This document shows, in pieces, positions 1 through 45,778 of a DNA stretch of 45,778 nucleotides. This stretch comes from Bacteroidota bacterium. GTDB taxonomy: Bacteria > Bacteroidota > Ignavibacteria > Ignavibacteriales > Ignavibacteriaceae. The notes beneath the pieces were generated by a model. It ran no database searches. It saw nothing but the letters and a program-made list of their open reading frames with translations, and had not been told where the DNA came from. The stretch is taken from positions 1 to 45,778 of the forward strand of contig JAKAKL010000068.1 in NCBI GenBank assembly GCA_021824565.1. The letters run 5' to 3'. Position numbers and translations under genes: made by a program. Position 1 is the stretch's first letter. Each line of letters starts with the position of its first letter.

Positions 1-11
1 GTTTTGGAGTT

Positions 12-82
12 AGATATGGTGAGGCTCTATCATCTTTTCCGGTCTTTAGACCTATGACATCTCGGACTTAATCACCATATCT
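12..82. other. Inverted repeat, possible cruciform or RNA hairpin
   Basis: An 11-base arm AGATATGGTGA at 12-22 is perfectly complementary to TCACCATATCT at 72-82. Between them GGTCT (41-45) and AGACC (48-52) form a second small hairpin. The element sits at the window edge with no gene seen to its left, so it could be the 3' end of an upstream transcript, a mobile-element end or a structured leader. The function is unknown. Confidence 0.35.
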
Positions 83-223
83 CCCTATCCTAATATAATT
101 ACTTTTAAACATACGATGTCATCTTTAATGGAATGAAATCGAAAAGCAGTCTTCGTTTTTAATAGAAAAAGTATTCGTTCTTTTAGTGCAACTCCAAATA
201 ATGAGACTGAAATAACTTTTAAA

Positions 224-790
224 AATAGCGGTATTTTAAATTGCAATAGCGCTATTTCAATTTGGAAAAGCGTTATTTTAAATTGTAATAGCACTATTTC
301 AATTTGGAAAAGCGGTATTTTAAATTGCAATAGCACTATTTCAATTTGGAAAAGTGGTATTTTAAATTGTAATAGCACTATTTCAATTTGGAAAAGCGGT
401 ATTTCAAATTCCCAAAGCACTATTTTAAATAACAAAAGCGCTTTCGTTATTAATGAAAGCGCTTTTGTTATTAATAAGTCCGGAGTTGTTATTAGTAATA
501 GTGCTTCCGGGAATTACAATTGCAGAGTTGTCATTCTCAATAGCACTATTTCAAATTGGGATTGCAGAGTTCTAATTGGAAATAGCGGAATTACAAATGA
601 CAATAGTGCTTTCACAAATAACAAGTGCGGAGTTGTTATTAATGAAAGCCCAACCGTTATTAACAAGTCTGGAGTTGTTATTAATGAAAGCCCAACTGTT
701 ATTAATAAAAGCAGAGTTGTTATTTAAAATAGTGCTATTGTAAATTGGAAAAGCGGTATTTCAAATAAGAAAAGCGGAATTTGGAGAAAA
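224..790. repeat. Array of 27 diverged 21-bp units
   Basis: From 224 to 790 the sequence can be cut into 27 consecutive units of exactly 21 bases, each with an AGC-like core at unit positions 4-6. The first ten units alternate AATAGC-ACTATT-TCAATTTGG with AAAAGC-GGTATT-TTAAATTGC. Later units swap in other parts, such as AAGTGC-GGAGTT-GTTATTAAT, GAAAGC-CCAACC-GTTATTAAC and AATAGT-GCTTCC-GGGAATTAC. Several cores are palindromic (AATAGCGCTATT; AAAGCGCTTT). Weakly similar, out-of-phase units seem to start near 142. The bottom strand stays open across 85-435 because 21 is a multiple of three; this is not taken as a gene. Confidence 0.9.
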
Positions 791-1136
791 AACAAACAAT
801 GACAGCTAATAGTTCGGTAATGCCGAGAAGTTAATGGAAAATGCCGCTTTACTTTAACCTAGCTGGGCAAAAATAAAGCATCATAGACTTCATAATAATG
901 CAGCAAGTTTTTTATTGAATAAATCATGATAAATTCGTAAACTTTTTATGCGGATTTAACCAAATAATAATTCCAGGAAAACTAAAATATATTCCCGGCA
1001 TAGTTCATTTTAATTTTCTTTGCTGCTAAGAAAGATAATCGCATTTAGGATTCTTAATGAAAACTTAGGCAAAATAAATTAGTCCGGTAATAAGTTAATG
1101 ATGTGAGTGGAAACTATTGCCAATTTTGTATTCGAC
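791..1136. other. Spacer before the T9SS-tail gene
   Basis: This AT-rich spacer lies between the 21-bp array and the next gene. I found no convincing ORF, RNA gene, terminator or TAnnTTTG promoter box in it. Confidence 0.5.
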
Positions 1137-1141
1137 AGGAG
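1137..1141 (+). promoter_or_regulatory. Ribosome binding site fixing the start at 1147
   Basis: AGGAG lies five bases ahead of the ATG at 1147, which begins a good signal peptide. An in-frame ATG at 1117 has no such site and would add ten residues before the signal peptide, so 1147 is preferred. Confidence 0.7.
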
Positions 1142-1146
1142 TAACG

Positions 1147-2211
1147 ATGAAAAAAATAATATACTTTTTTGCAGCTATGATAATGATTATTCAATCCGAA
1201 TATACGTTCGGACAAATTACGGTCAGCCAGAATCAGGTTCAATCTATATTTGTTGTCGGCGATTCGGTGAATTCACTTTATTCAAATGACACTACAATGG
1301 ATATCGGACAGACCGGGGGTCCAAATATATATGATCTTCGTCCGCTGCATTTTACTAATTTAAAATTTTATATAGGCGTTGGTTCAAACATTCCAATTAC
1401 AGCGAATCATTTTCCAAACGATACTATTTTTGCAAACCCCATGGTTTATAACGTTCTGAGTTTCACAGGTAATGAAATGTTAGGTCCCGGGCATATTAAT
1501 CCTATAAGCGACACATCATATAAAGTGAATGTTAAAATTCCGGGAGAAGTATTATTTGATTTTCCTCTCACCTATAATAAAACCTGGAGTTATTCCTACT
1601 CAAATTACGATACAACTTATGTAAATAATATTGCAGTCTCAACCGCCGCCGATTCCGTGTCGAGAAAAACTGTAATTGACGGCTATGGAACACTTATACT
1701 TCCGTCTGGAGATTCGCTTCAGTGCTTAAGAATTTTCCAGGGTCCGCCATCTGCATCTGCCGATACCGGATACGGGGATTTTACTTTTATTTTTATAACC
1801 AGCAGCGGGACTTTTGTAATTGTTAACGCACCCGGTAATGAGCCGACTACGGGAAAGATTACAATCCAGGACGCGCAAGTAGTGGAAGGATCAATTGCAA
1901 CTTATATAAAGCCAGGGTATAATGCGCCGGAGGCTTTTTCTCTCGAACAAAATTATCCGAACCCATTTAATCCTACGACGAACATAACATTTGTCATTAG
2001 TCATTCGTCATTTGTTACATTGAAAGTTTATGATATGCTTGGCAACGAAGTGGCAACACTGGTGAATGAAAATAAGCCAGCCGGAAAGTACAGCGTCCAA
2101 TTCAATTCACAACAGACCGCAGACCACAAACAACTCGCGAGCGGTGTGTATTTTTATAGGCTTCAAGCCGGCGGCTACAGCAGTGTAAAAAAGCTGGTGC
2201 TGCTGAAATAG
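1147..2211 (+). CDS. Secreted protein with type IX secretion C-terminal sorting domain
   Basis: This 354-residue protein starts with a Sec signal peptide (MKKIIYFFAAMIMI, then a small-residue stretch ending near TFGQ). The body of about 240 residues is rich in Thr, Ser, Tyr and Asn, like many exported adhesin or coat-like proteins, and I do not recognise its fold. The last ~90 residues match the type A sorting tail: FSLEQNYPNPFNPTTNITF, then a beta-rich segment with VYDMLGNEVATLV, LASGVYFYRL and a final VKKLVLLK. By family knowledge such proteins cross the outer membrane through the T9SS and the tail is removed or anchored. The gene stands alone between two repeat islands (224-790 and 2293-2793). 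The domain call is firm; the role of the body is unknown. Confidence 0.85.
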   Translation: MKKIIYFFAAMIMIIQSEYTFGQITVSQNQVQSIFVVGDSVNSLYSNDTTMDIGQTGGPNIYDLRPLHFTNLKFYIGVGSNIPITANHFPNDTIFANPMVYNVLSFTGNEMLGPGHINPISDTSYKVNVKIPGEVLFDFPLTYNKTWSYSYSNYDTTYVNNIAVSTAADSVSRKTVIDGYGTLILPSGDSLQCLRIFQGPPSASADTGYGDFTFIFITSSGTFVIVNAPGNEPTTGKITIQDAQVVEGSIATYIKPGYNAPEAFSLEQNYPNPFNPTTNITFVISHSSFVTLKVYDMLGNEVATLVNENKPAGKYSVQFNSQQTADHKQLASGVYFYRLQAGGYSSVKKLVLLK

Positions 2212-2292
2212 ATGAGCACAACAGACGTACCATGAGGTGCATTAGAATTTGTAGTCAGCGAATGAATATTCAAAAATGAATTTCACTCCTGG

Positions 2293-2793
2293 CGGAGTTT
2301 CAATGTTTTTTGGTGTATGATTCCCTATAATAATTCCACTTCTGTCGAAGTTAGTTTCTCTGAATTATTACTCTGCGAACTTTGCGTTTGCTTTGCGGTC
2401 TCTGCGTGAAAGAAAATTTTTTATTCATTTGACTTCTGACGGAGTTCTAATGTTTTTTGGTGTATGATTCCCTATAATAATTCCACTTCTGTCGAAGTTA
2501 GTTTCCCTGAATTATTACTCTGTGAGCTTTGCGTTTGCTTTGCGGTCTCTGCGTGAAAGAAAATTTTTTATTCATTTGACTCCTGACGGAGTTCCAATGT
2601 TTTTTGGTGTATGATTCCCTATAATAATTCCACTTCTGTCGAAGTTAGTTTCCCGGAATTATTACTCTGTGAGCTTTGCGTTTGCTTTGCGGTCTCTGCG
2701 TGAAAGAAAATTTTTTATTCATTTGACTTCTGACGGAGTTCTAATGTCTTTTGGTGTATGATTCCCTATAATAATTCCACTTCTTTAGAAGTT
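2293..2793. repeat. Tandem 147-bp repeat, about 3.4 copies
   Basis: Copies begin at 2293, 2440, 2587 and 2734 (the last is partial), so the period is exactly 147 bases. Each contains a hairpin module around ACTCC-TGAC-GGAGT (some copies ACTTC-TGAC-GGAGT, still pairable through a T.G wobble) and a second hairpin ACTTC-TGTC-GAAGT, which in the last copy becomes ACTTC-TTTA-GAAGT with the stem kept. Full copies also carry an ACTTTGCG/TGCTTTGCGG-rich stretch of a kind seen as dispersed intergenic repeats in many bacteria. The array fills the gap between two convergent genes and leaves no ORF. It may help to end transcription from both sides. Confidence 0.9.
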
Positions 2794-2826
2794 AAAATTT
2801 CGATTGGAAATATAAAATTGAAAAAA

Positions 2827-5800
2827 TTATTTCAACTTTAATATTTCCTGAACGAGGCTTAACAATTCAGTTCTTGTATAGGGCTTTGATAAATAATGGG
2901 TCAATCCTTGAGAGAGGAATAATTCTTTGTCTCCTTTCATTGCGTAAGCAGTTACTGCAATGATAGGAGTTGTTTCGTAACCCGGCAGCTTTCTAATGTG
3001 CGCCGTTGTTTGAACGCCATTCATTCCCAATCCCAGACCTATATCCATAAGAACAAGTGAGTAATTGTTTTCAGCCGCCATATTAATTGCCGCATTGCCG
3101 TTTTCCGCATAATCTATATTGACATAGTTCTTTAATACAACAGAAACGAAATCACAGCTTGTACCGTCGTTATCAACGACTAAAATTTTTTGCTTCGCTT
3201 CTGCTTTTTGCGGCGGATTAATATTTTCTTCCCGCGTGAATGTTGTTGGCTTTATAATTTTAGTTCTTGATGACTCGACGGGCAGACAAACTGTAAAAGT
3301 TGTGCCTGCGCCTAATTGACTTTCAACTGAGATTGTTCCTCCTAACAGTTCGACAGATTTTTTAGTAATTGTTAATCCCAGCCCGGCTCCTTCGTAAGTG
3401 CGGTTGATCCCTTCGCTTGCCTGTCTGAATTCTTCAAAAATTACATCTATGTGCTCGGGTTTAATTCCGACCCCGGTATCGATTACTTTCACAACTAAAA
3501 TTTTATTCTTCGGCACAAAGCTAATGTCGATAGTTACGCTTCCTTTGTCCGTAAACTTCAGCGCATTGTTAACGAGATTATTAAGAATTTGTTCAAAAAT
3601 TCTAATGTCTGTTTTCACATTAAGATTCTTATCTGAAATTTCGTAATTCAGATCTAAATTTTTATCTGAGGCAATACTATGAAAAGCACTAATTAATGAT
3701 GTTACGGCACTATGTACATTGACATCCTGTAATTTAATTTCCTGCTTGTTGGCTTCAATCCTTGAAAGATCGAGAAGCAGGTTCAAAGTGTTAAGCAGCC
3801 TTTTACCGCCGGCAAAAATAGTGTTAGCCATATCTTTATAATTAGCTTCGGTTAATTCTTCCTTTAATAATTCGGAGAAGCCGAGAATGCCGATCATTGG
3901 AGTTCTAAGCTCGTGGCTCATATTGGCGAGGAAGTTTGATTTAAGCCTGCTCATTTCTTCAGCTTTTTCTTTAGCGACAATTAATTCTTTAATAATATTT
4001 TTTTTGCTGGTAATATCTTCTTTGATGCAGAGAAAATTAATTATTTCCCCGTTGGAATTTTTTACAGGCGATATTGAAGCAGCTTCCCAGAACAGTTCGC
4101 CGTTTTTCTTCTTGTTGCAAAACTCGCCGCGCCACTCGCTGCCGGAAAGAATAGTTGTCCACAATTTTTTATATTCATTTTGAGGAGTCTCGCCGGATTT
4201 CAGCAGCCTCGGGTTCTTATGCTTAACTTCATCCAATGAATATCCGGTAACTTCGGTAAACTTTGGATTAACATACTCAATATCTCCCTTTGTATCAGTA
4301 ATGATGATCGAGCTTGTACTTTGTTCTACTGCAAGCGACAGCTTTGTTAACTGCACTTCAGTTCTCTTCAACTCGGTTATGTCCCTAGCGACGTGAACGC
4401 TTCCCGTTAAGTTTCCTTCATCATCTTTTAAAGGAGTGTCCGTAACGAAAAACATTTTGCTTCCGATTTCCACTTCTGCTGTGTGCTCTTTCCCATCATT
4501 CAGTAATTTGGTATGTGGACAATAAGATGGAGGATAATCAGTATTATGAAAAATTTTGTGGCACTTCACATTATTGCATGAATCCAATTGTAAATTAAGC
4601 TCGTGATAAGCCGACTTATTCATAATAACAATGTTATGGTTAAGGTCAAGTAAAGAGATTAGATCGGGTACAGTGTTAAAAGTCGTTTCCCAATTATTTT
4701 TAGCGCGTAGAATTTCTTTTTCATATTCAATACGCTCGGTAATATCGCTGATCATACTTACTGCAACTTCTCTATAATTAATATTAAAGAAACTGTTTCT
4801 TATTTCTACCGGGAAAACAGCGCCGTCCTTTTTTTTATGATAGCGGATCGGAATTCGCTCAATGCCGGTTTGAATTGACTCCAGCATAGCGTCCGGCTGT
4901 GAAGATAAATTGGCAACATTCATACGGCATATTTCGGAATTAGTGTAGCCGTACATTTCGGAAGCAGCCGTGTTAGCCTCTAAAATATTTCCTGTTGATC
5001 TATCTACTAATAAAATCGTATCGGCGGCAGTCTCAAACAGAGCATGATACTGGGCTTCGCTTTTTTGCAGTTCAGCTTCAATTATTATTCTGTTCTCTTC
5101 CTTCTGTATAAAATCATAAGAGAAAGATAAGTCGGAAGATAATTCTTCGAGAAGATTAACCTCGAACTCATCAAAGAGATCGACCTCTGAAGCAAAGAAA
5201 TTAATTACACCGAAGATTTTATTATTAATTTTTAAAGGAAGCCCCGCCATTGAATGCAAGTCAGCCTTTAAAGCTTCCTCTTTCCACTTTGGATCATAAT
5301 CCGATTTAGCAATATTGTTACAGACAACGACCTTGTTATTAATAATTGTGCCGCAAACATGATAATTTTCTTTTCCCGAGAGAAAATAGTCCCCATTCAC
5401 TTTATTTAAAAATTCTTTCCCGTCGCCGCTGAATGCCGCCGGAACCAGCTTATTATTTTTTTCGTCAACAATGCCGATCCAGACAAACTTATAAAGACCA
5501 TGTTCAACTGATATTTTACAAACTTCATGCAGAAGTGCCGCCTTATTATGAGATCTGATTATAGTTTGATTAATATTACTCAGAACAACATAAACTCTGT
5601 TGAGCCTTCTTATTTTCTCTTCAGATTTTTTTCTTTCGGTAATATCGTAAAGCGAAAAGACAAGAAATTCAACTTCACCCCGGTTATCTAAAATCGGTGT
5701 TAAAGATAAATCCCAGTAAGTTGCGCCCCATTCGGGATGATCGGGAAAAGTAAACGGTCTTCCAAGAACTTCGTACGGCACTTTTGTGTTAACAACATTT

Positions 5801-7155
5801 ACGAATTTTTCTTTCAGTTCTTCAGAAGGATAGAATTCAAAATGATTATGACCCGCAAAATCAGAGACAGGGCGTGAACATGCTTTGGCATAGGCTTCGT
5901 TCACTCTTATAAAATTAAAATCTTTGTCAAGAAACACTACACAGTATTTGGTATTATTAAAAAATGATTCAAGAGTTTGAGACTGTTCGATCAAAAGTTT
6001 TTCAGCCTTCTGCCGTTCGGTAATATCGCGATCGATTCCGTGGTAACCAATTAAATTACCATTTTCATCGAGCACAGGCACACCGCTTGTCTCAAGCACA
6101 ACCAAACTGCCGTCTTTATGAACATTAGTATTGATTATACCTTTGAATGCTTTTTTTTCGGAAACGATCCGGGTAAATTCACCCGCAACTCTTTCAATTT
6201 CTCCTGCAGCAATAAAATCAAAGCATGTTTTTCCAATAAACTCTTCCGGTTCGTATCCGAGTAAATTTTTTACCTGGGGGCTCACATAAATATATTTACC
6301 ATCAGCATCCACTTCCCAAATCCAGTCGGATGTAGACTCGACAAGCGAACGAAACCTGTGTTCGCTTTCGCGGAGCTTATCTTCCGCAATCACGCGTTCA
6401 GTTACATCTCTTAACGAACCTTCGATGCCTGCATGTTTCCCATTCTTATCGAAAAAAATATGAGCATTAACAGAAGTATAAACCATTTTGCCGCATTTTG
6501 ATTTTAACCTAACAACATAATCAACAACTTCTCCACTGGTTTTTATTTCTTTCACCAATTTAATTCTATCTTCAGGATCAGAATAAACATTTGTAACTGG
6601 AGTGCCGATTAGTTCTTCAGGTGTAAATCCTGAATACCGTTTAATTGAAGGACTGATTGTCGTAATATAACCCTGATTATCCGTCTGGTAATACACGTCC
6701 TGGACATTCTCGAATATTTTGCGGTATTTAATTTCGCTTTCGCTCAGTTTTCTTTCCGCTTCTTCGCGCTCTTTTTTTTCAGTAATTATTTTAATTGCTC
6801 TTTTCACTGCCGGGACAAGCCGGTCAAGCCGCTGCTTAAGAACATAATCCATTGCGCCAAGCTGCAGGCATTGAACCGCTCTATCTTCGCCTATGTTGCC
6901 GCTTACAAAAATAAAAGGCGTATCCGGTTTTTTGGATTTAGCTTCTATCAGCGCTTTTAGCCCGTCGAATTCAGGCAGCAAGTAATCGCATAAGATCAAA
7001 TCATAATCAACATTTAAAAGCTGTTCAAGGAATTCTTTTTTTTCACTGACGACGATTATGTCTACATCTAAATTGCCGAGTTTAAGCATCTCCTTTACCA
7101 GCTCTGCGTCTGCTGAACTATCTTCAACGTGCAGTATCCTTATATTCTCTAACAT
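2827..7155 (-). CDS. Hybrid sensor histidine kinase, REC-PAS-GAF-PAS-HisKA-HATPase-REC
   Basis: This 1442-residue protein has no predicted membrane segment and should be a cytoplasmic phosphorelay kinase. Domain order by residue: REC (5-125, acidic pair E11/D12, Asp57, Lys107), PAS (141-255), PAS (262-385), PAS (395-510), GAF (518-690), PAS (698-812), PAS (822-930), PAS (938-1052), HisKA with ANMSHELRTP (His1081), HATPase_c (NALKF, DTGVGI, GAGLGL, about 1185-1295), and a C-terminal REC (1322-1440, Asp1371, Lys1424). Each PAS ends in a D-I/V-T-E-like motif leading into a coiled linker. The fifth PAS has a Cys/His cluster (C860, C865, H866, C879, H881) that could bind a metal or sense redox state. 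It is followed on the same strand by a kinase-type partner set (7259-10427), but the ~100-base gap leaves co-transcription open. The signal sensed is unknown. Confidence 0.93.
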   Translation of the reverse strand: MLENIRILHVEDSSADAELVKEMLKLGNLDVDIIVVSEKKEFLEQLLNVDYDLILCDYLLPEFDGLKALIEAKSKKPDTPFIFVSGNIGEDRAVQCLQLGAMDYVLKQRLDRLVPAVKRAIKIITEKKEREEAERKLSESEIKYRKIFENVQDVYYQTDNQGYITTISPSIKRYSGFTPEELIGTPVTNVYSDPEDRIKLVKEIKTSGEVVDYVVRLKSKCGKMVYTSVNAHIFFDKNGKHAGIEGSLRDVTERVIAEDKLRESEHRFRSLVESTSDWIWEVDADGKYIYVSPQVKNLLGYEPEEFIGKTCFDFIAAGEIERVAGEFTRIVSEKKAFKGIINTNVHKDGSLVVLETSGVPVLDENGNLIGYHGIDRDITERQKAEKLLIEQSQTLESFFNNTKYCVVFLDKDFNFIRVNEAYAKACSRPVSDFAGHNHFEFYPSEELKEKFVNVVNTKVPYEVLGRPFTFPDHPEWGATYWDLSLTPILDNRGEVEFLVFSLYDITERKKSEEKIRRLNRVYVVLSNINQTIIRSHNKAALLHEVCKISVEHGLYKFVWIGIVDEKNNKLVPAAFSGDGKEFLNKVNGDYFLSGKENYHVCGTIINNKVVVCNNIAKSDYDPKWKEEALKADLHSMAGLPLKINNKIFGVINFFASEVDLFDEFEVNLLEELSSDLSFSYDFIQKEENRIIIEAELQKSEAQYHALFETAADTILLVDRSTGNILEANTAASEMYGYTNSEICRMNVANLSSQPDAMLESIQTGIERIPIRYHKKKDGAVFPVEIRNSFFNINYREVAVSMISDITERIEYEKEILRAKNNWETTFNTVPDLISLLDLNHNIVIMNKSAYHELNLQLDSCNNVKCHKIFHNTDYPPSYCPHTKLLNDGKEHTAEVEIGSKMFFVTDTPLKDDEGNLTGSVHVARDITELKRTEVQLTKLSLAVEQSTSSIIITDTKGDIEYVNPKFTEVTGYSLDEVKHKNPRLLKSGETPQNEYKKLWTTILSGSEWRGEFCNKKKNGELFWEAASISPVKNSNGEIINFLCIKEDITSKKNIIKELIVAKEKAEEMSRLKSNFLANMSHELRTPMIGILGFSELLKEELTEANYKDMANTIFAGGKRLLNTLNLLLDLSRIEANKQEIKLQDVNVHSAVTSLISAFHSIASDKNLDLNYEISDKNLNVKTDIRIFEQILNNLVNNALKFTDKGSVTIDISFVPKNKILVVKVIDTGVGIKPEHIDVIFEEFRQASEGINRTYEGAGLGLTITKKSVELLGGTISVESQLGAGTTFTVCLPVESSRTKIIKPTTFTREENINPPQKAEAKQKILVVDNDGTSCDFVSVVLKNYVNIDYAENGNAAINMAAENNYSLVLMDIGLGLGMNGVQTTAHIRKLPGYETTPIIAVTAYAMKGDKELFLSQGLTHYLSKPYTRTELLSLVQEILKLK

Positions 7156-7258
7156 TGTATCAACTCATAAAAATTTATTTATTATCGCGATCTGTTTGTT
7201 TTCTGTATCTGAGTCAAATATTTTAAACAACATATCAACTGAATAGTTCATCCGGCGC

Positions 7259-7714
7259 TTATCTCAATTTCTTTTTTACACTGCCTGCCGGCGGTTCGTT
7301 TAAAACTGCCCAGAAGTATCCGATTTGTCTAACCGATTCAACGAACCGTTCAAAGTCTATAGGTTTCCTTATGTAGGCATTTACGCCTAAATTGTAACTA
7401 TTTACAAGGTCTTTTTCTTCATTTGATGATGTAATAATTACTACGGGAATAGTCCTAAGATTTTCATCGGACTTTATTTTATTTAAAACCTGCAGTCCAT
7501 CTATCTTTGGCATTTTAATATCAAGGAATACTACCGCGGGATTTCCGGTTTGCCGGTTATTATATTTTCCTTTCCGGTATAAATAATCAAGCGCTTCCTC
7601 GCCGTCCGTTACGACTTCAACTTCATTTGCAAGATTATGAAAGGATAATGCTTCGAGCGTTAACTCAACATCGTTAGGATTGTCTTCAGCTAAAAGAATA
7701 GTTTTTATTTCCAT
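7259..7714 (-). CDS. Single-domain response regulator (Rcp1/CheY-like)
   Basis: This 151-residue protein is a lone receiver domain. It shows the acidic pair E10/D11, the phospho-acceptor Asp65 in VFLDIKMPKIDGL, the TSS switch near 95-97 and Lys117 in YIRKP. The sequence style (DGEEALDYLYRKG before the acceptor strand) is that of the Rcp1 subfamily, which accepts phosphate from phytochrome-like kinases with an SVSHDLRSPLR dimerisation helix. The kinase directly upstream on the same strand (7770-10421) has that type of helix, so the two are a likely pair. There is no output domain, so it must act by protein-protein contact or as a phosphate sink. Confidence 0.93.
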   Translation of the reverse strand: MEIKTILLAEDNPNDVELTLEALSFHNLANEVEVVTDGEEALDYLYRKGKYNNRQTGNPAVVFLDIKMPKIDGLQVLNKIKSDENLRTIPVVIITSSNEEKDLVNSYNLGVNAYIRKPIDFERFVESVRQIGYFWAVLNEPPAGSVKKKLR

Positions 7715-7769
7715 AGTTACTCCTCGTAAGGTTACAATATTTTACTTTTAATAAATTGCATTCTTCACC

Positions 7770-10421
7770 TCAAACTACCGGCAGAGTAAAAAAGAATGCG
7801 GCGCCTTTATCCGGCTCTGATTCAGCCCAGACTTCGCCGCCGTGCCTGTTAATAATTCTTTTAACGTTCGCCAGACCTATTCCCGTGCCGCCGTACTCGG
7901 AAATTTTATGTAGCCGCTGGAAGACGTTAAACAATTTTTCATAATACTGCATATTAAAGCCGACTCCGTTATCTTTTATTGAAAAAACACATCGGCTGAT
8001 TTCAGCTTTTCCGTTTATTTCAATTACTGCGTTATCACGTTTGGCTGTAAATTTTATAGCATTGGATATTAGGTTGATCCACACTTGTTTCAGCAAGAAA
8101 TAATCGCCGGTAACCGGCGGCAATTCGGGAATTATCCAGATAATATTTCTGCCTGCGCATTCATTTTTTAGTTCGTCCAGCGCCTCATTAATAATTACAT
8201 TGGTATCAACGATATTTTTATTAAGCCCTGTTCTTCCGATTCTTGAAAACTGCAGCAGATCGTCAATTAATTTTGCCATCATGTTCGACGAATCCGATAT
8301 TACCTGCATATAGTGAACTGCTTTTGCATCATCTGCCGGGATTTTCTCCTTGAGCAATTCAATAAATCCGCTGATATGCCGCAGAGGCGAGCGGAGATCG
8401 TGAGACACGGAATAGCTGAAAGACTCAAGTTCCTTGTTAGCCGATTGAAGTTCAGATGTTCTTTCTTGAACGCGCTGTTCAAGCTCTTCGTTCAATTTTC
8501 TAATTTCTCTTTCGGCAAGCTTTTGTTTTGTAATATCGCGTGCGGATGCAAAGATGCCTTGAACAATACCTACTTCATTTCTATAAACAACTGCATTATA
8601 TAAAACATCAATATTATCGCCGGGCTTATTTTGCAGGGTCAGCGGATAATCTTTAATAAATCCCTCGGATAAAACTTTTAAATATCCTTCGCGGGCTTTA
8701 TCCGGTTCTGTAAAATAATCTGAAAAATCTTTTCCAATTAATAATTGTCGCCGAACGCCCGTAGCTTTTTCAGTAGCAGTATTAACATCGGTTATCTTAC
8801 CCTCGGGGCTGATAGTAACAAGCGGATCAAGACTTGCTTCGAGAAGACTTCTATTATATGCATTTGCGTATTTGACTGCTTCTTCAGCTTTCTTTCTCTC
8901 GGTTATATCGATGCCCATTTCAAGAATTAATTCAGAGCCGTCGGTATCAGTAAAAGGGAAGTTGTAAATATCATAATCTCTTTTATCCGGTCCAATCCAT
9001 TCCCATTGATGCGGTTTTTTAGATTTGAAGACGTTGAAAGTCTCACAGTTTTCGCATGGTTTACTTGATCCGAAAAGAATTTCGTAGCATTTTTTCCCGT
9101 CGGATCTTCCGAATCGTTCTTCATAATAATTGTTTGCATACGAAATGCGATAATCTTTGGTAAGCAGAATTAGAAATGCAGGCAGCATCTCCATTAAATC
9201 ATTCATCCTTTGTCTTTCTTTTAGAATCGCTTCTTCTGCTTTCTTCCGTTCGGTAATATCGCGTGCGGCTGCAAACACGCCTTGTACTATGCCTTCTTCA
9301 TTTCTGTATACAACTGCATTATATAAGACATCAATAGTCGCACCGGATTTATTTCGCAGGGTTAAAGGATAATCTTTAACAAATCCTTCGGATAAAACTT
9401 TCAAGTATCCTTCACGTGCTTTATCCGGCTCGGTAAAATAATCAGAGAAATCATTTCCGATTAATAACCTGCGCGTAATGCCTGTTGCGTTTTCAGTAGC
9501 GGCATTTACATCTGTAATTTTACCTTCCGGGCTGATGGTGACAAGCGGATCAAGACTTGCCTCAATAAGATTACGCGAATACAGCGAAGCGGTTTTTAAC
9601 TCGGCGAACGCCTGCTGTTTTTTTATTTCGGTATTGATCGTTTCCAAAGCGAAAGAAATGTCTAAGCTGATTTCATTAAAAAGCTTTATCTCCTCTTCCT
9701 GGAAAAAGTCTGTCTCTTGAGAGTAAACGTTCAGCGAGTTCGACACATTACTGCCAAAAAATATGGGGAAGGCGGCGGAAGATTTATAATCAAGCTTAAG
9801 AGCCTTTTCCTTCCACGGTTCCATCCTCGGATCGTTTTTTATATCATTGCAAATAAAATAATTTCCTCCGAGTATTGCTTTGCCGGTCGGTCCTTCTTTT
9901 AATTTATTTTCTTTGATGGAAATTTTTATTTCGTCAAGGTAGCCGTCTACTTTGCCGTAGTAAGAAACCGGTGAAACAATTCCTGTTTGATAATCTACTT
10001 CTCCGATCCACGCCATTCTGAACTTCCCGTATTGTACAACGATCTTACAAACCTGGTCGAACAATTTTTTCTTGTCTTTTATCCTGACGATGGATTGATT
10101 TGTTTCCGACAAAACAGAATAAACTCTGTTTAAATTATTTAATTTTTCCTCAGAGGATTTTCTCTGTTCGATCTCATCAATCATTTGTCTATTTATTTTA
10201 TCCTGCTTAATAAAAATAAAATAAACGACGATTACCGAAGCGGCAGTTGCAAAGATTACGGTTATAATGCTTGATTGCCATAGTTCCATGTTTGGCATTA
10301 AAACTATCTTAAGATATTGGAAAATAGACAGTCCGGTAAAAACAATAGCTGCGGTAGATACCATCGTTGCAAATAATTTTTTTCTTGAAAAATATTTAGG
10401 ATCGGGAATATTGCTGTTCAT
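7770..10421 (-). CDS. Membrane sensor histidine kinase, GAF-PAS-PAS-PAS-HisKA-HATPase
   Basis: Counted from the longer start at 10427 the protein has 885 residues; I prefer the ATG at 10421 because AGAGGA sits six bases ahead of it but directly abuts the 10427 ATG. Two membrane helices (about 18-42 and 50-74) form a short hairpin with almost no periplasmic domain. Then follow GAF (98-265), PAS-A (282-395), a cysteine-bearing PAS (402-512; C447, C458, C461), PAS-B (522-636), a coiled coil, HisKA with SYSVSHDLRSPLR (His676) and HATPase_c to the end. PAS-A and PAS-B are close copies. The helix is phytochrome-like and the probable partner is the lone receiver at 7259-7714. The GAF resembles those of the kinases at 2827 and 32932. 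Confidence 0.92.
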   Translation of the reverse strand: MNSNIPDPKYFSRKKLFATMVSTAAIVFTGLSIFQYLKIVLMPNMELWQSSIITVIFATAASVIVVYFIFIKQDKINRQMIDEIEQRKSSEEKLNNLNRVYSVLSETNQSIVRIKDKKKLFDQVCKIVVQYGKFRMAWIGEVDYQTGIVSPVSYYGKVDGYLDEIKISIKENKLKEGPTGKAILGGNYFICNDIKNDPRMEPWKEKALKLDYKSSAAFPIFFGSNVSNSLNVYSQETDFFQEEEIKLFNEISLDISFALETINTEIKKQQAFAELKTASLYSRNLIEASLDPLVTISPEGKITDVNAATENATGITRRLLIGNDFSDYFTEPDKAREGYLKVLSEGFVKDYPLTLRNKSGATIDVLYNAVVYRNEEGIVQGVFAAARDITERKKAEEAILKERQRMNDLMEMLPAFLILLTKDYRISYANNYYEERFGRSDGKKCYEILFGSSKPCENCETFNVFKSKKPHQWEWIGPDKRDYDIYNFPFTDTDGSELILEMGIDITERKKAEEAVKYANAYNRSLLEASLDPLVTISPEGKITDVNTATEKATGVRRQLLIGKDFSDYFTEPDKAREGYLKVLSEGFIKDYPLTLQNKPGDNIDVLYNAVVYRNEVGIVQGIFASARDITKQKLAEREIRKLNEELEQRVQERTSELQSANKELESFSYSVSHDLRSPLRHISGFIELLKEKIPADDAKAVHYMQVISDSSNMMAKLIDDLLQFSRIGRTGLNKNIVDTNVIINEALDELKNECAGRNIIWIIPELPPVTGDYFLLKQVWINLISNAIKFTAKRDNAVIEINGKAEISRCVFSIKDNGVGFNMQYYEKLFNVFQRLHKISEYGGTGIGLANVKRIINRHGGEVWAESEPDKGAAFFFTLPVV

Positions 10422-10433
10422 AGTCATTCCTCT

Positions 10434-10697
10434 TTATATAGGAGCTAAAGCGTTAAGAACAATTGCTTTATCAGCTTCAGTTTCATTTGGCATCAGCTGC
10501 CGGAGAGATGCTGAAGAAGAGCTAAATAAAGGTATATAAACACATTTTTTATTTTTTACCGAACTGATTTTTATAAAAGGAATTAGAGGTGCGGATTGCT
10601 CTTCTTTTATTTCATAGATGAGGCAAAGATGATTGTGCAGCTTTGAGAATTCAATCATCTCACTAAGTTTACCCGGGGTCGTTTTTGTTTTATTCAT
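10434..10697 (-). pseudogene. Truncated MEDS (DcmR-like sensory) domain ORF
   Basis: The 87-residue product begins like a MEDS domain: an H-x-C-L-I-Y motif (HNHLCLIYE), an EEQ turn, PFIK and KKCVYI. By family knowledge this domain is about twice as long and is usually joined to PAS-kinase or HTH partners. Here the match ends after KKCVYI, and the remaining ~35 residues do not continue the fold in any frame I read. The stop lies only 12 bases ahead of the preferred kinase start at 10421, so it may be the decayed remnant of an N-terminal fusion or a small regulator coupled to the kinase. Calling it a pseudogene is inference. Confidence 0.5.
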
Positions 10698-11006
10698 TTT
10701 AGCCCTCTTAATAAAAATGATAAACTAATTATAAGACCAAGTAAGTTGTTATAATAAAATAACAATCATAGATTATTGATGACGACATAAGGTATCTAAA
10801 AGCGCTTTGAAAAGCAACAATAATATTTTATATGATTTAATAATTATAGATCTTGTTGGTAAAAGAAAAGTAAGCGAAGCGGTTTTTTATTTATTAATAT
10901 GAATTCCATCGCAGAGCTTTAATTTAGAATAACAAAGCTTAAGAGACGTTTAACAAGAATAATTGAAACTTTATATTTATTTTTAACTGATTAAAAAAAA
11001 GTAATA
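10698..11006. other. Divergent intergenic region
   Basis: This 309-base AT-rich gap must hold the promoters for the minus-strand kinase block and the plus-strand NtrC-type regulator. I see a 10-base palindrome AAAGCGCTTT at 10799-10808, a core also used in the 21-bp array at 224-790, but no clear -33/-7 boxes and no ORF. Confidence 0.4.
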
Positions 11007-12344
11007 ATGAAAGACCCGATCCTAATAATTGATGATGAGAACGATCTGAGGAATCTCTTGATCAAGCTTCTTAAGCTGGAAGACTTTAACACATTCGATG
11101 CAGAGACCGGCGAGGCGGCATTAAGCTTAATGCAGAAGGAAGATATTTCCGTTGTAATAACGGACGTAAAGCTTCCCGGTATAAATGGCATAGAGCTTAT
11201 AGCAAAAATAAAAGAGATAAATCCTTTGAGCGAAGTCATCGTATTAACGGCTTACGGAACAATTGAAGATGGAGTCCGCGCTATCAAAGAAGGCGCCTTT
11301 GACTATATTACAAAGGGAGACGAGGATAATAAGATCATTCCGTTGGTCCAGCGCGCAGTGGAAAAGGTTCATCTTAAAAAGCGTATTGACTTACTTGAAA
11401 AAAGCGTAAGTGAGAAATTCAACTTTGATGCGATTACGGGTAATTCCGTTCTTATAAAAAAAGCTAAAGAACTTGCTTCAAAAGTTACTGCAACCGATAC
11501 GCCGGTTTTGCTTCTTGGTGAAACAGGCACCGGAAAGGAATTGTTTGCGCAAGCAATTCATTATTCGGGCGGAAGAAAAAATAAACCTTTTGTTGCAGTT
11601 AATTGCAGCGCGATTGCAAAAGATATTCTTGAGTCTGAAATGTTCGGATACAAAGCAGGCGCTTTTACTGGCGCGGTAAAAAATAAAAAAGGACTTTTTG
11701 AAGAAGCCAACACAGGCACGCTATTTTTGGATGAGATCGGCGAGCTTGACCTTCAGCTGCAAGCAAAGTTTTTAAGGGTTCTTGAGTCGAATGAGTTTAT
11801 AAAACCCGGCGATACAAAATCAACCAAGGTAGACGTTAGAATTATTGCAGCAACCAATAAAAATCTTGAAGAAGAAATTGACTCCGGTAATTTCCGTTCT
11901 GATTTGTTCTACCGCATCAGCGTTATGAAAATAGAGCTTCCATCTTTAAGAGAAAGAAAAGAAGACTTAGATACATTGATAGAATTTTTCGTTCAGCAAT
12001 TAAGCAAAAAGCTCAACAAAAATATTAAACATATTTCTCCCTCTTTCTTTGAGAACATTAAGCGTTATAATTTTCCGGGAAATATCAGGGAACTCCGGAA
12101 CGTTATTGAGCGCGCGATAATTTTGTCAGAGGGCGAAGTGCTTACCGAGAATACATTGCCTAAAGAATTTTTTTACGAAGAATCAAACTCGCAGAGCGAT
12201 ATTGTTAAACTTGATGAAGTTGAAAAAAATCATATCTTAAAAATTCTAAGCATGGCGGAGGGAAACAAAACACATGCGGCGGAGATGCTTGGTATCGGGC
12301 TTACAACGTTGTACAGGAAGCTTCAGGCATACGGGATTGAATGA
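11007..12344 (+). CDS. NtrC-family sigma-54-dependent response regulator
   Basis: This 445-residue protein has the three classic parts. The receiver (1-120) has the acidic pair D9/D10, Asp53 in VVITDVKLPGING and Lys103. The AAA+ domain (140-375) has Walker A GETGTGKE at 171-178, the sigma-54-contacting GAFTGA loop at 218-223 and Walker B LFLDEIGEL. The C-terminal Fis-type helix-turn-helix is at about 405-445 (NKTHAAEMLGIGLTTLYRKL). It should bind enhancer sites and drive RNA polymerase-sigma-54 once phosphorylated. It lies ahead of the kdp operon, which has a kinase but no KdpE, and a sigma-54-like element precedes that operon, so it is the best candidate Kdp regulator. No Shine-Dalgarno site is evident. 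Confidence 0.93.
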   Translation: MKDPILIIDDENDLRNLLIKLLKLEDFNTFDAETGEAALSLMQKEDISVVITDVKLPGINGIELIAKIKEINPLSEVIVLTAYGTIEDGVRAIKEGAFDYITKGDEDNKIIPLVQRAVEKVHLKKRIDLLEKSVSEKFNFDAITGNSVLIKKAKELASKVTATDTPVLLLGETGTGKELFAQAIHYSGGRKNKPFVAVNCSAIAKDILESEMFGYKAGAFTGAVKNKKGLFEEANTGTLFLDEIGELDLQLQAKFLRVLESNEFIKPGDTKSTKVDVRIIAATNKNLEEEIDSGNFRSDLFYRISVMKIELPSLRERKEDLDTLIEFFVQQLSKKLNKNIKHISPSFFENIKRYNFPGNIRELRNVIERAIILSEGEVLTENTLPKEFFYEESNSQSDIVKLDEVEKNHILKILSMAEGNKTHAAEMLGIGLTTLYRKLQAYGIE

Positions 12345-12363
12345 ACATTAATAACTCAAAAAA

Positions 12364-12945
12364 TTATTCTGCCGTATTGACAATAAAATAAATTCCAAGC
12401 AAGAACATTTTAGCCAGCGTTTCATCGCTCAGCGAAATATCATGCACTTTAACGAAGCAGCCCGATTTTACAAAGGAAGTTATTGAATGAAAGGACATTA
12501 CGGTTTTGTGTCTTTTATTTATTTCTCTAGTCTGAAAAAATTCCCATTCGTTCTTCCATGATGCCTTACGCCTCCAGGAAATCGTTGTGCAGTCGGGAAG
12601 AACTAATTTAGTAATCTTTTTTTTGTTTAAGATTAAGGAGGCGGCGAGATCGGGATTGGCAGAATCACGTATTAAAAAATATTTTTTAAAAATACCCTTC
12701 TTATTAAGATAGAATTTCCTGCCGCAGACTTCGCCGTATGCGAAGGAATCAATATTGTTTTCCCATGTAAGCGAGCCGATTATCTTTTTGTAGCTTGTAA
12801 GAATATAGCTTCTCTTTTGCGAATAATCTTCAGCCCATTTTAACGAAGCATACTTTGAAGAGATTGTCTCCATTGCCGATTGCTCATTTAATATTTTTTC
12901 ATACCAAAACATTTTTATGAATTCTGCTTTTCTTGCAAAAAGCAT
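12364..12945 (-). CDS. Uncharacterised protein, convergent with the NtrC-type regulator
   Basis: I do not recognise this 193-residue protein. It has no signal peptide or clear membrane helix. The centre and C-terminal half are beta-rich with regularly spaced aromatic and basic residues (YGEVCGRKFYLN, KYFLIRDSANPDLAASL, LVLPDCTTISWRRKASW), which faintly recalls LURP-one/Tubby-like beta-barrel folds; that is only an impression. An alternative ATG at 12912 would drop eleven N-terminal residues; neither start has a good ribosome site. It sits between the sigma-54 regulator and the kdp operon on the opposite strand, so its promoter region overlaps the kdp upstream region. Confidence 0.6.
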   Translation of the reverse strand: MLFARKAEFIKMFWYEKILNEQSAMETISSKYASLKWAEDYSQKRSYILTSYKKIIGSLTWENNIDSFAYGEVCGRKFYLNKKGIFKKYFLIRDSANPDLAASLILNKKKITKLVLPDCTTISWRRKASWKNEWEFFQTREINKRHKTVMSFHSITSFVKSGCFVKVHDISLSDETLAKMFLLGIYFIVNTAE

Positions 12946-12961
12946 GACTGCAATCGAAATG

Positions 12962-13093
12962 CCATCCGGATGGTAACAAAACCCTATTTTATATTTTAAT
13001 TTTTAGCGGCTTTTATAAATATGCCCGGAAGAAAATTAAACCATACCATGCCGTTTTGAAAACCGCATTTTCATTTTGACATTGTAAACAATG
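12962..13093. promoter_or_regulatory. Dyad sites upstream of the kdp operon, candidate enhancer sites
   Basis: Three inverted repeats lie 70-205 bases ahead of the sigma-54-like element: the perfect palindrome CCATCCGGATGG at 12962-12973, GTTTT-G-AAAAC at 13053-13063 and CATTGT-AA-ACAATG at 13080-13093. Their position fits upstream activating sites for an NtrC-type protein, but they do not share one sequence, so at most some can be the true sites. The first palindrome could instead regulate the reverse gene ending at 12945. Confidence 0.3.
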
Positions 13094-13164
13094 CAATCTC
13101 ACGCAGGCTGCATAAATTACCTCTCTAAAACATTCAAATTCATAGTCGTTGATTTAACCTATTC

Positions 13165-13180
13165 TGGCATATCAATTGGC
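13165..13180 (+). promoter_or_regulatory. Sigma-54-like -24/-12 element ahead of the kdp operon
   Basis: TGGCAT-ATCAA-TTGGC matches the sigma-54 consensus TGGCAC-N5-TTGC in five of six -24 bases and three of four -12 bases. The mismatch falls in the conserved GC of the -12 box, where GG is found and the C follows one base later. A start would fall near 13190, about 20 bases before the first ORF of the operon at 13209. An NtrC-type activator gene is located just upstream. Confidence 0.42.
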
Positions 13181-13208
13181 ATTCATAACAAAAAAATTAG
13201 GAAGACTT

Positions 13209-13295
13209 ATGCTCGTAGTTTATCTATCTCTTTTAGCAGCAGTAATATTTTTTATTTGTTTCAAGTCGATCAGCTTCTTTGATAAGCTGGGTTAA
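13209..13295 (+). CDS. Small membrane ORF ahead of kdpF
   Basis: This 28-residue ORF encodes one hydrophobic helix (LVVYLSLLAAVIFFICF) followed by a short polar tail ending FFDKLG. It has a good ribosome site (AGGAAG at 13199-13204, four bases ahead of ATG), and its stop codon overlaps the ribosome site of kdpF, which suggests translational coupling. Small single-helix proteins with a Cys then an x-DKL/x-ERL-like end occur in front of kdpF in many kdp operons as I remember them, but I know of no defined function. It could be an accessory subunit of the Kdp complex or a leader peptide. Confidence 0.55.
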   Translation: MLVVYLSLLAAVIFFICFKSISFFDKLG

Positions 13296-13304
13296 GGAGC
13301 GGTT

Positions 13305-13382
13305 ATGATTTTATTATTAATTGTCGGCGCAATTGTTTTTATATACCTTCTTTATGTTTTAATAAAGCCTGAAAAATTTTAA
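13305..13382 (+). CDS. kdpF: KdpF small subunit of the Kdp potassium pump
   Basis: The product is 25 residues long: one transmembrane helix followed by the typical YVLIKPEKF end found in KdpF proteins. KdpF stabilises the KdpABC complex in the inner membrane. AAGGAG at 13294-13299 gives a strong ribosome site five bases from the ATG. Its last bases, together with the stop codon, form the AAGGA ribosome site of kdpA, so the two are translationally coupled. The length and motif match the family. Confidence 0.9.
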   Translation: MILLLIVGAIVFIYLLYVLIKPEKF

Positions 13383-13391
13383 GGAACAAAA

Positions 13392-15086
13392 ATGACGTCA
13401 GAAATTTTAGGAATAGTAGTTATTCTTCTTTTAATGATCGTTCTTTCTTATCCGTTAGGGAAGTATATCAGCAAAGTATTCAAAGGTGAAAAGGTCTGGA
13501 CTGATTTTTTTGCGCCGGTTGAAAATTTTATCTTCAAGCTTTCCGGTATTGATCCGAACAAAGAAATGGATTGGAAAGAAAATATGAAGGCATTGCTCAA
13601 GCTGAATTTGGTCTTCTTCATCTGGGCATTTGTGATATTCTTAATTCAGGATAAAATTCCGATTTGGAACCCTGCCGGTATTGCCGGGATGGAACCATCT
13701 TTGGCGTTTAATACTGCTGTAAGCTTTATTTCAAACACTAATATTCAACATTACTCCGGTGAAACAGGGCTTTCTTATTTCTCACAGCTTCTTGTGGTTT
13801 GTTATATGCAATTTGTAAGTGCTGCAACGGGTATAGCTGCTCTTGCGCTTATCTATAAAGGATTGGCGCAGAAGAAAGCGTCTGACATTGGAAATTTTTA
13901 TAATTTATTTCTTAAAACTAATACAAGAATTTTATTGCCGCTTTCTGTTTTGGTAGCAGTAATTCTATTACTGAATGGAACCCCCGATACATTCAAAGGT
14001 CCGCAAACTATAAAAACATTGCAGGGAGATACTGTTACTGTAGCGCTTGGTCCGGCAGCACCGGTGATTGCAATAAAACAGCTTGGTACAAACGGCGGCG
14101 GTTTCTTCGGTCCTAACTCGGCACACCCGTTCGAGAATCCAAATTATTTTACGAACATTGTGGAAAACGTTGACATACTTCTTATTCCTATGGCGCTGGT
14201 TTTTGCGTTCGGCTTTTATCTTAATAAGAAAAGACTCGGCATTATGATATTCATTGTAATGACGGTATTGTATGTTTCGTTTACCGCTGCGGCAGTTAAG
14301 TTTGAAGTAGACGGAAATCCTTTGATCAAAAAAATCGGGATCGAACAAGCCACCGGTAATATGGAAGGTAAAGAAGTTCGATTCGGTCCGGCGGCTTCGG
14401 CTTTTTGGGCTTCTTCAACTACTGTTACGTCAAACGGTTCCTCTAATTCAAACCATGACAGCCAAACACCGCTCGCCGGCGCAGTGGATTTAATAAACAT
14501 GATGGTAAACTCTATATTCGGAGGAGTCGGAGTAGGCTTTATTAATTTTTTTATGTTCTTAATTATCGCGGTTTTTATTGCAGGATTAATGGTAGGTCGT
14601 ACGCCGGAATTCTTAGGGAAAAAAATTGAGGCGAAAGAAGTTAAAGTTGCCGCTCTCATAATCCTTTTGCATCCGTTTCTAATTTTAGTCTCAACCGCAA
14701 TATCGTCATACATTGCTTCTATTAATGCACACACAGGCTGGCTGACTAATCCGTCTTATCACGGCTTTTCCGAAATGCTTTATGAATTTACTTCAGCTTC
14801 CGCTAACAACGGATCGGAATTTACAGGCTTAAATGCCAATGTCCCTTTCTGGAATATAATGGACGGAGTAATAATGCTTGTTGGAAGATTTTTGCCGATA
14901 ATCGGTCCGGTTGCCATAGCAGGTTCGCTTGCAGAAAAAAAATATATACCTGAGTCGGAAGGAACATTAAAGCTCGACAGCTATGCTTTCGGAATCGTTC
15001 TGCTGGCGGTAATAGTTGTTATTTCGGCGTTGTCTTTTTTCCCGGCTCTTGCTGTCGGTCCTATTGCAGAATATTTTTCTATATAA
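13392..15086 (+). CDS. kdpA: Potassium-transporting ATPase subunit KdpA
   Basis: KdpA is the potassium-selective channel-like subunit of the KdpFABC pump, related to SKT/Trk transporters. This 564-residue copy is full length with about ten membrane helices. Filter and loop motifs are visible: YSGETGLSYF near residue 120, NGGGFFGPNSAHPFENP from about 234, the loop SNHDSQTPLAGAVDLINMMV and NNGSEFTG from 472. It starts ten bases after kdpF and is followed 15 bases later by kdpB. The whole set lies downstream of a possible sigma-54 promoter, consistent with expression under potassium limitation. Confidence 0.97.
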   Translation: MTSEILGIVVILLLMIVLSYPLGKYISKVFKGEKVWTDFFAPVENFIFKLSGIDPNKEMDWKENMKALLKLNLVFFIWAFVIFLIQDKIPIWNPAGIAGMEPSLAFNTAVSFISNTNIQHYSGETGLSYFSQLLVVCYMQFVSAATGIAALALIYKGLAQKKASDIGNFYNLFLKTNTRILLPLSVLVAVILLLNGTPDTFKGPQTIKTLQGDTVTVALGPAAPVIAIKQLGTNGGGFFGPNSAHPFENPNYFTNIVENVDILLIPMALVFAFGFYLNKKRLGIMIFIVMTVLYVSFTAAAVKFEVDGNPLIKKIGIEQATGNMEGKEVRFGPAASAFWASSTTVTSNGSSNSNHDSQTPLAGAVDLINMMVNSIFGGVGVGFINFFMFLIIAVFIAGLMVGRTPEFLGKKIEAKEVKVAALIILLHPFLILVSTAISSYIASINAHTGWLTNPSYHGFSEMLYEFTSASANNGSEFTGLNANVPFWNIMDGVIMLVGRFLPIIGPVAIAGSLAEKKYIPESEGTLKLDSYAFGIVLLAVIVVISALSFFPALAVGPIAEYFSI

Positions 15087-15101
15087 GAGGCTAATCTGAA
15101 A

Positions 15102-17144
15102 ATGAAAAGAAAAAGAAATATAAAATTATTTGAACCCGCTCTTGTTAAACAAGCTGTAGTACAGTCATTTGTAAAATTAAATCCGGTCTATATGATGAAG
15201 AATCCGGTTATGTTCACTGTAGAGATCGGAACTATAATTATGGCTGTAATTACTGTCATCTCAATTAACAACGCAGCAGCAACCCATGAAAGCTTCGCTT
15301 ACAATTTTACGATTACCGTTCTTTTATTTTTTACAATTATCTTCGCAAACTTTGCCGAAGCTATTGCAGAAGAAAGAGGTAAAGCTCAGGCAGAATCGCT
15401 TAGAAAAACGCGTGAAGATACTCCAGCAAAAAAATTAAAAGAAGATGGTAGTATTGAAATAGTAAGTTCATCCCTCTTAAGAAAAGGCGATGTATTTACC
15501 GCTGAGGCTGGCGATCTTATCGCAGCCGACGGAGAGATTATTGAAGGTCTTGCTTCGATTGATGAGTCTGCGATTACCGGGGAATCTGCTCCAGTCATTA
15601 GAGAAGCAGGCACAGACAAGTCAGGAGTAGTCGGCGGAACGAAAGTATTATCTGATAAAATTACGGTGGAAGTTTCCGCAAACCCAGGCGAAACTTTTAT
15701 GGATAAAATGATTGCATTAGTAGAAGGCGCTAATCGCCAGAAGACGCCGAACGAAATTGCTTTGTCAATTCTGCTTGCCGGATTTACTCTTGTGTTCCTT
15801 CTTGTTGTAGTTACGTTAGCTCCGTTTGCAGAATATTCCAGTACTGTAATCAGTATTGCTGCGCTTATATCATTGTTTGTTTGTCTCATCCCGACGACAA
15901 TCGGCGGTCTCCTTTCTGCTATTGGCATTGCGGGAATGGACAGAGCTCTGCGAGCGAATATTATTGCTAAGTCTGGCAAAGCTGTGGAAACAGCCGGCGA
16001 TATTGATGTTGTCCTGCTCGATAAAACCGGGACGATCACTATCGGTAATAGAAAAGCAACTAACTTTTTCCCGGTTAACGGATACAGCAAAGAAGAATTT
16101 ATTAAGTGTACCGTTTTAAGCTCTCTTGCTGATCATACGCCGGAAGGAAAATCAATTATTGAACTTGCAGAAAAACTTCAACATGATATGTTCCCGGTTA
16201 ATGCTGACAGTGCAGAGTTCATAAACTTTTCCGCTGAGACAAGAATGAGCGGCGTGAATTTAAAAGACGGCACCCAAATTAGAAAAGGCGCCTGGGACGC
16301 AATTAAAAAATGGACTGATAATCCCGATCACGTTGCTGAAGAAATTTATTCCAAAGTTAAAGAGATAGCAGGCAACGGCGGCACTCCGTTAGCCGTAGGA
16401 ATTAATAAAAAAGCTATCGGTGTAGTTCAGCTTGAAGATATAATTAAGCCGGGCATACAAGAGCGATTTGAACGGCTCCGCAAGATGGGCGTTAAAACGG
16501 TAATGGTAACAGGTGACAATCCTCTTACCGCAAAATATATTGCTAATCAAGCAGGCGTCGATGATTTTATCGCTGAAGCAAAACCTGAGGATAAATTAAG
16601 ATATATTATCGAAGAACAAAAAGGCGGCAAGCTCGTGGCTATGATGGGAGACGGTACAAATGATGCTCCTGCACTTGCTCAAGCGGATGTCGGCGTTGCA
16701 ATGAACTCCGGTACGCAAGCTGCTAAGGAAGCTGCCAACATGGTTGATCTTGATAATGACCCGACTAAACTTCTGGAAGTTATTGAAATTGGCAAGCAGC
16801 TTTTGATTACGCGCGGGAACGTTACTACGTTTTCTATCGTAAATGACGTTGCCAAATATTTTGCGATTGTACCTGCTTTGTTTATGGTAACTATTCCCGG
16901 ATTAAACGCTCTTAATATTATGAAGCTGTCAACTCCTGAATCTGCAATTTTATCGGCTGTAATTTTTAATGCTTTAATAATTCTTGCATTAATCCCAATC
17001 GCGCTTAGAGGCGTAAAATATCGTCCTATCGGTGCGACGGGAATTTTAATCCGCAACCTCTGGATATATGGAATGGGCGGATTGATTATTCCTTTCGCCG
17101 GTATAAAGTTAATTGATGTTATCGTTAGTCTTTTCTTCAGGTAA
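15102..17144 (+). CDS. kdpB: Potassium-transporting P-type ATPase subunit KdpB
   Basis: KdpB hydrolyses ATP and drives potassium through KdpA. The 680-residue protein has all P-type signatures: TGES at 159-162 in the actuator domain, the phosphorylated aspartate D307 in DKTGTIT, the nucleotide-domain motif [12 protein letters not shown] and the hinge [19 protein letters not shown]. Ser162 of TGES is the residue whose phosphorylation inhibits the E. coli pump, and it is kept here at the same number, so the same shut-off could operate. Length and order within the operon are normal. Confidence 0.97.
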
Positions 17145-17180
17145 TGAAAAACATCGGACACAAAAATTGAAGGATCAAAA

Positions 17181-17741
17181 ATGAAATTCTTGAGAACAAA
17201 TTTGGTATTAGTCGTTTTAACGTTATTATTATTTGGAGTTATTTATCCTTTATTCATTTGGGGCATCGGTCTATTTTTCCCTTATCAAGCTGAAGGACAG
17301 CCGGTAATTAAAAACGGTCAGGTGATTGGATATAAAAATATCGGACAGAATTTTACGGAAGCAAAATATTTTTGGGGAAGACCGTCGGCATGCGATTATA
17401 ATCCTATAAATGCCGTACCGACAAATCTTGGTCCTGCAAATCCTGCTCTGCTGAGATCGATTCAACAACGGGCCGATAAATTTTTGAAACAAAATCCGGG
17501 TATCAAGAAATCTGAAATACCTTCGGATTTAGTTACGTCATCCGCAAGCGGAATTGATCCTGATATTTCACCTGAAGCGGCATTAGTTCAAATCCCAAGA
17601 ATCGCTAAAAGCCGGGGCATCGATCAAAGCTCAGTAAAAGAATTAACTCAAGAATTTATTGTAAAACCTGTTTTAGGTCCAGCGCATGTCAACGTTCTGA
17701 AATTAAATTTAGCTTTGGATAATCTAATTAAAAAGGATTAA
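17181..17741 (+). CDS. kdpC: Potassium-transporting ATPase subunit KdpC
   Basis: KdpC is the small periplasmic-facing subunit held by one N-terminal helix; it raises ATP binding by the complex. The 186-residue product has that helix (residues 7-30) and the family motifs GYKNIGQNFTEAKYFWGRPS, VTSSASGIDPDISPEAA and PRIAKSRGI, with a C-terminal GPAHVNVLKLNLALD. AAGGA ahead of the ATG acts as ribosome site. A perfect hairpin follows between it and the sensor genes. Confidence 0.96.
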   Translation: MKFLRTNLVLVVLTLLLFGVIYPLFIWGIGLFFPYQAEGQPVIKNGQVIGYKNIGQNFTEAKYFWGRPSACDYNPINAVPTNLGPANPALLRSIQQRADKFLKQNPGIKKSEIPSDLVTSSASGIDPDISPEAALVQIPRIAKSRGIDQSSVKELTQEFIVKPVLGPAHVNVLKLNLALDNLIKKD

Positions 17742-17746
17742 TATAT

Positions 17747-17770
17747 AAGAGTAAAAAAGATTTTACTCTT
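17747..17770 (+). promoter_or_regulatory. Intercistronic hairpin between kdpC and kdpD
   Basis: AAGAGTAAAA at 17747-17756 pairs perfectly with TTTTACTCTT at 17761-17770 around an AAGA loop. There is no T tract after it, so it is more likely an mRNA processing or stability element, or a partial terminator, separating pump genes from sensor genes than a full terminator. It also lies just before the kdpD start at 17782. Confidence 0.55.
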
Positions 17771-17781
17771 GATGGACTAAA

Positions 17782-18936
17782 ATGGATTCGGAAATTTCAA
17801 TATCGTCAACTGTCGGCAGATTCCTTGAGATGATAAAAGCTTCTCAAAGAGGAAAGCTTAAAATTTATCTCGGGCTTGCCGCCGGTGTAGGGAAGACTTA
17901 CCGCATGCTTCTTGAAGGACACGAGCTTCTTAAGGATAACATTAATGTTTTTGTCGGATATGTTGAAACGCATGGGAGAAAAGAAACTGTGAAGCTTCTT
18001 GAAGGATTGCCTGCCATTGAACGGAAAAAAATTTTTTACAAGGGAAAACAGCTTGAAGAAATGGACGTTGATTCGATCTTAATGCAGAAGCCTGATGTGG
18101 TACTTGTAGACGAACTGGCGCATACAAATATTCCCGGCTCAAAAAATGAAAAGCGATGGCAGGATGTTAATGAATTAATTGAAGCGGGAATAAATGTAAT
18201 TACCACTGTGAACATACAGCATATTGAAGGCATAAATGAGAAGGTTGAAAAAATAACCGGCATTAAAATTACCGAGCGGATACCCGACAGCATAGTCCAT
18301 TCCGCAGATGAAGTTGTTAATGTAGATCTCTCGATTGATGATTTAATAGACCGCCTTAAAGAAGGCAAAATTTACGACATGAAAAAAGTGCCGGTAGCGC
18401 TGGAAAACTTTTTCCAGCAAGATAAGCTCCTGCAGTTACGTGACCTTGCTTTAAAAGAAGTGTCCCGCCAGATTGAAAGAAAAATTATCAGCGAGATACC
18501 TTTATCTTCAAGAGACAAAATTAATGCGATAGTAACTTCTTTAAGCTCAAATTACGATTCAGGCAAAAGATTGATACGCAGGTCGTCACGGCTCGCTTCT
18601 CTTTACAGCTCCAAATGGTATGTTGTTTATGTGCGTACGGAAAAAGAGAAAGCTGAAAAGATTGATCCGAAAGTGCAGAGATATTTATTAAATAATTTTA
18701 AATTGGCTGCTGAGCTTGGCGCAGAGGTGGAAATAATAGACAGCAACGAAGTTGCAAAAGCTGTCGTAGAGTATGCGAAGAAGAAAGAAGCCGCATTGAT
18801 AATTATCGGCAAGCCGCTGTTTACAATTTTGTACAGGCTGAAGCCGAAGAATTTTTTCCGCGAGCTGTCGTCTTTGACTTCAAAAGAAAACATAGATATT
18901 TTATTGGTATCATCAAATGAAAACGATAAAAAGTAA
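17782..18936 (+). CDS. kdpD: Short KdpD: KdpD N-terminal and universal stress domains only
   Basis: Classic KdpD is a ~900-residue sensor kinase. This 384-residue protein keeps only the cytosolic input part: the KdpD domain with Walker A GLAAGVGKTY at 31-40, VLVDELAHTNIPGS and TTVNIQHIEGINEKVEKITG, followed by a universal-stress (Usp) domain at about 255-375. The four-helix membrane region, GAF and kinase domains are absent; a separate kinase starts 20 bases before this gene ends. As I recall, this split form occurs in Bacteroidota. It probably senses ions, ATP or cyclic di-AMP and passes the state to the adjacent kinase, but that coupling is inferred. Confidence 0.9.
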   Translation: MDSEISISSTVGRFLEMIKASQRGKLKIYLGLAAGVGKTYRMLLEGHELLKDNINVFVGYVETHGRKETVKLLEGLPAIERKKIFYKGKQLEEMDVDSILMQKPDVVLVDELAHTNIPGSKNEKRWQDVNELIEAGINVITTVNIQHIEGINEKVEKITGIKITERIPDSIVHSADEVVNVDLSIDDLIDRLKEGKIYDMKKVPVALENFFQQDKLLQLRDLALKEVSRQIERKIISEIPLSSRDKINAIVTSLSSNYDSGKRLIRRSSRLASLYSSKWYVVYVRTEKEKAEKIDPKVQRYLLNNFKLAAELGAEVEIIDSNEVAKAVVEYAKKKEAALIIIGKPLFTILYRLKPKNFFRELSSLTSKENIDILLVSSNENDKK

Positions 18937-20755
18937 AATTAGCTTTGGCGTAATATTCATGTTCACAGTCATTGTGCTTTTGAGCGTGCTTGGCGTTGTA
19001 TTCATAAACAAGCTTGCGCAGCAGTCAAAAGGAACAATTATCGACAATTATGCGTCGGTAGATTACTCGATGAAAATGATCGAGTCGCTTGATGATATAC
19101 ATGACTTCCAACTTGTACAAATTAGCTCTGCAAAGGAAGCCGATACGTCGGGGATTACTATTTACCACGCCGCCAAAAATATTTTTGAAAATAATCTCCG
19201 GTCTGAAACAAATAATATTACTGAGAAAGGTGAAGCGGAACTTGTCTCCAGGCTGCAAAACGCTTACCATGAATATATGGATAACTACGAACAGTTTTGG
19301 GAGAAAAGAAATCAGTCTGATAAAAATATTTCTGAGTTTAATCATAAATATTTATTGCTGCGTAAAATTATTTTCGGTATTTACCAGGTAAATATGTCGG
19401 CGATTAATTTTAAATCAAGTAAGCTGCAAGCAACAGCCGACAGCGTTATAATATATATGCTGATCGTAGCTGCAATAAGCATACTCGTCAGCTTTTCTTT
19501 TATTTTCACTTTCCCTTCTAAAATAGTTGAGCCTTTAAAAGAGCTGACTGAAAAAATTAAATCGATAAGCGAAAGGAACTACGAACAGAAACTTGAAATA
19601 TCATCTGATGGAGAATTAGGCGAGCTTTCCAAAGCATTTAATGTTATGGTCGAACGGCTGAAGCTTTATGAAGCTAAGCAAATAGACCGTCTTCTGTTTG
19701 AGCAAAAAAGACTTGAGTCGGTTGTACACAGCTTTGAGGATGGAATAATTTTCGTCGATGAAAATAAGGAAGTTGTCCTGGTAAACGATACCATCCTGCA
19801 GATAACCGGACTGAAAGAAAAAGATATTCTGCATCGCAGCATAACCGGTGTAGCAAATCAGAATGATTTGATACGGGAAATATATAAGTCTATTAATATT
19901 AAAACGCTGGAAGAAGAAGCCGAGATAAAGCCGATTAGAATTGCCCGCGATGGAAAGGAATCTTTCTTTAATATTGAAAGCGAAAAAATCGTTACTTATT
20001 CTGAGTCTGAAAAGAAAGAGGCGTTTATCGGCAATCTTATCCTGCTTAGAAATATTACTAAGTTTCAGGAAAGAGATACTGCGAAAACAAATTTGCTTGC
20101 AACTGTCTCGCATGAATTAAAGACTCCGCTTTCGTCTATCAATCTTAGCTTAAGATTGCTGGACGATAAAAGGTTCGGCGAGCTGAACAGCGATCAGAAA
20201 GAAGTTGTAAATTCACTGAAGCAGCAGAGCAACAGACTTTCGCGAGTTATAAATGAGCTTCTCGATTATTCACAGATAGAAACCGGAAATATAAAATTAA
20301 AATTCTCTTCAGTTAAGCCGGACGAGGTGCTGGACATCGGTATGACGGCTTTGATGATGCAGGTCTCTGAAAAAAATCTTAACCTGCAGACATATATCGA
20401 AGATAATCTGCCTGAGATAAGAGTTGATCTTGAAAAGCTTGTATTCGTTTTTATTAATATCTTAAATAATGCCGTCCGATTTTCTCCCAACGGAAGCGAA
20501 ATAAATATTGAAGTAAGAAAAGTTGACAGCGACGTTGAATTCTCAATCAAAGATAACGGACAGGGAATATCCAAAGAAGACTGCGACAAATTATTTCAAA
20601 GATTCACGCAGGTTGGAAATAAATCCAAACGCGGCTGGGGGCTGGGTCTGGCAATCTCGAAAGAATTTATGCAGGCGCAGAACGGCAAGCTCCGTGTTGA
20701 AAGCGAGCTTGGCAAGGGAAGCAAATTTACTTTCTCTGTGCCGGGGATAGTATAA
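18917..20755 (+). CDS. HAMP-PAS sensor histidine kinase of the kdp operon
   Basis: This 612-residue kinase overlaps the short kdpD by 20 bases. It has a membrane helix at 8-30, a helical periplasmic domain of ~140 residues resembling four-helix-bundle sensors, a second helix at about 176-200, HAMP (200-255), PAS (262-372), HisKA with LATVSHELKTPLSSI and HATPase_c (NNAVRF, DNGQGI, GWGLGLAISKEF) to the end. It supplies the catalytic half that the split KdpD lacks. No receiver gene follows; the NtrC-type regulator at 11007 is the nearest candidate partner. Whether it senses turgor, ions or envelope state through its periplasmic domain is unknown. Confidence 0.92.
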   Translation: MKTIKSKISFGVIFMFTVIVLLSVLGVVFINKLAQQSKGTIIDNYASVDYSMKMIESLDDIHDFQLVQISSAKEADTSGITIYHAAKNIFENNLRSETNNITEKGEAELVSRLQNAYHEYMDNYEQFWEKRNQSDKNISEFNHKYLLLRKIIFGIYQVNMSAINFKSSKLQATADSVIIYMLIVAAISILVSFSFIFTFPSKIVEPLKELTEKIKSISERNYEQKLEISSDGELGELSKAFNVMVERLKLYEAKQIDRLLFEQKRLESVVHSFEDGIIFVDENKEVVLVNDTILQITGLKEKDILHRSITGVANQNDLIREIYKSINIKTLEEEAEIKPIRIARDGKESFFNIESEKIVTYSESEKKEAFIGNLILLRNITKFQERDTAKTNLLATVSHELKTPLSSINLSLRLLDDKRFGELNSDQKEVVNSLKQQSNRLSRVINELLDYSQIETGNIKLKFSSVKPDEVLDIGMTALMMQVSEKNLNLQTYIEDNLPEIRVDLEKLVFVFINILNNAVRFSPNGSEINIEVRKVDSDVEFSIKDNGQGISKEDCDKLFQRFTQVGNKSKRGWGLGLAISKEFMQAQNGKLRVESELGKGSKFTFSVPGIV

Positions 20756-20969
20756 ATTAAATTCATTTCTTTATACTGCTTTGATAATAAATTTAAGAGT
20801 AGAAATATTTTTTTGATATTAATTTTATTTTGTATTTTGTAATAACATTTACCGCACTTCTTATTGCAATTGCGGATTGCAGCCGGTAATGGGAAAGCCT
20901 TTTCTTATTAACGGTGTTTTCATGTTAGTTTAATTTAAAATTCTTTTAATTAATTTTTTGGGAGTTATC

Positions 20970-21068
20970 ATGAAAAACTTAATCCGTGTTTCTATCTTTT
21001 TTGTTCCTCTTTTTATTTTTGCTGTTATATTGCAAAGCTGCAGCAATGAAAGTTCAATCACCTCATGA
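20970..21068 (+). CDS. Very small lipoprotein, 32 residues
   Basis: The ORF has a strong ribosome site (GGGAG at 20960-20964, five bases ahead of ATG), a hydrophobic signal peptide and a lipobox LQSC, leaving a mature peptide of about nine residues (CSNESSITS). Its last codons overlap the next lipoprotein start as ATGA, so translation of the two is coupled. It may be a short lipopeptide of the entericidin size class, a leader ORF, or a gene cut short during duplication of this lipoprotein locus. Confidence 0.6.
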   Translation: MKNLIRVSIFFVPLFIFAVILQSCSNESSITS

Positions 21069-21727
21069 AAAGAATAAGTTTGTTCGCGCTAATTTCATTA
21101 ATATTTATTGGTTGTTCATCTACATATACAATAAAGGACTTTTCCTCAAAGGAAAAGTTTTACAATGATTTTAATAATTCTGTTAAAGACAGAAATGTAG
21201 AAATAACTTTTACCAATGATAGTTCCTTTGCTTCTAATAATAGAGTAGCTGTCATAGGAGATTCACTATATTCATTAATCCAATATGTTGTCAAAGCCAA
21301 TGCAAAAATATCTTTGTCTCAATTAAAGGAAATAAATTACACTGACAATAGAAACACGTCAGCTATGCTTACATTAAAAGACGGGGAAAAACTGCAAGCC
21401 GAAAATATTCAACCGGAAAATGATACATTAACATTTATAGAGGTAAGTACTCTGTATGCACCCGCTGCTTTAGCACCATTAGATAAGTTAAAGACAGTAA
21501 GCTACAAGAATAGATTGTGGGGTATGCCGGAAGGATTTCTTATTGGCATACCGTCTGGTTTGATCTTAGGCATCATGATTGGCACAAGCATAGAGAGTAG
21601 CAGCAGCAGTAATCAATCAGGTACGCCGAGTCTCTTTGAGTTCTATGGCCCTTATATGGGCGCAGTTGTAGGCACTTTTGCAGGATGGCTAATTGGCAGA
21701 ACTTATACTTATAAATTTAATCCTTAG
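21065..21727 (+). CDS. Lipoprotein with C-terminal glycine-zipper, copy 1
   Basis: The 220-residue product has a lipoprotein signal ending at the lipobox FIGCSS (Cys17), a beta-rich middle section and a C-terminal region with glycine-spaced hydrophobic helices (GIPSGLILGIMIGTSI; GAVVGTFAGWLIGRTYTYKFNP) that could insert into a membrane. It is paralogous to the next gene throughout, including SSTYT-DFSSK-KFY-DFNN near the N-terminus and the TYxFNP end. I know no function for the family. It follows the 32-residue lipopeptide with an ATGA overlap. Confidence 0.85.
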   Translation: MKRISLFALISLIFIGCSSTYTIKDFSSKEKFYNDFNNSVKDRNVEITFTNDSSFASNNRVAVIGDSLYSLIQYVVKANAKISLSQLKEINYTDNRNTSAMLTLKDGEKLQAENIQPENDTLTFIEVSTLYAPAALAPLDKLKTVSYKNRLWGMPEGFLIGIPSGLILGIMIGTSIESSSSSNQSGTPSLFEFYGPYMGAVVGTFAGWLIGRTYTYKFNP

Positions 21728-21744
21728 CCTAATATTTATTTCAA

Positions 21745-21770
21745 AGCGCCGTAAAATTCTTTGCGGCGCT
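21745..21770 (+). terminator. Stem-loop after lipoprotein copy 1
   Basis: AGCGCCG (21745-21751) pairs with CGGCGCT (21764-21770) around a 12-base AT-rich loop. No clear T tract follows, so termination may be partial and allow read-through into copy 2. Nearly the same hairpin follows copy 2. Confidence 0.6.
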
Positions 21771-21790
21771 ATATAACAAAGGTAATTATT

Positions 21791-22465
21791 ATGAAGATCA
21801 TTTATTTAGCTTCAACAATATTTTCGTTTATACTTGTAGGCTGTTCGTCAACATACACGTCAAGCGATTTTTCCTCTAAACAAAAATTTTATGATGACTT
21901 TAACAATTTTGCGGCAAGCAAGAGCCTCGATGTGGAACTTACAAATGACAGCACTATTTCTGTCAACAACGGTTTTATTCTTGATGACACTCTTTATGCT
22001 CCTGGATTCCGAATAGACAGAAAGTCCGGGAAAATTGCTGTGGCTGATATTGAAAAAATAAATTATTCCGGAAGTGATTATAAATCGGCAAATCTGCTCT
22101 TGAAAAACGGCAGCCAAATATTTGTCGAGGAAATAAATATTGCCAACGATACATTGAACTACACGTACTCAAAAAAAATAATAACGCAAGATGCGGTTAT
22201 TCCTTTGACAAAACTAAAGAAAGCAAGCTATAAAAATAGATGGTTTAGTACTCCATCTGGTTTCCTTGGCGGCGCATTGATTGGTGCATACATTGGCTCT
22301 AAAATTCCATTTTATAGGAATCACACAGATATGGCAACAGGCAAAGAGGTCCCTGATCTTGATCCTACAAAAGGTGGGATTATCGGATTAGGTTCGGGAG
22401 TAATTATAGGTACGGTTACAGGCTGGCTGATAGGTTATTCATACACATATCAATTCAACCCTTAA
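21791..22465 (+). CDS. Lipoprotein with C-terminal glycine-zipper, copy 2
   Basis: Starting at the ATG at 21791 the product has 224 residues and a proper lipoprotein signal (MKIIYLAS...ILVGCSS, Cys18). An in-frame ATG at 21761 would lie inside the preceding hairpin and spoil the signal peptide. It aligns with copy 1 over its length, with a somewhat longer C-terminal linker between the two glycine-rich helices (GGALIGAYIGSKI and GIIGLGSGVIIGTVTGWLIG). The gene and its downstream hairpin were duplicated together. Function unknown; likely anchored in the inner leaflet of the outer membrane. Confidence 0.85.
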   Translation: MKIIYLASTIFSFILVGCSSTYTSSDFSSKQKFYDDFNNFAASKSLDVELTNDSTISVNNGFILDDTLYAPGFRIDRKSGKIAVADIEKINYSGSDYKSANLLLKNGSQIFVEEINIANDTLNYTYSKKIITQDAVIPLTKLKKASYKNRWFSTPSGFLGGALIGAYIGSKIPFYRNHTDMATGKEVPDLDPTKGGIIGLGSGVIIGTVTGWLIGYSYTYQFNP

Positions 22466-22481
22466 AATAATATTTATTTCC

Positions 22482-22515
22482 AAGCGCCGTAAAATTATTT
22501 GCGGCGCTTTTCGTT
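22482..22515 (+). terminator. Rho-independent terminator after lipoprotein copy 2
   Basis: AAGCGCCG (22482-22489) pairs with CGGCGCTT (22502-22509) and is followed by TTCGTTTT. It is the twin of the hairpin at 21745-21770 and has a better T-rich tail. Confidence 0.75.
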
Positions 22516-22651
22516 TTAATTTGCTTTTGTTTAATATGTTCAAGCGCAATTTAGAATATTTTTCAAAGTATAAAACAACGGCTTTGAATTAGAGTCATCA
22601 CTAAACTGAAATAGTCTAAAGTTGCGAAAATAAGCTAAAATCCCTTCCGCC

Positions 22652-23022
22652 GAAGCATCTTCCCTTATTTTGAAGCATTAATCCTTCCGGCGAAGCATCA
22701 TTCCTTCTCTCCGCAGCATTAATGCTGGCACCGGAAGCATTAATCCTTCCTCTCGAAGGAATTTTCTTGCCTTGTGCAGAAAAATTGCTGCCAGCGGAAG
22801 GATTAACCCTTCGGATGGAAGGAACTTTCCTTGCAGCTTAAGGAACATTGCTCCGGCGGGAAGGAATGTTCCTTGTTAATGAAGGAATATTCCTTCGGAT
22901 CGAAGGAATTTCCCTTCCCGAGAAGCATTAATGCTTCCGGCGAAGCATTATTCCTTAAAATTTAGCATTAATCCTTAAATTCCAGCAATCTCTCTTCTAA
23001 GCGAGCAATATTGATGCTTTGA
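22652..23022. repeat. Array of near-palindromic 20-21-bp units
   Basis: About 18 units start at 22652, 22672, 22692, 22713, 22734, 22755 and so on to 23002, spaced 20 or 21 bases. Each unit is a near-palindromic 16-mer plus a 4-5-base linker (often CGGC or GGATC). Two half-site types, GAAGCAT and GAAGGAA, are combined freely: GAAGCATTAATGCTTC, GAAGGAATATTCCTTC and mixed forms such as GAAGCATCATTCCTTC. Because many spacings are 20, no reading frame is preserved, which argues against coding. Confidence 0.88.
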
Positions 23023-23065
23023 ATCTGACAAACAGACAAAAACCTGACATGATGTAGGTTTTAGG

Positions 23066-23307
23066 TGGAAATTGCACCAAAAAGGTCGAATTTCCACCTT
23101 CTTTGTGCGTGACCGCACGATTTACATGGAAATTCCATCTAAAAGATAGAAGTGAATATGTCTTTAGGGGAAATTCCAACTGTAAGATAGGATGATGTAA
23201 CTTTTTTGTGAATGTTCGCACGATTAGAATGGAAATTCTATCTCAAACTAACATGCTTATATTCTATAGAAGCAAATTCCATTTAAATGATAGATGAATG
23301 AATTTTT
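23066..23307. repeat. Degenerate array with a ~103-bp higher-order unit
   Basis: TGGAAATTCCA-like palindromes recur near 23066, 23127, 23168, 23230 and 23271, spaced about 61, 41, 62 and 41 bases. A ~103-base block containing TTTGTG...GCACGATT...TGGAAATTC is tandemly duplicated (TTTGTG at 23102 and 23205). The spacing is close to multiples of 20.6 bases. The copies are quite diverged, and no ORF crosses the block. Confidence 0.65.
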
Positions 23308-23500
23308 AGAAAAAAGGAGTAGGTGTTTTTGGGATCAAAATTATTAAACGCTATATAGCATTATATCGTTGCGGGAAAACGATCTTTCCTCATTAATATT
23401 TAACCAGCCCTCACTTAATATGTATGAAAAATGTTATATATTAAAAATCAAATTACCAAAAATATTTGCTGCATAATTTTATAAATCTTAAGGAAGCGAT

Positions 23501-26500
23501 ATGAATAATTATTTCCGGCTTGACGCGGTGCAGAGCTTATGCAAAAGAGACAGACTAAAAAGATTGAAAGAATTTTTCGTTAAAAACTTCTTAACATTTG
23601 GGATAATATTTTTCTTCGTTGTTCCAGTTCATAGTCAAAATATTTCAACAAAGATGTACGATGGAATGAAATGGCGATTGGTGGGACCGTTTCGTGCAGG
23701 CTGGGCTACAATGTCGGCAGGCGTGCACGATTCTCTGAATACATTTTACTTCGGTTCTGCCGGCGGAGGCGTTTGGAAAACAAGCGATGCCGGAAGAACA
23801 TGGCATGCTTTAATGCAGCATGAGCCTTCATCTTCAATTGGCGCTATTGCAGTTGCTCCTTCAAATGGAAATATTATTTATGTAGGTACGGGGCAGGTAG
23901 CGCTGCGGTACGATATTCTTTCCGGCGACGGCGTTTATCGCTCTACTGATGCCGGAAATTCATGGCAGAATATCGGGCTTAAGAAAACCCGCCACATTGG
24001 ACGAATAATCGTCGATCCAAGCGACCCTAACAAAATAATAGTTGCTGCATTAGGACAGGTGTTTGCGTCAGACAATGACCGCGGAATATATGTTTCTTCC
24101 GACGGAGGAAAAAATTGGAAGCACACTTTATTTGTAAATGATTCTACCGGAGCGGTTGATCTTGCTTCCGATCCTGCTAAACCATCAATTATATATGCAG
24201 CTTTGTGGCAAATGCAAATGCATCCCTGGCTTGATTATTTTGATTCGGAAACAGGAAATGGTTCGGGCATTTATAAAAGCGATGACGGCGGCGAGCATTG
24301 GAAAAAGCTTTCCGGCGGAGGTTTGCCAAACGGCGCCCTGGGAAGAATTGGTTTAGCTGTGGCAGATAACTCCGGCGGCAAAATAATTTATGCAACAATT
24401 ATTGCTAAGGACGGTATGAGCGGATTGTACCGTTCAAATGACGGAGGAGATACATGGCAGTTCGTAAATAAAGACGGCGCTCTTGCAAATTCTTATTTCA
24501 GCAGGATAACTGTTGATCCTAAAAATCCGGATATAGTTTATGTAATGGGCAGATCGATCAGCCGCTCTGAAGACGGAGGAAAAACTTTTACATTCTTTAA
24601 AGGCGCTCCCGGCGGAGATGATTATCATTTTCTCTGGATAAATCCCGATAACGCTAATTATATGATAACAGCTTCAGATCAAGGAGCGGTTGTTACCGTG
24701 AACGGCGGCGCAAGCTGGTCAAGCTGGTATAATCAGCCGACCGGGCAGTTCTATCATCTTGCCGCTGATGACAGGTTCCCTTATCGAATATACAGCGGGC
24801 AGCAGGATAACGGCACAATAGAAATTTTAAGCCGTGGTCCTTACGGCGTAATTGAAGATAAAGACTGGCATCCGGTCGGAGGCGACGAACGCGATTACGA
24901 CGTTCCAAAACCCGGCGATCCGGATATGGTATTCGGCAGCGGGCTAGGCGGAACTATTTCACGCTTTGATGAAGTAACAAGACAATCGGGTGGAGTAGCT
25001 CCCTGGCCTGTTTCAAGCTACGGCGCGTTTCCTCCTTCTGTACGCTACCGTTATACATGGATTACTCCGCTTGTGTTCTCTCCGGTTGGAAAGCATACAT
25101 TATACTTTGCGTCTCAATATTTATTTAAATCAAACGACAACGGTAATAATTGGAATATCATAAGTCCCGATTTGTCAGGTAAATCTTTAAATCCTGATTT
25201 AAAAAAGAACAGCGAACCGGGATTAGAGCAAGCGTTAAAAGGCGGCTTTGGAGTAATATTCTGCATAGCTCCATCGCCTATTACGGAAAAAGAAATATGG
25301 GTCGGAACAGACGACGGACTAATTCAGCTTACTACTGACGGCGGAAAAAACTGGAAGAATGTAACTCCTGCATCAATTCCTAACTGGGCGCGAATAGACG
25401 TTGTCGATCCTTCTCCTTTTTCTATGAGCACTGCTTATGCTGCGGCAAATACGCATCGACTCGGTAAGTATGTCCCGCTTATTTTTAAGACAGATGATTT
25501 TGGAAAGCATTGGACTAAGATAACAAGCGGCTTGCCGGAAGATGAATTTGTAAATGTAGTTCGATCCGACACGAAGCAAAAAGATTTGCTGTTTGCAGGG
25601 ACCAATAGAAGCGTTTATGTTTCATTTAATGACGGCGCAAACTGGCATCCTTTGTCTCTAAATTTTCCTACGACTGATGTTACCGATCTGCTTGTTCACG
25701 GTAATGACCTAATAGCATCAACTCAAGGAAGAGCAATCTGGATTCTCGATGATCTTGAACCTCTGAGAGAAATTGCGAAAGGAATTAATCCCAGCGATAA
25801 TTATCTTTTTAAACCCGCTTCAGCATGGCGGCTTCGCGGCGATGAAAACAGAGACACGCCCTGGCCTCATGAAACTCCGCTCGGCACAAATCCTCCCGAC
25901 GGCGCAGTTATAGATTACTTGCTGCCTAATAATGCTAAAGCATTGTCTCTTACAATACTTGATATGAACGGACTCGTAATAAGAAAATTCTCTCCCGGAG
26001 AAGAAGAAAAGAACCTTCCTTCAAGCAGATATTTTGAAAAGGGATGGGTTCCTGAAAAAGAAAATATCTCCACCGCAAGCGGCATGCATAGATTTGTTTG
26101 GGATTTAAGATACGAAAGACCTCCGGCATTGTTCTATCATTATTCAATTGGTGCGCTGTGGGAAGACCGCACTCCGCTTATGCCGCAAGGCTCGCTCGTG
26201 CTGCCGGGAAAATATACTGCCGAGCTTAATGTCGACGGCAAAAAATATGTACAGCAGTTTGAAGTGAAAATGGATCCGAGAGTTCATGTCTCTCTTGCGG
26301 ACTTGAAACAACAATTGCAATTCGCGCAGGTAATTGATTCGGGTTTAACCCATACGGTTGAAGCGCATAATGAAATTGAAAATGTAATAAAGAATAACAA
26401 AGGCAAGATTTCAAATGCGCAGTTAGATTCATTATCGGCTATTGCCGATAAAGGTGAGAATAACCTTTCCTCTATTGCTGAAGTTCTTGCCGGACTCGTA

Positions 26501-26623
26501 TCAACTGTGCAGAGTGCAGATGCTGCGCCTACACAAGGTCAGCATGATGTTTACAATTATTATAATAAGCAGCTTCAAATACGTCTCGAAGAACTGAAAA
26601 GGATAAAGAAAAAAATGAACTAG
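23501..26623 (+). CDS. Large exported BNR/sortilin-type beta-propeller protein
   Basis: This 1040-residue protein has an unusually long basic N-terminus before a signal helix (FLTFGIIFFFVVPVHSQ, residues 31-46); AGGAAG at 23491-23496 supports the start. The body opens with WRLVGPFRAGW and carries many Asp-box (BNR) turns such as SDAGRTW, STDAGNSW, SSDGGKNW, SDDGGEHW, SNDGGDTW, TTDGGKNW and TDDFGKHW, giving one or two seven- to ten-bladed propellers over about 50-760. The C-terminal third has an Ig-like segment and a helical tail ending RIKKKMN. Such proteins are often annotated as glycosyl hydrolase or VPS10-like, yet no catalytic residues are known. It lacks a T9SS tail. The substrate or ligand is unknown. 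Confidence 0.88.
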   Translation: MNNYFRLDAVQSLCKRDRLKRLKEFFVKNFLTFGIIFFFVVPVHSQNISTKMYDGMKWRLVGPFRAGWATMSAGVHDSLNTFYFGSAGGGVWKTSDAGRTWHALMQHEPSSSIGAIAVAPSNGNIIYVGTGQVALRYDILSGDGVYRSTDAGNSWQNIGLKKTRHIGRIIVDPSDPNKIIVAALGQVFASDNDRGIYVSSDGGKNWKHTLFVNDSTGAVDLASDPAKPSIIYAALWQMQMHPWLDYFDSETGNGSGIYKSDDGGEHWKKLSGGGLPNGALGRIGLAVADNSGGKIIYATIIAKDGMSGLYRSNDGGDTWQFVNKDGALANSYFSRITVDPKNPDIVYVMGRSISRSEDGGKTFTFFKGAPGGDDYHFLWINPDNANYMITASDQGAVVTVNGGASWSSWYNQPTGQFYHLAADDRFPYRIYSGQQDNGTIEILSRGPYGVIEDKDWHPVGGDERDYDVPKPGDPDMVFGSGLGGTISRFDEVTRQSGGVAPWPVSSYGAFPPSVRYRYTWITPLVFSPVGKHTLYFASQYLFKSNDNGNNWNIISPDLSGKSLNPDLKKNSEPGLEQALKGGFGVIFCIAPSPITEKEIWVGTDDGLIQLTTDGGKNWKNVTPASIPNWARIDVVDPSPFSMSTAYAAANTHRLGKYVPLIFKTDDFGKHWTKITSGLPEDEFVNVVRSDTKQKDLLFAGTNRSVYVSFNDGANWHPLSLNFPTTDVTDLLVHGNDLIASTQGRAIWILDDLEPLREIAKGINPSDNYLFKPASAWRLRGDENRDTPWPHETPLGTNPPDGAVIDYLLPNNAKALSLTILDMNGLVIRKFSPGEEEKNLPSSRYFEKGWVPEKENISTASGMHRFVWDLRYERPPALFYHYSIGALWEDRTPLMPQGSLVLPGKYTAELNVDGKKYVQQFEVKMDPRVHVSLADLKQQLQFAQVIDSGLTHTVEAHNEIENVIKNNKGKISNAQLDSLSAIADKGENNLSSIAEVLAGLVSTVQSADAAPTQGQHDVYNYYNKQLQIRLEELKRIKKKMN

Positions 26624-26648
26624 ATATGCATGCAGTAGCACAGACTTC

Positions 26649-26688
26649 CCGCTTCGACATCAGCCGTCTTGCTTTGCTGACGAAGCGG
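26649..26688 (+). terminator. Bulged hairpin downstream of the BNR gene
   Basis: CCGCTTCG (26649-26656) pairs with CGAAGCGG (26681-26688), and inside it TCAGC (26660-26664) pairs with GCTGA (26676-26680), leaving a three-base bulge. A run of T follows only about 20 bases later, so it is a likely but atypical terminator. Confidence 0.5.
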
Positions 26689-26867
26689 AAAGCCTGCGCT
26701 GAGTTGTCAAATTTTTTTTTTGCTCAGCTTTGTACATGAACAAACGTTTGTTAAATAAAGTTTCCATAGATAGTATTTGAGTGACGAAGAAATTTCTTTT
26801 GTTTAACTAAAATTAATATTATAATTTTACTAAAGAATAATACCAGAATATGAAGTAAGTAAAACTA

Positions 26868-27089
26868 ATGAGTAAAGAAATGGAATACATAAGAACAAGT
26901 GACGGCAAAGATATAAAGGTAATTATCTCTATCTCTGAATATGAGAAGATGAAAGAGAAGGTTAAAATTATAGATAAATTGGAAAAGTTGAATTTATCTT
27001 TTGATGATTTAATTGATTTAGCTTTAATAAAACAAACAAGGGGTGAGGATTCAATTCCGCTGTCCGCTTATTTGAAAAATGGAAATTGA
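26868..27089 (+). CDS. Antitoxin of a type II toxin-antitoxin pair
   Basis: The 73-residue acidic and charged protein precedes and overlaps a RelE/ParE-type toxin gene by 11 bases, the usual order. An N-terminal beta segment (YIRTSDGKDIKVIISISEYEKMKEK) looks like the DNA-binding half of a Phd/YefM-like or related antitoxin, and the C-terminal helix-rich part would wrap the toxin. The family is not certain from sequence alone. Such antitoxins neutralise the toxin and repress their own operon. Confidence 0.75.
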   Translation: MSKEMEYIRTSDGKDIKVIISISEYEKMKEKVKIIDKLEKLNLSFDDLIDLALIKQTRGEDSIPLSAYLKNGN

Positions 27090-27324
27090 GTTAAGAAAAT
27101 CCGCTGTTAGAGACCTGGATAAAATTAATTCTAAGGATAAAAAAAGAATTTTAAATTCGATTAACTCACTCAAAAATTTTCCGCAGACTTCTAATATAAA
27201 ACATTTAGTTGCTTCAGATACTGCTTATCGGATGAGGGTGGGTAACTACCGTGTTTTGTTTGACCTGATAAATAATACTGTATTCATTGCAAGAATATTG
27301 CAGCGTAAAGACGCATATAAGTAA
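27079..27324 (+). CDS. RelE/ParE-family toxin
   Basis: The 81-residue basic protein has the RelE/ParE core: an N-terminal beta strand (IELRKSAVRDLDKI), a helix with KKRILNSINSL, then YRMRVGNYRVLFD (residues 50-62) and the closing FIARILQRKDAYK. By family, RelE members cut mRNA on the ribosome and ParE members poison gyrase; the C-terminal arginine and tyrosine residues fit the RelE type better. It is translationally coupled to its antitoxin. Confidence 0.88.
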   Translation: MEIELRKSAVRDLDKINSKDKKRILNSINSLKNFPQTSNIKHLVASDTAYRMRVGNYRVLFDLINNTVFIARILQRKDAYK

Positions 27325-27377
27325 AAAATTTTAAATTATACTGAAGCAATTCAAAACCATTCAATTCTTTATCATTC

Positions 27378-28073
27378 TCAATTTTCGCCGAGAGCAAAGT
27401 TTACTATTGCCGAAGCGTGTATAAAAGTAGTATCAAAAATCGGAACCGGACAGTCTTCCTGCTTTATGAGTATCGGAATTTCAGTGCATCCCAACACTAT
27501 TCCCTCCGCTCCTTCTGAAATTAGCTGATTAATAATTCCAAGATACCTCTGCCTCGTTTCCTCTTTAAAAATATCTTTTGCCATCTCGTCGAGAATAGAA
27601 GAATGAATGAACTTCCGCTCTTCTAATTCGGGTATCAAAGTTTCGATGTTGTATCGTGACAGCTTATCTTTATAAAAAGATTGTTCCATAGTTATTTGAG
27701 TTCCAAGGAGTCCAACTTTCTTAAAATTATACTTCGAGACCACATCGGCTGTCTCTTCTGCAATATTAATAATTGGCACTCTTATAATCGATTGGATCTC
27801 ATCGGCAATAATATGCGGAGTGTTTGCGCAGAAGGCGATACAATCTGCTCCTGCTTTCTCAAGATTTTGGGATATATCCGAAAATTTCTTCCTGATTTCT
27901 CCCCATTCATTTGGATCAATGGGCGGATTGAATTCCGCAAAGTTTACAGAGTAAAGAAGAATCTTTGCTGAGCTTAATCCTCCCAGCTTTTGATTTACCT
28001 GTTGATTTATTAATCTGTAATAATCAACTGTGGATACCCATGTAGTCCCACCAATTAAACCTATCGTTTTCAT
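27378..28073 (-). CDS. Aspartate/glutamate racemase-family protein
   Basis: This 231-residue protein belongs to the Asp/Glu/hydantoin racemase superfamily, RacX/YgeA branch. It opens with MKTIGLIGGTTW-STVDYYR. The two catalytic cysteines are present: Cys82 in FCANT and Cys196 in LGCTEIPIL. These cofactor-independent enzymes interconvert L- and D-amino acids; the branch includes broad-specificity racemases, so the substrate is not certain. It stands alone, with no peptidoglycan genes nearby. Confidence 0.88.
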   Translation of the reverse strand: MKTIGLIGGTTWVSTVDYYRLINQQVNQKLGGLSSAKILLYSVNFAEFNPPIDPNEWGEIRKKFSDISQNLEKAGADCIAFCANTPHIIADEIQSIIRVPIINIAEETADVVSKYNFKKVGLLGTQITMEQSFYKDKLSRYNIETLIPELEERKFIHSSILDEMAKDIFKEETRQRYLGIINQLISEGAEGIVLGCTEIPILIKQEDCPVPIFDTTFIHASAIVNFALGEN

Positions 28074-28439
28074 TTTAATGCTTTCGAAAAAAGTTTATAA
28101 AAATTATAATATCTTTAAAATATATTTTGAAGAACAAGTTTGATTTAATAACAGTAATTAAAAAACATTTTAGTTATGTGCCTGCATCAATATAACTTTT
28201 AACTTTTCTTACAATCAAAAAGTCAGCTTTTGTTCATGATCCAACTTAATGAATTTAGAATCGCGAGTAAACAAAAAATATTTATTCCAAAGTTTCAACT
28301 TTGAAGTTTTAATTATCGTGCAGGCTACAAGTTCTCCTGTCTGTCTGCATTATACTTCTCACATAGAAATAAAAAATTTTCAGAGTATCTTTAGTAAATC
28401 AAAATTCAAATTTAACTTTAAGAGATTCCAATTAAGAAG
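28074..28439. other. Divergent intergenic region
   Basis: This 366-base AT-rich gap separates the racemase from the transporter. It must contain both promoters, but I see no clear TAnnTTTG box, hairpin or repeat. A 64-codon ORF over 28249-28443 has no ribosome site or recognisable features and is not accepted. Confidence 0.4.
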
Positions 28440-29651
28440 ATGAATCCATGGCGCGGCTTAAAAAACTTGCCTGGCGAAATGTGGACTTTGTTTTTCACGA
28501 CGCTTATTAATCGTTCTGGTACGATGGTGCTGCCTTTCCTCGCGATATATCTGACAAATGTCAGGCATACATCTGTAGGGCAGGCTGGATTAGTACTTGC
28601 GTTTTACGGCATCGGATCGCTTATTACTTCGCCTGTAATCGGACGAATCGCAGACAGGTTCGGCAAAGCTAAAATAATGATTTTGTCTCTTTTATTTTCC
28701 GGCTTGATGCTGTTCATATATCCGCTGATAAAAGATTATGCTTTTGTATTAACCGTTACGCTTGTTTGGGCAATTATAAACGAGGCTTTCAGACCGGCAA
28801 ATCTTTCGTTCATCTCCGAAGTTGTGCCGCCGGAGCAGCGCAGACCTGCATTCGCTCTTAACCGGCTTGCCGTAAACCTCGGTATGAGCGTTGGACCTGT
28901 TGTAGGCGGACTGCTGATATTAATTAATTTCAATCTTATCTTTTACGTTGATGGATTAACTTCTATCATTGCCGGAATTTTTCTTCTGAAAGCAAGCAAA
29001 AAATTCCATGAGGTGCATTACCAAATTAAAGAAGAAGCAAAATCTAAACTACACCGAACAGCGTTTGATATTTTTAAAGATAAAAGTTTTTTGTTTTTCA
29101 TACTTTCTTTACTGCCTGTGCAGTTGGTATTCTTTCAACTGCAGGCGTCTCTCCCGCTTTTTGTTGTACGAAATCTCGGTTTGCCTGCATCAAGGTTTGG
29201 AATGCTTATAGCGGTCAATACAGTTATAATAATATTTGTCGAAGTTCCTTTGAATAATCTTATAATAAAATGGGAGCATAGAAGAAATTTATTCTTAGGA
29301 TCGATATTGTGTGCAATAGGATTCGGCGGGCTGGCGTTTACATCAAACATTTACGATCTAATAGTTATGATTGTAATCTGGACTTTCGGCGAGATGATAC
29401 TTTTTCCTGCAAGCGCGGCTTACGTCTCGGAAATTTCTCCGCCGGATAGAAGAGGCGAGTACATGGGATATTATCAAATGCTTTTCAGTTTCTCTTTCTC
29501 TTTCGGACCGTGGTTCGGCACTATGATCTATCAATTTTACGGTGCTTCTGTTTTGTGGACGATGACTTTTATTTTTGGAGTTTTGTCCGGACTGCTGATG
29601 CTGAATTTAAAACACGGCAAACAATTGGAACTTGCCGAAGCCGGGGAATAA
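28440..29651 (+). CDS. MFS transporter, multidrug-efflux type
   Basis: This 403-residue inner-membrane protein has about twelve hydrophobic helices and the motif-A loop GRIADRFGKAK between helices 2 and 3, with a related loop SPPDRRGEYMG in the second half. The N-terminus (LFFTTLINRSGTMVLPFLAIYL) resembles the DHA1/MdtH-like group that exports drugs with proton antiport. The substrate cannot be told from sequence. It converges on the Nudix gene with only two bases between their ends. Confidence 0.88.
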   Translation: MNPWRGLKNLPGEMWTLFFTTLINRSGTMVLPFLAIYLTNVRHTSVGQAGLVLAFYGIGSLITSPVIGRIADRFGKAKIMILSLLFSGLMLFIYPLIKDYAFVLTVTLVWAIINEAFRPANLSFISEVVPPEQRRPAFALNRLAVNLGMSVGPVVGGLLILINFNLIFYVDGLTSIIAGIFLLKASKKFHEVHYQIKEEAKSKLHRTAFDIFKDKSFLFFILSLLPVQLVFFQLQASLPLFVVRNLGLPASRFGMLIAVNTVIIIFVEVPLNNLIIKWEHRRNLFLGSILCAIGFGGLAFTSNIYDLIVMIVIWTFGEMILFPASAAYVSEISPPDRRGEYMGYYQMLFSFSFSFGPWFGTMIYQFYGASVLWTMTFIFGVLSGLLMLNLKHGKQLELAEAGE

Positions 29652-29653
29652 AA

Positions 29654-30340
29654 TTAGTCGCTAAGCTTTCTAATTACTTCTCTAATTATCTGCGATGTGA
29701 TTCCCCATATTATTTCTCCTGAAACTTTATAGACAAACAATTCGTGTTTTCTCCCGCGCCATATTTTTGAATATCGCGAAGGTATTCCAAGCTTCTCAGC
29801 AGGAAAGCTTATAAATGTTTTACCGTTCTCATCGATATCTTCTGGATTAAACTGCATTCTTACGTAATATTGTTCCGGCTGATTATTTATAAAATAAGAA
29901 ACCGGTACGGTAAAAATTTTTTCAACTTCGTTTTTGTCATAATTAAGCTTGCCGGGATCATCCACATTAAGCACTGCAATAAACGGATCGACTGTTACGC
30001 CCATCGGTCCAATAAAGGTATCAAGCTGTCCTACAATTTCTATGTCGGATTTTTCTACTCGGATTTCTTCGATTGTCTCGCGAACGGCAGTATCTAAATA
30101 GTTAGAGTCAATCGATTCGTCAAATTCTCCGCCGGGAAAACTAATCTCGCTGCCCTGCCTGATATGCGCCGAACGTTTTTCAAATAGGAAGTGATATTCT
30201 TTGTTTAGTAATATCAATGGTATCAATACCGCAGAGTTGAAATACTTATTTTTATCCAGTATACCGGGTACTTTAGGCAGGTTTGATTTTAATCTAACAA
30301 GATCTTTGTCGTTCATTTTCTTATTACTAAAAATATTCAA
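29654..30340 (-). CDS. Nudix hydrolase, CoA pyrophosphatase-like (NudL/YeaB group)
   Basis: The 228-residue protein has a Nudix box around residues 70-94 (FPGGEFDES...AVRETIEEI; Arg87, Glu88, Glu91 and Glu92 bind metal) preceded by FEKRSAHIRQGSEISFPGG, the signature of the CoA/acyl-CoA pyrophosphatase group. By family knowledge such enzymes split CoA into phosphopantetheine and 3',5'-ADP. The second half is longer than usual (LGIPSRYSKIW..GEIIWG still matches). It overlaps the upstream small gene by four bases. Confidence 0.88.
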   Translation of the reverse strand: MNIFSNKKMNDKDLVRLKSNLPKVPGILDKNKYFNSAVLIPLILLNKEYHFLFEKRSAHIRQGSEISFPGGEFDESIDSNYLDTAVRETIEEIRVEKSDIEIVGQLDTFIGPMGVTVDPFIAVLNVDDPGKLNYDKNEVEKIFTVPVSYFINNQPEQYYVRMQFNPEDIDENGKTFISFPAEKLGIPSRYSKIWRGRKHELFVYKVSGEIIWGITSQIIREVIRKLSD

Positions 30341-30600
30341 TCATCTACGTTCACGACTTCTTCAGCTTTGAAAGGGAATTTGAAATAATAAAAATTATCA
30401 TCTTCCGACGTTATATTATTTCTTGTCAGAACAAATTTCTCAATTTCATTGTGTGATTTTCTCTTGAAGGGAAGATAAAGCATATCTTCAAAATAATATT
30501 TTGGGAGACGGATAATCTTATGGCTTACAAGATAAGCCATATCGATTAAAATTTTTCTCGTAAAATTGTTTTCGTCTTTTCGCAGATATATTGTTCTCAT
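30337..30600 (-). CDS. Small uncharacterised protein upstream of the Nudix gene
   Basis: The 87-residue protein is unrecognised. It has no signal or membrane helix and contains IRLPKYYFEDMLYLPFKRK and an acidic end (KAEEVVNVDD). Its stop overlaps the Nudix start (four bases), so the two are likely made together. No function can be assigned. Confidence 0.65.
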   Translation of the reverse strand: MRTIYLRKDENNFTRKILIDMAYLVSHKIIRLPKYYFEDMLYLPFKRKSHNEIEKFVLTRNNITSEDDNFYYFKFPFKAEEVVNVDD

Positions 30601-30613
30601 AGCGTTAAAAAAA

Positions 30614-31543
30614 TCAGAATGAAAATAATAGATTAAATTCTAAGTTATTAGGTCCCACCGAAGGAAAAATTCTTAGGCTTGATTGTTCCTCGTTGTCTAT
30701 CCAGGTATTTTTATTTGTTTTAACGGGAGCCACAATATTGCCGAAGGTGTAGCCTAAAAAATAGGCAAGGGGCAAATCGCTGTACCAATGCATGCCCTTA
30801 TTAACTAAAGAAAATCCAAGCAAGCCGAGAAGCGGATAGCCGACGGGTCTTATCCATTTTTGATCGGGGTAATTATTAGCAATGACAGTTAGAATAGCCG
30901 TGGCTGTCGATAAATGTCCGGATGGAAAAGAATAATACCGCGGCTGATTTTTTTGATATTCCTTTATGCTCGGCATAAATAACCAATCGCCGCCGCTTTC
31001 AGATGAAGCTGCGGGGCTCTGCCTTCCTGTTATTCTTTTTAATAGCTGCACGAAAACTCCGGTTGCCAGAACAGCTTCTGCAATATTGCTGCCTGTACGG
31101 ATTGCGGTTTGATCGTTAAAAACTAATCCGGCGGCGGCAAATGCAGCGGCACCCGCAAATTGATAAGCGCCGTTGCCGAAGTTTACTACGAAATTAGAAG
31201 TCCTATGATCTAAAGGCGATTTAAGAAATAATCTATGCTGCGCCGCCCAGCCTCTTTGATCGACAAACATTAAAGAACCAGTGAGTGCGGCTATGCCAAT
31301 ATAGCTTGGAATCATTTTTTCATTAACTGCATCTTTAAAAAATGTTGCATAGTCTGAGGGAACGTTAGTAACCATCTGGTACCATTTTACATTTTGTTCA
31401 GCAGCTTCATTCTGGCTCTGCTGATGCGTCTCACTTGCAGTTGAGTCTTTAGAACTTGAACTACTTTTTGTTTGCACCGCGTAAGTGTATTGCAAAGACA
31501 AAAGTGAAATTAAAATTACTAGTGTAATGTTTGATTTACTCAT
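30614..31543 (-). CDS. PAP2-superfamily membrane protein, variant active site, copy 1
   Basis: This 309-residue protein has a signal-like N-terminus, a Ser/Gln-rich linker and a six-helix PAP2 core. Motif 2 is intact (FPSGH, His209), and motif 3 has its catalytic His251 and Asp255 (GMHWYSD). Motif 1 reads K168-RITGRQ-SP, where the family has K-x6-RP, so the conserved arginine is Ser175. Motif 3 begins SLVN where SR is usual. PAP2 enzymes remove phosphate from lipids such as phosphatidate or undecaprenyl pyrophosphate; with both phosphate-binding arginines changed, activity is uncertain. Its paralogue lies just upstream on the same strand. Confidence 0.85.
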   Translation of the reverse strand: MSKSNITLVILISLLSLQYTYAVQTKSSSSSKDSTASETHQQSQNEAAEQNVKWYQMVTNVPSDYATFFKDAVNEKMIPSYIGIAALTGSLMFVDQRGWAAQHRLFLKSPLDHRTSNFVVNFGNGAYQFAGAAAFAAAGLVFNDQTAIRTGSNIAEAVLATGVFVQLLKRITGRQSPAASSESGGDWLFMPSIKEYQKNQPRYYSFPSGHLSTATAILTVIANNYPDQKWIRPVGYPLLGLLGFSLVNKGMHWYSDLPLAYFLGYTFGNIVAPVKTNKNTWIDNEEQSSLRIFPSVGPNNLEFNLLFSF

Positions 31544-31578
31544 CTATCGAATTTTTTATTTGTAAAAACTTTTTTTAA

Positions 31579-32631
31579 TTAAAAAGAATATGAAAATTGA
31601 ACGCCGCTGCGTCGGTTTGAAATAAACGGCAAAAGAAATAATTGTGCAATATCTTTCTCGGAAGAATTATCCTTAAGACTTCTTTGCGAAATTATCATTC
31701 CGAACTCGTATCCGAGAAACACTGCAAGCGGATAATCGCTGTACCAATGTATTCCCTGGTTAACCATGCTTACTGCAAGCAGAGCGGAAACGCTGTATGC
31801 CAGTGGTCTGATCCACTTAACCTCGGGATAATTTTCTGCGATAACGGTGAAGGCGGCGAGTGTTGTTGTTAAATGTCCTGATGGGAATGCATCATATGAA
31901 GGGACGTGTTTGTGGTAATCAATTTGATTAGGGAAAAACCGCCACTCTCCTCCCGGCATAGTTGAAACATAGGGGCTTTGTCTGCCCGTGATGTGCTTTA
32001 ACAATTGCACAACAGCACCACTGGCTAAAACAGCTTCCACGACTTCGCTGGCAGTTCTTAATGCGCGGTAATCTTTTGCTATTAATCCATACACTGCAAA
32101 TGCTCCTGCAATGCTGAATTGTGAGCTGCCGTCTCCGAAATCTACAAACAAGTCGGATATATTCTTATGTATTTGTGATTGATTATAAAAATTATCAGAA
32201 GCTTTCCAAGTCTTCTCATCTGTCATAATTAAACCAGCAGTTAACACAGCTATCCCCGTGTAAATCGGAATTTTCTCAATGCGAATATCTATATGATAAA
32301 AGCTAACCATATCTTCAGGCAAATTAGTTATCATCTCGTACCACTTGGGTGCAGAAACATTTTTCATTTTAACTAACGATGAATTGTGCTCGTTATATTT
32401 TATAGTATCAATTTTGCCAGCTAGTTTCTCGGCATGGACAGCTTTGCTATTGTTTTCAACTGTATCAACAATTTCTATATTATCATTAAAAGCATTCAAA
32501 AATAGAATTCCTTCATTAAAGCAAGCTAAATTTATATTGTCCTTATTTTTTAATTTATTTTCCAAAGCATAAATTTCGTATGTATATACAAAAAAATAGT
32601 AAAACATAAACAAGACAATTAGATTTTTCAT
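31579..32631 (-). CDS. PAP2-superfamily membrane protein, variant active site, copy 2
   Basis: This 350-residue paralogue of the neighbouring gene shares the same architecture and the same departures: motif 1 K-HITGRQ-SP, motif 2 FPSGH intact, motif 3 SMVNQGIHWYSD with Met in place of Arg. The N-terminal export region is longer, with a charged linker of about 80 residues before the WYEMITNLPEDM segment that both share. The tandem genes (35 bases apart) arose by duplication. The substrate is unknown; a pseudoenzyme or an alternative lipid phosphatase subfamily are both possible. Confidence 0.85.
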   Translation of the reverse strand: MKNLIVLFMFYYFFVYTYEIYALENKLKNKDNINLACFNEGILFLNAFNDNIEIVDTVENNSKAVHAEKLAGKIDTIKYNEHNSSLVKMKNVSAPKWYEMITNLPEDMVSFYHIDIRIEKIPIYTGIAVLTAGLIMTDEKTWKASDNFYNQSQIHKNISDLFVDFGDGSSQFSIAGAFAVYGLIAKDYRALRTASEVVEAVLASGAVVQLLKHITGRQSPYVSTMPGGEWRFFPNQIDYHKHVPSYDAFPSGHLTTTLAAFTVIAENYPEVKWIRPLAYSVSALLAVSMVNQGIHWYSDYPLAVFLGYEFGMIISQRSLKDNSSEKDIAQLFLLPFISNRRSGVQFSYSF

Positions 32632-32931
32632 ATTATCTTATAAGATTTATTTTAATATACGAGAAATTATCCTATTTTTTTATGATATTAATTATAAGTA
32701 AAATCTTTATGAGTTATTTCACTTCCGAAAAGAATTTTATTTTTGTAAAAGAAATTTATTAAACGACTATTCTTGATTTTTTTTATGGCGAATTTTTATT
32801 GAAGAAATTTATATACCTATCATTGTTTACCAATTCTAAATTAGGTGAGAGTCCTTATGTATTTAATTAAACACTTCGCCAATTAGCATTCCATTAATGA
32901 AAATAATTCCCGGAACAAATCAATATATTAT
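32632..32931. other. Divergent intergenic region
   Basis: This 300-base AT-rich gap should hold promoters for the PAP2 pair and for the hybrid kinase. I see no clear promoter box, hairpin or repeat. Confidence 0.4.
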
Positions 32932-35868
32932 ATGAAGCTGTCAGAATTACGCCCAGATGAATTAGTTAACGAAATAAAAAAATTAAAAAGTGAGCTTAAT
33001 AAATCGGAGTTGATAATAAAGTTCTTAAGAGATCAAGTTAAAAGCTCTAACAAAAATCAAACAGGCGAGCTGCATGATTTGTATAAACTTATTTTTAATA
33101 AAATGCTCAACGGCTTTGCTTTGCTTGATATAATCTATAATAGTAAAAAAGAGCCGGTTGATTTTAGAGTTGCAGAAGTAAACGAGAGCTTTGAAAAAAT
33201 TACAGGGACAAAGTCTGAAAAAATAATTGGTTTGAGTTTTACTTCGTTTATGCCGGCTGCTGAAGGCTATTGGACTCAAACATTTCGCGAGGCAGTTTTA
33301 TCCGGCACGGTTAGGCATTTTGAAAATTATTCGCCGGATTTAAAAAAATATTTGGAAGTGATAGCATTCCTTCCTCAGAAAGAAAAACTTGCTGTTGTCT
33401 TTGCGGATGTAACTGAAAGAAAATCAGCGGTTGAGAAGATCATCGGTCTGAATAGAATTTATTCCGTGCTTAGCAATATAAATCAAACCATTGTGAGAGT
33501 TCGCGACAAGCAAAAACTGTTTGAATCAGTCTGTAACATTGCGGTGAAATACGGATTGTTTAAATTCGTTTGGATCGGTATAAATGACAGTGCGTCTCAG
33601 AAAATTGCTCCGATCAAATGGAAAGAAGCGGAAGATAATCGCAGTATTGCCGATGCTCTCGTATTGAATCAAGAAATTTTTAATTGCTCGCCGACTCAAA
33701 TTAAAGACGGAACATTTATCTGCAACGATATCCGAAGCTCAAACTTTGACCAAAGGTGGAAAGAAAATTCGTTAAGGCTTGGTTTGAATTCCTGCGGCTC
33801 ATTTCCTATCAAAATAGACGACAAGATTATCGGCTCAATAAATTTTTACAGCAAAGATAAAAATGTTTTTAATATTCTCGAGATTGATTTACTTCTTGAA
33901 TTGTCTCTAGACCTTGGCTTCGCAATCGAATTCATCGAACATGAAGAACAAAAAAAAGAAGCTGAAAAATTATTAAGCTTAAGTGAAGAAAGGTATAGAA
34001 GTCTTTACCAAAACGCGCCGGTAGGAATTTATAGAACAACTTACGACGGCAGGTTTATTTTTGCAAACCCCGCTTTTGTGAAATTAGTAAAGTACGACAG
34101 TTTTGAGGAACTTGCTTTGAGGGAAGCAAAGGAGTTTTATAAAAAACCGGAGGCAAGAGAGAGATTTACTTCACTCTTAGAAAAAGAAGAAATTATCTTC
34201 GGTTATGAAAGTGAAATTGTAGCAAAGGACGGGACCATAATTTATATCCGGGAAAACGTAAGATCGTTCAAAGATTCTAACGGCAGTGCAGTTGTCTATG
34301 AAGGCTTTGTTGAGGACATAACCGAGACTAAATTGGCAAAATTGGAATTACGCTACAGCGAAATAAAATATAAGGAACTTACCGAACTTCTCCCGCAAAC
34401 TATTTTTGAAGTCGATGCAAACGGCAAACTTACTTTTACAAATAAAAGCGGGATGCAGGCTTTTAAAATTACCGAGGAAGATTTCTTCCGCGGTATTAAT
34501 GTAATTGATTTTATTTCATCCGAAGACAAGGAGCGGGCGTTTAGTGATATAAAGAAAGTTCTGAGCGGCGAGAAACGCTCAACCGGTACGGAATATAATG
34601 CAATTAGAAAAGACGGCTCCGTGTTTCCGGTGATTATTTATTCCAATTGCATCCATAGGAAAGACAAAGTAGTCGGTCTTAGGGGTTTTATTATTGATAT
34701 TACCGAAAGGAAAATTGCAGAGCGCCAGCTTATTAACGCAAAACAAAAAGCGGAAGAAATGAATAAGCTAAAATCAAGCTTCCTCGCCAATATGAGCCAC
34801 GAGCTTAGAACACCGTTGATAGGAATTCTCGGCTTTGCGGAAATTCTATCTAAAGAAATAGCGCAGATGGAATTAAATGAAATGGCAAACATCATCCACA
34901 CAAGCGGCAACAGGCTTCTTGAGACATTAAATCTCGTTCTCGATTTTTCAAGAATCGAATCAAATAATTACGATATGAAAATAGTACCCGTAAAAATAAT
35001 TAAGCCGTTAACTGAAGCCGTAAAATTTTTCTGGAATTTTGCTGCTAAAAGAAATCTTTATTTGAAAATTGAAACTCAAGATGATTCAATAACTGCTAAG
35101 ATTGACGAGGGATTGTTTATTCAGGTGCTGAACAATCTTTTGAACAATGCGATAAAGTTTACAAACGTCGGAGGCGTACTAATTTCATTTGACAAAGAAA
35201 AGATCGATGGTGAAGGATGGGCTGTAATAAAAATAAAGGATACCGGGATAGGAATTCCGGAAGGAAGTCTCCAAATAATTTTTGAAGAATTCAGGCAGGT
35301 CAGCGAAGGTATAAATAGAAACTACGAGGGAACAGGATTAGGCTTAACAATTACAAAACGCTTTGTGGAATTGATGAATGGAAAAATTTCTGTAGAAAGC
35401 GTTTACGGCAAAGGCTCGACATTTATTTTGCATTTGCCTTTAGCCGAAGATGAAAACGCCGGAAGATGCTTGAATATTATTAAAGATAATACGCCGGTAC
35501 TTCCTAAAATATTAGTTGTGGAAAATGAAAAGATAAGTTATGAATTAATAAGGCTGACATTAAAGAAATTATGCGACATTGATTGGGTTGAAAGCGGAGC
35601 GAGTGCAATTGAGTTTGCTAAGAGACAAAAATATTCTGCAATAATTATGGACATTGGGCTTGGCTACGGTATGACTGGTCTTGAGGCAACAGGAGAAATA
35701 AGAAAAATTCCCGGCTATGAAAACATTCCCATTGTTGCGCTTACCGCATTTGCAATGTACGGCGATAAGGAAAAATTCTTAGAGGAAGGCTGCACACACT
35801 ATTTGTCAAAACCCTTTACAAAAGATGAACTAACATTTTTAGTCAAGGATATGCTTGGCATTTCCTAA
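32932..35868 (+). CDS. Hybrid sensor histidine kinase, PAS-GAF-PAS-PAS-HisKA-HATPase-REC
   Basis: This 978-residue cytoplasmic kinase has an N-terminal coiled coil (1-45), PAS (50-165), GAF (172-345), PAS (352-470), PAS (475-598), HisKA with ANMSHELRTPLIGILGF (His623), HATPase_c (NNAIKF, DTGIGI, GTGLGL) and a C-terminal REC with Asp907 and Lys960. The REC acidic pair is weakened (VVENE rather than VVDDD), as also seen in part in the kinase at 2827 (VVDND). The kinase, HATPase and REC segments are close relatives of those at 2827-7155, so the two genes are paralogues. No response regulator lies beside it; phosphate may go to a distant partner. Confidence 0.92.
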   Translation: MKLSELRPDELVNEIKKLKSELNKSELIIKFLRDQVKSSNKNQTGELHDLYKLIFNKMLNGFALLDIIYNSKKEPVDFRVAEVNESFEKITGTKSEKIIGLSFTSFMPAAEGYWTQTFREAVLSGTVRHFENYSPDLKKYLEVIAFLPQKEKLAVVFADVTERKSAVEKIIGLNRIYSVLSNINQTIVRVRDKQKLFESVCNIAVKYGLFKFVWIGINDSASQKIAPIKWKEAEDNRSIADALVLNQEIFNCSPTQIKDGTFICNDIRSSNFDQRWKENSLRLGLNSCGSFPIKIDDKIIGSINFYSKDKNVFNILEIDLLLELSLDLGFAIEFIEHEEQKKEAEKLLSLSEERYRSLYQNAPVGIYRTTYDGRFIFANPAFVKLVKYDSFEELALREAKEFYKKPEARERFTSLLEKEEIIFGYESEIVAKDGTIIYIRENVRSFKDSNGSAVVYEGFVEDITETKLAKLELRYSEIKYKELTELLPQTIFEVDANGKLTFTNKSGMQAFKITEEDFFRGINVIDFISSEDKERAFSDIKKVLSGEKRSTGTEYNAIRKDGSVFPVIIYSNCIHRKDKVVGLRGFIIDITERKIAERQLINAKQKAEEMNKLKSSFLANMSHELRTPLIGILGFAEILSKEIAQMELNEMANIIHTSGNRLLETLNLVLDFSRIESNNYDMKIVPVKIIKPLTEAVKFFWNFAAKRNLYLKIETQDDSITAKIDEGLFIQVLNNLLNNAIKFTNVGGVLISFDKEKIDGEGWAVIKIKDTGIGIPEGSLQIIFEEFRQVSEGINRNYEGTGLGLTITKRFVELMNGKISVESVYGKGSTFILHLPLAEDENAGRCLNIIKDNTPVLPKILVVENEKISYELIRLTLKKLCDIDWVESGASAIEFAKRQKYSAIIMDIGLGYGMTGLEATGEIRKIPGYENIPIVALTAFAMYGDKEKFLEEGCTHYLSKPFTKDELTFLVKDMLGIS

Positions 35869-35873
35869 TTTAG

Positions 35874-35947
35874 TGGGCGCTAGTGGATTCGAACCACTGA
35901 CCTCCTGCGTGTGAAGCAAGCGCTCTAACCAACTGAGCCAAGCGCCC
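35874..35947 (-). tRNA. tRNA-Val (anticodon CAC)
   Basis: Read on the minus strand the 74-base gene folds as a cloverleaf: acceptor GGGCGCT/AGCGCCC with discriminator A, D stem GCTC/GAGC, anticodon stem CTTGC/GCAGG around TTCACAC giving anticodon CAC, and T arm AGTGG-TTCGAAT-CCACT. The CCA end is not encoded. It reads GTG valine codons. Confidence 0.95.
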
Positions 35948-36037
35948 CTTGTATTCCTAAAATTATATTCAAAATTTGTATGCGCAAATTTAATAAGTTT
36001 TTTAAATAAATAATTAAACCCTCCATCATTTTTTTCT

Positions 36038-36068
36038 TGTGTTATTTAAAAATTTCATTTATAGTTTG
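36038..36068 (+). promoter_or_regulatory. Weak candidate promoter of the protease gene
   Basis: A TTG at about 36038 and TATAGTTTG ending near 36068 are spaced about 20 bases apart, near the Bacteroidota TTG-N19-21-TAnnTTTG pattern, but the -7 box is not exact. Confidence 0.3.
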
Positions 36069-36130
36069 AGCAGCAAATTTTAGCTTATAGTTAATTCCGA
36101 TTCTTTTTATAAAATTCTGGAGTTGGTACT

Positions 36131-37174
36131 ATGAAAGGCTCTATCCTTATTTATGTTATTTGCGCAGTTTCTATTTTGATATTTAACTCATGCTCGACGT
36201 CCTATCAGCAGTCTTTTGCAAAAAGCGAAAATGTGGGAAGATATACCGGAATATTTCCGTACAGGAATGATTCTAAACAGCTCGACCAAATCAGCAGTTC
36301 TATCCAGCGCGTCTCTACTTTAGCTTTATATGAAGTGTACTTGTTCAGCGAAAATAGTAATATAAAAGCAGCAGATCTAGATGACGAGTTTATTAAGGCA
36401 AACTTTGTAAAGAAAACAGGCATGGATAAATCAACCTCCGGAACGGCAGTTTTAATTTATTCGGATAACGGTAAAGTAGGACTTTTAACTTGCGCTCACG
36501 TTGTTGATTTTCCCGATACGATTATTTCTTACTTCTCTAATGAAAACGGAACGTACACAGATAAAGTTGCAAGCATTGCGTTTAAGAAAAAAGAATTCGT
36601 TTATATCGCCGGGTTCCCAAAAGGCAGTGAAGTTAAAATAATTTTTATGGATAGAAATTCTGACCTTGCTTTGCTTGGTCAGAATTATTCTGAAAAATAT
36701 TTATTAGATTTTCCCGTGCTTAGCTGCGGCTACGGCAAAGCAAAAGAATTGGACCTTGCCAGTTTCGTGTATGTTGTCGGATTCCCATTAAACTATAAAA
36801 TGGTTTCGCAAGCAATTGTAAGCAGCCCGAATTATGACAAGAACGGTTCATTCTTCATCGATGCTGTAATCAATCGCGGATACAGCGGCGGCGCAGTTCT
36901 GGCTGTAAACAGCGAGACCTCAAGATTTGAATGGGTTGGAATCGTTGACTGGGTTGCCGAAGAAAATCAAAATATTTTAGAGCCTCCTTCCGCTGATGAA
37001 AGCTTAGTCTATAACCCGCTGGTTCCTTATAAAGGAGAACTTTACGCAAAGCAAATGAAAGTTATCAAATATGGTATTACTAAAATTGTATCAATGGAAG
37101 AGATTGAAAACTTCCTTATGAAGAATAAAAATTATTTCATTAATGCAGGCTATTCGTTCTCGATTTATAAATAA
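36131..37174 (+). CDS. Lipid-anchored trypsin-like serine protease
   Basis: The 347-residue product has a lipoprotein signal with lipobox FNSC (Cys21). A trypsin/V8-like peptidase domain follows with the full triad: His123 in LLTCAHVV, Asp178 in DRNSDLALL and Ser252 in RGYSGGAVL. FVYVVGFPL before the serine fits the HtrA/V8-like group, but no PDZ domain is present; the last 80 residues contain extra helices. It should act on envelope proteins from the periplasmic or outer-membrane surface. The tRNA-Val gene lies upstream on the other strand. Confidence 0.88.
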   Translation: MKGSILIYVICAVSILIFNSCSTSYQQSFAKSENVGRYTGIFPYRNDSKQLDQISSSIQRVSTLALYEVYLFSENSNIKAADLDDEFIKANFVKKTGMDKSTSGTAVLIYSDNGKVGLLTCAHVVDFPDTIISYFSNENGTYTDKVASIAFKKKEFVYIAGFPKGSEVKIIFMDRNSDLALLGQNYSEKYLLDFPVLSCGYGKAKELDLASFVYVVGFPLNYKMVSQAIVSSPNYDKNGSFFIDAVINRGYSGGAVLAVNSETSRFEWVGIVDWVAEENQNILEPPSADESLVYNPLVPYKGELYAKQMKVIKYGITKIVSMEEIENFLMKNKNYFINAGYSFSIYK

Positions 37175-37192
37175 TTAATACAATTGCGGTAT

Positions 37193-37223
37193 TTGACAAA
37201 TGAACAATTTAATATTACTTTTG
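37193..37223 (+). promoter_or_regulatory. Bacteroidota-type promoter of the thr operon
   Basis: TTG at 37193-37195 is followed 20 bases later by TACTTTTG at 37216-37223, a perfect TAnnTTTG -7 box. Transcription would start near 37231, some 13 bases ahead of the leader peptide. This arrangement is the known housekeeping promoter pattern of the Bacteroidota. Confidence 0.65.
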
Positions 37224-37243
37224 TGCAAGCTTATTTTAAATAT

Positions 37244-37324
37244 ATGAAAATCAACAATAAATATTTTTTTACAAACTGTTTCACCACAACAATGCACACC
37301 CCGAAGACTCTCTACGGCGGCTGA
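37244..37324 (+). CDS. Threonine-rich leader peptide of the thr attenuator
   Basis: This 26-residue ORF has six threonines (positions 10, 14, 15, 16, 19 and 22), including the run TTTMHT, and ends LYGG then TGA. Four of the codons are ACA or ACC around the run. It lies between a good promoter and a terminator in front of thrA. By analogy with the E. coli thr leader, slow translation at the Thr codons when charged tRNA-Thr is scarce would expose the antiterminator segment that begins at the stop codon. The product need not be functional in itself. Confidence 0.8.
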   Translation: MKINNKYFFTNCFTTTMHTPKTLYGG

Positions 37325-37366
37325 AGCACGGTTGTGTAAAGTAATAAGATTAAAAACCGGCTTCAG
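37321..37366 (+). promoter_or_regulatory. Antiterminator hairpin of the thr leader
   Basis: CTGAAGC-A-CGGTT (37321-37333) pairs with AACCGGCTTCAG (37355-37366): twelve pairs with a single bulged A at 37328 and a 21-base loop. The left arm starts over the leader stop codon, so a ribosome that reaches the stop masks it, while one stalled at the Thr codons leaves it free. The right arm uses the same bases as the left arm of the terminator, so the two hairpins exclude each other. Confidence 0.75.
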
Positions 37367-37387
37367 AGATGAAGCCGGTTTTTTTTT
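37354..37387 (+). terminator. Attenuator terminator ahead of thrA
   Basis: AAACCGGCTTC (37354-37364) and GAAGCCGGTTT (37371-37381) form eleven perfect pairs around the loop AGAGAT, followed by a run of T to 37387. It is a strong intrinsic terminator placed 38 bases ahead of the thrA start, so it must be conditional if the operon is expressed from the promoter at 37193-37223. Confidence 0.92.
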
Positions 37388-37425
37388 ACCCTTATCATTT
37401 GAATGCATTGAAAGAAAAATAAAAT

Positions 37426-39882
37426 ATGAAAGTTCTAAAGTTTGGCGGATCTTCTGTCGGGAATCCCGAAAGAATTAAAAATGTTATTGAAATTATTAAA
37501 CGATCTATTCATTCAAACAGAAAAATTGCTGTAATATTTTCCGCTTTCCAGGGAGTAACTGACGAATTAATTAAAATTAGTAATCTCGCCGCTGCGGGCA
37601 ACGGTGAGTATTTTGAGATGTATAAATTATTGGAAAAGAAACATCTCCAAATTGCTAAAGAACTTCTCAACGTGAAAACCCAGAGCAACTCTCTCGCAAA
37701 TGTTAAATTAAATTTGAATGAACTTGAAGACGTTCTGCATGGCGTTTATTTGGTAAAAGAATTGTCTGCCAGAACTTTAGATTTTATTTTGAGCTTCGGC
37801 GAAAGACTTTCTGCTTATGTTATTTCTCAAGCTTTAAAAGATAACGGCGTCGACTGCGAGTTCCTTGACAGCCGGCAGCTTATAAAAACAGACGAAAACT
37901 TTGGAGCGGCGAAAGTAGATTTTGCATCAAGCAATGACAACATAGTTAAATATTTTAACTCGCATAAAAAATTCCAGGTGATTACGGGCTTTATTGCTTC
38001 AACCAAAAGCAAAGAAACCACAACACTTGGCAGAGGCGGCTCTGATTATTCTGCTTCTATTTTTGCTTCCGCTTTAAACGCAAAAGAAATTGAAATATGG
38101 ACCGATGTTGACGGCGTTCTTACCGCCGATCCTAAAAAAGTTAAGAAAGCCTTTTCGTTAAAGAACCTTACCTACGAAGAAGCAATGGAACTTTCCCACT
38201 TCGGCGCAAAAGTTATTCATCCGCCGACAATGCAGCCTGCGCTTGATAAAAAAATCCCGATAAGAATTAAAAATACTTTTAACCCGTTATTTGAAGGAAC
38301 GGTAATTAACGGAAAGAGTGAAGCGAATGATTATCTTATAAAAGGCATTTCGTCTATCGATAATATTTCTCTTATAAGAATTCAAGGCGGCGGAATGGTC
38401 GGTGAAGCAGGATTGGCGCAAAGAATTTTTGCCGCGCTTGGCACTAAAAAAATAAATATTATTTTGATTACTCAAGCTTCGTCTGAACATTCGCTTTGCT
38501 TTGCAATACTTCCCAACGATGCTGAAGCCGCGGTAAAAGCAATTCAATCCGAGCTTCATTATGAAATTAATGAAAAGAAAATCTACGATCCGATAGTTGA
38601 AAACAATTTGTCGATCATTGCAGTTGTCGGCGAAAATATGCGGAACAGGCCGGGAATTTCTGCAAAAGTTTTTCAAGCGCTTGGCAAAAACGGAATCAAC
38701 ATTGTAGCTATCGCTCAAGGCTCTTCAGAATTGAACATATCAACTGTTGTTTCTCAGGATAATGTTACAAAAGCTCTAAACGCTTTGCACGACGCGTTTT
38801 TCCTTTCGATTACAAAAACAGTAAATCTTTTTATTGTCGGCACCGGATTAATCGGCGGAACATTGCTTAGACAAATTTCTAATCAAACAAATTTTTTAGC
38901 TAAAGAATATTTGCTTAATGTAAAAATCATTGCGCTTGCAAACCGCAAGAAAATGTTTATCGATTCGAACAGCATTGACCCTGCGGATTGGGAAAATAAA
39001 ATTGAGTCCTCGGAATCAAGTACCAACCTCGATAAGCTAATTGATCATATGAAGAAACTGAATCTTCCTAACAGCATTTTTGTTGATTGTACTGCTAGCG
39101 AAGAGGTTGTTGACAAATACCAGGCTATACTTGATGCCAGCATATCAATCGTAACACCGAATAAAAAAGCCAATTCAAGAAGCATGGAATTTTATCAGAG
39201 CCTTAAACAGTCCGCTCTTTATCATAACGTGAAATTTTTATACGAAACAAACGTCGGCGCCGGTCTTCCGATTATTAATACAGTTAGAGATTTGGTTTCA
39301 AGCGGAGATAAAATAATTATGATCGAAGGAATTCTATCGGGCACTTTAAGTTATCTCTTTACTTCTTTTACTAAAGGAAAATCTTTCAGCCATATTCTTA
39401 AAGAAGCAAAAGCAAAAGGCTTTACTGAACCTGATCCGAGAGACGATCTTAACGGGATGGACTTTGCTAGAAAGCTTTTGATCCTCGCCCGCGAAGTTGG
39501 GATGACAATGGAATTAAAAGACGTTAAGGTCGAAAATATTGTGCCGGCAAGAGCAAGAAATTCAAAATCAATTGAAGACTTTTTTACCAGGCTTGAAAAA
39601 TGCGATGATGAATTTGAACTGAAAAGAAAATCTGCTGAGGACAAAGGCAAAGTACTTCGATACATTGCAAAGCTGGAAAACGGCAAAGCGGAAATATCTT
39701 TGCACGAAATTGATGACAAACATCCGTTCTATTCTTTATCGGCAACCGACAATATTATTGCTCTTACAACTAAGCACTATAAAGATCGTCCGATAGTTAT
39801 CAAAGGTCCCGGCGCCGGAGCAGACGTAACTGCGGCTGGTGTATTTGCAGACATCATTAGAATTTCTAATTATTTAATTTAA
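37426..39882 (+). CDS. thrA: Bifunctional aspartokinase / homoserine dehydrogenase
   Basis: The 818-residue fusion catalyses the first and third steps from aspartate to threonine and methionine. The aspartokinase half begins MKVLKFGGSSVGNPERI and contains GRGGSDYSASI and WTDVDGVLTADP. Two ACT repeats follow (VGEAGLAQRIFAALGTKKINI; GENMRNRPGISAKVFQALGKNGINIVAIAQGSSELNIS), which in this family bind threonine for feedback control. The dehydrogenase half from about 465 has the NAD(P) motif IVGTGLIGGTLL, the active region YETNVGAGLPII and FTEPDPRDDLNGMDFARKLLILARE. It is the first gene after the attenuator. Confidence 0.97.
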   Translation: MKVLKFGGSSVGNPERIKNVIEIIKRSIHSNRKIAVIFSAFQGVTDELIKISNLAAAGNGEYFEMYKLLEKKHLQIAKELLNVKTQSNSLANVKLNLNELEDVLHGVYLVKELSARTLDFILSFGERLSAYVISQALKDNGVDCEFLDSRQLIKTDENFGAAKVDFASSNDNIVKYFNSHKKFQVITGFIASTKSKETTTLGRGGSDYSASIFASALNAKEIEIWTDVDGVLTADPKKVKKAFSLKNLTYEEAMELSHFGAKVIHPPTMQPALDKKIPIRIKNTFNPLFEGTVINGKSEANDYLIKGISSIDNISLIRIQGGGMVGEAGLAQRIFAALGTKKINIILITQASSEHSLCFAILPNDAEAAVKAIQSELHYEINEKKIYDPIVENNLSIIAVVGENMRNRPGISAKVFQALGKNGINIVAIAQGSSELNISTVVSQDNVTKALNALHDAFFLSITKTVNLFIVGTGLIGGTLLRQISNQTNFLAKEYLLNVKIIALANRKKMFIDSNSIDPADWENKIESSESSTNLDKLIDHMKKLNLPNSIFVDCTASEEVVDKYQAILDASISIVTPNKKANSRSMEFYQSLKQSALYHNVKFLYETNVGAGLPIINTVRDLVSSGDKIIMIEGILSGTLSYLFTSFTKGKSFSHILKEAKAKGFTEPDPRDDLNGMDFARKLLILAREVGMTMELKDVKVENIVPARARNSKSIEDFFTRLEKCDDEFELKRKSAEDKGKVLRYIAKLENGKAEISLHEIDDKHPFYSLSATDNIIALTTKHYKDRPIVIKGPGAGADVTAAGVFADIIRISNYLI

Positions 39883-39923
39883 AATATTTTTTTACAAGTA
39901 AAACAAATCATACGAGAATAAAA

Positions 39924-40970
39924 ATGGAAAACTCAACTAAAATACCGGTCGGCATATTAGGAGCCACCGGAAGTGTAGGTCAAAAATTTATTTCATTGTT
40001 AGCGAATCATCCCTGGTTTGAAATTGCGGAAGTTGCCGCTTCCGAAAGATCAGCGGGAAAGTTATACAAGCAAGCTGTCAACTGGATTCTCTCAACTCCG
40101 CTTCCGGGTTTTGTCGGCAACTTAACGGTTCAAGAATGCGAACCCGGTCTTAAATCAAAAATCGTTTTCTCCGGGTTGGATTCCGGTGTTGCCGGACCGA
40201 TTGAAGAAGCATTTGCAAAAAAAGGATACATCGTTGTTTCCAATTCTAAAAATCACAGGATGGATAAAGATGTTCCGCTTCTTGTTCCGGAAATTAATGC
40301 CGAACATCTTGAATTAATTAAAACGCAGGATTATAACGGCGGCTGCATCGTTACAAATCCAAATTGTTCTACTATCGGAATGGTTTTAGCGCTGAAACCT
40401 CTTTTTGATAACTTCGGTCTGGAAGCGGTAAATGTTGTTACAATGCAGGCGCTGTCAGGCGCGGGCTACCCGGGCGTTGCCAGCCTTGATATTATAGATA
40501 ATGTTATCCCGTTTATTTCCGGCGAAGAGCCAAAGCTTGAAAGCGAGCCTTTAAAAATTTTGGGAAGCTTCAGTAAAGATCATATTGAAAACGTTGATAT
40601 TAAAATCAGCGCACAGTGTAACCGCGTTGCTGTTATTGACGGACATCTCGAATGCGTCCAGGTAAAATTGAAAAAGAAAGCGTCGCGCGAAGAAATAATT
40701 TCTGCCTGGAGAAACTATTCCGCCGAACCTCAAAAATACGAATTGCCTTCGGCTCCGGTTCATCCGGTTTATTATTTTGAAGAAGAAAAATATCCTCAGC
40801 CGCGCATTCACCGCGATCTTGATAAAGGTATGGCAGCGTCGGTAGGAAGACTTAGAGAAGACAATTTGTTCGATTTTAAATTTGTGGTTCTGTCGCATAA
40901 TACGAATAGAGGCGCGGCAGGCGGAGCTATTCTATGCGCAGAATTAATGAAAGCTAAAGGATATATTTAA
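39924..40970 (+). CDS. asd: Aspartate-semialdehyde dehydrogenase
   Basis: The 348-residue enzyme reduces aspartyl phosphate to aspartate semialdehyde with NADPH. GATGSVGQ at 13-20 binds NADPH, Cys148 in TNPNCSTIG is the catalytic residue, and the His in VIDGHLE fits the active site. The length and motifs resemble the archaeal/fungal-type branch more than the E. coli type. It follows thrA by 41 bases in the same operon, supplying the intermediate between the two ThrA activities. Confidence 0.95.
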   Translation: MENSTKIPVGILGATGSVGQKFISLLANHPWFEIAEVAASERSAGKLYKQAVNWILSTPLPGFVGNLTVQECEPGLKSKIVFSGLDSGVAGPIEEAFAKKGYIVVSNSKNHRMDKDVPLLVPEINAEHLELIKTQDYNGGCIVTNPNCSTIGMVLALKPLFDNFGLEAVNVVTMQALSGAGYPGVASLDIIDNVIPFISGEEPKLESEPLKILGSFSKDHIENVDIKISAQCNRVAVIDGHLECVQVKLKKKASREEIISAWRNYSAEPQKYELPSAPVHPVYYFEEEKYPQPRIHRDLDKGMAASVGRLREDNLFDFKFVVLSHNTNRGAAGGAILCAELMKAKGYI

Positions 40971-40999
40971 AATCATTCCGTTTCATCGAAAGAAATAAA

Positions 41000-41932
41000 A
41001 TGAAAAAAATAAAAGTTTTTGCTCCGGCTTCGGTTACTAATGTAGGCAGCGGTTTCGATGTTATGGGCTTTGCCATTGAAAAACCCGGCGATGAAATTAT
41101 TCTCAAGATTACTGATGAGCCAGGCATTAGGATAACAAAAATTACCGGAGACGGAGGAAAACTAAGTAAAGATCCGTTAAAAAATACTGCCGGAGTTTCA
41201 TTATTATCTTTAGTTGAACATCTTGGTTTTAAAAAGGGAATTGAAATTGAACTTCATAAAAAAATGGCTTTGGGCAGCGGTCTCGGATCGAGCGCTGCCA
41301 GCGCTGTCGCCAGCGTGTTCGCGTTTAATGAGTTGCTGGGCGGGCTTCTTTCCAAAAAAGAATTAATTCAATTCGCACTTGAAGGCGAAAAATTAACGTG
41401 CGGCGGAACTCCGCATGCCGATAATGTCGCCGCTTGTTTAATGGGCGGGTTCGTAATTGTTAGAAGCATTTCTCCCATAGATGTAATTAATATTGATTAT
41501 CCCAAAAATCTTTATTGCACAATTGTTCATCCTCATCTTGAAATTATAACTGCTAATACAAGAAAGATACTGCGCAAGCATATCCTTCTTTCCGACGCTG
41601 TGAAGCAATGGGGAAATGTAGCGGGGCTTGTTGCCGGTCTTGTTAGCAGCAACTACGAATTGATAGGAAATTCTCTTCAGGATTTTATCGTCGAGCCGGT
41701 GCGGTCCATATTAATTCCAAACTTTTATGAAGTGAAAGAAGCCGCATTAAAATCCGGCGCTGTCGGATGCAGCATATCAGGTTCCGGTCCGTCTATTTTT
41801 GCTTTTAGTAAATCTAAGCCCGCTGCCGAAAAAGCCGGTGCGGCTATGAGAAAAGTTTTATCGGATATTGGAATCGGCAATGATCTTTATATCTCTAAAA
41901 TAAACCGAACAGGCCCCAGGGTTGTTTCCTAA
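41000..41932 (+). CDS. thrB: Homoserine kinase
   Basis: This 310-residue GHMP-family kinase phosphorylates homoserine with ATP. The N-terminal PASVTNVGSGFDVMGFA and the phosphate loop LGSGLGSSAAS at 91-101 are diagnostic, and the third GHMP motif AVGCSISGSGPSIFAF lies near residue 255. It starts 29 bases after asd and ends two bases before thrC, so it is tightly coupled to that gene. Confidence 0.96.
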   Translation: MKKIKVFAPASVTNVGSGFDVMGFAIEKPGDEIILKITDEPGIRITKITGDGGKLSKDPLKNTAGVSLLSLVEHLGFKKGIEIELHKKMALGSGLGSSAASAVASVFAFNELLGGLLSKKELIQFALEGEKLTCGGTPHADNVAACLMGGFVIVRSISPIDVINIDYPKNLYCTIVHPHLEIITANTRKILRKHILLSDAVKQWGNVAGLVAGLVSSNYELIGNSLQDFIVEPVRSILIPNFYEVKEAALKSGAVGCSISGSGPSIFAFSKSKPAAEKAGAAMRKVLSDIGIGNDLYISKINRTGPRVVS

Positions 41933-41934
41933 AA

Positions 41935-43242
41935 ATGAATTACTACAGCACTAATAATAAAAATTTATCGGTCTCATTCCGCGAAGCAGTAGTTAAAGGT
42001 ATTGCCGGCGACGGCGGACTTTTTATGCCTTCGTATATTCCAAAGCTTTCCGAAAAATTTTTTAATGAAATTGATAAATTATCCCTCATAGAAATTGCCT
42101 ATGAAGTTTCTTCTAGATTTATTGAGAATGAAATCCCAAAGAATGATTTGCAAACGATTGTTGATAGATCAATTTCATTTGACGTTCCTTTAGTTAGGCT
42201 TTCCGATAATCTTTCAATACTTGAACTGTTTCATGGACCGACTTTAGCGTTCAAAGATTTCGGCGCCCGATTTATGGCGAACACTCTTGGCTATTTCCTT
42301 CAGCATGAAAATGATCATGTTACGATTTTAGTCGCTACATCCGGCGATACCGGCAGCGCTGTGGCTAACGGCTTTTATAAAGTTGACGGAATAAACGTTG
42401 TTATTCTTTATCCTTCCAATAAAGTAAGTGAAATCCAGGAGAAGCAGCTTACTACTCTTGGAGAAAATATTACCGCGCTTGAAATCGAAGGCACGTTTGA
42501 CGACTGCCAGAAGCTTGTTAAAGCTGCCTTTGTCGATCAAGACCTTATTAAAAATAAAAAATTATCTTCGGCAAACTCGATAAACATCGCTCGATTGCTT
42601 CCGCAGTCTTTCTATTATTTCAAATCTTACGCTTCGCTTAAAAGCCTAAATAAAAAAGTTGTCTTTTCTGTCCCCAGCGGAAACCTCGGCAATCTTACCG
42701 CCGGTCTCTTTGCTAGAGAGATGGGCTTGCCTGCGTTCCATTATATTGCCGCCGCAAACGCAAACGATGTATTCCCAAAATATTTGACGTCGTCAATCTT
42801 TGATCCGAAGCCATCTGTAAAAACTTTTTCAAATGCAATGGATGTCGGCAATCCAAGCAACTTTGCAAGAATACTTTCTCTTTATAATAACGATTACGAA
42901 AAAATAAAAAAGACGATATACGGCGCGAGTTTTTCAGATACCGATACTCTTGAAGCGATAAAAAATATTCATTCTAAATACGGCTACACAATTGATCCGC
43001 ACGGCGCCGTCGGCTGTCTCGCTTTTGATGAATACTCGCGGAAGTTCAAAGATGAAAATGTTGCCGGCGTTATTCTTGAAACAGCGCATCCTGCGAAGTT
43101 TCTTGATGTAGTTAATCTGTCCGTAAAAGATGAAATAAAAATCCCGGCGCGGCTGGAAGATTCGATGAAGAAAGAAAAAAGATCAATACTCATGAGGAAT
43201 GATTATAAAGACTTCAAAGAATTTCTTCTTCATCATAAATAA
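41935..43242 (+). CDS. thrC: Threonine synthase
   Basis: This 435-residue PLP enzyme converts O-phosphohomoserine to threonine. The PLP lysine is Lys107 in LFHGPTLAFKDFGARF, and ATSGDTGSAVANGFY and VPSGNLGNLTAG bind the cofactor phosphate. The length fits the short bacterial class. It begins two bases after the thrB stop. Confidence 0.96.
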   Translation: MNYYSTNNKNLSVSFREAVVKGIAGDGGLFMPSYIPKLSEKFFNEIDKLSLIEIAYEVSSRFIENEIPKNDLQTIVDRSISFDVPLVRLSDNLSILELFHGPTLAFKDFGARFMANTLGYFLQHENDHVTILVATSGDTGSAVANGFYKVDGINVVILYPSNKVSEIQEKQLTTLGENITALEIEGTFDDCQKLVKAAFVDQDLIKNKKLSSANSINIARLLPQSFYYFKSYASLKSLNKKVVFSVPSGNLGNLTAGLFAREMGLPAFHYIAAANANDVFPKYLTSSIFDPKPSVKTFSNAMDVGNPSNFARILSLYNNDYEKIKKTIYGASFSDTDTLEAIKNIHSKYGYTIDPHGAVGCLAFDEYSRKFKDENVAGVILETAHPAKFLDVVNLSVKDEIKIPARLEDSMKKEKRSILMRNDYKDFKEFLLHHK

Positions 43243-43274
43243 AATTATTTTCTTTAATTATTCTAAGGTGCAAA

Positions 43275-44090
43275 ATGAAATCATATAATAAAGCTGCTAT
43301 ACTTGGGGGAGGAAATATTGGTCAGGCAATTGCTAACGGCTTAGTAAGCTCTAATCTTTTCCCGCCTGAAAAAATATTTATTACAAAGCGCAGAATCGAC
43401 AACGTAAAACATCTTGCTGAAAAAGGTTTCAACTTGACTCAGAATAATTTAGAGGCTGTTAAAGAATCCGAAATAATAATCGTTGCCGTTCAACCCAAGC
43501 AGCTTGATGAAGTCCTTAAAGAAATTAGTCCCGCGATAAATGAAAATAAACATATAATTATTTCCGTTGTGTCGGGCGCAAGCATTAAAGCTATTAAAGA
43601 ACTTACCGGCAAAAATGCTCCGGTAGTTAGAGCAATGCCCAACACCGCAATTGCAATCGGCGAATCGATGACCTGTATTTCTTCCGATACTAAAACAAAC
43701 GGCGCAATAAAAATTGCGGAAGAGATTTTCAGCTCCGTCGGCAAGACTATGATAATTGATGAAGAACTTATGGTTCCCGCAACGGCATTATGCGCTTGCG
43801 GTATCGCGTTTTTTCTCCGTGCTATCCGCGCCGCTTCGCAGGGAGGCATTGAGATCGGATTTCATTCCGACGAAGCGATTTTTATGGCTGCACAAACAGC
43901 GAAGGGAGCGGCGTCGCTTCTTGTAAATACCAAGTCTCATCCTGAAAGCGAAGTTGATAAAGTTACCACTCCGAGAGGAATTACTATTTCCGGGCTAAAT
44001 CAAATGGAGCATAACGGCTTCAGCTCTGCGATGATTAAAGGAATTACGACTTCTGCCGAAAAAGCTTCGCGGCTGTATAAAGGCGAATGA
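43275..44090 (+). CDS. proC: Pyrroline-5-carboxylate reductase
   Basis: The 271-residue enzyme makes proline from pyrroline-5-carboxylate with NAD(P)H. It has the dinucleotide motif AAILGGGNIGQAIA, VRAMPNTAIAIGESMT and the C-terminal dimer region VTTPRGITISGLNQMEHNGF typical of ProC. It lies 32 bases after thrC and probably belongs to the same transcript, though proline synthesis is not part of the threonine pathway, so the threonine attenuator may also govern it. Confidence 0.95.
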   Translation: MKSYNKAAILGGGNIGQAIANGLVSSNLFPPEKIFITKRRIDNVKHLAEKGFNLTQNNLEAVKESEIIIVAVQPKQLDEVLKEISPAINENKHIIISVVSGASIKAIKELTGKNAPVVRAMPNTAIAIGESMTCISSDTKTNGAIKIAEEIFSSVGKTMIIDEELMVPATALCACGIAFFLRAIRAASQGGIEIGFHSDEAIFMAAQTAKGAASLLVNTKSHPESEVDKVTTPRGITISGLNQMEHNGFSSAMIKGITTSAEKASRLYKGE

Positions 44091-44106
44091 TGAAGTTTGT
44101 AATTTC

Positions 44107-44997
44107 TTAATTATTCTTTAAGCTATTTTTTCGGCGTGTAAGATTTTGATTGCGGGCTTTGTTTCCAAACCAGAGAATAGCATTGATAACCAATTTATCC
44201 TGAATCTTGTTCGCAAATGTGAACGAAAGTTCCTTGTTGCTTTTGTCCTCGTAGTCAATGTCGTTATGACCCATATTTATGTATACCATCTTATAATTCT
44301 TATTTGTCCAGACGACGGGATAATATCCGCTGTGCCATATCTCCGAAAGTTTTGGTCCTGTACCTAACGGAAAACTTGCTGGATCTATTGAAACAAGAAT
44401 TTTAATATCCGGATTTTTTCTTAAATCATTTGACCATCTGTACCATTCATTAGGGGAAGATTTAAATGTGTCGGGCAAATCCTTTGTAATTGGATTATCA
44501 TGAGTCTCGACTCTTAATATTGCAGAAGTGGGTCTCCAAGTATTACTTACGTAAGAGCCCGATCCTAAAAAAACGTTATGATACCAATCCCAATTCTCCG
44601 GGTATGAGGAAGGTGTTAATGCGAAAGCCGAAAAATGAAACCCGATCCAGCCTCCGCCGTCTTCCATATATTTCTTAAAAGCCTCTCGCTGCGCCGGTTC
44701 TTCTGGTCGCGTATCAAGGAAAATTACAACCTGATATTTTCTTAAAAATTTTGAGTTAAGATTGTTCCAATCATTTGTTGAATCGTAAATAAAATTATAT
44801 TTCTTTGCCATCAAAGGAAACCACCGGTTCGCTTCATGAACGAAGCTGATATGTGCGGGATCGTTCTTTGCAGTGTAGAATGCTATTACTTTGAATCTCG
44901 CGTGGAGGCTTTGACCTTTAACCGTTATTATGCTTGACGCAAAACTTATAATTAGGATAATCGCCGCCGATACTTTCCAGAAACTAATTTTAAACAT
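44107..44997 (-). CDS. Exported ThuA-like domain protein
   Basis: This 296-residue protein has a Sec signal (residues 8-28, ending near VKGQS) and one ThuA-like domain, a glutamine-amidotransferase-like fold: FKVIAFYTAKNDPAHISFVHEA at the start, VVIFLDTRPEEPAQREAFKKYMEDGGGWIGFHFSAF in the middle and VVWTNKNYKMVYINMGHND at the end. The nucleophile of true amidotransferases is absent, as in the family. ThuA proteins are linked to trehalose and other sugar use; this role here is only by family. It converges on proC with 16 bases between. Confidence 0.82.
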   Translation of the reverse strand: MFKISFWKVSAAIILIISFASSIITVKGQSLHARFKVIAFYTAKNDPAHISFVHEANRWFPLMAKKYNFIYDSTNDWNNLNSKFLRKYQVVIFLDTRPEEPAQREAFKKYMEDGGGWIGFHFSAFALTPSSYPENWDWYHNVFLGSGSYVSNTWRPTSAILRVETHDNPITKDLPDTFKSSPNEWYRWSNDLRKNPDIKILVSIDPASFPLGTGPKLSEIWHSGYYPVVWTNKNYKMVYINMGHNDIDYEDKSNKELSFTFANKIQDKLVINAILWFGNKARNQNLTRRKNSLKNN

Positions 44998-45480
44998 TTT
45001 ATTTCCAAAATAAATATGTCAAAGTTATAAAAATGATGCTGTCTGCCAAAATTCATTATTAAAATTTAAAGAAGAATGGAAGATTATCAATTAGCAGATG
45101 AATTATGCCATCCCGCCGATTCGTTTCTAACAAAAAAAATGATTTAGCAGCAAAGACTTTAGTCTCATAGGTGTTAATCTAAAAATGCGTGTTGAAATGC
45201 GTTTGTAACAGACAAATAATGTCATAAGGTAAAATCTTTTTGCTTATTTGCAGTTACTAAGGTCAGAAAGGGAAATAAGGTTTCCTTAGCATAAATTATC
45301 AGCACATCTTTAATTCCAAAATGCATTTGATATTATGCGTAAAACATTATCTACTTTTGTAACCTTAGTAACAAACACAAAACCTGATGTTAAAACCTTA
45401 TGAGCTTATCGTATGTATAAACGAAATTCAATGTTATTAATAAAAAAGAATAATCTTTATTTAAAGCATTATTTTCCCGG
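44998..45480. other. AT-rich spacer upstream of the ThuA-like gene
   Basis: No gene, RNA, clear promoter or strong hairpin was found in this stretch of about 480 bases. It leads into the repeat island at the window end. Confidence 0.4.
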
Positions 45481-45546
45481 CTGTCATGGACCATTCCACG
45501 AAAGAAGTGCCGCCTTCCTTGCTGTCATGGACCATTCCATGACAGA
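45481..45546. repeat. Duplicated palindromic TGTCATGGACCATTCCA element
   Basis: CTGTCATGGACCATTCCA occurs at 45481 and again at 45522, 41 bases apart. The second copy continues as CCATGACAG, making an inverted repeat with arms CTGTCATGG and CCATGACAG around ACCATT. It precedes the 21-bp array and may be a separate block of the same island. Confidence 0.65.
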
Positions 45547-45560
45547 ATTGCTATCCTCAG

Positions 45561-45778
45561 CACTTAGCAGATGAAGCTCATCACTTAGCAGAGTCTTCCC
45601 AGCGCTTAGCAGGTAAAGCTCATCACTTAGCAGAGTCTTCCCGGCGCTTAGCAGGTAAAGCTCATCACTTAGCAGAGTCTTCCCGGCACTTAGCAGATGA
45701 AGCTCATCACTTAGCAGAGTCTTCCCGGCGCTTAGCAGATGAAGCTCATCACTTAGCAGAGTCTCCTCAACACTTAGC
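45561..45778. repeat. Tandem 21-bp array, cut by the window end
   Basis: Ten complete units of exactly 21 bases and one partial unit start at 45561, 45582, 45603, 45624, 45645, 45666, 45687, 45708, 45729, 45750 and 45771. All begin with CACTTAGCAG or CGCTTAGCAG. Two tail types alternate: ATGAAGCTCAT/GTAAAGCTCAT and AGTCTTCCCGG, giving a 42-base higher unit. The copies are far more alike than in the array at 224-790, suggesting younger or more active expansion. It continues beyond the window. Confidence 0.93.

Follow-up and report, generated by a model that had tools for sequence, protein, structure and literature searches.

A probable ribosome-mediated threonine attenuator ahead of the fused thrA gene in Ignavibacteriales and other Bacteroidota

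Background

In Escherichia coli, a threonine-rich leader, an antiterminator and a terminator precede the thr operon, whose first gene is a fused thrA, and the enterobacterial thr leader is rich in isoleucine as well as in threonine. The Bacteroid-trp RNA (RF01692) we take to be a trp attenuator. It was described as a likely cis-regulatory RNA of Bacteroidetes (Weinberg 2010, PMC2864571). In 2010, one paper gave leader-peptide systems as known from Proteobacteria and Actinobacteria alone, apart from its own Firmicute His case (PMC2965389), and according to a 2013 survey amino-acid attenuators may stem from gamma-proteobacteria, with very few transfers (PMC3766115). Closer to the bacterium studied here, and from the same wider group, Flavobacterium psychrophilum has yielded strong clues to leader-peptide attenuation before amino-acid operons (PMC9723704), in a paper whose main text does not contain the words threonine and thrA, and short ORFs reminiscent of leader peptides were noted in Bacteroides thetaiotaomicron (PMC7366714). 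Among the literature matches listed, no title or abstract opening describes such a switch for the thr genes of Bacteroidota or Ignavibacteria, and an earlier description in Lopatovskaya 2010 is possible. The type of switch considered below is classical but is hardly recorded in this bacterial branch.

The window, that is, the whole stretch of DNA analysed here, comprises 45,778 nucleotides of the forward strand of contig JAKAKL010000068.1 (assembly GCA_021824565.1), from a bacterium assigned to the Ignavibacteriaceae. Ignavibacteriales are placed at NCBI in the phylum Ignavibacteriota of the Bacteroidota/Chlorobiota group, and the closest named matches to the ThrA of the window come from four metagenome genomes labelled "Bacteroidetes bacterium" (85-88% identity) and one labelled "Ignavibacteriales bacterium" (73%).

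Results and discussion

A threonine leader with mutually exclusive helices precedes thrA

The presumed regulated gene, thrA (37426-39882), encodes a fused aspartokinase-homoserine dehydrogenase of 818 aa and is followed by asd (39924-40970; aspartate-semialdehyde dehydrogenase), thrB (41000-41932; GHMP kinase) and thrC (41935-43242; threonine synthase), all assigned by Pfam. These three presumed operon members lie on the same forward strand, with gaps of 2-41 bases within the run. A pyrroline-5-carboxylate reductase-like gene (43275-44090) begins 32 bases past thrC and may share the transcript. Upstream, the region 37193-37425 is preceded on the same strand by a trypsin-like gene (36131-37174).

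The predicted promoter (37193-37223, forward strand) consists of TTGACA at 37193-37198 and the -7 box TACTTTTG at 37216-37223, and it agrees perfectly with the TAnnTTTG consensus, as the initial annotation had it. The strict form TTG-N18-24-TAnnTTTG recurs in 12 of 21 leader upstreams, where shuffled sequences give 0.8%, a background that applies to this strict form alone; relaxing the box to TAnnTT(T/G) raises the count to 20 of the 21. By eye, no TAnnTTTG was seen between terminator and thrA at this locus. The leader peptide gene (37244-37324, forward strand) has 26 codons, six of them for threonine as first annotated and one for an internal methionine, and ends with TGA (37322-37324). Its frame as listed opens at an upstream TTG (37184), and we chose ATG 37244 as the start, since the promoter lies upstream of it. 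Across 21 leaders, threonine accounts for 149 of 535 codons (27.9%, with all four Thr codons in use), compared with 4.9% in 19 genes of the window.

Three helices can be drawn in the leader RNA, all on the forward strand. The intrinsic terminator 3:4 (37355-37387) pairs 37355-37365 with 37370-37380 in 11 pairs around a GAGA loop and runs into a T run at 37379-37387, 38 bases before the thrA start codon. It is present in the folded RNA at -27.3 kcal/mol (z -6.4; equalled by none of 200 shuffles), so that the terminator first proposed is borne out by both coordinates and fold energy. When its 3' arm is left out, the antiterminator 2:3 (37321-37366) folds instead at -11.3 kcal/mol (z -2.6; 2 of 200 shuffles as good), its left arm (37321-37333, A37328 bulged) forming 12 pairs with 37355-37366. 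Pair number and bulge are as initially annotated, but the left arm opens one base before TGA and not at the stop codon, and the bases shared by the two folds, rightly recognised, are 37355-37365 rather than 37355-37364; the original coordinates are accurate to a base or two. What had been overlooked is a third helix, the protector 1:2 (37285-37336), obtained from the fold, in which region 1 (37285-37290 and 37293-37295) pairs with region 2 (37326-37328 and 37331-37336).

The locus thus combines a leader ORF rich in codons for the pathway product, a terminator before the first gene, an antiterminator that excludes it and a helix 1:2, and we conclude that the thr operon is very likely controlled here by ribosome-mediated transcription attenuation on the classical four-segment plan.

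Comparison with known families

The arrangement resembles enterobacterial thrL (RF00506, PF08254) in its threonine-rich leader peptide, 2:3 antiterminator, 3:4 terminator and fused thrA as first gene. It differs in its Bacteroidota-type promoter, in the position of asd between thrA and thrB, and in the second enriched residue, which is methionine in Ignavibacteria and isoleucine in enterobacteria. The Rfam model RF00506 (Thr_leader) scores 33.5 bits in the window (301-base search, E 9e-5), below its gathering score of 55. Class-wide, none of 149 genomes exceeds this cut-off and 139 contain some match at E up to 10 (27-47 bits among the matches listed), and therefore 33.5 bits is hardly specific; the best listed match in the own genome, at 31.1 bits, falls on another contig. 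Daejeonella (L088) reaches 46.4 bits, still below 55, and four further loci (L010, L017, L018, L085) give no match at E up to 1. Homology to the enterobacterial Thr_leader family was dropped in view of these sub-cut-off matches in most of the class. The window leader peptide finds no Pfam family at E up to 10, Leader_Thr (PF08254) included, and no NCBIfam match; neither it nor the trpE leader of the same genome matches Bacteroid-trp (RF01692). No Rfam model of a T-box or riboswitch is met in the window, where only a tRNA reaches its gathering score.

A covariance model built from the element itself (R1) was searched in 245 genomes of the class and found matches at E up to 0.01 in 12. Strong ones were the own thrA site (85.5 bits), which was also the only match in its genome at that threshold, and the thrA of G038 (66.7 bits); the matches in the remaining ten genomes do not exceed 36 bits.

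A model for the switch

We propose that RNA polymerase starts a few bases beyond the -7 box and transcribes the leader. With ample Thr-tRNA, the ribosome would reach TGA and, stationed at the stop codon, would be expected to mask the left antiterminator arm, in which case segment 3 would pair with 4 and transcription would end at the T run. With scarce Thr-tRNA, it would pause at the Thr codons, 2:3 would form and thrA-asd-thrB-thrC would be transcribed. With no ribosome on the leader, 1:2 would form and 3:4 would terminate. Very probably, then, the switch turns the threonine genes on only when threonine, perhaps also methionine, is short.

The position of the Thr codons is consistent with this model. 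In the window leader, the last one lies 5 codons before the stop, and the others of the control run lie at 8 and 11-13; of 20 tabulated leaders, 14 have their last Thr codon at 5 or 6, and the rest have it at 2 (three leaders), 3, 8 and 11. The ribosome footprint extends ~12-13 bases past the first A-site base. With the last Thr codon in the A site, the front edge of the ribosome would therefore lie just short of base 37321, and a stall there would free the RNA from 37321 onward.

Terminated leader RNA or the leader peptide might, in addition, act in trans, as has been reported for peTrpL of Sinorhizobium (PMC7298713). Our data give no sign of such an activity, which would add to attenuation rather than replace it, and we regard it as improbable.

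The element is kept in the genus and scattered beyond it

A search of 59 genomes of relatives matched the ThrA query in 45, from which 38 fused-thrA copies were taken; 35 have at least 180 bases upstream and three are too short, and in G002 the gene is split over two contigs. Our detector looks for a Thr leader (12-45 codons) with a terminator behind it, and reports antiterminator energy without requiring it. It was positive in 20 of the 35 copies, the own one included. In the genus it picked up all 11 loci (the own and ten others), and in family f3 all five; the remainder of the own family yielded 3 of 10, and family f2 yielded 1 of 8. The 15 negatives comprise the other seven from the remainder of the family, a second copy there (in G029) and seven from f2. 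A wider f2 sample gave one positive among 16 fused copies, one of them too short, and this positive is the genome already counted. Among short loci, L008 has a visible terminator, and L014, of the same genus, shows none within the 92 bases between contig start and gene, although the T run of the own locus ends 38 bases short of thrA. The element thus appears firm in the genus and in f3, and patchy elsewhere. Alignment of related thrA upstreams, proposed from the outset as a check, favours the attenuator: every locus of the genus with enough upstream DNA has leader and terminator, and the alternative pairing is retained. Against it, much of the family and order is without the element.

Both rival helices are conserved. 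In an alignment of 19 sequences (A3), from which L019 and L055 (shifted stop) and L024 (different terminator; likewise excluded when testing 1:2 and counting codons) were left out, the antiterminator is paired in 90.8% of cells and the terminator in 94.3%, versus at most 57% for slid versions. None of 500 shuffles reaches the antiterminator covariation score; only two of its pairs show two-sided changes, a number reached by 128 of 500 shuffles. Covariation in the terminator is weak, its score being reached by 16 of 500 shuffles. At columns 15, 55 and 76, C-G-C changes jointly to U-A-U in L017, L018 and L021, with both rival helices kept, and L022 and L023, likewise of f3, keep only the antiterminator half. 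This triple change is limited to f3 and may be a single event.

Swapping arms between sequences also supports the predicted antiterminator and helix 1:2. With 14 hand-picked positives among named genomes (see below), left arms pair at -14.7 kcal/mol in their own sequence versus -10.5 when swapped (0 of 20000 permutations). For helix 1:2, swapping region 1 among 21 sequences gives a mean of -11.9 kcal/mol for own pairs versus -9.1 for swapped ones (0 of 20000 permutations), and on 14 hand-picked representatives one of 20000 permutations was as low. Ranks of own pairs in this test span 1 to 13 of 21, the window sequence being only fifth.

Named genomes of other Bacteroidota carry the same layout

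We collected 47 named fused-thrA loci, of which 44 have at least 200 bases upstream. The detector is positive in 34 of these 44, versus none of 155 control genes (other genes in L049-L097). Many of the 34 are close kin (Epilithonimonas, Chryseobacterium) and hence non-independent, and six of the 47 (L049-L053, L056) are contigs shared with the relatives set; four of these six are positive. Of the ten negatives, two bear the label of other phyla. The positives extend to Pedobacter, Nubsella, Daejeonella and Bacteroidales metagenome genomes, in which the sequence differs and the layout is the same. In Pedobacter and Nubsella (L061, L062, L063), the leaders are rich in isoleucine besides threonine. 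The initial annotation had called the locus a clear case worth recording in this group; the case is real, but it is not isolated, such elements being common before named fused thrA, and leader attenuation had already been hinted at in print.

This recurrence bears on another reading of the locus, by which the hairpin would terminate the trypsin-like gene, whose stop it follows on the same strand, and the Thr-rich ORF would be a chance occurrence. Since a recurrent promoter and a leader separate that gene from the terminator, and the pair of leader and terminator recurs ahead of thrA in many genomes and before none of the control genes, we consider this reading highly improbable and retain attenuation of the thr operon.

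Other amino-acid leaders in the order

In the own genome, a His leader (MKKENLNIVNGHEIHHHLHHLFDAGLR; L149, contig C21) lies upstream of hisG and a Trp leader containing WWW (L148, contig C52) upstream of trpE (strand for both given as "-"). Each is followed by a terminator and has a possible antiterminator, that of the Trp leader being weak, with 7 pairs. No Ile/Leu/Val leader was found within 420 bases before ilvB in this genome, and none of its Thr, His and Trp leaders attains an Rfam cut-off. Homologues were sought in 41 genomes, the own one included; hisG was found in 32 and trpE in 31, and 30 loci of each were analysed. A His leader, defined by a minimum of 4 His and 12% His, stands before 28 of the 30 hisG loci, and none of the 155 control genes has one by the same rule. 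Leaders passing the Trp rule (minimum 2 Trp, 5%) stand before all 30 trpE loci, but this rule is weak, as 15 of 155 controls pass it; two adjacent Trp codons are found in the leaders of 28 of 30 loci versus 4 of 155 controls. Many Trp leaders share an N-terminal TYY, which may reflect a helix 1:2.

These leaders also bear on whether the thr leader could be a nascent-peptide arrest sequence, sensed in the exit tunnel, instead of a sensor of Thr-tRNA. Leaders of the same genus do have a C-terminal GG in common; against this, leader peptides from outside the class have little in common except their Thr runs, and His and Trp leaders each correspond to the operon that they precede. We therefore hold peptide arrest to be hardly credible here and keep to stalling at Thr codons as the probable signal.

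A second class of Thr leaders lies before a monofunctional aspartokinase in family f2 (L111-L122) and also at L040-L043 and L046; of 14 loci read, L128 is without such a leader. A terminator-like hairpin was seen in none of 12, and a search by eye found no alternative pairing common to all. Within the last 11 codons, ACG supplies 38 of the 50 for threonine, 10 of 12 leaders end in ACG, then CGY or TGY, then the stop, and past the stop C exceeds G by 94 to 30. In L115, L120 and L122, a hairpin surrounds the start of the leader. This class possibly represents Rho-dependent or translational attenuation. As its leaders have no terminator-like hairpin, Thr leaders are presumably able to act otherwise, and translation of the leader before fused thrA might likewise act on thrA translation or on Rho-dependent termination instead of through the intrinsic terminator. 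At fused thrA, however, conservation covers both a strong terminator and the antiterminator overlapping it, and the 101 bases from leader stop to thrA start at our locus are far for coupling, which makes this alternative very improbable; intrinsic termination remains the preferred route.

Methionine as a possible second signal

Besides threonine, methionine is frequent in the Ignavibacterial Thr leaders: of 535 post-start codons in 21 leaders, 43 (8.0%) are for methionine; every leader has at least one, and 39 of the 43 are no more than two residues away from a Thr. The corresponding figures are 0.8% in same-order His leaders, 3.2% in Trp leaders (27 of 30 tabulated; L198, L202 and L212 omitted) and 1.7% in 19 genes of the window, and a hand-picked 15 of 28 Thr leaders from other Bacteroidota have 1.2% methionine and 10.4% isoleucine.

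Homoserine is the precursor common to threonine and methionine, and in the own genome the ThrA query turned up no further homoserine dehydrogenase. The Ignavibacterial thr leaders may conceivably sense both Thr-tRNA and Met-tRNA, one attenuator thereby watching both products of homoserine, a reading that we offer tentatively and hold to be rather doubtful. Counting against dual sensing, three genomes of the same genus (G004, G010, G012) have a separate homoserine-dehydrogenase-like match, so that ThrA is not their sole such enzyme, yet their leaders carry methionine. Within 16 codons of the stop, the paired fraction is 0.54 for internal Met codons, 0.58 for other codons and 0.43 for Thr codons, a result that neither proves sensing nor rules out structure; because methionine has one codon only, constraint on the RNA and on the peptide look alike.

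On a broader and equally tentative view, methionine would be the partner of threonine in Ignavibacteria, and isoleucine in Pedobacter and kin as in E. coli, and ribosome-mediated attenuation, with the His and Trp attenuators, would be the order's standing amino-acid control. If true, this would imply tight transcription-translation coupling in the order. In the excerpt of one paper, Bacteroidota are not named among the phyla classed as showing runaway transcription (PMC13323073), which fits coupling.

Conclusions

The Thr, His and Trp leaders of Ignavibacteriales, along with the Thr leaders of named genomes of Chryseobacterium, Epilithonimonas, Pedobacter, Daejeonella and Bacteroidales, speak for a much wider spread of attenuation than the 2013 survey suggested, and current RNA and leader-peptide models miss such attenuators. 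As switches of this kind need a ribosome close behind RNA polymerase, they make transcription-translation coupling in this group directly testable.
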